Origin: Alphaproteobacteria bacterium
GTDB lineage: Bacteria > Pseudomonadota > Alphaproteobacteria > Caulobacterales > Hyphomonadaceae
DNA length: 64,000 nucleotides
Reading direction: 5' to 3'
Assembly (NCBI GenBank): GCA_018830285.1
Contig: JAHJSB010000063.1
Span: 62,001 to 126,000 of the forward strand
This document shows, one piece after another, positions 1 to 64,000 of the stretch. Below the pieces are notes generated by a model. That model did not search any database and was not told the DNA's origin. It saw only the letters and a program-made list of their open reading frames with translations. The stretch's first letter is position 1; every line of letters starts with the position of its first letter. Position numbers and translations under genes: made by a program.

Positions 1-1015
1 GACGCAGGTCGACAGGGCCTGTCGATTCTGGGTCGGGCTCCGGCTCTGACGGGGACGCAGGGGCCATCTCGTCCACGACAAACGGTTCAGGCGCCTCGAC
101 AGCCTCCGGCGCTGGCTGGGCGAAGGATTCATCCGCCGCGTCCAGCACCAGGTTCAGTGGATCGTCGCTGGCAATCGGCATGTCGTTTCCGGCCACGTCA
201 GGCAGCGCTTCCGGCTCGGGTGGCAGGTCCGGCATGGCTTCCGGCGGTGGTGGGGCAGGCTCGCCCTTCACAGGTGGCAGCGGCGCCGGGCGCTTGTCGC
301 CAAACACGCAGGCATCGAGCCCCTGGTGGCGAACAACGCGCATCCGCGCCTGCAGCGACCCTGCCCGCTTGGTGACATAAGGCCCCGGCGGATCGACGCG
401 CCACTTGTTCGGGCTGGGCAGTACAGCGGCCAGCAGCGCCGCCTCGCGCTCTGTCAGTTGCGACGCCGGTTTGCCGAACCGCGCCTGCGCCGCAGCTTCT
501 GCCCCGAATATGCCGTCGCCCCATTCTGCGACATTGAGATAGACTTCCATCACGCGGCGCTTGCCCCAGACATGATCGATGAAGGTCGCCATCCACATGT
601 CGCCGACCTTTCGGGGTGCGCCCCCGCCATTCCAGAAGAACACGTTCTTGGCTGTCTGCTGCGTGATCGTCGACGCGCCGCGCGCGCGCCTGCCGCGCTG
701 GTATTCGTCAATCGCCTTCTCGATCGCTTCCGGGTCAACACCATGATGTTCGCAGAAGCGCGTGTCTTCGGCCGCGATCACCGCGCTGACGAGGTAAGGT
801 GAAATATCCTCAATCGGAGTCATGGTGCGACGCAGGTGCTCGCCGCCGGCCGCGCGCTGGACCATGAGAATCGTGCCAGGCACCGGCAGGAAGATCAGCG
901 CGGCGGCATAGATGTGGAGGCCGACGAACAGGCCTGCAAGGAACCGCATCAGGCGGACGAACCACACCCTTACCGGCCCCTTGCCGCTTACCTGCCGCCC
1001 TGCTCGATTGATCAT
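1..1015 (-). CDS. mtgA: Monofunctional biosynthetic peptidoglycan transglycosylase (partial, runs off left edge)
   Basis: Family 51 glycosyltransferase that polymerises lipid II into glycan strands at the inner membrane. The start ATG is at 1015, in a 4-bp ATGA overlap with the queG stop. The N-terminus holds one membrane anchor (about residues 20-45). The family signature follows: AAEDTRFCEHHGVD with the catalytic Glu, then GASTITQQTAKNVFF, the KRRVMEVYLNIAEWG block and EAALLAAVLPSPNKW. No transpeptidase domain follows. Instead there is a Pro/Glu/Asp-rich low-complexity tail (PAPLPPVKGEPAPPPP and onward) still open at base 1, longer than typical MtgA. The stop codon lies outside the window. 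Confidence 0.93.
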   Translation of the reverse strand, partial: MINRAGRQVSGKGPVRVWFVRLMRFLAGLFVGLHIYAAALIFLPVPGTILMVQRAAGGEHLRRTMTPIEDISPYLVSAVIAAEDTRFCEHHGVDPEAIEKAIDEYQRGRRARGASTITQQTAKNVFFWNGGGAPRKVGDMWMATFIDHVWGKRRVMEVYLNVAEWGDGIFGAEAAAQARFGKPASQLTEREAALLAAVLPSPNKWRVDPPGPYVTKRAGSLQARMRVVRHQGLDACVFGDKRPAPLPPVKGEPAPPPPEAMPDLPPEPEALPDVAGNDMPIASDDPLNLVLDAADESFAQPAPEAVEAPEPFVVDEMAPASPSEPEPDPESTGPVDLR

Positions 1016-2151
1016 GCCGTCTGGTCCCATTCCGCCACAACGCCCGGATCACTCTCGCGATCTCGCCGCGCCGCCATCTCTGCCTGAAATCTGTCAGGAT
1101 CAAGACGCGCCAGCGCCCAGATGGCCGCCCCTCGCACCTCCGGTGCTGCATCATCCAGCAGCGCCAGTACAGCCGGAGCAAGACCCGCATCGCCCGAATT
1201 GCCAATCGCGACACACACATTGCGAACGAACCGGTTCCGGCCACTTCGCTTGATCGGAGACCCCGAAAACACGTCCCGGAACGTGGCATCGTCCAGCGCG
1301 GCAAGCTCATCCAGCCCCGGCGCCTTCAGTTCTGCCCGCGCGTGCAGCGCCGCTTCCGACGCCGCTTCGGCAAACTTGTTCCACGGGCACACGGCAAGGC
1401 AATCGTCACAGCCATAGATCCGGTTGCCCATCGCCGCCCGGAACTCGCGCGGGATCGGCCCCGCATGCTCGATCGTGAGATAGGAAATACAGCGCCGCGC
1501 ATCGAGCTGGTAAGGCGCCGGAAAAGCCTGTGTCGGGCAGACATCGAGACACGCCCTGCACGAGCCGCAATGGTCGGCCTCAGCCCCATCCGGCACCAGC
1601 GTCGCATCCGTCAGCATCACGCCAAGGAAGAACCAGGAGCCCAACTCGCGGCTGACAAGGTTCGTGTGCTTGCCCTGCCACCCCATACCGGCCTTGGCGG
1701 CCAGCGGCTTTTCCATCAGCGGCGCGGTATCGACGAAGACTTTCACCTCCGCGCTGGTCTCCTCCACGAAGGCCCGCGCAAGCTGCTTCAGGCGCGACTT
1801 TAGCAGGTCATGATAGTCCTTCCCCCGCGCATAGACAGAGATGTTGCCAAGACTGCGTTCGGCCAGCATGTCCATCGGGTCGAGGCCCGGCCCATAGTTC
1901 AGTGCCACGACCACCGCTGATTTCGCCCCGGCCCACATGGACGTCGGCGCCTTGCGGCGTTCAAGCGTCGTCTCCATCCAGTCCATCTGGCCATGGCGGC
2001 CTTCGGCCACGAACGCCTCAAGCCGCTCGCTCGCCGCCCAGGCCTCGTCCGCACGCGCGATGCGCACGCTGTCAAACCCAATCGTGCGCCCAGCATGTTT
2101 GAGAAAGGCTTCCGGTGAACCGGACACGGGATCAGAAGTCGAGGTCGGCAT
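1012..2151 (-). CDS. queG: Epoxyqueuosine reductase QueG
   Basis: Last step of queuosine synthesis: cobalamin-dependent reduction of epoxyqueuosine in tRNA. At 379 aa the length is normal. Two 4Fe-4S ferredoxin-type motifs are visible, [13 protein letters not shown] (about residues 194-206) and GCDDCLAVCPWNKF (about 247-260). The DTAPLMEK segment (about 141-148) carries the conserved catalytic Asp. The C-terminal 90 residues look like HEAT repeats (AVLALLDDAAPEVRGAAIWALARL). Its 5' end overlaps the fzlA stop by 20 bp and its stop overlaps mtgA by 4 bp, so the three are probably co-transcribed and translationally coupled. Confidence 0.95.
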   Translation of the reverse strand: MPTSTSDPVSGSPEAFLKHAGRTIGFDSVRIARADEAWAASERLEAFVAEGRHGQMDWMETTLERRKAPTSMWAGAKSAVVVALNYGPGLDPMDMLAERSLGNISVYARGKDYHDLLKSRLKQLARAFVEETSAEVKVFVDTAPLMEKPLAAKAGMGWQGKHTNLVSRELGSWFFLGVMLTDATLVPDGAEADHCGSCRACLDVCPTQAFPAPYQLDARRCISYLTIEHAGPIPREFRAAMGNRIYGCDDCLAVCPWNKFAEAASEAALHARAELKAPGLDELAALDDATFRDVFSGSPIKRSGRNRFVRNVCVAIGNSGDAGLAPAVLALLDDAAPEVRGAAIWALARLDPDRFQAEMAARRDRESDPGVVAEWDQTA

Positions 2152-2806
2152 AATGCGCCACGGGCCGCGTGCCCTCTATCCGGTCACTGAGGAGCGGACG
2201 GAAACTGGGGCGCGATTTGATCCGCGCATACCAGGTCTTCAGGTCGGGCACCGCATCCCACTCGACATCGCCGAAATAGTCATAGGCCGACAGGTGCGCC
2301 GCCGCCGACAGGTCGGCCAGCGACAATGTGCGCCCGGCCAGGTAGCCGTTCAGTTCCACCATGCCATTGAGGAAGGTGAGCCGCCCGCGCAGTGCGTGCG
2401 CCCCGCGCCGCAGCTTTTCTGAATCCGGCTGGCGGTCGCGCCGCACCCATTGCATGACGCGCTCGGTCAGCAGCTTGTCGGTGACTTCCTCGCAGCCGGC
2501 CTCAACCCAGGCCCAGAGGCGGCGGGCCTCGGCCCGCTCATTCGGGTCTTCGGGCAACAAGGCCGGTGTCGGTTTCAGCTCTTCCATCTGTTCGCAGATT
2601 GCACGCGTGCCGCACGCGAACGTCTTGCCCGCCGGTCCTGTTTCCACCAGCGCCGGGGCAACCGCGCCATGCGCGAGCGCAGACACATCCGGGTGCGGCG
2701 CCCACGGGGTCGACTCGAACAATTCGAAAGCTTCGCCCTTCTCGCCGAGGACGAGACGCACCAGCCGTCCGGCGGGATCAAGGGGCCAATGATAGAGCCG
2801 TTTCAT
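2132..2806 (-). CDS. fzlA: GST-fold protein, probable FtsZ-binding division protein FzlA
   Basis: Protein of 224 aa with a glutathione S-transferase fold; it begins MKRLYHWPLDPAGRLVRLVL. A GTG 12 bp upstream (2818) is an alternative start, but ATG at 2806 gives the usual GST N-terminus. The extreme C-terminus, HYADLDF, matches the tail I recall as diagnostic of FzlA, the Caulobacter protein that bundles and curves FtsZ filaments and is needed for constriction. Ordinary GSTs do not normally carry this tail. The gene sits upstream of queG with a 20-bp overlap. If the tail is misremembered, the fallback is a generic GST-family protein. Confidence 0.75.
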   Translation of the reverse strand: MKRLYHWPLDPAGRLVRLVLGEKGEAFELFESTPWAPHPDVSALAHGAVAPALVETGPAGKTFACGTRAICEQMEELKPTPALLPEDPNERAEARRLWAWVEAGCEEVTDKLLTERVMQWVRRDRQPDSEKLRRGAHALRGRLTFLNGMVELNGYLAGRTLSLADLSAAAHLSAYDYFGDVEWDAVPDLKTWYARIKSRPSFRPLLSDRIEGTRPVAHYADLDF

Positions 2807-2904
2807 GATGGCGTTCACTCATAGCAGGCTTACTGCGCCTGTTAAGCAAAGCCTTTCCGGCTGCCGTCACTTGCGCTTCGGCCCTGTGTATAACTTGCCA
2901 GCCC

Positions 2905-5900
2905 TTACCGGCCCATGAATTGTCGGACCGCATCCGCCGAAAGCGTGAATTTGGCAAACGACCAGTCCTTGCCCTTTGTCAGGGTGCCAAGCGTAGAGAC
3001 CAATTGCCGGCGTGTTTCTGCGCGTTCGGCAAGCCAGGCATCAACGCCGCCCCCGGCGAGCGCTTCCTGCGCAGCGGCCGCCTGGATGCGCACCAGTTCG
3101 CTGACCAGCCGACGCCCCGCGATACGGTCCCAATAGCCGGCCTTGGCAAGGCCTTCACGGGCCGACGCCCTGAGCCGGTCCAGTCGGAGCGCGTCGCCGA
3201 TCGCATAGAAGGCTGCGCCCGCACCGGGCACATCGACGCTTGCCGCCCTGGCCAGGTCGATCACGACGAGGCCCTGCGAGAAATGGCTCATCACGGCGGT
3301 CCACCGCGCCAGCGCGTCCGGTGCGCCGCGCTTGACGAAGGCGCGCGCCGCACGCTCGATCCTGGCCGCCGGGAACGGCGCATGGACCTCCCCCAGAGCG
3401 GTCTTGAATTCATTCAGCGGCGCATGGGTCTGGGCAACCGCTTCGCCAACCGTCCGGCCGGGCATGTTGCGTACATACCAGGACGCGGCTTCGTTCATCG
3501 CCTGCATCGCCTGGATCCGCATGTCGATCTGGACATCCGCGCCGACCTTGGTGTCGAGACCGTCGACTTCGCGGCGGAACGCATCGAAATCGAGCACGGC
3601 GCGCGACGCTTCAAGGCCGCGAACGATTGCAGCATTGTCGGCACCGGTCATCTCGCGCAGACGCAACAGCGGCACGGGTCCGGCCATGTCGAGCGACCGG
3701 TTGGCGATCACGGTCGCGATGATTTCCCGCTTCAGGCGGTGATTGCGGATCGCATCCTCAAAGGCGTCGATCGGCTTGGTGAAGTAGGATTTGAGGACAC
3801 TGTCGAAATACGGATCGTCCGGAATGTCGGATGCAACAACATCGTCGATCAGCACGATCTTCGACCAGGCCAGCAGCACAGCCAGCTCCGGACGGGTCAG
3901 CCAGGTGCCGGCTTCCTGCCGCAAATGCATGTGCGCCGTGCTTGGCAACCCCTCCAGCGCCCGGTTGAGCACGCCACGCTCCTCCAGATAGACCATCAGG
4001 CGCTCAAGGGCGTCATGATCACCAGCGGCACTCGATTCCGCCAGGGACAACGCCGCGGTCTGGTCATAGTTATGGCGCAGGACATGGGCCGCGACATCGT
4101 CGGTCATTTCGGCCAGCAGCGCGTTGCGATCCTTCGCCTTCAGCGCGCCGGTCCGGATCGCCTCGGCGGCCAGGATCTTGATGTTGACCTCATGGTCGGA
4201 ACTGTCGACACCGGCGGAATTGTCGATGGCATCGGTATTAATACGCCCCTTGCCTTGCGCGAACTCGATCCGGCCGGCTTGCGTCAGCCCGAGATTGGCG
4301 CCTTCGCCAATCACCTTGGCCCGGAGGTCGCGTCCATTGACGCGGATCGCATCGCTTGACCGGTCGCCCACTTCGGCATGCGTTTCGGTGCTCGCCTTCA
4401 CATAGGTCCCGATCCCGCCAAACCAGAGCAGGTCCGTTTCTGCCTTGAGCAGGGCGTGGATCAATTCATCGGGCGTCACCGCATCCTTCGCCAGGCCTGT
4501 TACGGCCTTGGCCTCGTCGCTCAGCGTGATCGATTTGGCGGAGCGTTCGAACACGCCGCCACCCTTCGAGATGAGCTTCGTATCATAGTCCGCCCAGGAC
4601 GAGCCCTGCAGGTTGAACAGGCGCTGGCGCTCAGCCAGGTTCTTCTTCGAATCGCCGGGATTCGGGTCGAGGAAAACGTGCATGTGATTGAAGGCCGCGA
4701 CGAGGCGGATTTCTGGTGACAGCAACATGCCATTGCCGAAGACATCGCCGCTCATGTCGCCGACGCCGATCACCGTGAAGGGTTCGGTCTGGATATCCTT
4801 GCCCATTTCGCGGAAGTGGCGCTTGACCGCCTCCCAGGCGCCGCGCGCCGTGATGCCCATTTTCTTGTGGTCATAGCCAACCGAACCGCCCGACGCGAAC
4901 GCATCGCCCAGCCAGAAACCTTGCGCCTCACTGATCGCGTTCGCCGTATCGGAGAACGTCGCCGTACCCTTGTCGGCGGCAACCACGAGATACGGGTCTT
5001 CGCCGTCCCAGATCACCGTATGGTCCGGATGGATAACCCTGGTGCCATCAATATTGTCGGTCAGGCCGAGCAATGCCGTGATGAACTGCTTGTAGGCTTC
5101 CCGCCCGCTTTCGAACCAGGCGTTTCGGCTTGACCGGTCGGCGAGTTGCTTGGGAAAGAATCCGCCCTTCGACCCGACAGGAACGATCACCGCATTCTTG
5201 ACCTGCTGGGCTTTCACAAGGCCCAGCACTTCGGTGCGATAGTCCGATGGCCGGTCCGACCAGCGCAGCCCGCCGCGCGCAACAGGGCCAAAGCGCAGAT
5301 GCACGCCTTCAACCTGGGGGCTCGACGTGAATATCTCGCGATACGGTTTCGGCTCGGGCAGGTCTTCCAGTTCGCGGCTCGCCACTTTGAAGCTGATGAA
5401 CGCATGCAGGCGGCCATCTTCGCCGGTCTGGTAGAAATTGGTCCGTTGAATCGCGCAGATAAGATCGGTCAGACGGCGGAAAATCTGGTCTTCGGCCAGC
5501 GCCGACACATCGCGCAGCGACGCCTCGATGGAGGCACGGATGCCTGCGACCGCATCGCGGCGGGCATCGAGACTGGCATGTGTGGCCGGATCGAACCGTG
5601 CCGCGAACAGATCAAGCAGCAGGCGCGTGATCCTCGGATGGGCCGCAAGGGCTCGCTCCTGGATATCCTGTGGCTGTTCAAGCCCCGACTGGCGACGATA
5701 AGCCGACAAGGCCCGCATGAGGGCGGCTTCACGCCAGCTTGCGCCAGCCGAAAGAACCAGCCGGTTGAAGCCGTCATTCTCGGCCAGCCCGCTCCAGACC
5801 GCGACAAAGGCATCCTCAAACCCCTTCGCCAGAACGTCCAGGTCAATGGATTCCCCGCCCACAGACCGCATCGACAGCGAGTGGACCCAATATATTTCCG

Positions 5901-7629
5901 GCGCGTCGGCTGCCGGCTTCTCGGATGGCCGGACCGGGTAGCCCGTTTCGAAATTCACGAACAGGCCCATATGCTCGAACACCGGCACGCAGCGTGACAG
6001 CGGGATGGCACCTTCGCGGGCATAGATCTTCACGCGTATCTTGTCGCCATCGTCGCCGTCAGACCTGAAGGCACGGGCAAGGACGGGCGTATTGAACTGC
6101 AGGCCGGCCATGGTCGTGACATCACGCAGCGCTTCTTCTGGCGGGAACGCCTCGCGATAGGCCGCATTGAAGGCGCCGATGAAGGCGCGCGCGCCTTCTC
6201 TGTCTGCTTCAACCAGCGGGCTCGCCATCAGGGCCTGCCGGAATCCCTGGTCCCAGGTTCGGGCAAGGTCGGCGATTTCCTGTTCCAGTTCGTCCGGGTC
6301 GGGCTGGGGATGATTACGGTCAATCGAGATTTCGAAATGCACGCGCGCCATGGGCCCGGTGTCGAAATAGGGTTGGAACTTGACCAGTGTCCCGGCATAG
6401 GCGCGCGTCAGCACGTCGGCGATACGCAGGCGCAGCGTGGTGTCATAGGCTTCGCGCGGCACGAATACGATCGCTGTCACGAACCGGTCGAACTCGTCGC
6501 GCCGCAGGAACAGGCGGGTGCGAGGCCGCCCGACCAGGTGCATCGCGCCGACAATCATCGGCGCAAGCGCCCGGGAATGAGTCTGGAACAATTCGTCGCG
6601 CGGCCAGGTTTCGAGCAGGTTGGCGACGGTTTTCTCCGTATGCCCGCCTGGCGCCGCCCCGGACGCTTCGATCACTTTCTTGACCCGTCGGCGCACGAAC
6701 GGTATCGACCGCGCCGTCTCGTCATAGGCTTCGGCGGTAAACAGGCCGAGGAAGCGCACTTCGCCATTCACCTTGCCGTCGGCATCATACTTCTTGATGC
6801 CGATATAGTCGCAGTTCACGCGGCGGTGCACGCGGCTGACCAGGGTCGATTTCGCAACGAACATGGGAAAGGGCTCGGCCAGCAGGTCGCTGATCTCGGG
6901 CGTGAGGACCAGCGGCTCGCTGTCGCGGGACAGAACGTTCAACCGCTCGTCACGCAGGATGCCGAGATTCGAGCCCGCGATCATGATCGGCTCTTCCGGC
7001 AGCACCTTGCCCTTCGCGTCCGTCTCGAAATGGTATTCGCGGCAACCGAGGAAGACGAAATGGTCTTCCAGCAGCCATTCGAGAAAAGCGATCGTTTCGC
7101 GCTTATCGTCTTCGGCGTGATTCTTGAGGCGCGAGATGCCCTTGATCTCGGCCTCCATGCGCGCCTTCATCGGTTTGAAGTCGCTGACCACTTCGCGCGT
7201 TGAATCCTGCGTCCTGCGCACGCCCTCGGTCAGCTTCTTCGCCTCGGCGTCTGTCATCAGGGGCAGGTGTATCTGGATGACCGAAACACACCGGCCGTCT
7301 TCCATGTTCACGATCGGGTGAAACAGGGCTTTGACCTCATGCCCGGCGGCGGCGCATTCACCCAGCAGCGAATCGACCAGGAACGGCATGTCCGGACCGA
7401 CCGCTTCGAGCAGCGACCGCTGCAATGGGGCGCTTTCCCCGTCCGGCGCGATCACGACACGGGCATCCTGCATGCCCGGCGCGACGCTGCTTGCCCAAGT
7501 CCACAGGTCCGTCGTCAGTTTGCGAACATCGCCCTCGGTCAGACCGGTCAGGTCTTCATTGCGGGATTCCTGATTTACCTGCGCCAGCACTTGCTGGAGC
7601 GGGGCTGCCTTGGAAAGCGGTGGGGACAT
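2905..7629 (-). CDS. NAD-specific glutamate dehydrogenase, large (180-kDa) class
   Basis: Oxidative deamination of glutamate to 2-oxoglutarate in the cytoplasm. The 1574-aa length is characteristic of the very large bacterial NAD-GDH class. A long N-terminal region with ACT-like regulatory character precedes the catalytic core at roughly residues 720-1180. The core shows GPVARGGLRWSDRPSDYRTEVLGL, PVGSKGGFFPKQL with the catalytic-region Lys, and GVGDMSGDVFGNGMLLS before the Rossmann part (KVIGEGANLGLTQ). About 400 residues of helical C-terminal extension follow. The start ATG at 7629 follows a 326-bp gene-free region. It is a single-gene unit. The frame is intact throughout. Confidence 0.95.
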   Translation of the reverse strand: MSPPLSKAAPLQQVLAQVNQESRNEDLTGLTEGDVRKLTTDLWTWASSVAPGMQDARVVIAPDGESAPLQRSLLEAVGPDMPFLVDSLLGECAAAGHEVKALFHPIVNMEDGRCVSVIQIHLPLMTDAEAKKLTEGVRRTQDSTREVVSDFKPMKARMEAEIKGISRLKNHAEDDKRETIAFLEWLLEDHFVFLGCREYHFETDAKGKVLPEEPIMIAGSNLGILRDERLNVLSRDSEPLVLTPEISDLLAEPFPMFVAKSTLVSRVHRRVNCDYIGIKKYDADGKVNGEVRFLGLFTAEAYDETARSIPFVRRRVKKVIEASGAAPGGHTEKTVANLLETWPRDELFQTHSRALAPMIVGAMHLVGRPRTRLFLRRDEFDRFVTAIVFVPREAYDTTLRLRIADVLTRAYAGTLVKFQPYFDTGPMARVHFEISIDRNHPQPDPDELEQEIADLARTWDQGFRQALMASPLVEADREGARAFIGAFNAAYREAFPPEEALRDVTTMAGLQFNTPVLARAFRSDGDDGDKIRVKIYAREGAIPLSRCVPVFEHMGLFVNFETGYPVRPSEKPAADAPEIYWVHSLSMRSVGGESIDLDVLAKGFEDAFVAVWSGLAENDGFNRLVLSAGASWREAALMRALSAYRRQSGLEQPQDIQERALAAHPRITRLLLDLFAARFDPATHASLDARRDAVAGIRASIEASLRDVSALAEDQIFRRLTDLICAIQRTNFYQTGEDGRLHAFISFKVASRELEDLPEPKPYREIFTSSPQVEGVHLRFGPVARGGLRWSDRPSDYRTEVLGLVKAQQVKNAVIVPVGSKGGFFPKQLADRSSRNAWFESGREAYKQFITALLGLTDNIDGTRVIHPDHTVIWDGEDPYLVVAADKGTATFSDTANAISEAQGFWLGDAFASGGSVGYDHKKMGITARGAWEAVKRHFREMGKDIQTEPFTVIGVGDMSGDVFGNGMLLSPEIRLVAAFNHMHVFLDPNPGDSKKNLAERQRLFNLQGSSWADYDTKLISKGGGVFERSAKSITLSDEAKAVTGLAKDAVTPDELIHALLKAETDLLWFGGIGTYVKASTETHAEVGDRSSDAIRVNGRDLRAKVIGEGANLGLTQAGRIEFAQGKGRINTDAIDNSAGVDSSDHEVNIKILAAEAIRTGALKAKDRNALLAEMTDDVAAHVLRHNYDQTAALSLAESSAAGDHDALERLMVYLEERGVLNRALEGLPSTAHMHLRQEAGTWLTRPELAVLLAWSKIVLIDDVVASDIPDDPYFDSVLKSYFTKPIDAFEDAIRNHRLKREIIATVIANRSLDMAGPVPLLRLREMTGADNAAIVRGLEASRAVLDFDAFRREVDGLDTKVGADVQIDMRIQAMQAMNEAASWYVRNMPGRTVGEAVAQTHAPLNEFKTALGEVHAPFPAARIERAARAFVKRGAPDALARWTAVMSHFSQGLVVIDLARAASVDVPGAGAAFYAIGDALRLDRLRASAREGLAKAGYWDRIAGRRLVSELVRIQAAAAQEALAGGGVDAWLAERAETRRQLVSTLGTLTKGKDWSFAKFTLSADAVRQFMGR

Positions 7630-7955
7630 GTGAATTGGCTCGCTTGGCGATTGCGGAAACTCGGTCCGGTCTAACGTGCGCCGCGAAGGCCTTCAATGGC
7701 TTGCTACAAATGAAATTGACCGGCCCGACGCCGCGCTTGCCCGGATACAAGCGGGCCCGTCGAACGGGGACGTGTCCGACGGGCCCTACAGGCGTTCCGC
7801 AGGCTGGGTGGGGGGACGCACGCGGAGGCCTGATCTTGTATTTCGGTCCTTGCTGTCAGGAAGCAAGGGTTCCTAGTGGCAAAACTACATTACAAATCAT
7901 GAAGACTTCACCGATCTGTACATTCCAGTTCTGCGATCTTGCGGGATGCCATACT
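7630..7955. other. Gene-free interval upstream of NAD-GDH
   Basis: This 326-bp interval holds no credible coding frame or tRNA. It must contain the promoter of the NAD-GDH gene and the 3' flank of the AI-2E-family gene, both on the minus strand. Its only clear structure is a perfect 10-bp inverted repeat at 7753-7786, listed separately. Confidence 0.6.
7753..7786. repeat. Perfect 10-bp inverted repeat, candidate hairpin
   Basis: GGGCCCGTCG at 7753-7762 pairs perfectly with CGACGGGCCC at 7777-7786 around a 14-nt spacer. Neither side has a T tract, so it does not look like a classical intrinsic terminator. It lies about 170 bp past the stop of the AI-2E-family gene and about 125 bp upstream of the NAD-GDH start. 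It could be a Rho-assisted 3' end, an mRNA-stabilising stem or an operator. Confidence 0.5.
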
Positions 7956-9074
7956 TCAATCCCTTTCGCCACGATCTTTGGCAGCTGTCACTGCAACCGT
8001 TTGCGCGCCCTTTCCCTGAGGGTTTCCATCCGACGACAGGAGGATGGCGATCCACCGCGTGCCGTCAGATTGCGCAAACAGTATCATCATCAACACAGTC
8101 AGCGGCGCCGACAGGAACATGCCCGGAATGCCCCAGAGCACGCCCCATATGGCAAGCGCCAGCAAGACCACGAGGGAAGACAGGTTCAGTGACTCCCCCA
8201 TCATCCGCGGCTGGATGAAATTCCCGATCGAGAATTGCCAGAAACTGACAATACCGAACACGATGGCCGCATAGATATAGATGTCCTGCGGCGCGGAGCC
8301 CGGAATCCAGGCCGGCACGTCAGGCTGCACGAGGGCAAAGAGGGGCGGCACCAGCGCCGCGACGATCGAGCCGACGGTCGGAATATAGTTCAGCACGAAG
8401 ATCAGCGCCGCCAGGAACAGGGCATTCTGAACGCCGAGCAGCAGCAGCGACACATAGGTCAGCGCGGTGATCAGGGCAGAGATGACAGTCTGGGTCCAGA
8501 GATAGGTCTCGATCCCGCGGCGCGCCTCATCGCCAATCTCTCGGACCTGCCCGCGCTGATCGAATTCCGGGAAGATATTGTCCAGCTTCTTGGTCCAGCC
8601 GGACTGGGCGATGAAAAGGAAGGCGACATAGATGAAAATCAGGACCAGGTCGCCCGACAAGTCGCCCGTCGCATTCGCAATCGTTGCAAAGAAGCGCTGG
8701 CCCTGCGCGTTGAACAGGAGATGCGTCAGTGTTGGGGCATCGCTCATATTGACCAGGCCATAGGCATCCCGGATCAGCGCGTTGATCTTTTCCTCATATT
8801 CGGCCGCGTCGCGGCCGAACTGTGACATGCCGTGCGCCATCAGGGCGATGAATCCGACAAAGCCGCCAAGCACAGTGAGAATCGCAATGGCTCGCGCCGC
8901 GCCGCGACGCATCGCATGCGACCAGTTGTCGATCACGGTTGCAAAGCCCTCGATCACGAGGAACAGGAACACGGCCATAGCGAAGGTCGCCAGGATGCCG
9001 CGTCCAACATAGAGGAAGGCGACAATCACGCCGGTGGCGATGATCCAGATGCCGGTCTTGGTTGCTCGGTCCAT
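7956..9074 (-). CDS. AI-2E family transporter / permease (TqsA-PerM type)
   Basis: Inner-membrane protein of 372 aa. Two hydrophobic helices lie at the N-terminus (IIATGVIVAFLYVGRGILATFAMAVFLFLV), a third near residues 65-85, then a soluble stretch. Four to five further helices follow, including the family block LFLAALIFVLNYIPTVGSIVAALVPPLFAL and the C-terminal VVLLALAIWGVLWGIPGMFLSAPLTV. This is the layout of the AI-2E exporter/PerM family. Substrate cannot be read from sequence; relatives include an autoinducer-2 exporter and Na+/H+ antiporters. ATG at 9074 follows a GGGGGGAC purine stretch. It is divergent from the downstream DUF853 gene. Confidence 0.88.
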   Translation of the reverse strand: MDRATKTGIWIIATGVIVAFLYVGRGILATFAMAVFLFLVIEGFATVIDNWSHAMRRGAARAIAILTVLGGFVGFIALMAHGMSQFGRDAAEYEEKINALIRDAYGLVNMSDAPTLTHLLFNAQGQRFFATIANATGDLSGDLVLIFIYVAFLFIAQSGWTKKLDNIFPEFDQRGQVREIGDEARRGIETYLWTQTVISALITALTYVSLLLLGVQNALFLAALIFVLNYIPTVGSIVAALVPPLFALVQPDVPAWIPGSAPQDIYIYAAIVFGIVSFWQFSIGNFIQPRMMGESLNLSSLVVLLALAIWGVLWGIPGMFLSAPLTVLMMILFAQSDGTRWIAILLSSDGNPQGKGAQTVAVTAAKDRGERD

Positions 9075-9235
9075 ACAGGTCCCCCCGAATCTGGTGCAGG
9101 GTGGAAGCAGCTTCGCCCTGCGTCAAGATATGCTTGCACCCGCATCTGCAAAGCCCACGCCAGGCTCAGTGGCCCCCTTGCCGAATCCTGCGAAATCACT
9201 AGCGTTCCGGCGACATCAGGGGAGATTTGGTCAGC

Positions 9236-10756
9236 ATGACGGATTCACTTTTCATCGGCGGCGCAGACGCGGACGGGTCCGGTACGCCGAACACCGCTCA
9301 GGAAATGCTGCTGAAAGTGGCCAACCGTCATGGCCTCGTCGCTGGCGCGACAGGCACAGGCAAGACCGTGACCCTGCAGGTCCTGGCGCAGGGCTTCTCG
9401 GATGCCGGCGTCCCGGTCTTTTGCGCCGACGTGAAGGGCGACCTGTCGGGCATCTGCGTGCCTGGCAGCGCCAGTCACAAGCTGCATGAAAAGCTGGTCG
9501 CACGCGCCAACCTGATCGGCCTCGAGAACTATGGCTATGGCGCTTCGCCCACCATCTTCTGGGACGTGTTCGGCGAGAACGGCCATCCGATCCGCGCCAC
9601 GATCTCGGAAATGGGCCCTCTCCTCCTGTCCCGCCTCATGGGCCTGACCGATGCGCAGGAAGGCGTACTCAATATCGCCTTCGAATATGCCGATGACAAC
9701 GGCCTCCTGCTGCTCGACCTGAAAGACTTGCGCAAGCTGCTGGTCCACCTGTCCCAGAAGGACGTGCGCGAAGAGATCAGCCAGGAATACGGCAACGTCG
9801 CCGCCGCCTCGCTGGGCGCCGTCCAGCGCAACCTTCTGATGCTTGAGCGCGAGGGTGCCGAGCATTTCTTCGGCGAGCCCGCCCTTCAACTCGAAGACCT
9901 GATGCGCACGACGCAGGACGGGCGCGGCTATGTCAACGTGCTCGACGCAACCAGGCTGATCAACAGCCCGAAACTCTATTCCACCTTCCTGCTCTGGCTG
10001 CTGTCGGAACTCTTCGAACGCCTCCCGGAAATCGGCGACCCGGACAAGCCGAAGCTCGTCTTCTTCTTCGACGAGGCCCACCTCCTGTTCAATGACGCGC
10101 CGCCCGCCCTGATGCAGAAGATCGAACAGGTCGTCCGCCTGATCCGCTCGAAAGGCGTCGGTGTCTTCTTTGTCACCCAGAACCCGCGCGACCTTCCGGA
10201 AAACGTTCTGGCCCAGCTTGGCAACCGGATGCAGCACGCCCTGCGCGCCTACACCCCCGCCGAACGCAAGGGCGTGCGTGCAGCGGCCCAGTCATTCCGC
10301 GAAAACCCGGCCTTCGACACCGAGGAGGTCATCACCCAGCTCGGCACCGGCGAGGCCCTCGTCTCCACGCTCAACGCCAAGAGCGCGCCCTCGATGGTCC
10401 AGCGCACCATGATCCGACCGCCCGCGTCCCGTCTCGGCCCGGCCACCCCGGCCGAACGTGCGGCCGTCCAGAAAGCCAGCCCCTTTGCCGGCAAGTATGA
10501 AGAGGTCATCGACCGCGAGTCCGCCTACGAAATCCTGGAAGAAAAAGAGGCCGAGGCCGCCGAACAGGCTGAAAAGCTCGCCGTCAGGGAAGAAAAGACC
10601 AAGGCTGCCCTCGAAAAGAAGACATCCCGGACCAAATCCACCCGGTCCCGGCGCCAGACGCCACTTGAAGCGGCTGGAAAGCAGGCCGCCCGCACGGCGA
10701 CGCGTGAATTCACACGCTACATCCTGCGCGGCATCCTGGGCGGCATGAAGCGCTAG
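9236..10756 (+). CDS. HerA-like DUF853 (helicase HerA-domain) ATPase
   Basis: Predicted hexameric P-loop ATPase of the FtsK-HerA superfamily, DUF853 branch, 506 aa. Walker A is GATGTGKT (about residues 37-44), followed by the [13 protein letters not shown] segment. Walker B is [13 protein letters not shown], then the [27 protein letters not shown] motif typical of this family. The C-terminal 90 residues are highly charged ([20 protein letters not shown]) and probably coiled-coil. ATG at 9236 is chosen over an in-frame TTG at 9227 because AGGGGAG (9218-9224) is correctly spaced only for the ATG. The cellular role of DUF853 proteins is not established. No NurA-like nuclease is adjacent. Confidence 0.9.
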
Positions 10757-10882
10757 GCGCCGCCTGCCTGAGATGAATTCCCCGTTACACGGGTGATTTC
10801 CTTAGCGTCAGGACTCGCCGGTGACGCGCGCGTAACCTATAGTCAGACTAGAAGCACAGACATCAAAGGGAGGCTCCGGCCC

Positions 10883-12313
10883 ATGAAAGATTATCTCAAG
10901 TTCTACATCAATGGCGAATGGGTCGATCCGGTAGAGCCCCGCACGCTCGACGTCGAGAACCCGGCCACCGAAGAGCCCTTCGCGCGCATCTCCCTCGGCT
11001 CGAAAGCCGATGTCGACAAAGCCGTGGCCGCCGCCAAGGCCGCCTTCCCCGCTTTCTCGCAGACGTCTGTCGAATACCGCGCTGACCTGCTCGACAAGAT
11101 TACCGCCGGCATCCAGAAGCGCCTGCCAGACCTGGCCAGCGCCATTTCCGACGAAATGGGCGCACCGATGTGGCTCGCCAACGCTGCGCAGGTGCCTGCC
11201 GGCATGGGCCATTTCGCTACCGCGGCTGCGATCCTGCGCGGATACGAGTGGGAAGAGCTGAAAGGCACGACCCTGCTGCGCAAGGAGCCGATCGGCGTCT
11301 GCGGTTTCATCACGCCATGGAACTGGCCGCTCAACCAGATCGCCTGCAAGGTCGCCCCGGCCCTCGCAGCCGGTTGCACAATGGTCCTCAAGCCCTCTGA
11401 AATCGCACCGCTTGACGCGCTGATCTTCACCGAGATCCTGCATGAAGCCGGTGTGCCGAAGGGCGTGTTCAACCTGGTCAACGGCGACGGCCCGAATGTC
11501 GGTGCCGTCCTCTCGGCCCATCCTGATGTCGACATGATGAGCTTCACCGGCTCGACCCGCGCCGGCGTCCTCGTTGCGCAGGCCGCGGCACCGACCGTCA
11601 AGCGCGTTGCCCAGGAACTCGGCGGCAAGTCGCCGAACATCGTCCTGCCGAGCGCCGACCTGAAAAAGGCGGTGTCCGGCGGCGTCATGCAGATGATGAC
11701 CAACACAGGACAGTCCTGTAACGCGCCGTCGCGCATGTTCGTCCAGAAAGACCAGCAGGACGAAGCCATCGCGATCGCCAAGGCGACGGCAGAATCGGTC
11801 AAGGTCATGATGCCGGGCGAAGCAACGCCCGGCGCCATTGGCCCGATCTCGAACGGCAGCCAGTTCCAGAAGGTGCAGGACCTGATCGAAACCGGCATCA
11901 AGGAAGGCGCAACCCTCGTGGCCGGCGGCCCCGGACGCCCTGAAGGCTTCAACAAGGGCTACTTCACCCGCCCGACCGTATTTGCGAATGTCACCAATGA
12001 CATGACCATCGCGCGCGAGGAAATCTTCGGCCCCGTCCTTTGCATCCTGCCTTACGACACGGTCGAAGACGCCATCGAGATGGCCAACGACACGGTCTAC
12101 GGTCTCGCAGGTTACGTTCAGGGTCCGGACAAGGAAGCCCAGGCCGTGGCCAACCGTATCCGCGCAGGCCAGATTCTCGTCAATGGCGCCAGCCCTGACT
12201 TCTCGGCACCGTTCGGCGGTTACGGCCAGTCCGGCAATGGTCGCGAATGGGGCGAACTCGGTTTCGAGGAATTCCTCGAAACCAAGGCGGTCATCGGCTA
12301 CAAGGCCGCCTGA
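10883..12313 (+). CDS. Aldehyde dehydrogenase family protein
   Basis: NAD(P)+-dependent oxidation of an aldehyde to the acid, 476 aa. The start at 10883 is preceded by AAGGGAGG and yields MKDYLKFYINGEWVDP, a standard ALDH N-terminus. The CGFITPWNWPLNQI segment forms the cofactor site. ELGGKSPNIV carries the general-base Glu and NTGQSCNAPSR carries the catalytic Cys. Other family blocks are FTGSTRAG, EEIFGPVL and the PFGGYGQSGNGREWGELGFEEF C-terminus. Substrate is undetermined. A convergent terminator lies directly downstream. Confidence 0.93.
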   Translation: MKDYLKFYINGEWVDPVEPRTLDVENPATEEPFARISLGSKADVDKAVAAAKAAFPAFSQTSVEYRADLLDKITAGIQKRLPDLASAISDEMGAPMWLANAAQVPAGMGHFATAAAILRGYEWEELKGTTLLRKEPIGVCGFITPWNWPLNQIACKVAPALAAGCTMVLKPSEIAPLDALIFTEILHEAGVPKGVFNLVNGDGPNVGAVLSAHPDVDMMSFTGSTRAGVLVAQAAAPTVKRVAQELGGKSPNIVLPSADLKKAVSGGVMQMMTNTGQSCNAPSRMFVQKDQQDEAIAIAKATAESVKVMMPGEATPGAIGPISNGSQFQKVQDLIETGIKEGATLVAGGPGRPEGFNKGYFTRPTVFANVTNDMTIAREEIFGPVLCILPYDTVEDAIEMANDTVYGLAGYVQGPDKEAQAVANRIRAGQILVNGASPDFSAPFGGYGQSGNGREWGELGFEEFLETKAVIGYKAA

Positions 12314-12345
12314 CCCCGGTCCTTCCGAAACTCGGCATATGTATC

Positions 12346-12373
12346 AGGGGCGGCTCGCAGGGCCGCCCTTTTT
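12346..12373 (+). terminator. Intrinsic terminator after aldehyde dehydrogenase
   Basis: A GC-rich stem (GGGCGGC at 12348-12354 with GCCGCCC at 12362-12368, 7-nt loop) is followed by five T residues at 12369-12373. It is placed about 35 bp past the aldehyde dehydrogenase stop and just before the convergent 3' end of the GSDH gene. Confidence 0.85.
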
Positions 12374-12391
12374 CATGGGAGGCAGGGCTGC

Positions 12392-13924
12392 TCAGGGCCG
12401 GCTGTCGATCCGGAACACGTCGCCGAGAACGGAGACGATGTAGAGATTGCGGTCATTGTCTTCGCCGAAGCTGGCGATACTGGCCAATGTGCCGGCATCG
12501 GGCACGAGCGACGCATTCAGCCAGTCGAAATTGCCCGCTGACATCGTCTGGCCGATGACGAGGCCGTCGACCGGGACAGCCCAGATATTGCCAATGACGA
12601 AATCAGCAAAGACGTAGGTATCCTTGATCCGTTCGATATTGCCGCGATACACATAACCGCCGGTGATCGACTCGCCCCGCGCCGGCCCGTCACCATGGAC
12701 ATATTCGGCAACCGGGTCGGTCAGGCCCGCCCTGTCGGGCGCTTCGAAATCCTGCGTCCCTTCCTGGTCGTCCCAGCCGAAATTGGTGCCGGAATCGCTC
12801 ATGCGCAGCCGGTCGACTTCCTCGACGGCGTCCTGCCCCACATCGCCGATGAACAGGTCGCCCGTCACCCGGTCAAAGCTCGCCCGCCATGGATTGCGCA
12901 GGCCCAGCGCAAAAATTTCCTCACGCCCGGCGGGGGCCGCAAATGCATTGCCCGGCGGGATCGCATAGTCTCGCGCCGTGTCGGCAGGATAGTCGTCGCC
13001 GCTGACATCGATCCGGAGCATCTTTCCGAGCAGGGAATTCGGGTCCTGCGCATTCTCGTTCGGGTCGCCGCTTCCGCCGCCATCCCCTGTCGCCACGAAC
13101 AGCAGCCCGTCGGCGGCAAAGCCTATCCAGCCGCCATTATGGTTGGCCGCCGGTTGGGCAATGGTCAGGATCACATCTGCCGTAGACGGATCGGCTTGCG
13201 TCGCCGACCCGGAGAAAATCTCGTAACGCCGGATTTCAGTATCGCCCGACAGGTTCGTCATGTTGATATAGAAGGTGCCGTCGGTGGCAAAATCCGGCGA
13301 AAAGGCGATGCCCAGCAAGCCGCCTTCACCCGCCGCAGCCGTCTCGCCGGAGACGTCGAGAAAATCGACGGGGTCGATTGTGCCGGTATGCGGATTCAGG
13401 ATGCGAATGCGGCCCTGTTTTTCCAGGACAATCACGCGGTTCGTGCCCGGCAGTCCGGCAAGGTAAAGCGGCTGGGAAAACCCGGCGCCGACCCGCGTCA
13501 GCATCATGTCCTCGAACACGTCCCGCACCGTGATCTGCAGGTTCAGCCGCGCTGCCAGCCCGCCGGGATCGCGCGCCTCAAGCGTGACCTCGTAGACATT
13601 GTCGCCGTTTGCGTCGGCGGGCGCCTCGAAGTCGAGCGGCGTCAAGGCCCGTATGGTGCGCGTTGGAATATCGATATCAAACGCCGCCTCGTCGCCACCC
13701 GGAACGACCGAGACCGACAGGCTGTTCCCGTCAGGATCGGAGACCGCAAACGTGTAGAGCAAGCCAACCGAATTCTCGTCGACCGTGACCTGCGCCGATG
13801 ACGAGAAGACCGGCGCCAGGTTGACGGGTGGCGATTCGCTGTCGCCGCTTCCGCCACACGCAGCCAGAACAATCGGCGCCCAGACAAGCGCCTGCCTGAA
13901 TAGTCGAAAACCGGTCGTCTTCAT
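12392..13924 (-). CDS. Secreted PQQ-type sugar dehydrogenase-like (GSDH) lipoprotein with N-terminal cadherin-like domain
   Basis: Protein of 510 aa. ATG at 13924 is chosen because it gives a clean lipoprotein signal, MKTTGFRLFRQALVWAPIVL then AACGG; an ATG 45 bp upstream adds a charged leader instead. Residues about 35-140 form a cadherin/Ig-like beta domain (VTVDENSVGLLYTFAVSDPDG). Residues about 155-510 form a six-bladed GSDH propeller with LAGLPGTNRVIVLEKQGRIRI, GLLGIAFSPDF, NHNGGWIGFAADGLLFVATGDGG, ALGLRNPWRASFD and FIGDVGQDAVEEVD. Such propellers oxidise sugars with PQQ, but substrate and cofactor are inferred. It is expected to be membrane-anchored and to face the periplasm. Confidence 0.85.
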   Translation of the reverse strand: MKTTGFRLFRQALVWAPIVLAACGGSGDSESPPVNLAPVFSSSAQVTVDENSVGLLYTFAVSDPDGNSLSVSVVPGGDEAAFDIDIPTRTIRALTPLDFEAPADANGDNVYEVTLEARDPGGLAARLNLQITVRDVFEDMMLTRVGAGFSQPLYLAGLPGTNRVIVLEKQGRIRILNPHTGTIDPVDFLDVSGETAAAGEGGLLGIAFSPDFATDGTFYINMTNLSGDTEIRRYEIFSGSATQADPSTADVILTIAQPAANHNGGWIGFAADGLLFVATGDGGGSGDPNENAQDPNSLLGKMLRIDVSGDDYPADTARDYAIPPGNAFAAPAGREEIFALGLRNPWRASFDRVTGDLFIGDVGQDAVEEVDRLRMSDSGTNFGWDDQEGTQDFEAPDRAGLTDPVAEYVHGDGPARGESITGGYVYRGNIERIKDTYVFADFVIGNIWAVPVDGLVIGQTMSAGNFDWLNASLVPDAGTLASIASFGEDNDRNLYIVSVLGDVFRIDSRP

Positions 13925-14095
13925 GTCTGTCCGCCACCTCGCTGCGTTGGCGATTGGTCTCTTTCCCAAGGCTAGTTCGCGAAAACATGATTGTCATATG
14001 ACAAAAGGGACACTCGAAAACCGAGCTATTCAATTGGTGTTCCATTACGGTGGGCCTAAATATAGTAGTGTAGATGTCCTCAGGAGGAAGGTCCT

Positions 14096-14686
14096 ATGTC
14101 CATATCCAAGATTGCCGCCGGTCTTGCGGCCCTCTCGCTGCTCGTGGCGTGCACGACTGCAACGCCATACCAGGCCGCGCTCGACACTGAACGCGGCTAT
14201 TCCGAACAACAGATCGAATCCAACCGTTTCCATGTCCAGTTCGCGGGCAACAGCCTGACAGACCGCAAGACGGTTGAGACCTACATGCTCTACCGCGCCG
14301 CGGAACTGACCAAGCAGAACGGGTTCGACCATTTCCGCGTCGTGCACCGGGCCACGGATGCCGATAGCCGCGTCGTGCCGACCAGCTCGGGCTATTCGCC
14401 CTTCTACGACCACTTCTATCTCGACTACCGGTATTACGGTCCGCGGGCGGGATACTTCTACGACCCCTACCGCCGCTGGGCCTATCCGCGGTCGTTCTAC
14501 GCATCCCGCTGGGGCTATTACGACCCCTTCTGGGACGGTCCGCAGGAGTACCGCGAAATAACTTCCTATGTGGCGTCTGCCGAAATCATCATGGGCAAGG
14601 GCCCGAAACCGGATGATCCGGCCTATTTCGACGCCGACCAGGTGATCTTCAATCTGGGCAGCCAGATCCAGCGCCCCGAATCCTGA
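14096..14686 (+). CDS. CC0125/CC1285-family lipoprotein
   Basis: Small envelope lipoprotein of 196 aa, known mostly from Caulobacter-type bacteria; function unknown. The signal MSISKIAAGLAALSLL is followed by the lipobox VAC. The conserved part reads NRFHVQFAGNSLTDRKTVETYMLYRAAELT, followed by a Tyr/Pro/Trp-rich low-complexity stretch (about residues 100-145) and then EITSYVASAEIIMGKG near the C-terminus. A strong AGGAGGAAG site precedes the ATG. It is monocistronic, closed by the hairpin at 14709-14735. Confidence 0.82.
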   Translation: MSISKIAAGLAALSLLVACTTATPYQAALDTERGYSEQQIESNRFHVQFAGNSLTDRKTVETYMLYRAAELTKQNGFDHFRVVHRATDADSRVVPTSSGYSPFYDHFYLDYRYYGPRAGYFYDPYRRWAYPRSFYASRWGYYDPFWDGPQEYREITSYVASAEIIMGKGPKPDDPAYFDADQVIFNLGSQIQRPES

Positions 14687-14708
14687 TCCGCCCTCTCATG
14701 GTCTCCAA

Positions 14709-14735
14709 ACGCCGCCTCGCAAGGGCGGCGTTTTT
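14709..14735 (+). terminator. Intrinsic terminator after CC0125/CC1285-family lipoprotein
   Basis: The 8-bp stem ACGCCGCC (14709-14716) pairs with GGCGGCGT (14724-14731) across a 7-nt loop, followed by TTTTT. It lies 22 bp past the stop codon. Confidence 0.88.
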
Positions 14736-14839
14736 GCAACCGGCGCATTATTCCAGGCTTCGCCTCTAGGCAAGCGGCAAGGCTTGGCCCAGATAGGTAG
14801 GCTTCCCCCAAGACCGCACCAGACAGGAAAGGCGGGCCC

Positions 14840-16108
14840 ATGGCCGACACCGAACCCTCCGCCATTCCGTCCTCGGGCATCCTCCCCGGCGCCAAACGCC
14901 CGGTCCCCGGGCGCAGCGAACTTGTCGTGATGATTGCCGGCCTGATGGCGCTCAACGCCTTCGGCATCGATATCATGCTGCCTGCGCTCAACGAAATTGC
15001 GCATGCGGTGGGCCTCACGGCGGCGGGCGCGGACAGCGACAACCGCCAGCAGATGATCATCTTTTCCTATGTGCTCGGCTTCGGCGCGCCCCAAATCATC
15101 TGGGGCCCCATCTCGGACCGGTTTGGGCGGCGCGGCCCCCTCTTCGTCGCCCTGGTCGGCTATATCGTCACCGCCTTTGCCTGCATCGTGATGCGCGACT
15201 TCATGGCCCTTCTGACCATGCGGTTCCTGCAGGGCGTGTTTGCCTCCGGCGGACGGCTTGTCGCCGTGTCGGTCGTGCGAGACCTGTTTGCCGGTCGCCA
15301 GATGGCGCGCTTCATGTCGCTCGTGATGACCATTTTCATGGTGGTGCCGATCCTCGCGCCGGGCATCGGCCAGGTCGTCCTTCTGGTTGCGCCATGGGAG
15401 GCCATCTTCGTGGTCCTCGCAATTTTCGGCATCATCATGCTGGTCTGGACCTGGTACCGCCTGCCCGAGACCCTGCCCGAAGCCGCCCGGCAACCGCTCA
15501 ATCTCGGCGCCGCCCTCGGTGCCTATGGCCAGATCGTCAAGTCGCGCGTCACGTTCGGATACATGTGCGCCTCCGGCGTCATCTTCGGCGCCCTATTCTC
15601 GTTCATCGCCTCGTCGGAGCAGGTCTTCCGCGAAGTCTTCGAGCAGACGGATACGTTCGCGCTCTGGTTCGCCGGGATCGCGGGAACGCTCGCGTGCGCC
15701 AACTTCCTCAACTCGCGCATTGTCGAGCGAATAGGCATGCGCAGGATCAGCCAGGTAGCGCTATTCATCTTCACGGGTGTCGCAGCGATCCTGGCCCTGG
15801 TCACCCATTTCGTGGGCGACCACCTTTTTATCTTCTTCCCATTGTTCGCGCTTTGCTTTGGCTGCTTCGGCCTCATGGGATCGAACTTCAGCGCGCTCGC
15901 CATGGAACCTCTCGGCAAGATCGCCGGTACGGCCTCAGCGGCCTATGGCTTTGCCACGACGACCGTTTCCAGCCTCATTGGCATGGCCATTGCCAGCCAG
16001 TACAATGGCTCGACCATTCCGATCACGCTCGGCTTCGTCTGCCTCGGCCTGGTGTCTCTCGTGATCATCCTGATCACCGAGAAGGGCAAGCTGTTCAGCT
16101 CACGATGA
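14840..16108 (+). CDS. Bcr/CflA-type multidrug efflux MFS transporter
   Basis: Inner-membrane drug:H+ antiporter of the DHA1 class, 422 aa with about 12 hydrophobic helices. The Bcr/CflA signature [18 protein letters not shown] is in helix 1. Motif A follows in the first cytoplasmic loop ([20 protein letters not shown]), and motif C-like [14 protein letters not shown] in helix 5. The start ATG at 14840 is preceded by AGGAAAGG. The C-terminus overlaps the convergent rimB-rimK fusion gene by 14 bp, so no terminator separates them. Substrate is unknown. Confidence 0.9.
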
Positions 16109-17504
16109 CCCGGCGGCGCGGCTTCGCGCTGGTCTCGCGGACCTTGGCCAACGGACGCACCTGGCGCTCGAGATGCTCGATGATCATGCCGGCAATGTCC
16201 TTGCCGGTCGCACCCTCGATGCCCTGAAGGCCGGGCGAGGAATTGACCTCCAGCACTTTCGGGCCCTCGTCGGTCTGCAGCAGGTCCACGCCGGCCACGC
16301 GCAAGCCCAGCACCCTGGCCGCATCGCGCGCGACTTCACGTTCGGCCCGCGTCAGCTTCACGGCGCTCGCCGTCCCGCCCCGATGCAGGTTCGACCGGAA
16401 CTCGCCCTTGGCCGCTTGCCGCTTCATGCCGCCGACCACCTTGTTGCCGATCACGAAACACCGCGTGTCGGCACCGGCAGCCTCATTGACGAATTCCTGC
16501 ACCAGGAAGTTCGCATCCAGTCCCCGGAACGCATCGACCAGGCTCTCGGCGGCCTTGCGCGTTTCGGCCAGGACCACGCCCTTGCCCTGTGTCGAGGAGA
16601 GCAGTTTCACAACCACAGGCGCGCCCCCGGCTAGAGAGATCAGGTCTTTCGTGTCCTTCGGGCTGTGCGCAAACGCCGTGATCGGCATGCCGATCTTGGC
16701 GCGGGCCAATAACTGGTGCGCCAGCAGCTTGTCACGTGACCGCCCGATGGCCCCTGCCCCGTTCAGGCAGAACGCGCCCGTATTGGTGAACTGGCGCAAC
16801 ACCGCCATGCCATAGTCCGTGATCGACGCACCGATGCGCGGGATCACCGCGTCGAACCGCGCAAGCGCCTTGCCGTCATAATGCACTTCCGGGTCCAGCG
16901 TGCCGATCTGCATGTAGCAGCGGGCCGTATCGATCATTTCCATCACGTGGCCGCGCGCCTCGGCGGCCTCCACCAGGCGCTTCGACGAATAATTATCCGG
17001 CTCGCGCGTCAGCAGCGCAATCCGCAAGGGACGCTTGACCGGTGTGCGCTTGGGCAGTCCGGCATAGCCGGCATAGTCCAGCAAGGGCTGGCTGAACGAG
17101 GCATTCGGATTGACGATCATGTCCGGCTGGATCGCCCCGCGCCCGAACAACATCCGGTAGGTCATGTTCTCGCGATTTGTCAGCGTCAGCTGGATCGGCC
17201 ACCGCCGTCCGCCCATTTCGGCCTCGGTCTCGATCACATAACGCAGCTCGGTGTCGCCATTCGAACTGGTCACTTCGCGCCGGTCGATCACCCGCGCCGA
17301 GCAGGTGATCTCCAGGTTCGGGTCCGACGGGTCCGGCTGGATCAGGAAGCGCACCTGCGGCTTGGTGTTCGGCCCGAACGGCTCGATCACGCTGGCATGC
17401 AGCGCCGATGTCTTGGCGCCGGTATCTACCTTGGCCTTGATCGCAGGCAGGCCCAGGTCCGGCAGCGCCAGCCACTCTTCCCAGCCGAGTTCAAACTGTC
17501 CCAT
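16095..17504 (-). CDS. RimB-RimK fusion: retropepsin-like domain plus ATP-grasp glutamate ligase
   Basis: Protein of 469 aa with two domains. Residues about 1-145 match the RimB/DUF785 retropepsin-like fold, with the active-site motif [11 protein letters not shown] at about 25-35. Residues about 160-455 form a RimK-type ATP-grasp ligase: [54 protein letters not shown] and the metal-binding [17 protein letters not shown]. RimK adds glutamates to the C-terminus of ribosomal protein S6. In Pseudomonas RimB is a separate protease that trims the tail. Their fusion would put adding and trimming in one polypeptide; this is inference. A RimK-like ligase acting on another acceptor is possible. Confidence 0.88.
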
Positions 17505-17590
17505 GCCGGCTCCTGCGTCCGCTGAATTGTATGAATGCGCCGCCCTTAGCCAGCTTGTGGCAGCCCGGCAAGCGATAGAAAGCTGTTAGC

Positions 17591-19585
17591 CTAAGCCGTC
17601 GCGAGCCAGGCCTTCTCGACCACTTTTACCACGTCGCCCATGATGCCGGTAATCTTGAAGTCCTTGGGCGTGTAGATGCGCGTCACGCCCATTTGGCCGA
17701 GGGCGCGAGCGTCTTCCGGCGGGATGATGCCACCGACAACCAACGGCACGTTTTCCAGTCCCGCCTTGCGCAGTTCGGCAATCGTCTCGCGCACGAGGTC
17801 CAGGTGGCTGCCCGACAGGATCGACAGGCCGACGACATGCGCATTGGCCGCTTTCGCCTGCGCTGCAATCTCGGCTGGCGTAAAGCGAATGCCTTCATAG
17901 ACGACATCCATGCCGACTTCCCGCCCGCGCGCGGCAATCTGCTCGGCGCCGTTCGAGTGGCCATCAAGGCCCGGCTTGCCGAGCACATAGGTCAGCCGCC
18001 GACCCAGTGCCTCCGACACGCGATCGACATCGGCCTTTACGGCCGCAATGGCTTCATCGCCGTCGCCGCTGATCACCATGGCCACGCCCGTCGGTGCACG
18101 GAATTCGCCGAACACTTCGCGCATCGCCGTGCCCCATTCGCCGGTCGTTACGCCCGCCTTGGCGCAGGCAATCGACGGCTCCATGATGTTCACATCGCTT
18201 GCGGCTGCCGCCTTCAGGTCCGCCAGTGCCGCTTCCACGGCGGCATTGTCGCGCTTGGCACGCCAAACCTTCAGCTCGCGCACTTGCGCCGCTTCTTCAG
18301 CCGGGTCGACCGTCATGATCGCGCCGTCGCCCGTGCCCAGCGGGCTTTCCTCGGTCGAGGTGTACTTGTTCACGCCGACAACGCTCAGCGAACCATTCTC
18401 GATCGCCTTGATGCGGTCGATATGCGCGCCGACAAGGCTTTCCTTCATATGGCCAATGGCATTCGTCGCGCCCCCGAGGGCATCGATCTCCGCCAGCGTC
18501 GCGCGGGCCTTGTCCTTCAGTTCCTCGGTCTTGCCGTCGATCACATGGCTGCCGTCGAAAATGTCCTCGAATTCCAGCAGGTCGGTCTCATACGCAAGGA
18601 TCTGCTGCAGGCGCAGGCTCCATTGCTGGTCCCAAGGGCGCGGCAGGCCCATGGCCTCGTTCCAGGCCGGCAGCTGCAGCGCCCGGCAGCGGGCCCGCTT
18701 CGACAGGGTCACGGCCAGCGCCTCGATCAGGATACGATAGACATTGTTTTCCGGCTGCGGCTCGGTCAGGCCCAGCGAGTTGACCTGCACGCCATAGCGG
18801 AACAACAGCGCCTTCGGGTCATTCACGCCATAACGCTCGCGGCCGATCTCTTCCCAGAGGTCCACGAACGCCCGCATTTTACAAAGTTCTGTAACGAAAC
18901 GCACACCGGCATTCACGAAGAAGGAAATGCGCCCGAATACGGTTTCAAAGTCTGATTTCGGAACCTGTCCGCCCGCTTTCACGCGGTCCAGCACGGCAAT
19001 CGCCGTCGCCAGCGCATAGGCCAGCTCCTGTTCCGGCGTCGCGCCCGCTTCCTGCAGGTGATAGGAACAAACATTCATCGGGTTCCATTTCGGAACTTCT
19101 GTATAGCACCAGCTCACCATGTCCGAGATCAGCCGCATCGACGGTTCGGGCGGGAACACATAGGTGCCGCGCGACAGGTATTCCTTGACGATGTCGTTCT
19201 GCGTCGTGCCGCGCAGCTTGTGCCGGTCGTCGCCGCGCTCATCCGCCAGCGCCACATACATGGCTAGCATCCAGGCTGCCGGCGCGTTGATCGTCATCGA
19301 CGTGTTCATCTCTTCCAGCGGCAGCTGGTCGAACAGTTTCGCCATGTCACCCATATGCTTGACCGGCACCCCGACCTTGCCGACTTCGCCGCGCGCCAGG
19401 ATATGGTCGGCGTCATAGGCGGTCTGGGTCGGCAGGTCGAAGGCGATGGACAGGCCCGTCTGGCCCTTGGCCAGGTTGCCCCGATACAGCTCGTTGGATT
19501 TCTGCGCCGTCGAATGGCCCGCATAGGTGCGGAATATCCACGGCCGGTCAGGCGCGTGCTGGAACGGTTTTTGTGTGTCGGCCAT
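17591..19585 (-). CDS. ecm: Ethylmalonyl-CoA mutase (MeaA-type, coenzyme B12-dependent)
   Basis: Interconverts (2R)-ethylmalonyl-CoA and methylsuccinyl-CoA in the ethylmalonyl-CoA pathway. Protein of 664 aa; the ATG at 19585 has GGGGAG 7 nt upstream, which excludes an in-frame TTG at 19600. The large domain has the mutase blocks RPWIFRTYAGHSTAQKSNE, GLSIAFDLPTQTAYDADH and NTSMTINAPAAWMLAMY. The C-terminal B12 domain carries the base-off motif DGHSNG within LGKPGLDGHSNGAEQIA. It is a single-chain mutase, unlike two-subunit methylmalonyl-CoA mutases. The ccr gene lies about 2 kb away on the opposite strand, which supports the assignment over methylmalonyl- or isobutyryl-CoA mutase. Confidence 0.93.
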   Translation of the reverse strand: MADTQKPFQHAPDRPWIFRTYAGHSTAQKSNELYRGNLAKGQTGLSIAFDLPTQTAYDADHILARGEVGKVGVPVKHMGDMAKLFDQLPLEEMNTSMTINAPAAWMLAMYVALADERGDDRHKLRGTTQNDIVKEYLSRGTYVFPPEPSMRLISDMVSWCYTEVPKWNPMNVCSYHLQEAGATPEQELAYALATAIAVLDRVKAGGQVPKSDFETVFGRISFFVNAGVRFVTELCKMRAFVDLWEEIGRERYGVNDPKALLFRYGVQVNSLGLTEPQPENNVYRILIEALAVTLSKRARCRALQLPAWNEAMGLPRPWDQQWSLRLQQILAYETDLLEFEDIFDGSHVIDGKTEELKDKARATLAEIDALGGATNAIGHMKESLVGAHIDRIKAIENGSLSVVGVNKYTSTEESPLGTGDGAIMTVDPAEEAAQVRELKVWRAKRDNAAVEAALADLKAAAASDVNIMEPSIACAKAGVTTGEWGTAMREVFGEFRAPTGVAMVISGDGDEAIAAVKADVDRVSEALGRRLTYVLGKPGLDGHSNGAEQIAARGREVGMDVVYEGIRFTPAEIAAQAKAANAHVVGLSILSGSHLDLVRETIAELRKAGLENVPLVVGGIIPPEDARALGQMGVTRIYTPKDFKITGIMGDVVKVVEKAWLATA

Positions 19586-19680
19586 GCCGGGGCTCCCCAA
19601 TTGTATTGTTGCGGCGCAACATGCCGTGTGGCGCTGGCCAGCGCAAGCGTCAGGCCGCGCCCTTGTGCTGGCGTGTCTTC

Positions 19681-20277
19681 ATGGCCACATCGAAACGGAC
19701 CCGCCACACCCTTGCCACCCACCGGATACCCCCAGCCCTGACCCAGCCTGCCTCCCCCCTTCAGACGGCCCTCTCCCTGCGCCTCGCCACCCTGCTCGCC
19801 TTCCCGTTCGGCGTCGTACTGGTCGCCCTGATGCAGCGCAGCGCCCTGATGATCGTGCTGCTGGCCGCGGCCATGGTCGGCGTCAGCCTGGTTGAACGCA
19901 TCCGCCTCGCCCGGCTCACCGGATCGGCGGCGCCTGTATCACTTGCCGGCCTGCTGCCCGGTTTCGCCGTGCGCCTTGGCGGCCTTGCCGGCCTGTTCAT
20001 CGTCCTCATCGGCTTCCTCGCCCTGTTCCGCGACACGTCCCTCGCGCGCGGCATCGGCCTTGAAGATGCGGCCATCATTGTCGGCGTCACCGGTTTTGCC
20101 CTCGCTGCCAACGCGATCAGCGCCCGGCTCGCCACAACCGAGGTCAGCAGCGTCCTGTCGACCCTGAACGCATCGTTCCGCGAGGCCAATCCCGGCGCAG
20201 GCACGGCAGATGGCGAGATCATCGAAGGCGAATTCTACGACCCCGAAACCGGGCCCGATTCTTCCCCTCGCCGCTGA
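19681..20277 (+). CDS. Hypothetical multi-pass membrane protein
   Basis: Not recognised. ATG at 19681 gives 198 aa. A Pro/Thr-rich N-terminus is followed by three to four hydrophobic helices: LATLLAFPFGVVLVALMQRSA with MIVLLAAAMVGVSLV, LAGLFIVLIGFLALFR, and AAIIVGVTGFALAANAI. The tail is acidic (GEIIEGEFYDPETGPD). No strong ribosome site is visible. It is divergent from ecm with 95 bp between starts, and the SemiSWEET gene begins 50 bp downstream, so the two may share a transcript. Confidence 0.6.
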   Translation: MATSKRTRHTLATHRIPPALTQPASPLQTALSLRLATLLAFPFGVVLVALMQRSALMIVLLAAAMVGVSLVERIRLARLTGSAAPVSLAGLLPGFAVRLGGLAGLFIVLIGFLALFRDTSLARGIGLEDAAIIVGVTGFALAANAISARLATTEVSSVLSTLNASFREANPGAGTADGEIIEGEFYDPETGPDSSPRR

Positions 20278-20326
20278 AACAGACTTGATGTATACACCGC
20301 TGGAAATCTGGCGGAGCGCACTTCAG

Positions 20327-20647
20327 ATGACTGAATTTATTGGATTTTTGGCTGCCATCCTGACCACGGTCTCGTTCGTGCCCCAAGCCGTCCAGATCCT
20401 GCGCACCCGCGAAACCGGCGGCATCTCCCTTGTCATGTACATCCTGTTCACGGTCGGAATCGTCGCCTGGCTCGTCTATGGCGTGATGATCGCCAGCCTG
20501 CCGGTCATCCTTGCCAATATCGTGACCCTCGCGCTCGCCGGCGTCATCCTTACCCTCAAGGCCCGTGCCGTCATGACCGCCCGCCGGTCCGCGCGTCAGC
20601 CCATCGTCCAGGGCGCCACCGCCGCCACGTCCGCGCCCATCGCCTGA
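20327..20647 (+). CDS. SemiSWEET-family transporter
   Basis: Protein of 106 aa with three hydrophobic helices and the PQ-loop signature in TM1, LTTVSFVPQAVQILRTRETGGIS, followed by LVMYILFTVGIVAWLVYGV and ILANIVTLALAGVILTLK. SemiSWEETs dimerise to form a small sugar channel in the inner membrane. ATG at 20327 has GCGGAG about 10 nt upstream; an in-frame ATG at 20288 would add a non-conserved leader. The 3' end overlaps the convergent transaminase gene by 52 bp, which extends its C-terminus with an Ala/Arg-rich tail. Confidence 0.82.
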   Translation: MTEFIGFLAAILTTVSFVPQAVQILRTRETGGISLVMYILFTVGIVAWLVYGVMIASLPVILANIVTLALAGVILTLKARAVMTARRSARQPIVQGATAATSAPIA

Positions 20648-21480
20648 TAATACAGTCGCTGGATCTGCCGCGTCACTGGTCCCGGCCTGCCATCGCCGAT
20701 AGCCTGACCGTCAATCGCGATCACCGGCGCGATCATTGCCCCTGCAGACGTCGTGAACGCCTCTTTTGCGGCCAGCGCCTCGTCCGGCGTGAAGGCGCGC
20801 TCGACAAGGTGAAGCCCTGAGCCTTCCAGCAGGTCAAGGACACCTGCCCGCGTGATTCCCGGCAGGATGGACGGCGACAGGTCCCGCGTCACCAGCTGCC
20901 CCTCGCCGTCGACAATCCAGGCATTGGCCGAGGCCGCCTCGGTCACGCGTCCGTCTTCCACCAGGAAGGCCGTGTCCGCCCCGGCTTCGCGCGCCGTGCG
21001 GTAAGCCAGCGCCTGCGACAGTAGCTGCGTCGTCTTCATGTCGCGCCGCTTCCAGCGCGTATCGTCCAGGAACACCGCCCTTATCCCGTTCCGCGCTGTC
21101 TCGCCGATCAGCGGCCGGGCGTCCGCATACAGGAACACAGTCGGCTCGAATTCCTCCGGTCCGGCAAAGTCACGCAGGCCATAGGCGCCCGCCGTGACCT
21201 GTAAATAGATCAGGCCTTCGGTGAGGCCATTATAGTCGATCAGGTCGCGGTGGACCTTGCCCCAGCCGCCCCCCGGCAGGGGGTCCGGAATGCCAATTCC
21301 GGCCAGCGTGCGGCTGAGGCGCGACATGTGGCCTCCGAAATCGACGAGGTGCCCGCCATACACGGCGGTCACCTCATACGCGGCATGGGCAAACAGGAAG
21401 CCCCGGTCAAAGGGCGATATCCGAGCGTCTGCTGCAGGACAGAAGGCGCCGTTGAGGTAGGCCGTGGTGCATATTGTCAT
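20596..21480 (-). CDS. dat: D-amino acid aminotransferase (class IV PLP enzyme)
   Basis: Transamination between D-amino acids and 2-oxo acids, supplying D-Ala/D-Glu. Class IV blocks are AYLNGAFCPAADARISPFDRGFLFAHAAYEVTAV at the N-terminus, DDTRWKRRDMKTTQLLSQALA with the PLP lysine in MKTT, and FLVEDGRVTEAASANAWIV and PSILPGITRAGVL in the small domain. ATG at 21480 gives 294 aa; a GTG 9 bp upstream is also possible. The match is to Dat rather than to branched-chain aminotransferase, which would be longer. It is divergent from ccr. Confidence 0.87.
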   Translation of the reverse strand: MTICTTAYLNGAFCPAADARISPFDRGFLFAHAAYEVTAVYGGHLVDFGGHMSRLSRTLAGIGIPDPLPGGGWGKVHRDLIDYNGLTEGLIYLQVTAGAYGLRDFAGPEEFEPTVFLYADARPLIGETARNGIRAVFLDDTRWKRRDMKTTQLLSQALAYRTAREAGADTAFLVEDGRVTEAASANAWIVDGEGQLVTRDLSPSILPGITRAGVLDLLEGSGLHLVERAFTPDEALAAKEAFTTSAGAMIAPVIAIDGQAIGDGRPGPVTRQIQRLYYQAMGADVAAVAPWTMG

Positions 21481-21644
21481 TTTTGTCACGCTGATCCGGT
21501 TGCGTTATTGTGCGCCGCAACAAATTCCTTGCATCCTTGCGGGCGTGAAGCCAAGGTGCCGCGACCCGGGGGCTTTGTGAAGACACGCAATAAACGTGCG
21601 CACGCCGCTCCCTGACGTGATTTTGGAGGATTGGAATTTCAATT

Positions 21645-22901
21645 ATGGGCAGAGAACAGAAAGACATTTACGCGCTGGGCGAGATTCCTCCGGAATTCCA
21701 CGTCCCGAAAATGATGCACGCGTGGGCCATCCGCCGCGAGCGCCACGGTCGTCCGTCGACCGCGATGCAGCTCGAACAGGTCCCCGTGCCCGACATCGAT
21801 TCCGACGAAGTGCTCGTCCTCGTGATGGCCGCTGGCGTCAATTATAACGGCATCTGGGCCGGTCTCGGCGAGCCGCTCTCGCCCTTCGACATTCACAAGC
21901 AGGACTACCATATTGCCGGCTCTGATGCCGCCGGCATCGTCTGGGCTGTCGGCCGCAAGGTCACCCGCGTGAAGCCCGGCGACGAAGTCGTGATCCACTG
22001 CAACCAGGATGATGGTGACGACGAAGAGTGCAATGGCGGCGATCCGATGTTCTCGCCGTCCCAGCGGATCTGGGGCTATGAGACACCTGACGGCTCCTTC
22101 GCCCAGTTCTGTCGTGTACAGGCGCGCCAGTGCATGCCGCGCCCGAAACACCTGACCTGGGAAGAAAGCGCCTGCTACATGCTGACGCTGGCGACCGCCT
22201 ACCGCATGCTGTTCGGCCACCGCCCCCACATCGTGAAGCCGGCTGACAACGTCCTCGTATGGGGCGCGTCCGGCGGCCTTGGCAGTTTCGGTGTCCAGCT
22301 CTGCGCGGTCACCGGCGCCAATGCGATCGGTGTGGTCAGTTCCGACGACAAGAAGGAACACGTCCTCGGCCTCGGCGCCAAGGCTGTGCTCAACCGCAAG
22401 GACTTCAATTGCTGGGGCCAGCTGCCCACCGTCAATGGCCCGGAATTCAACGACTATATGAAAGAATCCCGCAAGTTCGGCAAAGCCATCTGGGAACATA
22501 CTGGCAAGCAGGATGTCGACATCGTGTTCGAACATCCGGGCGAATCCACCTTCCCCGTTTCGGTCTTCGTCGTGAAGCGCGGCGGCATGGTCGTCATCTG
22601 CGCCGGCACGACCGGCTTCAACCTCACCATGGATGCCCGCTTTCTCTGGATGCGCCAGAAGCGCGTTCAGGGTAGCCACTTCGCGCACCTGAAGCAGGCA
22701 AGCGCCGCGAACCAGCTCGTCATCAACCGGCGTATCGATCCCGGCATGTCGGAAGTCTTCCCCTGGGACCAGATCCCGGCGGCCCACGACAAGATGCTCG
22801 ACAACAAGCACCTGCCCGGCAACATGGCCGTCCTGGTCACCAGCCCGAAACCCGGCCTGCGCACCGTCGAAGACGTTCTGGAAGTGACGGGGCAGATTTA
22901 A
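21645..22901 (+). CDS. ccrA: Crotonyl-CoA carboxylase/reductase
   Basis: NADPH- and CO2-dependent reductive carboxylation of crotonyl-CoA to (2S)-ethylmalonyl-CoA, the committing step of the ethylmalonyl-CoA pathway for C2 assimilation. Protein of 418 aa in the MDR superfamily, with the CCR-specific N-terminus (KDIYALGEIPPEFHVP, MMHAWAIRRERHGRP). Other blocks are AGVNYNGIWAGLGEP, RIWGYETPDGSFAQFC, the Rossmann motif VLVWGASGGLGSFGVQL and FLWMRQKRVQGSHFA. A GGAGG site precedes the ATG. A terminator follows at 22935-22970. Together with ecm it strongly implies a complete pathway elsewhere in the genome. Confidence 0.95.
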   Translation: MGREQKDIYALGEIPPEFHVPKMMHAWAIRRERHGRPSTAMQLEQVPVPDIDSDEVLVLVMAAGVNYNGIWAGLGEPLSPFDIHKQDYHIAGSDAAGIVWAVGRKVTRVKPGDEVVIHCNQDDGDDEECNGGDPMFSPSQRIWGYETPDGSFAQFCRVQARQCMPRPKHLTWEESACYMLTLATAYRMLFGHRPHIVKPADNVLVWGASGGLGSFGVQLCAVTGANAIGVVSSDDKKEHVLGLGAKAVLNRKDFNCWGQLPTVNGPEFNDYMKESRKFGKAIWEHTGKQDVDIVFEHPGESTFPVSVFVVKRGGMVVICAGTTGFNLTMDARFLWMRQKRVQGSHFAHLKQASAANQLVINRRIDPGMSEVFPWDQIPAAHDKMLDNKHLPGNMAVLVTSPKPGLRTVEDVLEVTGQI

Positions 22902-22934
22902 GCCGGGCGACCGGACACGCATTCAAGGCAGACA

Positions 22935-22970
22935 AAAGCCGGTTCCCTGAAGGAGCCGGCTTTTTCCTTT
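22935..22970 (+). terminator. Intrinsic terminator after ccrA
   Basis: A 12-bp stem with one G-T wobble (AAAGCCGGTTCC at 22935-22946 with GGAGCCGGCTTT at 22952-22963) has a 5-nt loop and is followed by a T-rich run. The leading A residues make it potentially bidirectional, serving also the convergent histidine kinase gene, which ends 30 bp away. Confidence 0.88.
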
Positions 22971-22999
22971 TCTGGTCCTGCTCAGGTCAGGCGCTGGTC

Positions 23000-25900
23000 T
23001 CAGGCCGCGTCCTCGACGACGCTGACAAAGCTGTCCACAGCGTGCTCCAGCGAGTCCGGGACCGGCGTGCCGGAAAGGATTTCCTTGGCAACGGCCTCCA
23101 GCTTGAAGGCCGCGTCCGACACGTCCTTGAAGCCAAGGCTTCCCGACGTTCCAGCCACTGAATGGGCGAGCGACGCAACAGCCTGCGCCCGGGTCTCCGG
23201 CGAACTGATCCGCAGCAGTGCGCCCAGCTTGCCGGGCAGTTCCAGTATGTCGCGGCGACAGTCTTCCTTCAGGGCGGCGATCATGGCCTCCGCCGCTGTC
23301 GACCGTTCTTCCGTCTCCGCACCTTTCTTGCGCAGAAAGCGCTCGATCAGGTTGTTCAGGCGCACCATGTCGATGGGCTTGGAGAAATGTGCGTCCATGC
23401 CTGCGGCACGACATTCGTCCGCCTGGGTCGCCAGCGCATTGGCCGTCAGGGCAACAATCGGAAGCCGGCCCGTAGGCCCATGCATTTCCCGGATACGTCG
23501 GGTAGCGGTCAGGCCATCCATTTCGGGCATCTGAACGTCCATCAGGATGATGTCGTACATTGCGCCCTCAAGCAGCGAGAGGATCGCGTCGGGCGCCGAC
23601 GCAAAGGTCGTCACCTCGTGCCCGGACGACCGCAGCCCGATGGCGATGAGGGCCCGGTTCATCTCGACATCGTCGACCACCATGATGCGCGCCGCCGAGA
23701 GCGCGCGGTGCCCGTCGACCAAGTCGGGAGCTTCGACGCGGCCTGTGCGCCGGTCCGGGATATACGGCAGGGTCAGGATCGCATTCGTCCCCACTCCTTC
23801 TTCGCTGACAAGCTCGAGCTTGCCGTCCAGCAGCAGGGCCAGCGACCGGCTGATCGACAGTCCGAGGCCCGAGCCCCCAAAGCGCCGGGTGATCGAGGCG
23901 TCGGCCTGGGAGAAACCAGTGAATATATGGTCCATCTTGTCGGCAGGAATGCCCGGCCCGGTATCGGCGACGATCACGCAAAGTCGCCCGTCCGTCAGTC
24001 TTGCATCCAGCCTGACATGGCCCGCCTCCGTAAACTTGGCTGCATTGCCGACAATGTTCGTAAGTATTTGGCGCAACCGGGTTTCGTCCCCCACGATCGC
24101 CGTAGCAATCTCGGGCGCGACCTGGCAGGTAATCTTGACCTTCGGGTTCGGCCGCGCCGCCGCGACCAGGCTAGCGACATCCTCGATCATCTCGCGAATG
24201 TTAAAGGGCCGGCTTTCAACTTCCATCCGTCCGGCATCGATCTTGGAAAAATCGAGAATGTCGTTGATGATTTCGAGCAATGTCCGGCTCGCCGAGGAAA
24301 TGCGCTGAACATAGGCCAGCTGGTCATCGGTCAGTGCCGTCGTCTTGAGAATATCCGCGAAGCCCATGACCCCATTCAAAGGCGTGCGAATTTCATGACT
24401 CATGTTGGACAGGAATTCCGTGCGAGCGGTCGCTGCCGCCTCGGCTTGCAGACGCGCCTCGGCGAGCGCCTTCTCGCGTTCGTGACGTTCGCTGACATCG
24501 CGATAAGTGGACACGACCTCGACCGGCTTTCCATCGGCATCGCGGATAACCTGGGGCTTGCCCTCCAGCCAGACGATCGAACCGTCAGCGAGGCGGACCC
24601 TGAACTCGCGCTGAACGCTTTGGTCGACCTGCTTTCCAGTGAACAGGCCCTGCGTGATCGCGATGACGAACTCGCGGTCCTCAGGAACAACAAAGTCGAC
24701 CGCCCGCTTACCGATGGACTCTTCCGGCGGCGCAATTAAAGAGGCCGAAGGCGACGCATAGTTGATGACTCCGCCGAGGTCGAACTTGAGGACGATATCA
24801 GTCGAGTGTTCCGCCAACAGACGATACTGTTCTTCCTTCACAGCAAGGGCGGCATAAAGCTCGTACTCTTGCGTTATATCCTTGAAAACGCCGAATATAT
24901 GATCGACCGATCCGGATGGCCCGACATGGCATTTCGCAATCGATCTCACGCGCCGCGTTTCACCGTCAGAGCGGCGCCGAATGGTCGCTTCGAAATTCCA
25001 GTCCTCACCACTTTTCATGTGCTGATCGATCAGGGCCGCGACGCGATCTCGATCACCTTCCATGTAGAAATCCAGTGCGCCATCCAGCATCGGATTGAAC
25101 GTCTCGGACGTCACACCGTGAATGCGATAGACTTCCGGCGACCAGAAGATTTCGCTCTTTTCGGCATTCAGGGTCCAGTGGCCAACCTGCGAGATTTCAT
25201 CGGCCATTTCGGCCTGACTGAGGAGAACCTTTTCGCGCGTCGATCGCTCGACGATGCGGCGTCTGGAATTGCTCAGGCGCTGGGTCAGGCGATGACGTTC
25301 GCTCACGGACGCACCAAGCGACAACGCCATGTAGGAATTCGCTGCGAGAAAAGCCTGCAGGACAAGCATATGATGGACGATCCCGCCGTCCGCCAGCATG
25401 GTCGGACCCATTCCGGCATAGGTGAACCCGATGGAGATCATCGTTACGATCAGCAGTGCAACAGCCGCTCCGCGAACGCCATGGCGGAAGGTCAGAGGCA
25501 CAAGCACCGGTGGAACGAGGAAGAGGAGCGGATAATTTGACTGCACGAACACGCCAATTGTGACGACGACAACCAGCAACGCCTCGAAGGCAGACATCCA
25601 GCCGATGTCGTTGCCGGTTCTAAGTTTCTTCAAAAGCGCCCAAAGCAGCGGCGCGAAGAGGAGCAGGCCCAGGATGTCGCCAAAGAACCAAAGAGCCGAA
25701 TCCTGCAAAGGCAGGGCGGCTCCGGTCAGCGCCAGACCCGCAAGCGCTATCGGCGTCGAAATGCTGCACGCAATCAGGGATGCCGCGAACAATCTCAAAA
25801 TGCCCGATTTGCGGGTGATATTTGGCGCGGAATGCCGACTCAGTATCAGCGCGACGATGAGGACTTCAAGGCTGTTTGCCATTGCCAGGATCAGACTGCG

Positions 25901-26200
25901 CACCCACGGGTCGCCGATAATGACATTGGCCAAAAAAATGCCGATGAACAGGCACCCGAACAGCGAGGGCCATTCCGCCTTCGGCCACCTCAGCACCACG
26001 ATCAGCAGGATCGCATTGACGGGCCACACGGCTGCAACATCACCCGTTCCACGGGTTAACAGGATGGTGCCCATCGACAGTGAACAGGCCGCGAGTACAA
26101 ACAGGACGTGTGCGATGCCCGGCTTGCGAATGATGTCATTCAGACGCGTCTTCCTGCGCTGCTCAGCCCTGACAGGCTTGTCAAATACTGAGGACGTCAT
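23000..26200 (-). CDS. MASE1-PAS-PAS hybrid sensor histidine kinase with receiver and Hpt domains
   Basis: Large 1066-aa signalling protein. Residues about 30-300 form eight or so helices of a MASE1 sensor. Two PAS domains follow (about 330-445 and 455-570), with PAS-type GVFKDITQEYE and STYRDVSERHE ends. HisKA has the phospho-His near 602 (NMSHEIRTPLNG). HATPase shows N-box ILTNIVGNAAKFTEAG, G1 ADTGPGIP and GSGLGLSISR. The receiver (about 835-955) has phospho-acceptor Asp near 888 in ILMDVQMPEMDG. The C-terminal Hpt has His near 1013 in ASLAHSVAGTSGSLGF. It is therefore a complete internal phosphorelay; output partner and signal are unknown. Confidence 0.93.
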   Translation of the reverse strand: MTSSVFDKPVRAEQRRKTRLNDIIRKPGIAHVLFVLAACSLSMGTILLTRGTGDVAAVWPVNAILLIVVLRWPKAEWPSLFGCLFIGIFLANVIIGDPWVRSLILAMANSLEVLIVALILSRHSAPNITRKSGILRLFAASLIACSISTPIALAGLALTGAALPLQDSALWFFGDILGLLLFAPLLWALLKKLRTGNDIGWMSAFEALLVVVVTIGVFVQSNYPLLFLVPPVLVPLTFRHGVRGAAVALLIVTMISIGFTYAGMGPTMLADGGIVHHMLVLQAFLAANSYMALSLGASVSERHRLTQRLSNSRRRIVERSTREKVLLSQAEMADEISQVGHWTLNAEKSEIFWSPEVYRIHGVTSETFNPMLDGALDFYMEGDRDRVAALIDQHMKSGEDWNFEATIRRRSDGETRRVRSIAKCHVGPSGSVDHIFGVFKDITQEYELYAALAVKEEQYRLLAEHSTDIVLKFDLGGVINYASPSASLIAPPEESIGKRAVDFVVPEDREFVIAITQGLFTGKQVDQSVQREFRVRLADGSIVWLEGKPQVIRDADGKPVEVVSTYRDVSERHEREKALAEARLQAEAAATARTEFLSNMSHEIRTPLNGVMGFADILKTTALTDDQLAYVQRISSASRTLLEIINDILDFSKIDAGRMEVESRPFNIREMIEDVASLVAAARPNPKVKITCQVAPEIATAIVGDETRLRQILTNIVGNAAKFTEAGHVRLDARLTDGRLCVIVADTGPGIPADKMDHIFTGFSQADASITRRFGGSGLGLSISRSLALLLDGKLELVSEEGVGTNAILTLPYIPDRRTGRVEAPDLVDGHRALSAARIMVVDDVEMNRALIAIGLRSSGHEVTTFASAPDAILSLLEGAMYDIILMDVQMPEMDGLTATRRIREMHGPTGRLPIVALTANALATQADECRAAGMDAHFSKPIDMVRLNNLIERFLRKKGAETEERSTAAEAMIAALKEDCRRDILELPGKLGALLRISSPETRAQAVASLAHSVAGTSGSLGFKDVSDAAFKLEAVAKEILSGTPVPDSLEHAVDSFVSVVEDAA

Positions 26201-26333
26201 GCTTCCAGGCCTTTTAAACCGGTTCCTGGAAGACCTTATTCAATATACACTTTACGATATCTTACTCTGGCTGCGCCCCTACAATCGTTGAATCGGCGGC
26301 TGCGGAAAGTACTCGGTTTCCATCCTGGGAAGG

Positions 26334-26570
26334 TCAGGCTTTCAGCATCGCGTAGAGTTCATCCTTGAGGACGATCCGCCGCTTGCGCAGCGCTGTCTCA
26401 TGCGTTTCGCTGGCAGGCTGGACGCCGCTCTCATGCCGGTGGATGTGCCGGTTGACGTCGTGATACTCGTCAGCAAGGCGCGCGAAATGCGGGTTCGACG
26501 TCTTGAGTTCATGGATCTTGTCCACCGCTTCGGGAAATTCTGCGGCAAGTTCGTGAGGCGTGTGAGTCAT
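26334..26570 (-). CDS. YdcH/DUF465-family small protein
   Basis: Small coiled-coil-like protein of 78 aa. The start at 26570 has AGGAGAG just upstream. The family pattern is clear: LKTSNPHFARLADEYHDVNRHIHR, then ALRKRRIVLKDELYAML at the C-terminus. Function of the family is unknown. It lies between the hybrid kinase promoter region and a lipoprotein gene on the same strand. Confidence 0.85.
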   Translation of the reverse strand: MTHTPHELAAEFPEAVDKIHELKTSNPHFARLADEYHDVNRHIHRHESGVQPASETHETALRKRRIVLKDELYAMLKA

Positions 26571-26657
26571 TTTGGGCTCTCCTGATATGGGGTTTTCACC
26601 TCGTAACAGGCCCAATGCGACCTCCCCTGTCACTAAGGGAGTCTGCGTAGAAGCTGT

Positions 26658-27194
26658 TCAGCGCAACTGGTAATAGGTCTTGTAAGCCGCGGCGTCCTTC
26701 GTCTCGGCAATCACGCGCTTCAGGTCCTCATACGACGTGAGCGTACAGTCGGCATCCAGGGCCAGTTCGTTCATCGTGTCGATCGGCAGGTCGTCGCAAT
26801 CCGGCAGTTTCATGAAAAGACGGTTCCCGACCAGCTTGCCCACGGCATAATTATAGACATAGCCGTCCTTTGAGCCCTCGTCCGGGGAGGCGACTTCGAT
26901 CAGGTATTCGCCTGTTCCGCCCTCAAGGGGCGCGAAAACCAGCCTGGCATTCTCTTCCAGCCAATAGAAGTTGCCCTCCTGGCGGATGGCATAGTGTTCA
27001 TACGCTCCTTCCGATCCGGACCGGTCCCAGCGCGTCAGGTCGTCATTGTCTTGGACATAAGTGTCGGCGATCCGGAACGTGCCCAGCGGCAGGACGGCCT
27101 CTTCCGACGGGATCAACGGCGTGTAGGCGCCAAAGGCGCAGGCTGCCGCCATCGCGCAAACGGCCAAAACGAAAGTCGCTTTCAAACGGCGCAT
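26658..27194 (-). CDS. Hypothetical lipoprotein
   Basis: Not recognised. Protein of 178 aa with an N-terminal signal MRRLKATFVLAVCAMAA ending in the lipobox AAC. The mature part is mixed alpha/beta with two Cys pairs' worth of residues (DCDDLP, DADCTL) and ends KTYYQLR. The sequence GTFRIADTYVQDNDD after the lipobox resembles surface-exposed lipoproteins of this bacterial group. The start ATG at 27194 follows AGGAGCCGGGATC. It probably sits in the envelope; nothing in the neighbourhood (purA upstream, YdcH downstream) suggests a role. Confidence 0.65.
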   Translation of the reverse strand: MRRLKATFVLAVCAMAAACAFGAYTPLIPSEEAVLPLGTFRIADTYVQDNDDLTRWDRSGSEGAYEHYAIRQEGNFYWLEENARLVFAPLEGGTGEYLIEVASPDEGSKDGYVYNYAVGKLVGNRLFMKLPDCDDLPIDTMNELALDADCTLTSYEDLKRVIAETKDAAAYKTYYQLR

Positions 27195-27274
27195 GCTGAT
27201 CCCGGCTCCTTTTCCGAATGCGCCGAGCTAAGCCCCGCCCGGCCTGAAAGGCAATCTGGGAAACCCCGTAAGGC

Positions 27275-28567
27275 TTAGACCTCGAACGGGTCGCGCATCA
27301 GGATGACGTCTTCGCGTTCCGGCGACGTCGAGACCAGCGCGCAGGGCTTGCCGACGAGTTCTTCAAGGCGCCGGACATATTTTACCGCCTCGGCTGGCAG
27401 GTCGGCCCAGCTGCGGGCGCCCGCTGTCGAGCCTTTCCAGCCTTCGATGGTCTCATAAACCGGCTCGACGGCAGCCTGGTCGGTGAGGCCAGCGGGAAAA
27501 TAGTCGATTTCCTTGCCGTGCAAGCGATAGGCAACGCAGACCTTGATCTCGTCGAAACCGTCGAGCACGTCGAGCTTTGTCAGGGCAAGACCGGTGACGC
27601 CGCTCGTGGTGCAGGCCTGGCGAACCATCACGCTGTCAAACCAGCCGCAGCGGCGGGCCCGGCCGGTATTGACGCCGACTTCCTTGCCGATACGACCGAG
27701 GCGCTCGCCGATCTCGTCGTGCAGCTCAGTCGGGAACGGGCCGGCGCCGACGCGCGTCGTATATGCCTTGGCGAGGCCCAACACGTAGGAAATCGCGCCC
27801 GGGCCGACACCGGAGCCTGCCGAGGCATTGCCTGCCACGACATTGGAAGAGGTCACGAACGGATATGTGCCGTGATCAACGTCGAGCATCACGCCCTGGG
27901 CACCTTCGAACAGGATACGCCGACCGCGCCGGACCTGTTCGTCGAGCAGTTTCCAGACCGGCTGCGCATAGGCGAGGATCTGCGGGGCGATCTTCAGGAG
28001 ATCGGCTTTGAGCTGGGCGCCATCCGGTTCGGGCAGGTCGAGACCCGTCCGCAGCGGGCGATGGTGCGCCAGCAGGCGCTCGATCTTCATGTCGAGAGCA
28101 GCGGGATCAGCAAGATCAGCGACGCGGATGGCGCGGCGACCAACGCGGTCCTCATAGGCCGGGCCGATGCCGCGCTTGGTCGTGCCGATCTGGGCGGCCC
28201 CAAGGGCCCCTTCGCGCGCCGCGTCGATGTCCTTGTGCCAAGGAAGGATCAGCGAGGCATTGTCGGCGAGCACGAGATTGTCGGGAGTCACTTCAACGCC
28301 CTGCGCGCGAATGCCGTCAATTTCCGTCAGCATGTGCCACGGATCGACCACGACGCCATTGCCGATCACCGAGAGCTTGCCCCCTCGCACAAGGCCAGAC
28401 GGCAGCAGCGCGAGCTTGAACACTTTACCATCAATAACCAGCGTATGGCCGGCATTATGACCGCCCTGGAAACGCACCACGACATCGGCCCGGCTCGAGA
28501 GCCAGTCGACAATCTTGCCCTTGCCTTCATCGCCCCATTGAGCGCCTACGACGACGACACCTGACAT
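27275..28567 (-). CDS. purA: Adenylosuccinate synthetase
   Basis: First committed step of AMP synthesis: IMP + aspartate + GTP to adenylosuccinate. At 430 aa the length is normal. GTP-binding [16 protein letters not shown] and the following [13 protein letters not shown] are intact. Other family blocks are [60 protein letters not shown] and [16 protein letters not shown]. It is monocistronic by appearance, with about 100 bp to the upstream gene stop. Confidence 0.97.
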
Positions 28568-28667
28568 ATAGAACTCCCGTGTTCAGCCGCCGCGACAAGG
28601 GCAGGAGTCTGCCCGAAATTGCAAGGGGCAGACGCCGTTTTATCAGCCGTTTTGTGTCGTTTCGGTG

Positions 28668-30137
28668 TTACTTGACGAGGTCATAGTCCCTGAGGTCGAC
28701 AGCGGCGACGGCATCGGCATAGGCGCGGGTATGGTCCGACCAGTTCTGGGTGATACGGCCACCCTCGGTCTTGTACCAGCTGTTGCAGGCTGGATCGGCC
28801 CATACCGTCTTGCCGAGACGAGCCTGCAAGTCCTTGTTGAACTTGTCCTGCACGGCGCGCTTGGGTGCCATCGCCGCCGCGCCTGCCTCGTCCAGCTTGT
28901 CCAGCGCCTTGATCGTGTATTCGACCTGCCGTTCCAGCATGAAGGTGATCGAATTGTGCCCGAGATTGGTGTTTGGCCCATAGAGGACGAAGAAGTTCGG
29001 GAAGTCCGCGACGGTGATGCCGAGATAGGCTTCAGGACCGTCAGCCCAGGTGTCTTCGATCGTTACGCCGCCCTGCCCGACTACATCGACCGACCAGTGC
29101 CAGCCAGTCGTCTCGAACCCGGTGGCGAAGACGAGAATGTCATATTCGTGCAGCACGCCGTCCTTGGTGCGTATGCCCTCGGGGACAATCTCGGCAATTC
29201 CGTCGGTGATCAGGTCGACATTGTCGCGCATCAGGGTTGGATAGAAATCATCCGCAATCAGGATGCGACGACAGCCGACGGGATAGTCCGGCGTCAGCTT
29301 CTTGCGCAGCTCGGCATCCGGCACCTGGGCGTTCAGATGGTCCGTCGCCTGGCGCGTGAAGAAGGCGCGCCCTTCCGGCGTCCACTCGAAGGCCTGCCAG
29401 AAGAAATAGTCGGCATTCTCGTAGAGAATTTTCCGGTTCATCTCCGCGAACTCCGCCGCCTTTTCGGGGACCGTGAACATCAGTGTCATTTCTTCCGGCG
29501 TGATCTCCCGGTCATTGCGCGGGATCATCCAGTTGGCAGAGCGCTGGAACACGCCGACATTGGACGCTTCGAGCGCGACCTGAGGGATTAGCTGAACGGC
29601 GCTCGCGGCCGAGCCCACAACGCCGACGCGCTTGCCCTTGAAATCAACGGAATGGTCCCAGGTGGCCGAATGCATTTTAGGGCCGCTAAACGTGTCGAGG
29701 CCGGGAATATCGGGCCAGAACGGACGGTTGAGCTGGCCAAGCGCGCCGATGACGGCATCCGCTTCGATCACGCGGCCCTTGGTCGTGGTAACCGTCCATT
29801 TCTTGTCCGCATCGCTCCAGACAGCAGAGTCCGCGCCTTCATTCAGGTGAAGGTTTGGGCGCAACTGGAAGCGGTCGGTGACCTCCTCGGCATAGGCCTG
29901 GATCTCTTCCTGCTGGGGATAAAGCCGTGTCCAGACCATGGATTGGGCAAAGGAGAGTTGATACAGCGCGACCTGAACATCGCAGGCGCAGCCGGGATAG
30001 GTATTCGCCGCCCAGGTGCCGCCGACGCGGTCACCCTGTTCCAGCAGGGTAAAATCATATCCGGCTTCCTGCAGCTTGATCGCCGCTGTCAGGCCGCCAA
30101 GGCCTGCACCGATCACCACAACATGTTTGTCTGGCAT
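28668..30137 (-). CDS. Flavin-dependent monooxygenase, Baeyer-Villiger type I
   Basis: FAD- and NADPH-dependent monooxygenase of about 489 aa. FAD Rossmann motif VVVIGAGLGGLTAA is at the N-terminus, with a second Rossmann motif VGVVGSAASAVQ near residue 180. The type I BVMO fingerprint FxGxxxHxxxW is present as FSGPKMHSATWDHS. RVGGTWAANTYPGCACDVQ is the typical FAD-domain continuation. Two adjacent ATGs follow AGGAGG; the second (30137) has the better 5-nt spacing. It would convert a ketone to an ester or lactone; substrate not deducible. Confidence 0.88.
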   Translation of the reverse strand: MPDKHVVVIGAGLGGLTAAIKLQEAGYDFTLLEQGDRVGGTWAANTYPGCACDVQVALYQLSFAQSMVWTRLYPQQEEIQAYAEEVTDRFQLRPNLHLNEGADSAVWSDADKKWTVTTTKGRVIEADAVIGALGQLNRPFWPDIPGLDTFSGPKMHSATWDHSVDFKGKRVGVVGSAASAVQLIPQVALEASNVGVFQRSANWMIPRNDREITPEEMTLMFTVPEKAAEFAEMNRKILYENADYFFWQAFEWTPEGRAFFTRQATDHLNAQVPDAELRKKLTPDYPVGCRRILIADDFYPTLMRDNVDLITDGIAEIVPEGIRTKDGVLHEYDILVFATGFETTGWHWSVDVVGQGGVTIEDTWADGPEAYLGITVADFPNFFVLYGPNTNLGHNSITFMLERQVEYTIKALDKLDEAGAAAMAPKRAVQDKFNKDLQARLGKTVWADPACNSWYKTEGGRITQNWSDHTRAYADAVAAVDLRDYDLVK

Positions 30138-30222
30138 CATGTCCTCCTGATGTTTTCAGGAGAGAGTGGCAGGAACCCTTTTCAGCGCAAGGGGTATCGC
30201 AACGCCAAGGCGTGACACACGC

Positions 30223-30801
30223 CTAGTGACCGAACGCGTAGATGATCCGGACGCCGAGGTTGTCCATGCCCTGGTTGCGTCCGTTGCCGAGGATCTGGCC
30301 GTGGCTGAGATGCTCATACAGGACCTGGCCGCCCCAGCGCTCATTGAAGCTGTAGTTCACGGCGAACGACGTGCGGAACAGGTCGCGCGATCCGAGAAGC
30401 ACGTTTTCCTCGGTAAACGCATCCCCGCGAGGATCACCCTGCGGGAACGGGTTTTCCAGCGTGCCGTCATGGACCGCATAGCCTTCGCCCGCTTCGAGCG
30501 ACCAGTTCTCGGCGAAGTTCCAGTTCCAGACCAGGCCCACCGCCCCAAAGCTCGTATTGCCTGCCGTGTTGGCGCCGCCCATCACATAGGGGCGCGGCGA
30601 CCAGATGATCGATAGGAAGTCCGGCGATTTGAACACCAGCTCGCCATTGATGTCGGGGCCGTCTTCCTTGTCGGCATTGTTGCAATCAATGACGCAGATA
30701 TTGTGCTGCATAACGCCCAAGCGGACCTCGTCGAGAAGGTCGGCGGAGGCCGTGCCGGCGATTGCCAGGACAAATGAAAGACAGAGTGCGGCGCGATACA
30801 T
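30223..30801 (-). CDS. PagL-like acyloxyacyl hydrolase (lipid A 3-O-deacylase family)
   Basis: Outer-membrane beta-barrel protein of 192 aa. ATG at 30801, preceded by GGGGGAATC, gives the signal peptide MYRAALCLSFVLAIAGTASA. The barrel reads as alternating aromatic/hydrophobic strands. The C-terminal YEHLSHGQILGNGRNQGMDNLGVRIIYAFGH carries the PagL H-x-S catalytic pair (HLS) and ends in an aromatic-rich strand as expected for an outer-membrane protein. PagL removes the 3-O acyl chain from lipid A; here that activity is inferred from the motif. A Cys pair (ICVIDCNN) near residue 50 could form a disulfide. Confidence 0.78.
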   Translation of the reverse strand: MYRAALCLSFVLAIAGTASADLLDEVRLGVMQHNICVIDCNNADKEDGPDINGELVFKSPDFLSIIWSPRPYVMGGANTAGNTSFGAVGLVWNWNFAENWSLEAGEGYAVHDGTLENPFPQGDPRGDAFTEENVLLGSRDLFRTSFAVNYSFNERWGGQVLYEHLSHGQILGNGRNQGMDNLGVRIIYAFGH

Positions 30802-30870
30802 GATGATTCCCCCAACAGGCGTGTTCAGCCTGAACAAGGGCCTAAACCCCGCGCCGTCAAGCGCTTCCGT

Positions 30871-31461
30871 TCAGGCCGCCCCGCGAACCCAGCGAAGGGT
30901 GGCTTCCGAGACACGCTTTCCAAACATTTCCGCCGTTTCAAGGTCAAAGCGGTCAGGGGTCTGTTCGGCCGGCAGGTCGGTCAACGACTGCACGCCGAGG
31001 CCAAGCGTGAAGCTCACGCGGTTATGCACGGCATTGATATCCTTGGTGGAGGCATTGTAGCCGGGCATCATGCCGGTGCCGACCCAGACCATCCCATGCT
31101 GGGCCGCGAGGGTCGAAAACTGCTGCAGGGTCGAGGACTTGTCGCCATAGAGCGAGCCGGAATTGGTGAACCCGGCGGCGATCTTGTCTTTCCAGCCATG
31201 CGAGAACCAGGCCTTTGAACTGGCTTCCATGAATTGCTTAAACACGGCGGACGCAGAGCCCATATAGGTCGGCGAGCCGAAAATGATCGCATCGGCTGCG
31301 GCCAGTTCAGCCCAGGGGCCGGTTTAGGGGCTGGTCAGGTCGTCTGCCTTGAAGAGTGTGACCTCTACGCCATCAGCGCTGGCCGCGCCAATGCGAACAT
31401 GTTCAGCCACCTTTGCCGTGTGGCCGTAGTCGGAATGATAGACGATAGCGATCTTTGCCAT
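30871..31461 (-). pseudogene. Flavodoxin-like NAD(P)H:quinone oxidoreductase gene interrupted by one in-frame stop
   Basis: A single frame reads from ATG 31461 (AGGAGCC ribosome site) to the stop at 30871, about 196 codons. The N-terminal part, MAKIAIVYHSDYGHTAKVAE, is a flavodoxin P-loop. At codon 46 the frame meets TAA (31324-31326) directly after LTSP, then resumes without shift as TGPWAELAAADAIIFGSPTYMGSASAVFK. Everything downstream looks conserved, including TNSGSLYGDKSSTLQQF and the WVGTGMMPGYN segment of the WrbA-like/flavodoxin family. So one nonsense substitution (or an assembly error) separates it from an intact gene. Re-initiation at ATG 31263 would lack the FMN phosphate site and is unlikely to be functional. 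Confidence 0.85.
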
Positions 31462-31520
31462 GTGAGGCTCCTTTGTGTCTGGAGCCCTTAACTGGAGGCG
31501 GGCTGCCTCGATGACAGCCC

Positions 31521-31549
31521 GGCCTGATTGTATATCAATTATTCAGGCC
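31521..31549. promoter_or_regulatory. AT-rich-loop inverted repeat between serA and flavodoxin-like pseudogene
   Basis: GGCCTGA (31521-31527) pairs with TCAGGCC (31543-31549) around a 15-nt AT-rich spacer that itself contains ATTG/CAAT arms. It lies just past the serA stop and upstream of the flavodoxin-like start. With no T tract it may be an operator for the latter or a weak 3'-end stem for serA. Confidence 0.3.
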
Positions 31550-31557
31550 TCGACGGC

Positions 31558-33153
31558 CTAGAAAGTCAGCACTTTGGCGTAGCGCACCTGGGGCAGCGCC
31601 TCGAGCTTCGTCACGAGCGACTCCCCGGGCACAGAATCGATACCGATCAAGGCAATCGCTTCGCCGCCCGCTTCGGTGCGCCCGAGGTGGAACGTCGCAA
31701 TATTGACCTTCGCTTCGCCCAGCATCTGGCCGAGAGCGCCGATGAAGCCCGGCTTGTCGAGATTGTTGACGTAAAGCGTGACCGGCGAGAAATCACCTTC
31801 CAGCGCCATGCCCTTGACCTCGACGATGCGTGGCTGGCCAGCGATCAGCGTGCCAGCGAGGGTGCGCCAGCCGCCTTCCGGTGCGTTCTTGGTCGCCTTG
31901 GTCTTCACCTTGACGCGGATCAGGCTGTCATAGACCGGGCTGACTTCAGTCTTTGTCTCGGTCAGCTTGACGCCACTGTCGGCGAGGATCGCCGGGGCCG
32001 ACACCATGTTCACATCGCCGCGCGACGCCCGCAGCAGGCCCGCCAGCAAGGCGGCGGTCAGCGGCTTGCGGTTGAGGTCTGCGACCTCCCCCTCATATTC
32101 GATGACCACTTCCTCATAACCATAGTCGGAAATCTGTCCCGCAAAGGAGCCGAGCTTTTCGGCAAGCCCTGCGAACGGCCTGATGCGCGGGGCTTCCTCA
32201 GCGGTGATCGACGGCATGTTGAGCGCGTTGGTGACGGCGCCCGACAGGAGATAGTCGGACATCTGCTCGGCGACCTGAAGGGCGACGTTTTCCTGGGCTT
32301 CGTTCGTGGCCGCGCCAAGGTGGGGCGTTGCGACGAAATTCTTCTTGCCGAAGAGAACGTTCTCCTTGGCAGGCTCGACCGCGAAAACATCGAACGCAGC
32401 ACCCGCGAGGTGGCCGCTTTCGAGCATCTCGGCGACAGCCTCTTCGTCCACCAGGCCGCCGCGGGCGCAGTTGACCAGGATCAGGCCCTTCTTCGTCTTG
32501 GCGAGATTCTCGCGCGAGAGGACGTTGCGAGTCTGGTCGGTGAGCGGCACATGCAGCGTGATGACGTCGGCGCGCTTCAGCAGGTCTTCAAGCTCAACCT
32601 TCTCGACCCCCAGTTCGATAGCACGTTCCTCTGTCAGGAACGGATCATAGGCCACGACTTTCATCTTCAGGCCGATGGCCCGTTCAGCGACGCGGCTGCC
32701 GATATTGCCGCAACCGATCAGGCCGAGCGTCTTGTAGCTGACCTCGATGCCCATATAGCCGGACTTCGGCCATTTGCCGGCTTGCGTCTCGGCATTGGCG
32801 GCCGGGATCTGGCGGGCGGCGGCAAACATCATGGCGATGGCATGTTCAGCGGTCGTGATGGCGTTGCCGAACGGCGTGTTCATGACCACGACGCCTTTGG
32901 CGGTCGCCGCCTTGATGTCTATATTGTCGACGCCGATACCGGCACGACCAATGACTTTCAGGTTTGTGGCGGCCGCGATCACGTCTGCATTCGGCTTGCA
33001 GGCGGACCGGACGACAAGGCCGTCATAATCAGCGATTTCCTTGATCAGGTCTTCCGTGTTCAGACCGATCTTGGTGACGGTTTCGATGCCACGCGCGTGA
33101 AAGATTTCGACGGCAGCGGGGGAGAGCTTGTCTCCGATGAGGACTTTGGGCAT
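31558..33153 (-). CDS. serA: D-3-phosphoglycerate dehydrogenase (long ASB-ACT form)
   Basis: First step of the phosphorylated serine pathway, oxidising 3-phosphoglycerate to 3-phosphohydroxypyruvate with NAD+. Protein of 531 aa, the long form. The NAD Rossmann segment is TLGLIGCGNIGSRVAERAIGLKM. Catalytic-region blocks are VNCARGGLVDEEA, AAFDVFAVEPA and PHLGAATNEAQENVA. An intervening ASB domain (about residues 315-445) is followed by a C-terminal ACT domain (IGALGQMLGEAKVNIATFHLGR). It follows serC on the same strand after an intergenic region carrying a paired hairpin repeat. Confidence 0.96.
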   Translation of the reverse strand: MPKVLIGDKLSPAAVEIFHARGIETVTKIGLNTEDLIKEIADYDGLVVRSACKPNADVIAAATNLKVIGRAGIGVDNIDIKAATAKGVVVMNTPFGNAITTAEHAIAMMFAAARQIPAANAETQAGKWPKSGYMGIEVSYKTLGLIGCGNIGSRVAERAIGLKMKVVAYDPFLTEERAIELGVEKVELEDLLKRADVITLHVPLTDQTRNVLSRENLAKTKKGLILVNCARGGLVDEEAVAEMLESGHLAGAAFDVFAVEPAKENVLFGKKNFVATPHLGAATNEAQENVALQVAEQMSDYLLSGAVTNALNMPSITAEEAPRIRPFAGLAEKLGSFAGQISDYGYEEVVIEYEGEVADLNRKPLTAALLAGLLRASRGDVNMVSAPAILADSGVKLTETKTEVSPVYDSLIRVKVKTKATKNAPEGGWRTLAGTLIAGQPRIVEVKGMALEGDFSPVTLYVNNLDKPGFIGALGQMLGEAKVNIATFHLGRTEAGGEAIALIGIDSVPGESLVTKLEALPQVRYAKVLTF

Positions 33154-33190
33154 TTCGGGTTCTCTTTATCGTTTCGGGGCACGTGGCCCG

Positions 33191-33278
33191 GCTCTCCCTC
33201 GACGTTGCTCAGGATGAGCCTGCTTATGGGGATTTCCGAGCGCCCTCATCCTGGGCGAGACCAAAGGACGAGGGCGCG
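33191..33278. repeat. Paired-hairpin intergenic repeat, copy B (serC-serA)
   Basis: Two imperfectly complementary 24-nt arms lie at 33195-33218 and 33245-33268. Each half also folds on its own: GGCTC/GAGCC closes the first hairpin, and GCGCCCTC/GAGGGCGC closes the second, with a TCCT/AGGA inner stem, one A-C mismatch and a 12-nt loop. The same architecture recurs at 59547-59650. It lies within the serC-to-serA spacer and could act on the mRNA between them. Confidence 0.7.
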
Positions 33279-33289
33279 GGAGAAAGCGC

Positions 33290-34453
<1,164 letters not shown>

Positions 34454-34530
34454 CTGTTTTACTCCTATCCTCACAGATAGGCTGCATGCCGTTGGGGGCA
34501 TGTGGCCCGCCGCGTCTGTCTCATATTTCG
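34454..34530 (-). ncRNA. Structured serC leader (candidate serC RNA motif)
   Basis: In the 5' leader of serC, two tandem hairpins lie on the minus strand: CATGCC/GGCATG with a 6-nt loop (34485-34502) and CCTATC/GATAGG with a 6-nt loop (34464-34481). The second directly abuts and partly covers the GGAG ribosome site. A conserved 'serC motif' leader with tandem hairpins before serC is known in alphaproteobacteria (Rfam serC family, from memory). Position and architecture fit; consensus sequence could not be checked. It would act in cis on serC translation. Confidence 0.5.
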
Positions 34531-34587
34531 CGTGAGGGTGCAAACGACATTCTTGCATCGCCCCCGTGCCGGTGGTTCACTTGCCGG

Positions 34588-35424
34588 ATGAACATGACTA
34601 TCCAGCCCCTCACCGGCACACTCGGCGCAGAAATCCACGGCGTGGACCTCACGAAAGAATTGTCCAATTCCGAGTTCGACGCGGTCCACCAGGCTTTCCT
34701 CGACCACAAGGTGATTATCCTGCGCGGCCAGAACGGCATGACGCCCGACCAGCACAAGGCCTTCGCCCGGCGCTTCGGCACGCTGAACATCCACCCTTAC
34801 GTCAAGGGCATGGACGGCCACCCGGAACTCCTCGAGATCATCAAGGAGCCGGAGGAGAAAACCAATTTCGGCGGCGGCTGGCATTCTGACATGAGCTTCC
34901 TCGAAGAGCCCGCCCTCGGCTCGATCCTCCACGCGCTCGAAGTCCCGCCCTATGGCGGGGACACGCTTTTCGCCGACCAGCAGGCGGCCTATGACCGCCT
35001 CTCGGTCGGCCTGCAGAAAGCACTGGGCGGCATGACCGCCGTGCATACCGCGAGCAAGGAATACGGCGCTGACGGCTATTCCGCTGCCGTCCGCCAGTCG
35101 ATGGATGCCACCGCCGCACCCGACGCCCCGGAATACGAGCACCCGATCGTGCGCACGCATCCGGAAACCGGCCGGAAGGGTCTTTACATCAACCCGGCCT
35201 TCACGCTGCGCTTTGCCGGCTGGAGCCGGAAAGAGAGCCGGCCCCTGCTGAACTATTTGTTCGACCTGTCAAAGGAAGAGCGCAACACCTGCCGCGTGCG
35301 CTGGCAGGCCGGCGACGTCACCATGTGGGATAATCGCTGTGTCTGGCACTACGCGCTCAACGATTATCACGGCCACCGCCGCCACATGCGCCGCGCCACG
35401 GTCGATGGCGACCGGCCACGCTAG
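34588..35424 (+). CDS. TauD/TfdA-family Fe(II)/2-oxoglutarate dioxygenase
   Basis: Non-haem iron dioxygenase of 278 aa. ATG at 34588 gives MNMTIQPLTGTLGAEIHGVDL, the standard TauD opening. Iron ligands are His99 and Asp101 in GGGWHSDMSF, and distal His254 in WDNRCVWHYALNDYHGHRR, followed by the 2-oxoglutarate-binding Arg cluster. Spacing matches E. coli TauD almost exactly. TauD itself releases sulfite from taurine, but no sulfonate transporter is adjacent, so the substrate remains open. It is divergent from serC and its stop overlaps the convergent YhhN gene by 4 bp. Confidence 0.88.
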   Translation: MNMTIQPLTGTLGAEIHGVDLTKELSNSEFDAVHQAFLDHKVIILRGQNGMTPDQHKAFARRFGTLNIHPYVKGMDGHPELLEIIKEPEEKTNFGGGWHSDMSFLEEPALGSILHALEVPPYGGDTLFADQQAAYDRLSVGLQKALGGMTAVHTASKEYGADGYSAAVRQSMDATAAPDAPEYEHPIVRTHPETGRKGLYINPAFTLRFAGWSRKESRPLLNYLFDLSKEERNTCRVRWQAGDVTMWDNRCVWHYALNDYHGHRRHMRRATVDGDRPR

Positions 35425-36068
35425 GCCAGCGCGGTCAGCATCCCCCAGGCGATCAGGGCCTGACCGCCGAAATAGAGCGTCCAGACGGCAAGGGATGAGA
35501 CCATGCCGGCCGGCTGGTCTGCCGGTTTGCGAAAAAGCTGGAGTGACAGGATCATGTCCGAGGCGATGAACATGATCGCGCCCAGCGTGACCGGCCAGTA
35601 GACTGGATCGAGCCGCAGCGCCGCTGCGCCCATCATCAGGATCACCGCCGTATAAGCAAACACCGGCCAGCGCATTTCGCCCAGCCAGGGCGCCAACCAG
35701 CGCGCGAACAGCACGCCGCCAAATACCAGCGCGACCTGCGCGGACGTATTCAGAATATCGCGCGGCGCTGCCTCCAGCGCCCAGAACAGGGCGACATAGG
35801 CTACATGGGCGAGGAAGAAGGCTGCCATGCCGGGCTTCAGCCAGCGTTCGCCTTCAAGCGCGAGAAAGGCATCCCCGGCGGAACTGAGGGCCAGCGCGGC
35901 CACGAGCAGCACCGGGCCGCCTGCCAGATAGGCCCATAGCGCCAGCAGGGCCGTTGACCCCGTCTTGACCAGCAGGGCGACGGGCCCCTTCCCGCGATAG
36001 CAGAACGCCGCGCCGTAAACCAAGCCGAGCGCCAGCGCGCCGAACAACGAGATTTGCGCCCCCTCCAT
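35421..36068 (-). CDS. YhhN-family lysoplasmalogenase-like membrane protein
   Basis: Multi-pass inner-membrane protein of 215 aa with about seven or eight helices. The family-defining polar residues lie in LLVKTGSTALLALWAYLAG and ALSSAGDAFLAL. IMFIASDMILSLQLF is the second conserved acidic segment. Eukaryotic TMEM86B and some bacterial members hydrolyse lysoplasmalogens; activity here is inferred. The next gene upstream on the same strand (YkvA-like) ends 4 bp before this start, suggesting an operon. Confidence 0.85.
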   Translation of the reverse strand: MEGAQISLFGALALGLVYGAAFCYRGKGPVALLVKTGSTALLALWAYLAGGPVLLVAALALSSAGDAFLALEGERWLKPGMAAFFLAHVAYVALFWALEAAPRDILNTSAQVALVFGGVLFARWLAPWLGEMRWPVFAYTAVILMMGAAALRLDPVYWPVTLGAIMFIASDMILSLQLFRKPADQPAGMVSSLAVWTLYFGGQALIAWGMLTALA

Positions 36069-36072
36069 ATTC

Positions 36073-36474
36073 CTATTCCTGATCCTTGACCGGTTCAGGC
36101 AGGCGCAACAGGCGCCGGGCCATGCGCCGGTGACGCTCTTTCACGTACATGCCGACCACGCCGAGCGCGGTGGCCAGAACGGTGGCATCATCGGTAAATC
36201 CCAGCCCGACTATCATGTCCGGCAGCAAATCAGCGGGCATCACGAAATAGGCAACGGCGGCATATAGCACGGCCTTCGCCTTCATCGGCGTCAACGGATC
36301 GCGCGCCGCATACCAGGCCGCGACCAGGTCATCGGCGAATGGGACCCGGCCGATGACCCGCATCAGCTTGGGCACCAGGCCGCGCGACACCCGCGCATTG
36401 CGCTCGATACTCTTGGGCAGGAACGTGCCGTCCTTGCCGCGAACCGTATTTATAATTTCCGCTGCGTCAGTCAT
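36073..36474 (-). CDS. YkvA/DUF1232-family protein
   Basis: Small protein of 133 aa. The DUF1232 core is VPFADDLVAAWYAARDPLTPMKAKAVLYAAVAYFVMPADLLPDMI, with two hydrophobic helices, then a basic tail (VKERHRRMARRLLRL). Function of the family is unknown. It directly precedes the YhhN-like gene (4-bp gap) and is divergent from the SDR gene. Confidence 0.85.
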   Translation of the reverse strand: MTDAAEIINTVRGKDGTFLPKSIERNARVSRGLVPKLMRVIGRVPFADDLVAAWYAARDPLTPMKAKAVLYAAVAYFVMPADLLPDMIVGLGFTDDATVLATALGVVGMYVKERHRRMARRLLRLPEPVKDQE

Positions 36475-36540
36475 TGCGAACTCCTCAGACCATTATAGAC
36501 ACAGGGCCAGTCTCACGAAAACCAAGGAGGGCAGTGGCCC

Positions 36541-37320
36541 ATGAAAATTGATTCCAGCGTATCCGCCGTCATTACCGGGGGCGCTTCCGGCCTCGGCGCA
36601 GCAACTGCGCGCAAGCTTGCCGGCATGGGCGCGAAAGTCGCCTTGTTCGATCTCAACGCCGAAAAGGGCGAAGCGCTCGCCAAGGAACTCGGCGGCGTCT
36701 TCTGCGAGGTCAATGTGACCGACGACGCGTCGGTCGATGCCGGCTTTGCCAAGTCCCGCGCCGCCATCGGCCAGGAACGCATCCTGATCAACTGCGCCGG
36801 CACCGGCAACGCGATCAAGACGGCCAGCCGTGACAAGAAGACCGGCGAGATCACCCACTTCCCGCTCGACAAGTTCAACATGATTATCCAGATCAACCTT
36901 GTCGGCACGTTCCGCTGCATCGCCAAATCGGCTGCTGGCATGATGACGCTCGACCCGGTCGACGGCGAGCGCGGCGCGATCGTCAACACGGCTTCCGTGG
37001 CCGCTGAAGACGGCCAGATCGGCCAGGCCTCCTATTCCGCCTCCAAGGGCGGCGTCGTCGGCATGACCCTGCCAATCGCACGCGACCTCAGCCGCGAACT
37101 GATCCGGGTCAACACAATCCTGCCCGGTATTTTCGATACGCCGCTGCTGGCCGGCGCCCCCGAGCCGGTCCGCCAGGCCCTCGGCGCCCAGGTGCCGCAC
37201 CCGGCCCGTCTCGGTAATCCGGATGAATACGCCTCGCTGGCCGTGGAAATGTGCCGCAACGGCTATTTCAACGGCGAAGACGTCCGCCTCGACGGCGCGA
37301 TCCGCATGGCGCCGCGCTGA
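36541..37320 (+). CDS. SDR-family oxidoreductase, 3-hydroxyacyl-CoA dehydrogenase type-2-like
   Basis: Short-chain dehydrogenase of 259 aa. The nucleotide motif is VITGGASGLGAATARKL, with acidic FDLNAEKG after beta-2 indicating NAD+ preference. NCAGTGN, the catalytic Ser in VNTASVAAEDGQIGQ and YSASKGG complete the active site. The overall pattern (LPGIFDTPLLAG, HPARLGNPDEYASLAVEMCRNGYFNGE) is that of HSD17B10/type-2 3-hydroxyacyl-CoA dehydrogenases. AAGGAGGGC precedes the ATG. It is monocistronic and ends in a strong hairpin terminator. Confidence 0.9.
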   Translation: MKIDSSVSAVITGGASGLGAATARKLAGMGAKVALFDLNAEKGEALAKELGGVFCEVNVTDDASVDAGFAKSRAAIGQERILINCAGTGNAIKTASRDKKTGEITHFPLDKFNMIIQINLVGTFRCIAKSAAGMMTLDPVDGERGAIVNTASVAAEDGQIGQASYSASKGGVVGMTLPIARDLSRELIRVNTILPGIFDTPLLAGAPEPVRQALGAQVPHPARLGNPDEYASLAVEMCRNGYFNGEDVRLDGAIRMAPR

Positions 37321-37342
37321 GCCCAGCTGCAGCGGCAAAGAT

Positions 37343-37377
37343 AAAGCCCGTCCGGAGCAATCCGGACGGGCTTTTTT
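37343..37377 (+). terminator. Strong intrinsic terminator after SDR gene
   Basis: A perfect 14-bp stem (37343-37356 with 37361-37374) closed by a GCAA tetraloop is followed by a run of T. The flanking A and T tracts make it usable in both directions, serving also the convergent von Willebrand gene. Confidence 0.93.
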
Positions 37378-37420
37378 CTTCCAGGCAAGCGACGGTAAGG
37401 CTGGGCCGCGCCGAAGCCTG

Positions 37421-38179
37421 CTACTGACCCGTGCGGTCTTTCACGCCTTCTTCATCGGCGGCAGCGCGATCTGCGTCATCGAAAACGATTTCAGCCTCTT
37501 CGCCCTTGCCATAGGCACGGGATTTCTTGGCCAGCGCAGACATCGAGTCCTGCATACGGCCCTGGCCGACAGCCATGGTTTTCGAGGCACTCATGCCGAC
37601 AGCATCCGCATCGCCGAAATTGGCGAATTCCGCGCCAAGGAAAACGACTTCCCAGCCATTCGCTTTGGCCCGGTCCAGCGCGGCCTTGGCGCCGTCGCGA
37701 GTGATCTCTTTTGACGAGTTTTCATGGCCGTCGGTCATGATGACGATGACAGCCTTTTCCGGCTTGTCCGCTTCGGCGAGCGAGACCATTCGCCCGATAG
37801 CATCGAACAGCGGCGTCATGCCGCGCGGATTGGCTTCATCATTGGTGACGTCTGTCCAGGCCTCCGCCGCCACGTCCTTGCGCAGCACGTCAAACTGCAG
37901 CGATTCCTGGTAGTCGAATACCGCCATCGTGATGGTCGTCTTGATGTCGGCACCTTCAATCTCGCCTTCATCGGCCTCGCCAACGCTGGCGGCATAGGCG
38001 TTCACCGAGCCGAGGGCTTCGTCCCAGATGCCGCTCATCGAGCCGGTGCGGTCGAGCAGGATGTAGGAGTGTACCGAGCCTGCGGTCGAGGTGGAGTCCG
38101 GGGCCGGCTTGGCGGCGGCGGGGAGGACCATGGCGAGGCTGAGGCCGGTCATGGCGAGTGTCAGGAGTGTGGATTTCAT
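37421..38179 (-). CDS. Secreted von Willebrand factor A-domain protein
   Basis: Protein of 252 aa. ATG at 38179 (GGAAGGGAC upstream) gives a signal peptide, MKSTLLTLAMTGLSLAMVLPAAAK. A vWA domain follows with the MIDAS motif as LLDRTGSMSGIWDEA (DxTxS instead of DxSxS), the NPRGMTPLFDAIGRMV loop and IVIMTDGHENSSKEIT. The C-terminus is charged (GKGEEAEIVFDDADRAAADEE). Expected in the periplasm, binding a partner through a divalent metal. No AAA+ ATPase or other usual vWA partner is adjacent. Confidence 0.83.
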   Translation of the reverse strand: MKSTLLTLAMTGLSLAMVLPAAAKPAPDSTSTAGSVHSYILLDRTGSMSGIWDEALGSVNAYAASVGEADEGEIEGADIKTTITMAVFDYQESLQFDVLRKDVAAEAWTDVTNDEANPRGMTPLFDAIGRMVSLAEADKPEKAVIVIMTDGHENSSKEITRDGAKAALDRAKANGWEVVFLGAEFANFGDADAVGMSASKTMAVGQGRMQDSMSALAKKSRAYGKGEEAEIVFDDADRAAADEEGVKDRTGQ

Positions 38180-38281
38180 TGGGGCGTCCCTTCCCTGTTG
38201 TCTCGGCTCCCCAGCCTTTGATGAAGGCAAAGATTGCTGATGATTGGGGCGCACCTGTGGCCGACCTGTGCCGAAGCCAAG

Positions 38282-38309
38282 AAAAAGCCCGCCTTTTGAA
38301 GGGCGGGCT
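38282..38309 (-). terminator. Intrinsic terminator after desaturase gene
   Basis: On the minus strand, AGCCCGCC and GGCGGGCT (38286-38293 and 38302-38309) form an 8-bp stem with an 8-nt loop followed by a T run. It lies about 25 bp past the desaturase stop. Confidence 0.88.
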
Positions 38310-38334
38310 GGTTCAGCTTGAATTCATAAAACGA

Positions 38335-39225
38335 TCAGGCGAACTGCGGCGCGATCTTCAGGTTCTTGACCCAGCCGATTTTTTCGAAGGCGAGCAGGAT
38401 GGTGCCATTATAGTCGACGATCCGGTTCCAGACGCCTTTGCGGGGGCGATGCAGGGCGCTTTGGGGCGCGTCATGATGGTGGTCGTGGAAGGCTTCGCCG
38501 CCAGTCAGCAGGGCCATCAGGTGATCGGCCCAGATCGGTGTCTTGAGGTGGCCGAGCACATTGATGCCGTAGACCGTGGCGTGGAACTGGATGGCGCGGC
38601 CAATGACAACGCTGGCATGGATTATCGCGGTTAGCACCAGCGACCCGCCCGTGGCCCAGACGATGAGATAGATCGCAGCCGGAATGACCAGGTGCACGAC
38701 AAGGCTCAGCTCGTTGTAGAACCGGTCCATCCAGACGATCACGGGCTGGTCTTTCAGCCACATCGCAATCGGGCGGTCGGTGTCCTGCTTGTCGCGCCAG
38801 AGAATCCAGCCGACCCAGGCCCAGCGCTTGGACTCGAAGGGATTGTGCGGGTCGCCGGGCGCGTCGGCAAAGCGGTGGTGCTGGGAATGATAGTTCACCC
38901 AGTCCTTCACATTGCCCTGCATGGCCAGCATCAGGTTCATCATGGTCAGGAACTGCGCAGGCGCCTTCAGTTCACCGGCGCGGTGCTGGAGGATGCGGTG
39001 CAGCGGCCCGATGCCGAGATTGCACATGAAGACGGAGAGGGCGACGACGCCGAAGGCCAGCGGGAAATACCACCAGTGCAGCGTCAGCTCGCTGAGCACG
39101 ATGCCAAGCACGACCATGGTCGTGAACAGGGCAATGCCGAGAGCCGGGTATCCAAAGGCGGAAAAGAAACTTGCCCCATTGAACGTCTTCCACGTTTTCG
39201 GGATGGCCAGCGAACGAGGTATCAT
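38335..39225 (-). CDS. Acyl-CoA/fatty acid delta-9-type desaturase
   Basis: Integral-membrane di-iron desaturase of 296 aa. The three histidine boxes are intact: LHRILQHRAG (HxxxxH), YHSQHHRFAD (HxxHH) and FHDHHHDAP (HxxHH-like). Two pairs of helices separate boxes 1/2 from box 3 (IALFTTMVVLGIVLSEL, ALSVFMCNLGI; LVVHLVIPAAIYLIV, LTAIIHASVVIG). It introduces a double bond into a saturated acyl chain using ferredoxin or cytochrome-type electrons. The start ATG at 39225 is followed by MIPRSLAIPKTWKTF. Confidence 0.9.
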   Translation of the reverse strand: MIPRSLAIPKTWKTFNGASFFSAFGYPALGIALFTTMVVLGIVLSELTLHWWYFPLAFGVVALSVFMCNLGIGPLHRILQHRAGELKAPAQFLTMMNLMLAMQGNVKDWVNYHSQHHRFADAPGDPHNPFESKRWAWVGWILWRDKQDTDRPIAMWLKDQPVIVWMDRFYNELSLVVHLVIPAAIYLIVWATGGSLVLTAIIHASVVIGRAIQFHATVYGINVLGHLKTPIWADHLMALLTGGEAFHDHHHDAPQSALHRPRKGVWNRIVDYNGTILLAFEKIGWVKNLKIAPQFA

Positions 39226-39430
39226 ATGTGTTGTCTCCCAATCGGCCGACGGGCCAGTGCGTTCTGCAAGGCATTCTCAGGCCGGGCCGATTAACACTTA
39301 CTTAAGGCCCGTCAGGCCTTCCGGAAAGGCATAATCCTCAGCCCTGACGCAGGTGTGATACGTGGGGGTGACGAGTGTGCAAAGTTTCGGGTAAGTCTGC
39401 GGCCCGGGTTCAACGAGGGGTCACGTGTTC

Positions 39431-40582
39431 ATGGCCGATTCACGAGAAGAATTTCTTCTGCAGAAGATATCCCGACAGTTGGGATCCCTGCTTGATGATG
39501 CGAGCCAGGACTCGAGCGAGCAGAAGAGCCAGTGTCCGCTTGACGAAGCGTGTGCTGCCTCAGACGAATATAGCCTCACACTCTACCTTGAGCGCGGAAC
39601 GTACCATTGCAAGAATTGTGGGGCTCAAGGCTCCTTCGAGGAGCTTGTCGAGGAACTGGGTTCCCTGCCCCAGCAGCGCTTTCGGGGAATCCCGGCGCAC
39701 GACGAACCGGAGCCCAGACCAGACCGCAAAGATGAATTCGCGGTGGAAAAACGCGTGCAACGAAACGCGATTGTATCGAAGGAGCCCAGAGTTCTAGCGC
39801 TCAAGACTGAGCACCGCGTCCCGCCATCGCCTCCCCTTCCGCATCGCAATCTCGGCGAGCGGGTCATCATCACTCTTCTCGCGCTCGTATTCCTTGGCGC
39901 GGGGCTCAGCGCGGCAGCCCTGTCGGGCTTTGCCAATTACCAGGCGTTCTCCAGTTCGGTGACCGACCCGCTGCAGGCCGGAATCTGGGGCTGGACCGGG
40001 GTGATTGCGGCGGTGATCTCGTTCGGCGGCTTCACCTTCTTCTACTGGCATACCGCCAACAAGCGCATGAAGGAGGCAGTCCGCGCCCTGCTCTTCGCGC
40101 TGGCCGGCGCCGGCACCAGCATCCTTGGCACGCAGATGTATATCGCGGCCAATAACCAGGCCTCCGTAGCGGAGATCAGCACGGCCGGATCGAACCGCGC
40201 GCTGCTGGAACAGCAGCTCGGCGACTGGCGCGTACAGCTCGCCGGAATCCCGCCGGAAACACGCTCCGTCGAAGGGCTCGAAGCCTATATTTCGGAAGTC
40301 GAACGCGTCGGCCGCACCGAACAGAAGCCCTATCGCGACGCCCAGAACGAACTCGGCCTCGCCCGCCGCCGTGACGACCTGCAGGCCAAGATCGAAGCGG
40401 CCAATGCTGAACTGCTCGGCAAGGGCAATGGCGATATCCTGATCGAAGCGCAGGCGCGCGCGGCAATACCCAGCTGGTTCTTCGCCGGCATGCTGGAACT
40501 CTTCTCCAGCCAGGGCACGAGCATCGGGCTGGTCGCGCTGCTGATCCTGTATACGAAACGGCGCGAGCCCGCTCAGCCATAA
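39431..40582 (+). CDS. Membrane protein with N-terminal CHC2-like zinc finger and coiled coil
   Basis: No family recognised as a whole. ATG at 39431 gives 383 aa (a GTG at 39425, also after GAGGGG, is possible). Residues about 33-75 resemble the CHC2 zinc finger of DnaG primase: CPLDEACAAS, then the YHCKNCGAQGSFEELV knuckle; the usual His is replaced by Asp/Cys. A charged linker leads to three transmembrane helices (about 140-245: VIITLLALVFLGAGLSAAAL, GWTGVIAAVISFGGFTFFYW, LLFALAGAGTSILGTQMYIA). A roughly 100-residue coiled coil (LEQQLGDWRV, AQNELGLARRRDDLQAKIEA) and a last helix (about 345-375) complete it. It is monocistronic and convergent with the ExoD gene. Confidence 0.7.
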   Translation: MADSREEFLLQKISRQLGSLLDDASQDSSEQKSQCPLDEACAASDEYSLTLYLERGTYHCKNCGAQGSFEELVEELGSLPQQRFRGIPAHDEPEPRPDRKDEFAVEKRVQRNAIVSKEPRVLALKTEHRVPPSPPLPHRNLGERVIITLLALVFLGAGLSAAALSGFANYQAFSSSVTDPLQAGIWGWTGVIAAVISFGGFTFFYWHTANKRMKEAVRALLFALAGAGTSILGTQMYIAANNQASVAEISTAGSNRALLEQQLGDWRVQLAGIPPETRSVEGLEAYISEVERVGRTEQKPYRDAQNELGLARRRDDLQAKIEAANAELLGKGNGDILIEAQARAAIPSWFFAGMLELFSSQGTSIGLVALLILYTKRREPAQP

Positions 40583-40586
40583 GGGC

Positions 40587-41171
40587 CTAGCCGAGCAGCA
40601 ACATGCCAACAAACCCGAGCACGCCAAGGCTGATTGCGAGGGAGAACAGCATCACGAGCCCGTCCCGCGAGATCACTGCGAGACCGATCAGCATGATGGC
40701 GGCGCCGGGCGCTGCGACGGCAAAGGGCACAATTTCAAGCGGCATCATCGTCAGGCCCAGAAGGACGACGGCACCTGCCGCAATCCGACGCGCCGTTGCA
40801 CCCGTCGCCCATGCGAGGCGATGGGTCACGAACGAGTCGATCTCTTTCAACGCCGCGCGCGATTTTCGATGCGCCTTGCGAACCTTGTCCTTCGAAATAG
40901 ACAGGTTTTCGACAAACTCCGGCACCCAGGGGTGCCCGCTGCCGAGCATCATCTGAAAGGCAAAAAGCGCAACGACCATGCCGATCACCATGGGCAGGCC
41001 CGGTATCGCGCCCAACGGCGGCAGGACGACGAGAAGGCCCAGAACGGTAAAGACCGGACCAAAGGACCGGTCCTCAAACAGTTTGAGCAGGTCCCCGAAC
41101 GACACGCTCTCTCCGTCGGTCTCGTCGGTGGCCCTTTCCAGAATATCCTCAAGGGGATGGTGCTGGGTCAT
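40587..41171 (-). CDS. ExoD-family membrane protein
   Basis: Protein of 194 aa from ATG 41171. The ExoD family pattern is clear: LEDILERATDETDGESVSFGDLLKLFEDRSFGPVFTVLGLLVVLPP at the N-terminus, then GLPMVIGMVVALFAFQMMLG and three further helices (RIAAGAVVLLGLTMMP, AAPGAAIMLIGLAVI, ISLGVLGFVGMLLL). Rhizobial ExoD is needed for exopolysaccharide production and alkaline tolerance; mechanism unknown. The stop lies 5 bp from the convergent zinc-finger membrane protein gene, with no terminator between. Confidence 0.85.
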   Translation of the reverse strand: MTQHHPLEDILERATDETDGESVSFGDLLKLFEDRSFGPVFTVLGLLVVLPPLGAIPGLPMVIGMVVALFAFQMMLGSGHPWVPEFVENLSISKDKVRKAHRKSRAALKEIDSFVTHRLAWATGATARRIAAGAVVLLGLTMMPLEIVPFAVAAPGAAIMLIGLAVISRDGLVMLFSLAISLGVLGFVGMLLLG

Positions 41172-41215
41172 GAGTTCGCAACGCGCACGTGCCGCGGGGC
41201 GTTCCCCTCCGCGCG

Positions 41216-42025
41216 TCAGGTTTCCAGATCGATCAGGACCGTCCACGCGCACCCTTCACGCTGCCAGATGCGCAGATAGGTTTGCGCATTCCCCGCGCTC
41301 GCCGGCTGTGCCTGCCCTGCCGACATGCCAAGATCCTCGGCCGCGGCAACCGCCACCCTGCGTGTCACGACTCCTGCTGCAAGCCCTGGAACCGGGCCGC
41401 GTGTGCTGACGCGGCCATTGCGCAGCAGGATCGCCTCGGGATGGATGTCCTCGGCCAGGTTGAGGGCGGCGTCCGCATCCTCAAGCGATGTATCGCAGGA
41501 ACCCGCCGGGGCGGGTCGTGTCGCCCGCGTCTCCGCCAGGAGGGCGGCAAATACCGCATGCTGAGGCCCGACGAGGTCTGCGGGCAAGCTGATGCCGTGA
41601 TCGGCGAGCAGACGGATCGTACCGTCATCCTGCCGCTGCCAGACTGAAAGGTATTGCCCGAACCCCCGGTCTTCTCCATCTGCCGCAACGACAAAGGGGC
41701 CGGTGGAGAAATACAGGTCGTCCGAGCTGGCGCCCTCCCCCTCCGCCGGCCGCCACATGAGGCTGAACGGGCTCTCCGGCGCATCCGAATAATGCTCGAT
41801 TCCGGAAACGATTCCGGCTGGGCTGAAAACGATCGAATCGGCGGCCAACACGGATAGGAAGCCCTGCTTCACGCCTTTCGTTTGGGCGGTCACGGCGAAG
41901 GTGCGCTCGGCCTCGAATACAAGGGCCTGCGCATCGGTGCCCGCAGGCTCCGGACCTGCCAGAGAGGTGCAGGCCGACAGGGCCGCGAGGGCCGCAGCGA
42001 CCATGCCATATGAGAGCCTCACCAT
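41216..42025 (-). CDS. Hypothetical lipoprotein, possible SnoaL/DUF4440-like
   Basis: Protein of 269 aa with a lipoprotein signal MVRLSYGMVAAALAALSAC. Segment ALVFEAERTFAVTAQTKGVKQGFLSVLAADSIVFSPAG resembles the start of NTF2-like (SnoaL/DUF4440) domains, and WQRQDDGTIRLLADHGI fits their C-terminal strand. A second, similar pattern (ALNLAEDIHPEAILLRNGRV to YLRIWQREGCAWTVLIDL) suggests two such domains in tandem. Function unknown. It starts 23 bp after the acyl-CoA ligase stop on the same strand and may be in its operon. Confidence 0.6.
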   Translation of the reverse strand: MVRLSYGMVAAALAALSACTSLAGPEPAGTDAQALVFEAERTFAVTAQTKGVKQGFLSVLAADSIVFSPAGIVSGIEHYSDAPESPFSLMWRPAEGEGASSDDLYFSTGPFVVAADGEDRGFGQYLSVWQRQDDGTIRLLADHGISLPADLVGPQHAVFAALLAETRATRPAPAGSCDTSLEDADAALNLAEDIHPEAILLRNGRVSTRGPVPGLAAGVVTRRVAVAAAEDLGMSAGQAQPASAGNAQTYLRIWQREGCAWTVLIDLET

Positions 42026-42047
42026 TCTGCATACCCCCCTGGTTCGC

Positions 42048-43517
42048 TCAGCCCGCTGTTTCTGCCTGGTTCAACCGCGCCTCGCGCAACGCCTTGCGGC
42101 GCACCTTGCCGGCATCGTCGCGCAAGGGATCGCGCACCCATTCGATCGAGCGCGGGATCTTGTAGCGCACGAGCCGGTCGGCGAGGTGGGCGAGCAGGGC
42201 GGCCTCATCGGGCGCGCCTTCGGGATAGTCGACAATCGCATGCAGGCGCGCGCCGAGATCTTCGTCCGGCAGGCCGATGACGGCAGACGAGCGCACGCCG
42301 GGAAAGGCATCGAGGGCCGCTTCGACTTCCGCCGGATAGATATTCGCGCCCCCCGACAGGACCATGTCCGACAGACGGTCGGAGAGGTAGAGGAAGCCTT
42401 CGGCGTCCATCCAGCCGAGATCGCCGAGGCTTTCCCAGCCGCCCTCGATGATCTTGGCATCGGCGCCAAGGTATTCATAGGTCGTGCCCGGCCCCGAATG
42501 CGGACGCATATAGACTTCGCCCACCTCGCCGGGTGGCAGTGTCTCGCCATCTTCGCCGACGATCTTCATTTCGCAGGTTTCCACCGGCCGCCCGACGGAG
42601 CCGCGATGGGTGAGCCAGTCAGTGCCCTGGATCGTGGTCGACCCCTGCCCTTCGGTGCCGCCATAGAGTTCCCATATGACCTCGGCGCCGAGCCAGTCGA
42701 TAAAGGCTTCCTTCAGCCAGGCCGGGCATGGCGCGGCGAGGTGCCAGACCGCCCGCAGGCTGGACACGTCATATTTCGTGCGCACCTCTTCGGGCAGGGC
42801 CCAGATGCGCCGCATCATGGTCGGCACGAGATACACGATATCGACGCTGTTCGCAGCGATCCGCTCGAGCACCTGTTCGGCGTCGAACCGCGTCGTGATC
42901 ACAATCGTGCAGCCCTTGAACAGGGCGATCATGGCCCAGAGGAAGGGCCCGTTATGATAGAGCGGGCCGGGGATCAGCATGGTCCCCTGATTGGTGATCT
43001 CGAGGTAGGGCTCGTCCGGGTCCCAGGCGGCGGGCAGTTTCGACACGATCAGTTTCGGGCGCCCGGTGGAGCCGCCGGACGTCATGGCCTTGAAGGATCT
43101 GGCCGTGCGTTCCGGCAGGGGCGCATCGGACAGGCTGGCATCGGGCACGAAGTCCTTCTGCAGGCAGGGCGTCGGCGCGTATTCGCTTTCCGCGACGCCG
43201 ATGACCAGGGCCGGCTTGCCGAGGTCAATAATCTGGTCGCGTTCGAACTTGGGCAGCTTGGCCGAGATTGGCTGTGGCGTGGCGCCGAGTTTCCAGGTAG
43301 CGAGGCAGGCTTCGACAAATTCGCAGCCATTCGGCAGGGCGATGGTGACAAAATCGTCGGCCCTGACCCCGAGGGCCTGATAGGCACGGGCGAGGCGATT
43401 GGTGCGCGCCTCCAGTTCGGCCCATGTGCGCCGGTCGCCGAGATGGTCGAGCGCAACACGGTCCGGTTGTTGCTGCGCCCAGTGCGCGACGATGCGTGAA
43501 AGGGAAATTGCCGTCAT
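42048..43517 (-). CDS. AMP-dependent acyl-CoA ligase
   Basis: Activates a carboxylic acid to its CoA thioester through an acyl-adenylate. ATG at 43517 gives 489 aa. Motifs in order: TSGGSTGRPK (P-loop), GPLYHNGPFLWAMIALFKGCTIVI, WELYGGTEGQG, GDLGWMDAEGFLYLSDRLSDMVLSGGANIYPAEVE and C-terminal DDAGKVRRKAL with the catalytic Lys. The closest named relatives are bile-acid/fatty-acid CoA ligases, but substrate is open. A 16-bp palindrome lies upstream at 43595-43610. Confidence 0.88.
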   Translation of the reverse strand: MTAISLSRIVAHWAQQQPDRVALDHLGDRRTWAELEARTNRLARAYQALGVRADDFVTIALPNGCEFVEACLATWKLGATPQPISAKLPKFERDQIIDLGKPALVIGVAESEYAPTPCLQKDFVPDASLSDAPLPERTARSFKAMTSGGSTGRPKLIVSKLPAAWDPDEPYLEITNQGTMLIPGPLYHNGPFLWAMIALFKGCTIVITTRFDAEQVLERIAANSVDIVYLVPTMMRRIWALPEEVRTKYDVSSLRAVWHLAAPCPAWLKEAFIDWLGAEVIWELYGGTEGQGSTTIQGTDWLTHRGSVGRPVETCEMKIVGEDGETLPPGEVGEVYMRPHSGPGTTYEYLGADAKIIEGGWESLGDLGWMDAEGFLYLSDRLSDMVLSGGANIYPAEVEAALDAFPGVRSSAVIGLPDEDLGARLHAIVDYPEGAPDEAALLAHLADRLVRYKIPRSIEWVRDPLRDDAGKVRRKALREARLNQAETAG

Positions 43518-43594
43518 GTGAATCCTGCCCTGGTACCGGACCCTGCCGGCCCGGTTGCTGTTCTGGCAAGCGTGCCACAGGCACCCGGACACGT

Positions 43595-43610
43595 CATCAG
43601 GAACCTGATG
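43595..43610. promoter_or_regulatory. 16-bp perfect palindrome, candidate operator
   Basis: CATCAGGAACCTGATG lacks a T tract. It sits 78 bp upstream of the acyl-CoA ligase start and 48 bp past the PAS-protein stop. The dyad suits a dimeric repressor, but no regulator gene is adjacent. Confidence 0.3.
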
Positions 43611-43657
43611 CGGAGGGCTGTCGCAGGCGGTTTGGGCAGCGACGGGCTGCGCAGGTT

Positions 43658-45097
43658 TCAGACCGCGCGAGCGGTCGGCAGCGTCGCGTCGCCGAAAGCA
43701 TTGCGCAGCGCGCTGCCATCGACTGGCTCGGTCGTCTGGACAAGCACGATCCGTTTGGTCCGGCCGTCTGTTCCCACCAGAGCCCGTCCACGCTCCACGA
43801 CCTGGACCCAGAGGCCCGACGACATGCGGATGCGTATGCGGTGGACAAGTTCTGTCTCCCGGCCTTCGAGCATCGCCTGATAGGCTTCGCGGGCGGCGAG
43901 CTTGTCCTCCGGGTGGATTCGCGCGATCCAGTCGAATATTTGCTCCGCGACTGGTTCGTCGCCCTGCCCGAACATGTCTGCCCAGCCTTCGGAATATTCG
44001 ACGGCGCCGTCAGACACAGACCAATCGATGACGCCCGCCGCGAGAAGGTCGCACGTAATCTCAGCGCGCGCTGCAGTCAGGTCTGCGTCGCGCACCTGAC
44101 GGTCCTGACGCTGCCACTCGTTCTGGATCACGGACACTGCCAGCAATACGGCGATCATCGACACACCGAACAGCGCAAGAAATTCGAAGCGGTGCGATAC
44201 GAGGACAGACAGCGCAGGACGTGCCTGGCCGACATAAGTGAGCTGCAGCATGTCACCGGAGACAGATCGGGTTTCGATAAAGACATCGCCTGATTGCCCC
44301 GTGACCCGATCACGCGCGGCAGATTCATCGCTATGGAGTGCACGCCAGCCAAGCGCCGAGGCGGCAAGATTGACGTCGCGTTCAGTAAACCCGCCTTGCT
44401 CGTCGGCCGCGGTCAGGATGGTTTCGCCATCACGGTTGAGGAGCGCGGCGCGCCAGCGCATGCCGGCCGCAGACCCCATCTGCAGGGCCGGCTGGAAGGC
44501 GCTGGCCCGGAGCACCATCGCCGCCTGAACGCGTTTGCCATTGCCCATCGGCAGGTCGCGGTAATAGGCAACCCGGCCTTTCGCAATTGGTACCAACTCC
44601 AGATCGAGAAGCTCCCCGCCTGCCCGGCGGCTCTTGGTGCGAGGCCCGACGTTGCCAGCGGCATCGGATGGCATTTGCCCCAAGACGGCGAGAGTCTGGC
44701 CGGCCTCGCCAAAGACTATGATGGCCATGACCGGCGTACCCACCAAACGATCCGCCATGTCTGCCTGAAGCGAGCGCTGCATGCTGGCTGGCAGCGAGGC
44801 CGCGAAAGAGGCTGCGATCCGGGGCGAAACGTCCATCGCCACCGCATTGATGCGGGCGACATCCGCTTCAGCGGCAACCTGGCCGACTGTGGCCGCTCGA
44901 TCGAGTGCGCGCCGACTGGATACCGTATCCTCATGGATGACTTGCCATGCGTAAACCAGCATCCCGAGAAGGCCGCCGATCATCGCGATGCCTTTCACGG
45001 CGCGCATCAGGAAAGGATCGCTGCGTTCGAGCCGCTTCACGAGCCGCACGCCGTCGCCCGGCCTGCCCGCGGATCCAGAAGGTTTGACTATACTCAT
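43658..45097 (-). CDS. Membrane-bound dCache-like/PAS sensor protein, fourth gene of bcs operon
   Basis: Protein of 479 aa. TM1 lies at about 36-53 and TM2 at about 306-326. The 250-residue periplasmic loop between them looks like a double-Cache sensor. A cytoplasmic PAS domain (about 345-460) follows, with the PAS/PAC pattern LLAAGVIDWSVSDGAVEYSEGWADMFG to VVERGRALVGTDGRTKRIVLVQ. No kinase, GGDEF, EAL or methyl-accepting domain follows, so it has sensory parts without an output. Its start overlaps the bcsC stop by 4 bp, which ties it to cellulose synthesis. It may bind another signalling protein through PAS. Confidence 0.75.
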   Translation of the reverse strand: MSIVKPSGSAGRPGDGVRLVKRLERSDPFLMRAVKGIAMIGGLLGMLVYAWQVIHEDTVSSRRALDRAATVGQVAAEADVARINAVAMDVSPRIAASFAASLPASMQRSLQADMADRLVGTPVMAIIVFGEAGQTLAVLGQMPSDAAGNVGPRTKSRRAGGELLDLELVPIAKGRVAYYRDLPMGNGKRVQAAMVLRASAFQPALQMGSAAGMRWRAALLNRDGETILTAADEQGGFTERDVNLAASALGWRALHSDESAARDRVTGQSGDVFIETRSVSGDMLQLTYVGQARPALSVLVSHRFEFLALFGVSMIAVLLAVSVIQNEWQRQDRQVRDADLTAARAEITCDLLAAGVIDWSVSDGAVEYSEGWADMFGQGDEPVAEQIFDWIARIHPEDKLAAREAYQAMLEGRETELVHRIRIRMSSGLWVQVVERGRALVGTDGRTKRIVLVQTTEPVDGSALRNAFGDATLPTARAV

Positions 45098-47634
45098 GGC
45101 TGTATCCAGGAAGCGGGATTGAACGGGTCAGACGGCAAGTCCCTGCGCTGGAGACCGGCGCGGCCGCCGGGAGTCCAGGTGAGGGCGATGCCGACACGGA
45201 CATCTTCATAGGCTTCAGAGGCAATGGCGGCCGCGTTCGCAGAGGCAATGACATCTCGTGAAATGCGGCGGGCGACCGCGACATCCAGCGCCCCGGCGAA
45301 ACCCGTGCTGCTGCCGCCGCCGACCAGGGGCTGGGCGACGGACACCAGCGGGTTGGCGATGGCCGGGTCTTCATTGACAGATTCGTAGGCCACAGCCCAA
45401 TCCGCCTTGACGATCCACTTCTTGAGCGGATCGGTTTGCGCATTGGCGGACCAACCGGTGCGGTGGAAGGCTTGCGGACTGAAATATCCGCCATGACCTG
45501 CGGTGAAGAAGTTGCTGTTCCTGTCATAGGACTGGAACTGGTAGAAAGGGCCGGTCACGAGATAGGCAAAACCATCCCGTGCGACCGAACGGGATCCTGA
45601 AATGCCGGCCGAGACCATTGCATTGTCATCCGTGTTCTCCCCCTCAAGCTGCGTGACCGAGACGTCTGCCTGGACAGCGTTTTTCCTGCCGACGGGAAGC
45701 CGGGTACGCACAAGAGCACCAGATTCGACAACGCGCCCAAAGGTATGTCCAGTGACGGCGTCGCGCTGGCCTGCGTGCGCCAGAACGCTGTCGGTTTTCG
45801 GACGGACGAACACGCGCGCTTCGACGGCGTGGCCATTTTTTTCATGCGCGACGGCGATCTCGCCAGTCAGTTGTGGACCGGCATCGGCGCCCACCGGCAA
45901 GAGGCCGATACGGACTGCAAGGCTGGCATCGCCTTCGCGGCTCCAGCCGAGATAGGGCGCAGCGAAGGTTTGGCGTGACGCGTCCACGAACGGCGATGCG
46001 CTCTCATCGGCGTCGAGCGTATAGACGGCAAGGCCAGCCTCAAACCGGTTGGTGCCACGCGAGGTACCAACCGATGTCGTCGAGACGACGCCGCGAATAC
46101 GGTTGCCGCCGCTGTTGCCGCCCTGGCTGCGGGCTGACACAGCCTGACGGTACCATGTGCGGTCTAGCCCATCGAGGGCCTCATAGGCGTCCGGGGCATG
46201 TGCGCGAGCTGTGAGGTAGTCACCCTGATTGAAGGCGGCGGCGGCGAAGCGCGCATCGACCTTGGGACCGAGTGGACCTCCGAGCGCGCGCGCGAGCGCG
46301 GCGGCCGTGCCGAGGCCGCCGGATTTCTCTGCAGCCAGCGCGTAGCCTTCGGCCGACTCCGTATCCGGCGCATCGAGATAGAGGCGGCTGAATGCCGACG
46401 CCGCTGCTGGTGCATTGCCAAGCTGGAGATCGGACCAGGCCGCGCGCATCCGGCCCGCGCGTTGCGTGGGCCGATAGGCAGAGGCCTGGCGCGACAACCG
46501 ACCGGCCTCCTTATAGTTACCCGATTCATAGGCCTTGCTAGCAGCGTCGATCAGCGCACCGCCGGAAATGGATTGCGCCGCCTCGGCGAGGTCGGGGTTG
46601 CGGCTGGAGGCGCTGGCCGCCAGCGCGATGGCGCCCTGCCAGTCTCCTTTGCTGCGGTGTATGACCGCATCCTCGATATCTATCCGGGCCGCGAGACCGG
46701 GAACCATAGTCGGATCGCCGCCCTGCGAGAGGGCTCGGCGCGCAGCGGAAATGTTGCCTGTAGCGAGGGTCGCGAGGACGAGGCCGCGGCGCACGTCATC
46801 GCCGCTGCCTCCGGCGAGCGCGCGTTCGAAGAATCCAGCCGCGAGGGCGGCATCTGAATCGAGGAAGGTCCAGCCTGCATGCGCCAGCACGCGCGGGTCA
46901 TCGGAGTGACTGGCCAAGTCTGCTACCGTTGCAAGGTCTCCCGCGCGGGCGGCAGTTTCGAACCGGCGCCTGCTTTCTTCGCGCGTGATGCGCGCATACG
47001 CGAGAACGACTTTGGGGTCGTCACTCCGATTGAGGGACTCCAGCGCTCGCAGAGCCGAGAGGCCGTCTGCATCGAGTGCAGACACCGCGCGGCCGCCAAG
47101 CGCTGCGACAAGGCCCGCATCGTCGCAATTGCTCAGTGCCGTGATATAGAATGTCTTGATCTGCTCCGCATCGCCAAGGCCCTCGACCGCGTCAGCTCGG
47201 GCCCAGAGGTGGGATTCAGGTTCGCAAGCGGCCTGCCAGTCAGCGGGCAGGCGTGCGAGAACGCCCGCCCAGTCCCTGGCCGCGATGGCACCACGTATGT
47301 GTTGGTCGTTCTCGCCTTTGGCGAGAAAGGCCTTGAGGTGGCCCGGAGGTGTCCAGGACGCGTTTGAGGTTTCCAGCGCGGCCAGGCTACGCCCGGCCGC
47401 GTTCCAGCTGCCTGCGGCGCCCAGATCCCATACTGCCTGCACGTCCGCCGGTGACGGGCCGACCGGTACTTCCGCCTGGCCAGCAATCGCCGTTCCGGAT
47501 TCCACACCTGGAATGCCAACGGAAAACACGCCGTCCACTCGCGTCTGTGCCGCAGCCGTCCACAGTGTACCCAAAGCAGGGACGACGAGCGCCATGAGGG
47601 CAGCAACGTGCAGGAGGCGGTGAGGCCGAATCAC
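45094..47634 (-). CDS. bcsC: Cellulose synthase outer-membrane subunit BcsC
   Basis: Exports nascent cellulose across the periplasm and outer membrane. Protein of 846 aa with a signal peptide (LLHVAALMALVVPALGTLWTAAAQ). About 450 residues of TPR-like helical repeats follow (for example LATVADLASHSDDPRVLAHAGW and YESGNYKEAGRLSRQASAYRP), then a C-terminal BcsC beta-barrel domain from about residue 530, with GGYFSPQAFHRTGWSANAQ. It is shorter than the roughly 1100-aa E. coli BcsC, mainly through fewer repeats. Both ends overlap neighbours by 4 bp. Confidence 0.87.
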   Translation of the reverse strand: MIRPHRLLHVAALMALVVPALGTLWTAAAQTRVDGVFSVGIPGVESGTAIAGQAEVPVGPSPADVQAVWDLGAAGSWNAAGRSLAALETSNASWTPPGHLKAFLAKGENDQHIRGAIAARDWAGVLARLPADWQAACEPESHLWARADAVEGLGDAEQIKTFYITALSNCDDAGLVAALGGRAVSALDADGLSALRALESLNRSDDPKVVLAYARITREESRRRFETAARAGDLATVADLASHSDDPRVLAHAGWTFLDSDAALAAGFFERALAGGSGDDVRRGLVLATLATGNISAARRALSQGGDPTMVPGLAARIDIEDAVIHRSKGDWQGAIALAASASSRNPDLAEAAQSISGGALIDAASKAYESGNYKEAGRLSRQASAYRPTQRAGRMRAAWSDLQLGNAPAAASAFSRLYLDAPDTESAEGYALAAEKSGGLGTAAALARALGGPLGPKVDARFAAAAFNQGDYLTARAHAPDAYEALDGLDRTWYRQAVSARSQGGNSGGNRIRGVVSTTSVGTSRGTNRFEAGLAVYTLDADESASPFVDASRQTFAAPYLGWSREGDASLAVRIGLLPVGADAGPQLTGEIAVAHEKNGHAVEARVFVRPKTDSVLAHAGQRDAVTGHTFGRVVESGALVRTRLPVGRKNAVQADVSVTQLEGENTDDNAMVSAGISGSRSVARDGFAYLVTGPFYQFQSYDRNSNFFTAGHGGYFSPQAFHRTGWSANAQTDPLKKWIVKADWAVAYESVNEDPAIANPLVSVAQPLVGGGSSTGFAGALDVAVARRISRDVIASANAAAIASEAYEDVRVGIALTWTPGGRAGLQRRDLPSDPFNPASWIQP

Positions 47635-49847
47635 TTTTCGTTCATCCGATCACGCATGTAGCGGGCGATCAGGGCGAGGGCGGACGCCAGCACGAACAGG
47701 ATGGCCCCGATGGTGAGGATCCAGCGCCAGGGCGAACGCCCCGATTTCATGCGCGCCATTTCGCCTGGCCGGACCTGGCCGATCTTGAAGATTTCAGTAG
47801 GTGCCTGTGTCACGACTGTGGCAGCGTTTTCCCGCCAAACTGCCGCGCCGCCTTTCAGCTGGCTCCAATGGCTTGGCTGGACGAGCGAGCGGGTGGAGGC
47901 GACTAGCTGGCTGCCAGATTCCGCTGTAACGACCGTAACCAGGCGACCCGCATGTTGCGGCGAGCGGCCTTCGATGAGGAGCCCGTTGTCGCCGAGATCA
48001 GTGGTCTTGTAGTTCTGTGTGAAGGTGGATTCGCGACCGTCCTTGCCTCCGGTCGCTGTCGCCGTGACTTGTCCGGACAGCCTCACTTCAGCTGGAAGGA
48101 ATCCATCCAATGCCGTGCGCGGGCCCACGACCAGCGTGTGCATGCCATCAAGCCCAAGACCGAAGCCAAATTCGGCCTCAGTGAACACAGTACCGTTGAT
48201 CTGGCCGAGCTTTGCGCCAAGCGTCCAGACGGCGGCAGCGGTGTCATCGCTCCGGTCACCAGCCTGGATGGCAAATGGTTCTTCTCCAATGCCGGCATAG
48301 GGAAAGCCGGACTCCGAGAGGAGGGCCAGGTTTGGCAGTTCGACGTAGCGATCGGCGTCGGGCAGTGTAATGGTCGAGGTATCCTTCATCACGAAGGCGA
48401 GGTGGCGCATGCTGCGCGCGGCGCACTCTCCCTGTGTTTCGGTCGAGAGTTCAACCTCGAAGGCGACCTTGTTATGGCCGGGCCGGAAGGCATCCGGCGA
48501 TAGTGATAGCTTGTAGCCTGGAGTAACCTCGCCAGCCGGATTGGTCAGTCGGATTGCGCGCTGAAATTCATTGTTCACGAGGATATTCACGACCGAATTG
48601 TCGTCGAGCCCTGCGCCATAGGCAAAGTCCAACTCAAGGACCACTTCGCTCTTGGAGCGGAAACGCATGTCGGCTGGCAGTTCGAAATCAAGGTCGATTT
48701 CGCCGCGTTCCTCGCCGAGTAGTGATGTCTCAGCGAGCCCGAGATCCCGGAAGGCATATTTCGCGCCGGCGCGTAGCTGTCGCTTTTTAGCAACGAGCGC
48801 GCCCAACGGCAGTTCCGAAGGGGAAAGCATGACGGATGATGTATCCGAAAGCGGAAAGTTCGCCGCCGCGAGCGCTCGGACCGCGCCGTCAATGGCGGCG
48901 GGCGTGCGCCCGGCGGCAACGATGAGGAAGTGCGACGGATCGGCCGGTGACCGGCTGACCGACAGCCATGAATCATCTCCCTTGAGGTTCGCGAGCCCCG
49001 CCGGGGCCAGTCCGGCGAGTTGATCTGGTGTCCCGATGGCGATCAGGTCGGCGCCTCCTGCATTGGCCGACAAGGTCGCGGCCGTCACGCGGCTGATGCT
49101 CGGCAGGCGATAGGCAAGCCTGTTCGCGACAGCCTGCGAAGCGATCGTGCCCCAGCGCAGTGTGTCTTCGTTCATCTCGCCATCGCCGACGAGAATGCCA
49201 AGCTGGTCCACTCCGCCGACGCCTGCTGTGACCAGGGCGCCGAGGTCCGCCAGAGAGCCGGCGAACGGGTGCCGTGCATAGATGATTTCGACATAGGATC
49301 GCGACGTGTCGATATCGGTCCAGAGTTCTGCGGCGTCGGGATCCTGGCAGACATAGGTGTAGCGCTGGACGGCGTCGATGCGCAATTTATTGAAGCCGGA
49401 CATGAGGATGGACGGGTCAATCACGATCTCGTTTACCGCTGCGGCGCGTTCGGTGACGCCATCCACCTGTGCGATGAAGCGGCCATTGAGGCCGAGGCGA
49501 AGCTGCGGCTTGCTGCCTTCCTGTGCGCGGCCACTAACGTGGCGCAGAATCAGGCGGGCTGACTGGACATTCGCCTGGGGCGCAATCGCGAACGAAACGT
49601 CCTCTGTTGCCTTGGCGCCATAGAGCCGGATCGCGCCCTGTTTGGAGCGGAGGGCGGCCAACGGAAGGCGAGCGCGCCAGAGCCCGTTCTCGAGGCGTTC
49701 GATTGCGATCTGCGGATCATCGCGAAAGCGTGCATAGACATCATATACGGCGTCTTCGGATGGCGCCTGTTGCGCGACGGCTGGCGTCGCGAACAGCGAC
49801 GCGGCGAGCACAGCGGCTAGGGCTGTCTGGCGGAGGGCGGACATCAT
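47631..49847 (-). CDS. bcsB: Cellulose synthase periplasmic subunit BcsB
   Basis: Periplasmic partner of BcsA that guides the glucan and is needed for activity. ATG at 49847, overlapping the bcsA stop in ATGA, gives 738 aa with signal peptide MMSALRQTALAAVLAASLFA and cleavage after AVA. BcsB blocks are SARLILRHVSG, LNKLRIDAVQRYTYVCQDPDAAELWTDID (FNKLR here), LDFAYGAGLDDNSVVNILVNN and AARSMRHLAFVMKD. A single C-terminal helix (WRWILTIGAILFVLASALALIARYM) anchors it beside BcsA. Confidence 0.92.
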   Translation of the reverse strand: MMSALRQTALAAVLAASLFATPAVAQQAPSEDAVYDVYARFRDDPQIAIERLENGLWRARLPLAALRSKQGAIRLYGAKATEDVSFAIAPQANVQSARLILRHVSGRAQEGSKPQLRLGLNGRFIAQVDGVTERAAAVNEIVIDPSILMSGFNKLRIDAVQRYTYVCQDPDAAELWTDIDTSRSYVEIIYARHPFAGSLADLGALVTAGVGGVDQLGILVGDGEMNEDTLRWGTIASQAVANRLAYRLPSISRVTAATLSANAGGADLIAIGTPDQLAGLAPAGLANLKGDDSWLSVSRSPADPSHFLIVAAGRTPAAIDGAVRALAAANFPLSDTSSVMLSPSELPLGALVAKKRQLRAGAKYAFRDLGLAETSLLGEERGEIDLDFELPADMRFRSKSEVVLELDFAYGAGLDDNSVVNILVNNEFQRAIRLTNPAGEVTPGYKLSLSPDAFRPGHNKVAFEVELSTETQGECAARSMRHLAFVMKDTSTITLPDADRYVELPNLALLSESGFPYAGIGEEPFAIQAGDRSDDTAAAVWTLGAKLGQINGTVFTEAEFGFGLGLDGMHTLVVGPRTALDGFLPAEVRLSGQVTATATGGKDGRESTFTQNYKTTDLGDNGLLIEGRSPQHAGRLVTVVTAESGSQLVASTRSLVQPSHWSQLKGGAAVWRENAATVVTQAPTEIFKIGQVRPGEMARMKSGRSPWRWILTIGAILFVLASALALIARYMRDRMNEK

Positions 49848-52042
49848 GTGCGTATTTCCCGTGTAACGGCTTGGATATGGTTCATGGCGTGGGACAGGCT
49901 GGACCGGACAAGACCGGCGATCTTGGCGCCCATATTGTCGGATTTCGCGCGGCCATCGCGGAAGGTTTTCCAGTTCTCGCTGCGCGCATACATGAGTGCG
50001 ACGACGGCCGCCCATTGTTCCTGGTTCTCGATCACGAAGCTCAAGCCGAGCTTCTGACCGTTGGCCTCGTCAAAGACCGAGAGTACCTTGAGATCCAGTG
50101 CGGACGGCACTATCGCACCAAGGTCGCGGGCATCTGCCTTGAAGACATCACCGACGGCAAAGCGCTTGCCTTCACCAAAGGGAACACGGCACCCCATGCC
50201 GGTGATCGACACATCGGTCATCTCGCCCGGCACTGGAATGCCCAAATGGTTCAGAGTGATTTCGCGGTGGGTTTCGAAGCGCGGGAAGATGCGCTGCTGC
50301 GACCGCTCGTAGAGAACGCCGAGGGCGGAGACGAGGAGCAGGAGGTGGAACGTGTTCCAGAACAAAAGAACTGAAACGACGCCAGGACCAACCGGGTCGA
50401 CAAACCAGCGCACGAGTCCCGCCAGCTCGCCGAGGCACACAAGGGCGATCAGTATGTAGAATGGCCGGGCCAGCGGCGAGACGAAATTCTCGTCGAGATT
50501 CTCACCCTTCGGTGTCACGGCAAAACTGGGTGCGCGTGGATTTCGGAGCACTTCCAGAATGGCGCCGGAACAATGGATCGACTGTATGACCTCGTAGAGC
50601 TCGGAGGCGAAAGCCCAGCGCGTGTGGCCATAGAGGATCGAGGACAACATCAGTGCACCTACGATGTGCGGTAATCCGTACATGAGGAAATCCGATAGGT
50701 CACCGACATAGACTTGGATACCGAACAGGAGGTAGAGCAGCGGGCCCAGGATGAAGGCCATGCGAGCCAGCGGGAAGAACCAGTAGAAGCAGGAATTGAA
50801 GTAACCGACGCGCTGGGCAAAGGTCAGGCCCTTCTTGAGCAGTGGATTCTTCAATAGGAATATCTGGACCATGCCCTGGGTCCAGCGCATCCGCTGCACG
50901 ATAAAACCCGAGAAAGTCTCGGGCGACAGTCCGGCGACCATGGGGCGATCAACATAAGCGCTTCGATAGCCCCTTGAATGGAGTTCGAGTGCCGTCTCTG
51001 CATCTTCGGTGATCGTGTCACCCTGGATACCGCCGATCTCCATGATGTATTCTCGCCTGAGGACCGCCGCCGATCCGCAAAAGAACGATGCATTGAGGCC
51101 ATCGAGCCCGCGCTGGATAACCGAGTAGAACATCTCGTTCTCACTCGGCATGTTCCTGAATGTGCCGAGGTTGCGCTCAAGCGGGTCAGGGTTGAGGAAG
51201 AAGTGCGGCGTCTGAACGAGAAAGAGTTTCGGGTCCTCGACAAAATAGCCGACAGTCTGGCTCAAGATGTCGGTCGATGGAACATGGTCCGCGTCAAGTA
51301 TCAGGACAAGGTCACCATCAATACTCTTCAGCGCGGCGTTGATATTGCCCGCCTTGGCATGATCATTCTTCTCCCGCGTCAGGTAGCGGGCACCCAGGCG
51401 GGCGCAGACTTCCTGTAAATGCGCGAAGCGCGTCTGTGCTTCCGCTGCTTTCTTCGGGTCGGCCTGGTTGCGCTTGGCAACCGTCCCGCCATCGTCGAGA
51501 AGGTACACGTTCACACGGCCTGTCGGGTAATTGACGTTGAGAGCTGCCGTCAGCGTCACTTCGAGCAGGTCGTCGGGCTCGTTATAGCTGGGAATCAGGA
51601 TGTCGACGGTTGGGCAGGCCTCCGGCGATATCGGCGCCGGGCATGGGGGGCGCTTGTAGACATCAACAGAAAGGAACGTTGAAAGCAGCAGGAGGACATA
51701 ACCGTAAGATTCCGCGCCGAGGAGGAAAATGCCGCCTACGATCGAAAAAGGCGAATCCGTCGGCATTGTCTCCGTGACACGCCAGATCATATATCGTGTG
51801 CTGGTGAACACGATCAGTAGAGAGACGAAACTGCGGAATGGACCGCCAGATGGGCGCAGCCAACTCATGAGAAAATAGGTTGCGACCGTGGCGATACCGA
51901 GTTGTATCTGGACAGCATCGGGTGTTGGCATCGCAGCAAGAATGGCCACGCCGGCCAGTCCGATGACCGCGCTGAACGTCCGTAACGGCGCGAACCGGGA
52001 AACTGGTTTAAAGTCAGTTGATTCTGGGCTCGTCCGCGCCAT
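49844..52042 (-). CDS. bcsA: Cellulose synthase catalytic subunit BcsA (UDP-forming, PilZ-regulated)
   Basis: Inner-membrane GT2 synthase that polymerises UDP-glucose into cellulose and is switched on by c-di-GMP. ATG at 52042 gives 732 aa (GTG at 52048 is an alternative). Catalytic motifs: DDGG near residue 186, DADH near 252, TED near 348 and QRMRW near 385, with helices on either side. The C-terminal PilZ domain has RIFPR (RxxxR, about 586-590) and DVSITG (DxSxxG, about 612-617), so c-di-GMP control is expected. It is the first gene of bcsABC plus a PAS gene. Confidence 0.96.
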   Translation of the reverse strand: MARTSPESTDFKPVSRFAPLRTFSAVIGLAGVAILAAMPTPDAVQIQLGIATVATYFLMSWLRPSGGPFRSFVSLLIVFTSTRYMIWRVTETMPTDSPFSIVGGIFLLGAESYGYVLLLLSTFLSVDVYKRPPCPAPISPEACPTVDILIPSYNEPDDLLEVTLTAALNVNYPTGRVNVYLLDDGGTVAKRNQADPKKAAEAQTRFAHLQEVCARLGARYLTREKNDHAKAGNINAALKSIDGDLVLILDADHVPSTDILSQTVGYFVEDPKLFLVQTPHFFLNPDPLERNLGTFRNMPSENEMFYSVIQRGLDGLNASFFCGSAAVLRREYIMEIGGIQGDTITEDAETALELHSRGYRSAYVDRPMVAGLSPETFSGFIVQRMRWTQGMVQIFLLKNPLLKKGLTFAQRVGYFNSCFYWFFPLARMAFILGPLLYLLFGIQVYVGDLSDFLMYGLPHIVGALMLSSILYGHTRWAFASELYEVIQSIHCSGAILEVLRNPRAPSFAVTPKGENLDENFVSPLARPFYILIALVCLGELAGLVRWFVDPVGPGVVSVLLFWNTFHLLLLVSALGVLYERSQQRIFPRFETHREITLNHLGIPVPGEMTDVSITGMGCRVPFGEGKRFAVGDVFKADARDLGAIVPSALDLKVLSVFDEANGQKLGLSFVIENQEQWAAVVALMYARSENWKTFRDGRAKSDNMGAKIAGLVRSSLSHAMNHIQAVTREIRT

Positions 52043-52048
52043 CGCCAC

Positions 52049-52533
52049 GTTTTCTGTATTGCTTAGTTCTGAATATGGTTTTGTCAGGACAACATGAACT
52101 CATCGATAATGCGCAAGGCTTGGGAAACCAACGAGGGTTAATATCTGGAGTCGTTCTGTAAACGGAGTAAACTCCAATACGCCAATGGTTAACCTTTAGC
52201 GCGACTTGTGTCCGGACGCGCGCCCGATAGGAAGCTTCCCAATATCTTACGACACATGCCGATCGCGCGGCGATGCCTTGCGTATGCGCACGGGGCCGCC
52301 GCAATGGCGTTCGGGCCAAGCTGGCCGATCTCCCGGCGCGCGATAACCCGTCTCTTGCCACCGGCGTTTCGGTCCTGGCGGACCGCCGGACCAGCAAGAT
52401 CGCGATTCGGCGGAAGATTTTGAGCGATATGCTGGAAGCCTGCACAAAGATCCGAAAACGGATGGGCGTCGACACGGCGGGAATCCGGGCAGAAGCGGCT
52501 GGAATAAACTGGCACTGCAGGGACAGTCCTTGA
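52049..52533. other. Gene-poor interval: bcs promoter region and left flank of IS remnant
   Basis: No credible coding frame is seen on either strand. The bcsA-proximal 150 bp is AT-richer than the surroundings and should hold the bcs promoter. It contains GGTTAACC (52187-52194) and a GGAGT...ACTCC dyad (52147-52175 region). Beyond about 52200, the sequence has no recognisable orfA or left inverted repeat of the IS3-family remnant that follows. Confidence 0.5.
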
Positions 52534-53200
52534 ATGTGGCGGGCACCAATCGCGCAAAAGCGGGTTTATGCGAAGCTGTCGGATGAGAATGCCGAGATCG
52601 CGGACTGGCTGGTCCGGCTGGCGAGCTCGGACAAGACGCGGCGCCGGGCTTTGGCCTGTGCTATTTGTTCCTGCGCAATGTGAAAGGCTTTGCCTGGAAC
52701 CACAAACGGATCCGCCGCATCTATTGCGAACCGGAACTGAACCAGCGCATTAGGTCGAAGAAGCGGCTGTCACGGGAGACACCGGAACCGCTGGCCGTGC
52801 CGGAATGTCCGAACGAGATGTGGTCTATGGACTTCATGGCAGACCAGCTCGGCGACGGGCGCTCGTTCAAGACACTGAACGTGCTATGGTCCTGAATACG
52901 GCAGCGGGAAACTGCAAACCTGGGCGCATAAGCGCGGCATTGGGCTGTTCTATATCCAGCCCGGCAAGCCACAGCAGAACGCCTATGTCGAACGCTACAA
53001 TCGGACGGTCCGCCGGGAATGGCTCGGCCAGTTCATCTGGAACACAATCGAGGAGGTCAAGGATCACGCCACGCGTTGGCTATGGACTTACAACAACGAG
53101 CGCCCGAACACGGGCATCGGCGGAATAACACCCGCCATGAAACTGAAACTTGCCGCGTGAAGTCCAGGAAAACGGCCGCTTGAAAATGGGATGATTACCA
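52534..53200 (+). mobile_element. IS3-family insertion sequence remnant (orfB pseudogene)
   Basis: Degenerate orfB transposase in three frame pieces. The first piece, from 52534, contains ENAEIADWLVRLASSDKTR. A +1-type shift near 52647 leads into GFGLCYLFLRNVKGFAWNHK with RIRRIYCEPELN and EMWSMDFMADQLGDGRSFKTLN. At about 52885 the frame jumps to GPEYGSGKLQTWAHKRGIGLF and IQPGKPQQNAYVERYNRTV, ending ITPAMKLKLAA at 53160. About 40 residues including the second catalytic Asp region (normally after FNV) are missing. The right end could be GGGATGATTACCA finishing at 53200. orfA and the left repeat were not found, so the element is dead. Confidence 0.82.
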
Positions 53201-53733
53201 TAGCTTGGCGACGCTTCGAGTCTCGATTGATTCTCTTGGCCGCCGCCGCGAGCGATTTGCGACGTACTTCGATGAACTCCACAGTGGGCTCATATGCCCC
53301 TGTTGCTGGATTGAAAAAGAAGTTCGGGCTGAGGTAGGGCCCATCGGGGGCGGCACCGACACTCACGACTTCTTCCGGTGCTTCACCTGCTTCACTGAGT
53401 ATTCTGTCATTACCTTACGTCATGACTGCCCCCACATAGGCACCCTAATCAAGTCACCAAATATGGTGAGCCTGCTCCATGATGCCGGAGAAATTCCCCC
53501 GAGAAGACATATGGCGATGCCAGACTTCCACCCGAAAGATCAGCGCTCGCCTATCGGGCGATGTAAATTCCAGCTAGCTGCGCGAACGGCGAGCACACCG
53601 ATACAAGCGCCCGCAAACACTACAGATTCCTACCCGATTCCCCCCAATTTCCACACTTGACGGATAGATGCCCCTCTCAGCACACTGAGGGCATGTTAGT
53701 AGCGTTTTTTCCCCACAGAGTGCGAGGCGGATC
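53161..53733. other. Low-coding accessory interval
   Basis: About 570 bp of lower-GC sequence. It holds one weak candidate frame (53205-53660, listed separately) and otherwise nothing assignable. Codon composition differs from the conserved genes on either side, consistent with foreign or decayed DNA. Confidence 0.5.
53205..53660 (+). CDS. Doubtful small protein with CxxC...CxxC zinc-ribbon pattern
   Basis: Weak candidate of 151 aa from TTG 53205. It contains LICPCCWIEKEV and, 25 residues later, FFRCFTCFTEYSV, which resembles a zinc ribbon with two Cys pairs. Against it are a TTG start, no clear ribosome site and overlap with the presumed end of the IS remnant. The C-terminal third is low-complexity. 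Function unknown; it may be chance. Confidence 0.25.
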   Translation: MATLRVSIDSLGRRRERFATYFDELHSGLICPCCWIEKEVRAEVGPIGGGTDTHDFFRCFTCFTEYSVITLRHDCPHIGTLIKSPNMVSLLHDAGEIPPRRHMAMPDFHPKDQRSPIGRCKFQLAARTASTPIQAPANTTDSYPIPPNFHT

Positions 53734-54177
53734 ATGAAACACCGCCTCATCGCCTATGTCGGAGGAGAGCTTCACTCCAAGGTCGTCGCGGCAGGCTCGA
53801 AACCCGGCCAGTCCCAATCGGCCATTATTGAAATGGCGCTGAAGGCGTATTTCTCCCTCGCACTCGACCATGCCCGCGAGTCCGGCATGATACGGCGCCA
53901 GGACGACATCCTGCGTGCGCTTGCCCGCATCGAGCGCGACCAGCAGGCGCATATGGAAATGACCGACCTCATCGCCTGGTATGAACTCCTGTTCTCCTCG
54001 CCGATGACCGATGAGCAGATCAATGCTGCGGTCCCAGATACGAGGAAACGCCATGCTCAGTTCCGCAAGGCTGTTCAGAACCGGCTGGGCTCCGGGCGCA
54101 GATTGCTCGGCGAGGCGCTGGCGGATGCGGTGTTCAGTGAAGATGATCTTGTGTCTGTGCAGGACAGGCGGCAGTGA
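53734..54177 (+). CDS. CopG-like ribbon-helix-helix protein, probable mobile-element gene
   Basis: Protein of 147 aa. The N-terminal MKHRLIAYVGGELHSKVVAAGSKPGQSQSAIIEMALKAYF fits a ribbon-helix-helix fold (beta strand, two helices). A coiled-coil-like RRQDDILRALARIERDQQAHMEM follows, then a C-terminal helical part. Such proteins sit beside conjugation (trb/tra) genes of integrative elements in alphaproteobacteria, as I recall. No trb gene is present here. The stop overlaps the next gene's GTG by 4 bp. It is probably a leftover of an integrated element. Confidence 0.65.
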   Translation: MKHRLIAYVGGELHSKVVAAGSKPGQSQSAIIEMALKAYFSLALDHARESGMIRRQDDILRALARIERDQQAHMEMTDLIAWYELLFSSPMTDEQINAAVPDTRKRHAQFRKAVQNRLGSGRRLLGEALADAVFSEDDLVSVQDRRQ

Positions 54178-54424
54178 ACCCTGGCGGCACCCATCCAGGT
54201 CCGGTCGACCCTGACCAGCTCTTCACCCCCGAAGAGGCCGCCGCCCTGCTCAACGTGAAAACTCAGACACTCGCGAAATGGCGGATGGGAGACACGGACC
54301 GGACCCGCACTTCGTGAAAGTCGGCAGAGCGATCAGATATCGCCGCGCAACGCTGGTGTCATTCGTTGAAGGCAACACGGGCACGAACACGGCCGACGCC
54401 AGATCAGGCGTTCGCGAACACTAA
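54174..54424 (+). pseudogene. AlpA/excisionase-type helix-turn-helix gene, frameshifted
   Basis: Starts at GTG 54174 in a GTGA overlap with the CopG-like gene. The first frame reads FTPEEAAALLNVKTQTLAKWRMGD, the classic helix_turn_helix_17 opening, then hits a stop. Shifting by one base near 54295 restores PDPHFVKVGRAIRYRRATLVSFVE, the expected second half, up to the stop at 54422-54424. A single base deletion around GACACGGACC explains it. The intact form would bind DNA at an attachment site or promoter of the element. It is the last coding trace before tRNA-Arg. Confidence 0.78.
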
Positions 54425-54495
54425 TTTTTGTGGGCAATGTGTGGGCACGGCGAAATTCGAAGAAGCGATGTTTTCGTTTAACCCCTTGTTTTCTT

Positions 54496-54572
54496 TGGTG
54501 CACCCGGAGCGATTCGAACGCCCGACCCCCAGATTCGTAGTCTGGTGCTCTATCCAGCTGAGCTACGGGTGC
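54496..54572 (-). tRNA. tRNA-Arg (anticodon ACG)
   Basis: Full cloverleaf on the minus strand: acceptor GCACCCG at 54572-54566, D arm GCTCAGCTGGATAGAGC, anticodon stem CCAGA/TCTGG around CTACGAA (anticodon ACG, read as ICG after deamination), T arm with GTTCGAATC, and encoded CCA at the 3' end (54496-54498). The 3' end points toward the decayed element at 52.5-54.4 kb, the usual side for tRNA-targeting integrases. Confidence 0.97.
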
Positions 54573-54654
54573 CTACCCAAAGAAGGCGGACACATACAGG
54601 CAGGTTTACGCCCTTGCAAGCCTGTCTGACACGGGTTTTGGGGGAAAACTGCTC

Positions 54655-55620
54655 TCAGGGCGGCGGGGCTGTGGCCTCAGCGACGACCGTGCCGCGGATC
54701 CAGCCCGTGAAGGCAGCGATCCGCGTATAGATTCCGGGGCTTTCGGCCCGGCCACAGCCTAGGCCCCAGCTGACGATTCCGACCTGGACAGGCTGGCCGG
54801 TGCTGCCATAGCGGACCAGTGGACCGCCGCTGTCACCCTGGCAGGAATCGATGAAACCGTCTCCGGCGCAGATCTGTGTGGCGGGATGGATCGTGACGTC
54901 GCCATACGCCTCTTCAAGGCCATAATCGCTGATCAGGTGGGCGATCTGGGCCTTGCAGGCGGCGCCACTCACAGCGGGCACCCGGCCCTCCTGCAAGCGC
55001 ATCCGGGGCGCGCTGAGATGGCGGCCGGTGCGGCTGACAGCCCGTTCGCCGGGGCCGTCTTCTTCCGTGTTGCCATAGCCGGCGACGTAGAAGGCATCGT
55101 CATCCTCGCCTGCATCCGGCACGGCCTCAAGCGTGGCGACGGGGCCGGCCCATGTCCCGGCGATGCGCAGGAGCGCGATATCGTTGCCGGCTTCGGGGCG
55201 ACCGGACTGATAATCGGGATGGACGACGATCCGGCTGACCGGGAAGACCGATCCGGCCGCCATGCGGCGCAGGTCACCAAGGCCGATGACGAGGATGATC
55301 GGCCCGAACCGGACGAGGTTCCCGTCGGCGTCGGGCACGTATTGCACCGCGCGGCCAACCGCCTCGACCCTCGCCGTCTCGACGCAATGGGCAGCGGTCA
55401 GGGCCCAGGTGTCGCTGATCATCGTGGCGCCGCACTCGTGATAAAGCCCGCTGCCCTGTATCGACTGCAGGGAGGCGATGCCGGGCCAGTCCTCGGCACG
55501 GGCATCGACGCCGCCGACCACCTGCTGCGCGGCGGCAGGCTTAGAGAACAGCCACAAGGCGCAGCCGGCGAGCATGACCGACTGGAAGAAAATTGATGCG
55601 CGCAGGCCGACCTGTTGCAT
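54655..55620 (-). CDS. Trypsin-like serine protease, paralogue 1
   Basis: Secreted S1-family protease of 321 aa. ATG at 55620 gives a signal peptide (FFQSVMLAGCALWLFSKPAAAQ) and a VVGGVDARAEDWPGIASLQS opening, close to the trypsin activation N-terminus. Triad: His in LTAAHCVE, Asp in GNDIALLRI, Ser in SCQGDSGGPLV. IVSWGLGCGRAESPGIYTRI completes the S1 pocket wall. Asp in the DSCQGDSGG segment predicts trypsin-like Arg/Lys specificity. It lies 64 bp downstream of paralogue 2, with which it shares long stretches. The C-terminus ends in APPP. Confidence 0.92.
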   Translation of the reverse strand: MQQVGLRASIFFQSVMLAGCALWLFSKPAAAQQVVGGVDARAEDWPGIASLQSIQGSGLYHECGATMISDTWALTAAHCVETARVEAVGRAVQYVPDADGNLVRFGPIILVIGLGDLRRMAAGSVFPVSRIVVHPDYQSGRPEAGNDIALLRIAGTWAGPVATLEAVPDAGEDDDAFYVAGYGNTEEDGPGERAVSRTGRHLSAPRMRLQEGRVPAVSGAACKAQIAHLISDYGLEEAYGDVTIHPATQICAGDGFIDSCQGDSGGPLVRYGSTGQPVQVGIVSWGLGCGRAESPGIYTRIAAFTGWIRGTVVAEATAPPP

Positions 55621-55684
55621 GATCTTTTGTCCCTTGAGGAGCGATAATAACCCGGGTTGGGCCATGCGCCAATTCAGGCCGGGT

Positions 55685-56629
55685 CTAGGGTGCCGCCCGA
55701 GCAGTTTTCCGGGCGATTCCAGTGGTGGCGGATATCCAGTCGGCATAGGCGGAAACGCGCATGTAGATGCCGGGGCTTTCGGCCCGGCCACAGCCGAGGC
55801 CCCAGCTGACCACGCCGACCTGGACCGGCTCGGCGGCGGTGCCGCGCTGGACCAGCGGGCCGCCGCTGTCGCCCTGACAGGAATCCGAATAGCCGGTGCC
55901 GGCGCACAGCTGCCATTCGGGCGACACGGTGACGCCGGCATAGTCTGCGCCATAGCCGTATTCCTTGATAAGGCCTTCGATCTGGATCTTGCAGGTCTTG
56001 GCATCGACCGGGGGCACGAAACCTTCCTGCAGGACCATCATGGGGGCGCTGAGATGGCGGCCGGTGCGGCTGAAGGCTTCCTGTTCGACGGCGTTCTCGC
56101 CGGATTTGCCATAGCCGGCGACGACGAGGTCTGACCAGGGCTCGGCCATGGCGGTCACATCCCCTGTCAGGCCGTCGAGCCGGGAGACGGGGCCGGTCCA
56201 GCGGCCTTCTATGTTGAGGAGGGCAAGGTCATTGCCGCGCTCGGCCTTGCCGCGCCTGTAACCGGGATGGACCACGATATTTTTCACAAGAAAGACGGTG
56301 CCCTTCTGGACGCGGCGCAGGTCGCCGGCCCCCACGGTAACGGTGATCGGGCCGAAGCGGGCAAGATTGCCGTTTTCGTCCGGCACGTACTGGATGGCGC
56401 GGCGGCCATTCTCGATGCGAGCCGTCTCGACGCAATGGGCGGCTGTCAGGGCCCAGCTTTCGGATATCATCGTGGCGCCGCATTCATGGTAGATGTCGCG
56501 GCCCTGGACGGATTGCATCGAAGCCATGCCGGGCCAGTCGGCGGGGTCCGCATCTTTTCCGGCCACGACACAGGCCGAGGCGAGCGCCAGCGTGCCGACT
56601 GCGAGGCCCCATTTGACGAATGGTTTCAT
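55685..56629 (-). CDS. Trypsin-like serine protease, paralogue 2 (lipoprotein form)
   Basis: S1-family protease of 314 aa. The signal MKPFVKWGLAVGTLALAS ends in a lipobox-like SAC, so unlike its neighbour it may be lipid-anchored. It lacks the VVGG opening and starts ADPADWPGMASMQSVQGRDIYHECGATMIS. The triad is intact (LTAAHCVE, GNDLALLNI, SCQGDSGGPLV). Shared segments with paralogue 1 include SRTGRHLSAP and VSWGLGCGRAESPGIY. Its ATG overlaps the stop of the upstream P1-family peptidase gene in ATGA, so they are translationally coupled. Confidence 0.92.
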   Translation of the reverse strand: MKPFVKWGLAVGTLALASACVVAGKDADPADWPGMASMQSVQGRDIYHECGATMISESWALTAAHCVETARIENGRRAIQYVPDENGNLARFGPITVTVGAGDLRRVQKGTVFLVKNIVVHPGYRRGKAERGNDLALLNIEGRWTGPVSRLDGLTGDVTAMAEPWSDLVVAGYGKSGENAVEQEAFSRTGRHLSAPMMVLQEGFVPPVDAKTCKIQIEGLIKEYGYGADYAGVTVSPEWQLCAGTGYSDSCQGDSGGPLVQRGTAAEPVQVGVVSWGLGCGRAESPGIYMRVSAYADWISATTGIARKTARAAP

Positions 56630-57627
56630 GATGTCCCTCCCTTTGTCTTGCCCGCAGTATACACGCCACGTGCAATGGCGCGCGCCAATGTGCTGGCGGC
56701 GAGTTCGCCGATGCGGGCGACGCAGGCGGGGACCGGATCCGGCAGGGCCCGCTTGCCGGTAGACAGGACGAAGACCGCATCGCCGTCAAACGGCGCAAAG
56801 ACCGGCCGAATAGCGCGCGAGAAGCCGGACAGGGCCATCTGGGCCACGCGTTTGGCCTGGTCGGGCGTCAGGATGGCATCGGTGGCAATGCAGGCGATGG
56901 TCGTGTTCTGGCCGAGGCCGGGATTCATCTTCGCGGCGCCCCAGTCTTCCGGGTCCATGGCGAAATCGGCGGGCGGGCGGGCGCCGCCGAATTCGCCGTC
57001 AATCTCATAGGGCCAGGCCCAGAAGGCGTCGGTGCCGGGCATGTAGACCGAGCCATAGCAATTGACGGCTGCGAGCGCGCCGATTGTGATCTTCTCTTTC
57101 GTAACGATGCTGGCCGAGCCTGTGCCGCCGAGATGGGCGCCTGCGGCGGCGCCGAAGCCCGCGCCTGCCCGGCCCAGCGCGAACGTGGCCGATGCGGTGT
57201 CATAAGCCTTGCGGCCAAGCGCGGCATAGGGCGAGGTATCGCCCCAGTCCTTGTTGCCGCCATTGGCGAGGTCATACAGGATGGCCGCTGGCACGATGGG
57301 TGATTTCGGCACGCTGGGCAGGTCGATCAGGCTGAAGCCGCGCCCGGCTTTCTTGAGGCCCGCCGCCACGCCGTCGGCGGCTGCGAGGCCGAATGCGCTG
57401 CCCCCGGCAAGAACAATCGCGTCCACGGAATCGACCAGCGTGCCGCCGGCCAGCAGGTCTGTCTCGCGCGTTCCGGGCCCCCCGCCAGCGACGCACACCG
57501 CCGCCACGACGGGCTGGTCGGGGAGAATCACCGTGGCGCCCGTGCGCACGGACACATCTTCTGCCTGCCCGATTTTGATGCCGGGGACGTCCGTTATCAG
57601 GTTCTTTGCACCCGGCTTGGCCATCAT
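56626..57627 (-). CDS. P1-family (DmpA/BapA-type) aminopeptidase
   Basis: Ntn-hydrolase-like peptidase of 333 aa made as a precursor that self-cleaves; known members act on D-amino acid or beta-amino acid peptides. Blocks: ITDVPGIKIGQAEDVSVRTGATVILPD, GGSAFGLAAADGVAAGL, GHLGGTG-like GAHLGGTGSASIV. The cleavage region is GLGQNTTIACIATDA, with Thr as the predicted nucleophile. No signal peptide is present, so it is probably cytoplasmic. It heads a three-gene unit with both trypsin-like proteases and is divergent from ggt, with 76 bp between starts. Confidence 0.9.
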   Translation of the reverse strand: MMAKPGAKNLITDVPGIKIGQAEDVSVRTGATVILPDQPVVAAVCVAGGGPGTRETDLLAGGTLVDSVDAIVLAGGSAFGLAAADGVAAGLKKAGRGFSLIDLPSVPKSPIVPAAILYDLANGGNKDWGDTSPYAALGRKAYDTASATFALGRAGAGFGAAAGAHLGGTGSASIVTKEKITIGALAAVNCYGSVYMPGTDAFWAWPYEIDGEFGGARPPADFAMDPEDWGAAKMNPGLGQNTTIACIATDAILTPDQAKRVAQMALSGFSRAIRPVFAPFDGDAVFVLSTGKRALPDPVPACVARIGELAASTLARAIARGVYTAGKTKGGTS

Positions 57628-57703
57628 GTCTGCCTTTGTCTTTTCATTCCTGCACCCATCTCATAAGGTCAGCCGGACACTGCGCCAAGCAAAGGGTTTT
57701 TTC

Positions 57704-59533
57704 ATGTTTCGCCATTTCCCGACTCTCGCCCGTTCCGTGGCACTGCCATGCCTTGCCCTTGCCGGCCTTGCGCTGGCCGCCTGCGCGCCGGCCAAAGACA
57801 ATGTAACTTCCACGGCGGAGGCCGCCCGCAAGGCCGCCGAGACCACCGAAACGCTGAGCCCGCCACTGGGCGACCTGAGCTGGACCAAGGGCGCCATGGT
57901 CGCTGCGGCCAACCCGCTGGCGGTCGAGGCCGGCCTGGAAGTGATGCGCAATGGCGGCAACGCCATTGATGCCGCGATTGCGGTTCATGCCGTGCTGGGC
58001 CTTGTCGAACCGGAAAGCTCCGGCCTCGGTGGCGGCGCGTTCATGGTCTATTACGACCGCGCCAAGGACGAGATCACTGTTTTCGACGGCCGCGAAATGG
58101 CGCCGGCCTCGACCACGCCCGAGCATTTCATCAAGGATGGCGAAGTGATGGGCTTCATCGACGCCTGGCAATCGGGCCGGTCGGTCGGCGTGCCGGGACA
58201 GGTCGCGCTCTACAAGGCGGCGCATGACGCCGCTGGCACGGGCGACTGGGCGGCGGATTTCGCGCCCGCGATCCGACTGGCTGAAGAAGGCTTTGACGTG
58301 TCGCCCAAGCTGGCTGAGACGCTGGCATCCGAACGGCTGCGCAGTTTCATTAACCTTGACGACAATCCGGTAACAGCCGCCTATTTCTATCCGGACGGCC
58401 AGCCACTGCCGGTTGGCTACCTGCGCAAGAACCCGGACTATGCCGAGACACTGAAGGCGATTGCCGCTGAAGGTCCGAGCGCTTTTTACAAGGGCGAGAT
58501 CGCCGAAGGGATTGTGGCGGCGACGAATGCCGCGCCCGAGGGCGGGCGCATGACGCTGGAAGACTTGTCCAATTATACGGTCAAGACGCGGCCAGCCGTC
58601 TGCGGCACGCTGCCGACCGGCTACAAGATCTGCTCGGCGCCGCCGCCCAGCTCGGGCGGGATCGCGCAGAACGAAATCATGGGCCTTTATGACCAGATGA
58701 AGCCCGGCCCGAACATGCGTGTATCGGAAGACTATTTCCTCCGGATATTCGTGGATGCCCAGCGCCTCGCCTATGCCGACCGCGACTATTACGTCGCCGA
58801 TGCCGACAAGGTGACCGTGCCGACCGCCGACCTGATCAATCCTGACTATATCAAGGTGCGCGCAACCGAGGCCTTCGCCCCGGACGCCCATGCGACACCG
58901 GGCGATCCAGGCGTTGCGCTTGGCCGCGATCCGATGATCGGCATGTGGGGCCAGGACAAGACAGAGCACGCGCCCGGCACGACACATATCTCGATCATTG
59001 ATACGGACGGAAACGCCGTGTCGATGACGGCGACGGTGGAAGCCGCCTTCGGTTCGTCGCGCATGACGCACGGCTTCCTGCTGAACAACCAGCTGACCGA
59101 CTTCTCGCGCGCACCGACCGCAGGCGGCCTGCCGGTGGCGAATGCGCCTGGCGCCGGCAAGCGTCCGCGCAGCTCGATGTCGCCGACCCTGGTGTTCGAC
59201 GAGGGCGGCGACCTGTTCATGGTGACCGGTTCGCCGGGCGGCAATTCGATCATCGCCTATGTCGCCAAGACGCTGGTCGGCGTGCTCGAATGGGGCCTGA
59301 CGGCTCAGGAAGCGATCGACCTGCCGAATATCATCGCGCGCGGCGACACAGTTGGCGTTGAGGTAGACCGGGCCGGTGGACCGGAGAATGCCGAAACGCT
59401 GCGCCAGATGGGCTACACGGTCGAAGAGCGCACCGGCGAGAATTCCGGGCTTCACGTGATCGTGGTGCGTGACAATGGCCTCGAAGGCGGCGCTGACCCG
59501 CGCCGCGAAGGTATCGCGAAGAAGCTGGAATAG
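57704..59533 (+). CDS. ggt: Gamma-glutamyltransferase
   Basis: Cleaves the gamma-glutamyl bond of glutathione and transfers or hydrolyses the glutamyl group in the periplasm. ATG at 57704 (AAAGGG upstream) gives 609 aa with a lipoprotein-type signal ending LALAAC. N-terminal blocks are AAANPLAVEAGLEVMRNGGNAIDAAIA, LVEPESSGLGGGAFMVYYD and FDGREMAPA. The autocleavage/nucleophile Thr is in APGTTHISIIDTDGNAVSMT, followed by GFLLNNQLTDFS, KRPRSSMSPTLVF and TGSPGGNSII. All catalytic motifs are intact. It shares its upstream region with the divergent peptidase operon. Confidence 0.95.
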   Translation: MFRHFPTLARSVALPCLALAGLALAACAPAKDNVTSTAEAARKAAETTETLSPPLGDLSWTKGAMVAAANPLAVEAGLEVMRNGGNAIDAAIAVHAVLGLVEPESSGLGGGAFMVYYDRAKDEITVFDGREMAPASTTPEHFIKDGEVMGFIDAWQSGRSVGVPGQVALYKAAHDAAGTGDWAADFAPAIRLAEEGFDVSPKLAETLASERLRSFINLDDNPVTAAYFYPDGQPLPVGYLRKNPDYAETLKAIAAEGPSAFYKGEIAEGIVAATNAAPEGGRMTLEDLSNYTVKTRPAVCGTLPTGYKICSAPPPSSGGIAQNEIMGLYDQMKPGPNMRVSEDYFLRIFVDAQRLAYADRDYYVADADKVTVPTADLINPDYIKVRATEAFAPDAHATPGDPGVALGRDPMIGMWGQDKTEHAPGTTHISIIDTDGNAVSMTATVEAAFGSSRMTHGFLLNNQLTDFSRAPTAGGLPVANAPGAGKRPRSSMSPTLVFDEGGDLFMVTGSPGGNSIIAYVAKTLVGVLEWGLTAQEAIDLPNIIARGDTVGVEVDRAGGPENAETLRQMGYTVEERTGENSGLHVIVVRDNGLEGGADPRREGIAKKLE

Positions 59534-59546
59534 AGCGGACTAGTAT

Positions 59547-59650
59547 CCCCGGGGCTCATCCTGAGCAAAGTCGAAGGACGAGCCCCGGGCGACCCAGACC
59601 TCCCTACCCGCGCCCATCCTTCGACTTCGCTCAGGATGAGCGCTTCGGGC
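59547..59650. repeat. Paired-hairpin intergenic repeat, copy A (ggt-tdk)
   Basis: Two 24-nt arms (59555-59578 and 59617-59640) are complementary at 23 of 24 positions. Each half also forms its own hairpin: CCCGGGGCTC/GAGCCCCGGG with inner TCCT/AGGA, one A-C mismatch and a 12-nt loop; and GCGC/GCGC with ATCCT/AGGAT and a 12-nt loop. The same plan is found at 33191-33278. The repeat starts 14 bp past the ggt stop. Confidence 0.8.
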
Positions 59651-59670
59651 GAAACGTAATGCGGTGAACC

Positions 59671-60258
59671 ATGGCCAAGCTCTATTTTTCCTATGCCGCT
59701 ATGAATGCGGGCAAGTCGACGATCCTGCTGCAGGCGGCGCACAATTACCGTGAGCGGGGCATGGACGTGCTGTTGCTGACCTCGGCGCTTTATCGCGAGG
59801 ACAGCGACGGGCACATTTCCTCGCGCATCGGGATCAGTTCCGAGGCGACGCTATATTCCGACACGGTCGACCTGTTCGCCCTGGTGCAGGACGTCATGGC
59901 CAAGGGACGGCTCGACGCGATCTTCGTTGACGAGGCGCAGTTCCTGACCAAGGCCCAGGTCTGGCAGCTGGCGCGGGTGACCGACTACCTGCATGTGCCG
60001 GTGCTGGCCTATGGATTGCGGACTGACTTCCGGGGCGAGCTGTTCGAGGGCTCGGCCGCGCTGCTGGCGATTGCCGACAACCTGCGCGAGATCCGCACGA
60101 TCTGCGAATGCGGCAGCAAGGCGACCATGGTCGTACGCATCGGTCCGGACGGCAAGGCGCTGACCGAAGGCGACCAGGTGTCGATCGAAAAGACGACGTA
60201 CCTGTCACTCTGCCGGCGTCACTGGGAAGAGCGCATGGGCCGCTTCCCGGTGGACTGA
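59671..60258 (+). CDS. tdk: Thymidine kinase (type II)
   Basis: Phosphorylates thymidine with ATP in the salvage pathway. Protein of 195 aa. Walker A is YAAMNAGKSTILLQAAHNY, the DEAQFL motif (FVDEAQFLTKAQVW) follows, then VLAYGLRTDFRGELFEGSAALLAIAD. The zinc lasso is CECGSKATM with Cys/His in LSLCRRHW. The family is identical in layout to E. coli Tdk. It is monocistronic between the ggt-side repeat and a terminator. Confidence 0.96.
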   Translation: MAKLYFSYAAMNAGKSTILLQAAHNYRERGMDVLLLTSALYREDSDGHISSRIGISSEATLYSDTVDLFALVQDVMAKGRLDAIFVDEAQFLTKAQVWQLARVTDYLHVPVLAYGLRTDFRGELFEGSAALLAIADNLREIRTICECGSKATMVVRIGPDGKALTEGDQVSIEKTTYLSLCRRHWEERMGRFPVD

Positions 60259-60268
60259 GGCCGGGAAA

Positions 60269-60296
60269 AAAGGCCCCCGGTTTCCCGAGGGCCTTT
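60269..60296. terminator. Bidirectional intrinsic terminator between tdk and TonB-receptor fragment
   Basis: AAAGGCCC (60269-60276) pairs with GGGCCTTT (60289-60296), extended by inner CCGG-type pairing. A-rich and T-rich flanks allow function for tdk and, from the other side, the receptor fragment. Confidence 0.82.
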
Positions 60297-60320
60297 GCTG
60301 GTTTCCTGTGAGAAGGAAGA

Positions 60321-61061
60321 TCAGAAAGCGTAACGCGCCATGATCTGGAAGACCGGGCCGGCTTCTTCGGATTCAAGCTCGTACTCGTCGAAATCGCGAT
60401 CCATCTGGTCGATCTCGTTGTCGAACTTGTTGAAGATCTCGTCCTTTGACGCATTCAGCAGGTTCGAGCCGACAGCACGGATGGTGAAGCTGTCACCAAT
60501 GCTTTTCTCAACGAATATTTCGAGGTCGGCGCCGTAGGACGTGGTGACTTCCTCGGAATTGATGCGCTCGTAGGCATCGCCCTGCTTGCGATAGGTAACG
60601 CCGAAGGCCGCGGCATAGACAGTCAATTCCTGGATGAAGCCGAAATTGTAGACATATTCCGATTGGCTGTTGAAGCGGCGCTCACCGATGAAATCGTCGA
60701 TCTTGCTATCGAGCAGCGAGAGGTTGGCGAAGACACCTGTGTTTTCCATGCCGAAGGCAATGAGCGAGGTCGAGAGGTCGAACTCGATGCCGTAGATCTG
60801 GCCTTCGCCGACATTTTCCGGCGTCAGGACGAAGGAGTTCGGATCGTACACGGCGAGGGCGGCAGGATCACCGGCCAGTGCCTGGTCACAGGTGAAGCCT
60901 TCATCGTCCTCGAAATTGCCGCAATAATCATCTGGCGGCGCGCCGGTATTGGTGACTTCGATCAGGTCTTTGACATCACGGTAAAAGACGTTGACGCCGA
61001 ACACGCCGGTCTTACCGATGCGGCGCTCGGCCTGCCCATGCTCGCGGCCGAATAGGCAGGG
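60321..61061 (-). pseudogene. 3' fragment of a TonB-dependent receptor
   Basis: The frame encodes only the last ~245 residues of an outer-membrane receptor: RRIGKTGVFGVNVFYRDVKDLIEV, beta-strands such as SEYVYNFGFIQEL and AFGVTYRKQGDAYERI, and a terminal strand ending MARYAF with the C-terminal Phe. The plug domain, TonB box and about two thirds of the barrel are absent. Homology begins right after the stop of the CYTH-like gene (61062-61064) and lies in the same frame as that gene. An ATG at 61004 exists but would make a partial barrel. It is probably the scar of a deletion. Confidence 0.8.
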
Positions 61062-61646
61062 TCAGGCCGGGATGCCGCCGAACAAGGCTGGATCGCGGAG
61101 CGCCGCCCCGTAATTGCAATTGGCAAGCCCCGTGAGACCGAGGGCATAGATCTCCCCGTCAAGCTGGTCGGCATCCTCACATTCGAAGGCGAGCGAGGCA
61201 TGGGCGCGTCCGTCACATTCGGCCCGGGTGATTTCGGCGCGCAGGCCGTTTCCCATGTGCTTGCGCCGGGTCTTTCTAACTTGGCGGATATCGGCTGCCC
61301 CGGCCAGGTCCTCGCGCAGGCAATCGGGGCTCGCGCAAGCCGAGGTGTCAATGTCGGGAAACAGCCCTGCCAGCAGGGTCAGTGACGGCGCCGCCAGGGG
61401 AAACGGATCACTGAAAACCGGATGCCAGCGCTCCAGCAGGCCCCGTGCCCCCAGTCTCGCTTTCAGCTCCAGCACCGTGCCGCCTCGCAGCTTGGGCATC
61501 AGGTCGGTGCGGCCAGGAGCGAGGAGATAGATGTCTGTCCGCGCCTCCGTATCCCCGAATGCCAGCCGGCTTTCGAGGCGCCGGGCATGCGTGTCAAAGG
61601 CATCCGGCCAGCATCGGAATTCGAAACGCGGCGGCTTACCTGTCAT
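61062..61646 (-). CDS. Possible CYTH-like domain protein
   Basis: Protein of 194 aa from ATG 61646 (AAGGGAACGAGG upstream). The pattern FEFRCWPDAF, then TDIYLLAPGRTDLMPKLRGGTVLELKARL, then WHPVFSDPFPL resembles the charged strands of CYTH (triphosphate tunnel) proteins, though the N-terminal ExExK is not canonical. Several Cys residues (ACASPDCL, ECDG, ECED) are scattered in the second half. Its start overlaps the MgtC/SapB-family stop by about 11 bp, suggesting coupling. Function unknown. Confidence 0.5.
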   Translation of the reverse strand: MTGKPPRFEFRCWPDAFDTHARRLESRLAFGDTEARTDIYLLAPGRTDLMPKLRGGTVLELKARLGARGLLERWHPVFSDPFPLAAPSLTLLAGLFPDIDTSACASPDCLREDLAGAADIRQVRKTRRKHMGNGLRAEITRAECDGRAHASLAFECEDADQLDGEIYALGLTGLANCNYGAALRDPALFGGIPA

Positions 61647-62145
61647 CCTCGTTCCCTTCATTTCCAATCGGCGGCTTGCCAAATAAACGGCTTTCGAGAA
61701 GACATACAGGCAGCAGGACGATAATGCCAAGCAGGCTGCCAAGGATGGCGACGGTCAGGTATCCCGCACCGCTGGCCAGCCCGACGGCGCCGGCAAGCCA
61801 CATCCCCGCCCCAGTCCTCAGGCCCCTCACTGAGCCACCGGACTGTAGGATGGTTCCGGCCGCAAGGAAGGCGATACCGGCGGTCACAGCCTCCACGACG
61901 CGGATCGGGTCAAGCTGGGTCTGACGGCCGCCGGCCCCGAAGGTCTCAATCATTTCAATCGCGATGATCGTGAAGACCGCGGCCGCCAGCGCCGTCAGCA
62001 TGTGGGTGCGCAGCCCGGCCGGGCGGTCACGGGCCTCCCGGTCTATGCCTATGACAAGACCCAGGCCGCACGCCACCAGCAAGCGCAGCAGGATCACCGC
62101 AAGCGGGAGGTGTGTATCAAAGGACGTGGCAAGAATCTCATGCAT
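61636..62145 (-). CDS. MgtC/SapB-family membrane protein
   Basis: Inner-membrane protein of 169 aa. The family signature LLRLLVACGLGLVIGIDREARDRPAGLRTHMLTALAAAVFTI is complete, followed by RVVEAVTAGIAFLAAGTIL, RGLRTGAGMWLAGAVGLASGAG and a final helix. It has about four to five helices and only the membrane domain, without the soluble ACT-like tail of Salmonella MgtC. MgtC proteins inhibit ATP synthase or affect Mg2+ and polysaccharide output; role here unknown. Confidence 0.9.
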   Translation of the reverse strand: MHEILATSFDTHLPLAVILLRLLVACGLGLVIGIDREARDRPAGLRTHMLTALAAAVFTIIAIEMIETFGAGGRQTQLDPIRVVEAVTAGIAFLAAGTILQSGGSVRGLRTGAGMWLAGAVGLASGAGYLTVAILGSLLGIIVLLPVCLLESRLFGKPPIGNEGNEDDR

Positions 62146-62249
62146 TGTGCGCCTTCCAATACGGGCACTCTATGCAACGCGCCAGGAGCGCAGGGGTTTC
62201 GCGCCGGCGCGGGTTCAGGCCGCGCGCGGTTGGCGGCAGGCAGGGACCG

Positions 62250-63977
62250 TCAGGCTGAGAGGGCGCGGCTCGGGATCTGCCCGCCATCGCGCAACCAGCT
62301 CGGCCTGCCAATGAAGTATCCCTGCGCCTGGTCGCAGCCGAGATCGGCCACAAGGGCCAGGTCGTCGGCTGTTTCGATCCCTTCTGTGCAACTTGTTATG
62401 CCGACCTCCCGACAGAGTGCGATTGTGGCCTGGAGAACCTTGCCGCGCACAAAACTCTGCCCACGCCCGCGGACGAACGACTGATCGATCTTGATCTTGC
62501 TGAAAGGCAACTGGTCAATCAGCGAGAGCGAGGAATAACCTGTCCCGAAATCGTCGAGCGCCAATGAAACGCCGAGCTGCCGGACAGGTTTCAGCACGGC
62601 CAGGCTGCGTTCAAGATTGCCGAAAAAGACATGTTCGGTGACTTCCAGTTCGATCCGGGCCGGATCCACGCCGTAACGGTTCAGCAGTTTCTCAAGCCGC
62701 GTTGCAAAATGATCAGACGTCAACTGGGACGGCGAAATGTTCATCGCCAAAAAATGGTCGTCTTTTCCGAGAGAACTGATTGCCTTGTCCGCCAATGTCC
62801 AGAACAGCGGATCGATCAGGCCGAGCCGTTCTGCGATCGGGATGAACTGGCCGGGTGAAGGATCTGAACTTAGTCCGCTGTCTGGCCAGCGTGCGAGCAT
62901 CTCGTATCCGACGATTCTCGATGCCCGCACATCCCAGATGGGCTGGAAAGCCGGTTGAAGCCGTCCGGTCGCAATAGCCGCACTGAGCGCGAGTTCGATA
63001 GCACGCCCGTCTTCGCCTGTCGCATCCAGAGCCGGATCGAATCGGGAAACTCCGCCACCCTGCGATTTGACGCGCAACATGGCCTTGTCGGCAGCATGCA
63101 GCATCGCTGAACTTTCATTCGCGTCGACCAGGTGGACCGAATAACCAATCGAAGCGCCGACAAAGACACGCCCGACGGAAGTGTCTATTCCGTCCATCAG
63201 ATCCGCATGCACAGACTCGATGAATTCAGCAAGCGCGGCCGCATTGATTGCCTGACAGATGACGAAGGCAAACTCGTCGCCGCCGAGGCGCGCTGCATCA
63301 CTGATTTCTGGATGTCTGGTCAGCCGCCGCGCAACCACGCGAAGAACTTCGTCACCGACAGCATGGCCATACCGGTCGTTGAGCTGCTTGAAACGATCGA
63401 GGTCGATAAAGGCGCAGGCAAATGGCAAGCGCGCCAGGATGTGCTGGTTGACCTCGCGGACAAAGGCACGCCGATTCAGGATGTCAGTCAAGGGATCGGA
63501 ATCAGCCAGCCGCTTGATTTTGCCTTCGGCTTCCTTGCGTTCGGCGACCTCCCGCGTGAGACTGGCCAGCATGTCCGCATGCAGAGCGTTCATCGTGCGG
63601 AATACGCACAGCCCGCTCATCGTCCCGACATAGCGCCCCGCATCGTCGACAACGACCAGTCCGTCCCTCAGGATGGCCTCATTATCGTGAAGCTGGCCAA
63701 GCGCCTCGGAGACTTTCTCACGCATATTCACGACGATGAAGCCGGGCTGCATGAGTGCGTCGGCCAGCTTCTTCTGGTGCAGGGAAAAGCCGAAAGGCGA
63801 CGCAAGAAGGTTCTTGAATTCGGCAGCAGACACGCAACCGAGCGGCCGCATCCCAGCATCGACGATTGCGCACAATGTGGCGTCTTTGTGTTGCCGGAAA
63901 TAGTCCGCAACGTCGCCGAATCGATCGGTAGACTGAAGCGCTGGCGTGCACATGATCGAGGCAGATTCAAAACGCAT
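62250..63977 (-). CDS. CBS-GGDEF-EAL c-di-GMP signalling protein
   Basis: Protein of 575 aa, expected cytoplasmic. Residues about 1-130 resemble a CBS pair (MRPLGCVSAAEFKNLL; DGLVVVDDAGRYVGTMSG). The GGDEF domain (about 155-315) has an intact RLGGDEFAF at 231-239; the position of the inhibitory RxxD site reads PEIS, so product inhibition is probably absent. The EAL domain (about 330-570) has EML for EAL (359-361), NISPSQL, ELEVTEH, DDFGTGYS, KIKID and QGYFIGRP, suggesting it can still bind and cleave c-di-GMP. A short duplication, QSFVRGRG then QSFVRGKV, lies at about 499-514. It could feed or drain the pool that controls BcsA. Confidence 0.92.
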   Translation of the reverse strand: MRFESASIMCTPALQSTDRFGDVADYFRQHKDATLCAIVDAGMRPLGCVSAAEFKNLLASPFGFSLHQKKLADALMQPGFIVVNMREKVSEALGQLHDNEAILRDGLVVVDDAGRYVGTMSGLCVFRTMNALHADMLASLTREVAERKEAEGKIKRLADSDPLTDILNRRAFVREVNQHILARLPFACAFIDLDRFKQLNDRYGHAVGDEVLRVVARRLTRHPEISDAARLGGDEFAFVICQAINAAALAEFIESVHADLMDGIDTSVGRVFVGASIGYSVHLVDANESSAMLHAADKAMLRVKSQGGGVSRFDPALDATGEDGRAIELALSAAIATGRLQPAFQPIWDVRASRIVGYEMLARWPDSGLSSDPSPGQFIPIAERLGLIDPLFWTLADKAISSLGKDDHFLAMNISPSQLTSDHFATRLEKLLNRYGVDPARIELEVTEHVFFGNLERSLAVLKPVRQLGVSLALDDFGTGYSSLSLIDQLPFSKIKIDQSFVRGRGQSFVRGKVLQATIALCREVGITSCTEGIETADDLALVADLGCDQAQGYFIGRPSWLRDGGQIPSRALSA

Positions 63978-64000
63978 GGCAAACCCTGTTCCTTTTGTGG

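Follow-up and report, generated by a model that had tools for sequence, protein, structure and literature searches.

The zinc-binding domain of bacterial DnaG primases (PF01807; PDB entries 1d0q and 2au3) consists of a helix, a four-stranded ribbon and a second helix, with the metal ligands arranged in two knuckles. C4 ribbons are also found in proteins of the MJ0042 type (PF13717), and fusion of such a ribbon to a membrane segment is common in Alphaproteobacteria. Beyond zinc ribbons, the closest described systems are membrane proteins of Caulobacter that respond to DNA damage. HigX is described as an SOS-induced membrane transcription factor with four helices (PMC13384398), whereas SidA and DidA are division inhibitors located at the inner membrane and induced by DNA damage, SidA through the SOS response (PMC4211646). 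Here, we analyze a protein from related marine bacteria of the Hyphomonadaceae that combines a predicted ribbon of the primase type with a membrane core, for which we found no published description in the open-access literature.

The ribbon of this protein resembles the DnaG domain in the succession of helix, four-stranded ribbon and helix, and in the placement of the ligands in two knuckles, and the sequence profiles of the two align over the ribbon. The ligands themselves are spaced differently, C-x2-H and C-x2-C in DnaG but C-x5-C and C-x2-C in the protein studied here; moreover, the domain is acidic whereas that of DnaG is neutral to basic, and it scores below the Pfam cut-off. Unlike DnaG primase, the protein has four membrane helices, and no polymerase or helicase-binding domain was found in it. 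HigX and the protein studied here share four membrane helices, a low-complexity linker, a small soluble domain and an alphaproteobacterial link to the SOS response, but the soluble domain of HigX is a C-terminal LytTR domain, and HigX has no apparent periplasmic domain. SidA and DidA offer a functional parallel only: SidA is a protein of 29 residues, DidA is SOS-independent, and a zinc ribbon is absent from the available description of either (PMC4211646). The MJ0042-type proteins share the C4 ribbon, although their profile similarity to the whole family is weaker than that of DnaG (see below). We regard the architecture as new and the domain itself as known; the swap of a ligand is documented below.

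The window, that is, the entire stretch of 64,000 nucleotides that was analyzed, comes from a genome of 3.56 Mb whose nearest relatives are Hyphomonas records. The features identified in it are collected in Table 1. The start codon lies at the ATG position in nearly all relatives, as placed by a script that favours ATG; an alternative in-frame start is the GTG at 39425. The zinc ribbon comes first; a linker of variable length connects it to three membrane helices, which a helical stretch separates from the fourth. The fusion of a DnaG-like finger to a four-helix membrane protein, as originally predicted, was thus borne out by four hydropathy segments.

Table 1. Features of the gene, its product and the adjacent divergent gene (positions in the window; residues of the 383-residue protein)
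Feature	Position	Strand	Basis and remarks
Coding sequence, 383 aa	39431..40582	+	ATG 39431, stop to 40582; frame confirmed
Predicted primase-type zinc ribbon, residues 1-80 (helix, four short strands, helix)	39431..39670	+	AlphaFold models, fold matches, profile comparison
Cys35, predicted metal ligand	39533..39535	+	Invariant in 38/38 rows
Cys41, predicted metal ligand (C-x5-C in the window)	39551..39553	+	Invariant in 38/38 rows
Cys60, predicted metal ligand	39608..39610	+	Invariant in 38/38 rows
Cys63, predicted metal ligand	39617..39619	+	25/38 rows; His38 instead in 13/38 (one Hyphomonas clade)
Variable linker, residues 81-140	39671..39850	+	Length 48-91 residues in 40 rows; pLDDT
Membrane helix 1, residues 145-163	39863..39919	+	Hydropathy
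Membrane helix 2, residues 183-203, conserved SFGGFTFxxWH at end	39977..40039	+	Hydropathy, alignment
Membrane helix 3, residues 216-234	40076..40132	+	Hydropathy
Helical domain, residues 235-354, probably periplasmic; conserved GIPPETR and QKPYRDAQNELG motifs	40133..40492	+	Alignment, model
Membrane helix 4, residues 355-373, with FSSQ-TSI	40493..40549	+	Hydropathy, alignment
Promoter-like element GTGACG-N17-GTAAGTCT	39368..39398	+	LexA-type operator on the same element in some relatives, not in the window
TTAA-N7-TTAA (CtrA-type box)	39291..39305	.	About 80 bases upstream of the desaturase-like gene
Divergent gene, membrane protein resembling fatty-acid desaturases	38335..39225	-	PF00487 E 6e-5, below Pfam cut-off; conserved neighbour

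In the full-length AlphaFold model, whose mean pLDDT of 63 is too low for a fold search with the membrane part, confidence falls below 50 at residues 82-131 and 137-139, and the linker is probably disordered. Basic residues precede helix 1, lie between helices 2 and 3, and follow helix 4, a distribution from which we infer that the zinc ribbon and both ends of the protein should be cytoplasmic and the 235-354 stretch periplasmic. The latter region had been predicted to form a coiled coil of 100 residues. It is indeed helical in the model, but the helix is interrupted around residues 272-279 and 294-298, at the conserved GIPPETR and QKPYRD motifs; "helical domain" is a safer name than a single coiled coil. 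The membrane core is the most conserved part of the protein, with a mean column identity of 73% in the membrane part vs 41% in the ribbon. All parts evolve at dN/dS below 1 in the close pairs looked at, with values of 0.04 for the ribbon, 0.14 for the linker and 0.02 for the core in the pair L044/L045.

The N-terminal domain carries the motif CPLDEAC...YHCKNCG at residues 35-64. Sequence search alone would not settle to which fold this motif belongs. The CHC2 profile PF01807 matches the window protein at E 0.2 (12.0 bits, below the gathering cut-off of 24.9) and only 5 of 38 aligned relatives at E up to 1 (best E 0.03), and among 40 rows, several Pfam models for generic zinc ribbons, such as Zn_ribbon_IS1595 (12 rows), Zn_Ribbon_TF (8) and a third one (5), have more matches than the DnaG model (3). 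Structure prediction points more clearly in one direction. The model of residues 1-84, built from 19 aligned sequences, averages a pLDDT of 73 overall and 76-87 by block across residues 31-80, and shows a ribbon with two knuckles and not a fold without a knuckle. The top Foldseek match of this model in the PDB is the zinc domain of Bacillus primase (1d0q; probability 0.99, E 0.002), followed by the T4 and Aquifex primases at ranks 2 and 3, with no PDB match at E under 0.001. In a comparison with 138 chains using VIA-align, the six top entries (Z 5.3-6.3) were all zinc domains of primases or primase-helicases, and the next entry reached 3.7; these top matches cover 64-77 residues, and their Z scores are moderate but clear of unrelated rows. 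When the full-length model was searched, the Bacillus and Aquifex primases came first as well.

Profile comparison gave the same answer for the family as a whole. Using hhalign, the N-terminal alignment of the family matched 27 DnaG domains of the same order at 94% (score 41.6), whereas 60 column shuffles yielded at most 1.6% (score at most 15.2) and a set of 8 MJ0042-type ribbons yielded 47%. The DnaG set derives from 30 loci, 27 of which gave the domain by motif (L132-L134 were dropped); with a first set of only 4 DnaG domains, the values were 92% for the whole family and 34% for the second genus alone. The Hyphomonas clade in which His38 replaces Cys63 (hereafter, the H38 clade) matches DnaG at 74% and the MJ0042-type ribbons at 0.3%; the rows of the second genus taken alone do not separate the two (56% vs 49%). 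An MJ0042-type identity was accordingly rejected, near-equality being confined to the second genus. The assignment of the N-terminal domain to the zinc ribbons of the primase (CHC2/DnaG) fold therefore holds at the level of predicted structure and profiles, in agreement with the original prediction, and the conservation of the motif together with the predicted structure makes it more than a chance resemblance. No Toprim or RNA-polymerase domain was matched after the zinc domain at E up to 10. With no catalytic domain found, a score below the Pfam cut-off and a different ligand set, the protein is not a primase but carries a domain of the primase fold.

A separate observation concerns genome G024, where a 383-residue frame (L155:2724-3872) with a CHC2-like motif (CPAHDDSSPSLS) lies near an integrase-like frame and is the only PF01807 match there. 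This frame is probably the primase of an integrated element; the DnaG of the same genome was not found.

The absence of the histidine seen in the DnaG knuckle had led to the suspicion that the finger might not bind zinc. The alignment of 38 rows (37 of the window's genus and L018 of another genus) argues otherwise. Three of the predicted ligands, Cys35, Cys41 and Cys60, are conserved throughout, so that the conservation of the cysteines on which the original prediction hinged is confirmed, and the fourth is either Cys63 or His38. These two residues never occur together, such that four of the five possible ligands are present in all 38 rows. A tree built from the membrane part of 60 rows shows the replacement of Cys63 by His38 as a single switch with an SH-aLRT support of 100; the His38 rows, 13 of 38 in the alignment, are 14 of 60 here because one row was added. 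Within the H38 clade, position 63 varies (T, Y, S, E, A, D) and His38 is fixed, giving C-x2-H-x2-C plus one Cys in place of the C-x5-C and C-x2-C of the window. In a wider alignment of 40 rows, 19, every one of them from another genus, have C-x2-C as the first knuckle, and the others have C-x4-C or C-x5-C; 19 of the 21 rows of other genera have C-x2-C twice. A ligand count kept at four while the residues change is the behaviour of a real metal site, and zinc binding, with Cys41 as the second ligand, appears likely from this pattern: Cys41 would supply what the missing histidine does not, and the H38 clade has a histidine where Cys63 is lacking.

The DnaG proteins of the window's own order (L001, L116-L144) present a different picture. 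In 23 of the 27 domains, that of the window's genome included, the zinc ligands are lost, with SPFT or similar and [CD]FSS or similar in place of CPFH and CFGC. The 4 domains that keep the ligands all come from one other family.

The gene is chromosomal, and we found it in a single family. We matched it in 65 of the 105 family genomes, belonging to 4 of 10 genera, and in all 42 listed genomes of the window's genus, one of these matches being a 3' fragment and another a truncated copy at a contig end (the genus total refers to listed genomes; 5 of the 105 family genomes are outside both listings). Searches of broader samples, in which at most 4 or 7 candidates were scored per genome such that absences are not absolute, added no relatives: 61 of 398 genomes of the order match, 60 of them in the family, and both matches among 385 genomes of the class are from the window's genus. 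The one order-level match outside the family (G057; E 3.5e-5 over 42 positions) is weak, falls in a frame without other resemblance and was not counted. In the phylum sample of 398 genomes, 9 have a match to the membrane core at E up to 0.1, of which three are clear and all from the window's genus, and the remaining six are weak (E 0.001-0.06); among solved structures searched by sequence, the best E was 1.2. The window protein also reaches 21 bits against the BrkB/YihY profile (PF03631; cut-off 33.7), with weak matches in 36 of 38 and 19 of 40 rows, but kinship with this family was rejected because hhalign gave 0.2% against 17 members, whereas controls gave as much as 3.7% (block-shuffled columns) and 9% (reversed columns). 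Thus, neither the phylum sample nor the solved structures nor the BrkB/YihY comparison revealed a relative of the membrane core beyond the family.

Two Hyphomonas genomes carry what appear to be decaying copies: in G022 (L053), the last ~80 residues of the gene remain, and in G318 (L110), there is an early stop after ~300 residues, near a contig end. The gene can therefore probably be lost. In G010, a second partial copy with its own desaturase-like neighbour occupies a contig of 3.1 kb (L051, contig C74), perhaps reflecting a strain mixture or contamination in the assembly.

Upstream of the gene, the window has a promoter-like element. In 55 of 60 loci, [TG]TGAC occurs 51-82 bases before the ATG, but because 12.5% of shuffled sequences contain it too, the -35 pattern is loose; the upstream region of L034 has the same GTGACG-N17 element as L009-L012. 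We scanned 62 loci, near-copies included, for operators of the type GTTC-N7-GTTC, given as the exact LexA consensus of C. crescentus in PMC12907096. A perfect box was found upstream of the focal gene in 14 of the 62 loci, compared with 0.5% in dinucleotide shuffles and 5 of 459 other genes of the same and related loci, although one of these five is in fact the box of the focal gene, attributed to an antisense frame. Ten of the 14 boxes overlap the -10 region of the promoter-like element, of which five (GTTCTGTTWGTGTTC) belong to a branch of the second genus and another five (GAAC-N7-GAAC) to a Hyphomonas clade. Near-copies raise the number of loci, and the independent units are these two clades. 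The remaining four, located in the leader at -18, could be fortuitous given that a ribosome-binding site may create such boxes. In the other branch of the second genus, all 13 scanned loci reach 7 of 8 positions, 12 of them with two overlapping sites. As a positive control, genes for proteins with the LexA DNA-binding domain have a perfect box in 15 of 20 related genomes, including that of the window; among the recA genes of related genomes, no site exceeds 7 of 8, the hit of row L194 being left out because that row was read in a wrong frame. No perfect box precedes the gene of the window, where the best match is 7 of 8 (GTTCAACGAGGGGTC at -23), a level attained by ~10% of shuffles, and the 16 scanned loci of the H38 clade reach only 5 or 6 of 8. 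These operators suggest that the gene is switched on by DNA damage in some relatives; SOS control, if real, would apply to part of the family and not to all of it.

On the other side of the promoter region lies a divergent gene for a desaturase-like protein. Three His boxes are visible in its sequence, although the NCBIfam matches, like that to Pfam, are below cut-off. In 14 of the 46 distinct upstream stretches obtained from the 64 loci that gave a start, a perfect TTAA-N7-TTAA, which we take to be the CtrA consensus, is located 71-97 bases upstream of this gene, compared with 0.1% in shuffles. In other genera, a cupin-like gene, just below the Pfam cut-off, lies between or beside the focal and desaturase-like genes, and several loci of the second genus have grouped genes between the cupin-like and desaturase-like genes; at L105:10963-11217, a gene for a YjhX-type putative toxin is found in this position. 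Furthermore, in one branch of the second genus (10 loci: L097, L099-L102, L104-L108), the focal gene is accompanied by a Fur-family gene that scores above the PF01475 cut-off and has Zur as its best NCBIfam match, below cut-off.

We tentatively favour, as the leading candidate among several, the possibility that the protein is an effector of envelope or division stress that is under SOS control in some members of the family and docks a protein through its zinc ribbon. In this scenario, the chromosomally encoded protein would reside in the inner membrane of Hyphomonas and of some genera close to it and have its working part in the conserved four-helix membrane core and the periplasmic helical domain, whereas the cytoplasmic ribbon on its flexible linker would most likely be a structural zinc module that docks a protein partner and not DNA. 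Where LexA-mediated induction by DNA damage operates, in part of the family, the protein might act from the membrane on the envelope or the division machinery, in a manner, though not in sequence, like SidA or HigX of Caulobacter. This reading leads because of the SOS operators in part of the family and the precedents of SidA, DidA and HigX. Against it stand the lack of a perfect operator in the window and in the H38 clade and the conserved desaturase-like neighbour, which has no obvious tie to DNA damage. The main rival, although on the unlikely side, is a role beside that protein: the focal protein could be a partner or regulator of the desaturase-like protein, for instance, a membrane-state sensor or a desaturase accessory, that tunes membrane lipid composition, with the ribbon docking the enzyme or a regulator. 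The original prediction called for a comparison of neighbours in other genomes, and among the neighbours of three Hyphomonas loci, the desaturase-like gene is the sole one that persists, in 19 of 22 loci of other genera as against at most 4 of 22 for any other. The two genes are divergent in 63 of 66 places (one genome is counted twice on account of a second partial copy on a short contig), namely, in all 43 of Hyphomonas, where the matched stretches lie 200-273 bases apart, and, for the other genera, in 17 of 19, 1 of 1 and 2 of 3, at distances of 754 to 7173 bases; in the three exceptions, the desaturase-like gene is on another contig (two) or absent (one, in an assembly that is 90% complete). 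An orthologue of it is present in 64 of the 65 genomes with the focal gene vs 16 of 40 without, a co-occurrence whose P value exaggerates the association because genomes of one family are not independent. The same comparison cuts the other way: the 16 genomes that keep the desaturase-like gene alone imply that it does not need the focal gene, and in other genera, the cupin-like gene, the Fur-family gene or additional sequence, as much as 7 kb, often comes between the two. In the perfect-box branch of the second genus, moreover, the LexA-type box is directly before the focal gene, behind the cupin-like gene, and no such box precedes the desaturase-like gene, for which none of 39 distinct upstream stretches reaches 7 of 8 (maximum 6 of 8). 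The annotation of the neighbour is itself below the Pfam and NCBIfam cut-offs.

The other explanations center on the ribbon. It had been proposed originally to tether or sense DNA at the membrane. Binding of nucleic acid, DNA or RNA, by the ribbon would accord with the good fold match to primase zinc domains, with the role of the DnaG zinc domain in recognition of the DNA template, as stated in PMC6163395, and with the precedent of HigX, described as a four-helix membrane protein that binds DNA in Caulobacter (PMC13384398). The charge of the domain weakens this idea: the net charge is -10 in the window and ranges from -10 to 0 over 40 rows (mean -5.5), whereas the 27 zinc domains of DnaG from this order carry 0 to +5 (mean 2.7). 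The difference stems from the N-terminal helix and the flank, because the core ribbon alone is about equally acidic in the two sets (means -1.7 and -2.4). Across the 40 rows, the ribbon has no invariant residues other than the start Met and C35, C41 and C60. On these grounds, DNA binding looks unlikely, and we consider a nucleic-acid tether or sensor improbable. A zinc or redox sensor, in which loss or oxidation of the site would alter the activity of the membrane core, appears similarly doubtful. The constancy of four ligands through the swap and the Fur-family gene beside or near the focal gene in one second-genus branch would fit; however, structural zinc sites are conserved as strictly as sensor sites, and the Fur-family gene is not grouped with the focal gene in the three Hyphomonas loci examined or in the perfect-box branch. 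It is very unlikely, in our estimation, that the protein is an SOS-made, membrane-anchored mimic of the primase zinc domain that docks primase or a replisome protein and slows replication or division until repair; if so, a replication domain would have been turned into a checkpoint, in bacteria whose own DnaG is largely without zinc ligands. Finally, CHC2 domains are common in mobile elements, and the family has three weak matches to primases in PHROGs (best E 0.04), which could hint that a membrane protein of a mobile element or phage had captured a primase domain. The association of such fingers with mobile elements, raised in the original prediction, did not extend to this protein: neither phages and plasmids nor viral contigs, the latter scanned with two short motifs, yielded a relative, every listed genome of the genus has a match, and the chromosomal neighbour is stable. 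As far as the searched phage, plasmid and viral collections reach, a mobile origin is refuted, and we give it hardly any credence.

A zinc domain of the primase type that serves outside replication and mobile elements, on a membrane core for which we found relatives in one family only, would widen the known uses of this fold. The exchange of Cys63 for His38, one event on the tree with four ligands kept, represents a clean natural case of the rewiring of a metal site. With regard to the favoured role as an envelope stress effector, if SOS control is confirmed in the clades that bear the operator, the protein would become a candidate effector of the envelope response to DNA damage in Hyphomonas and its relatives.
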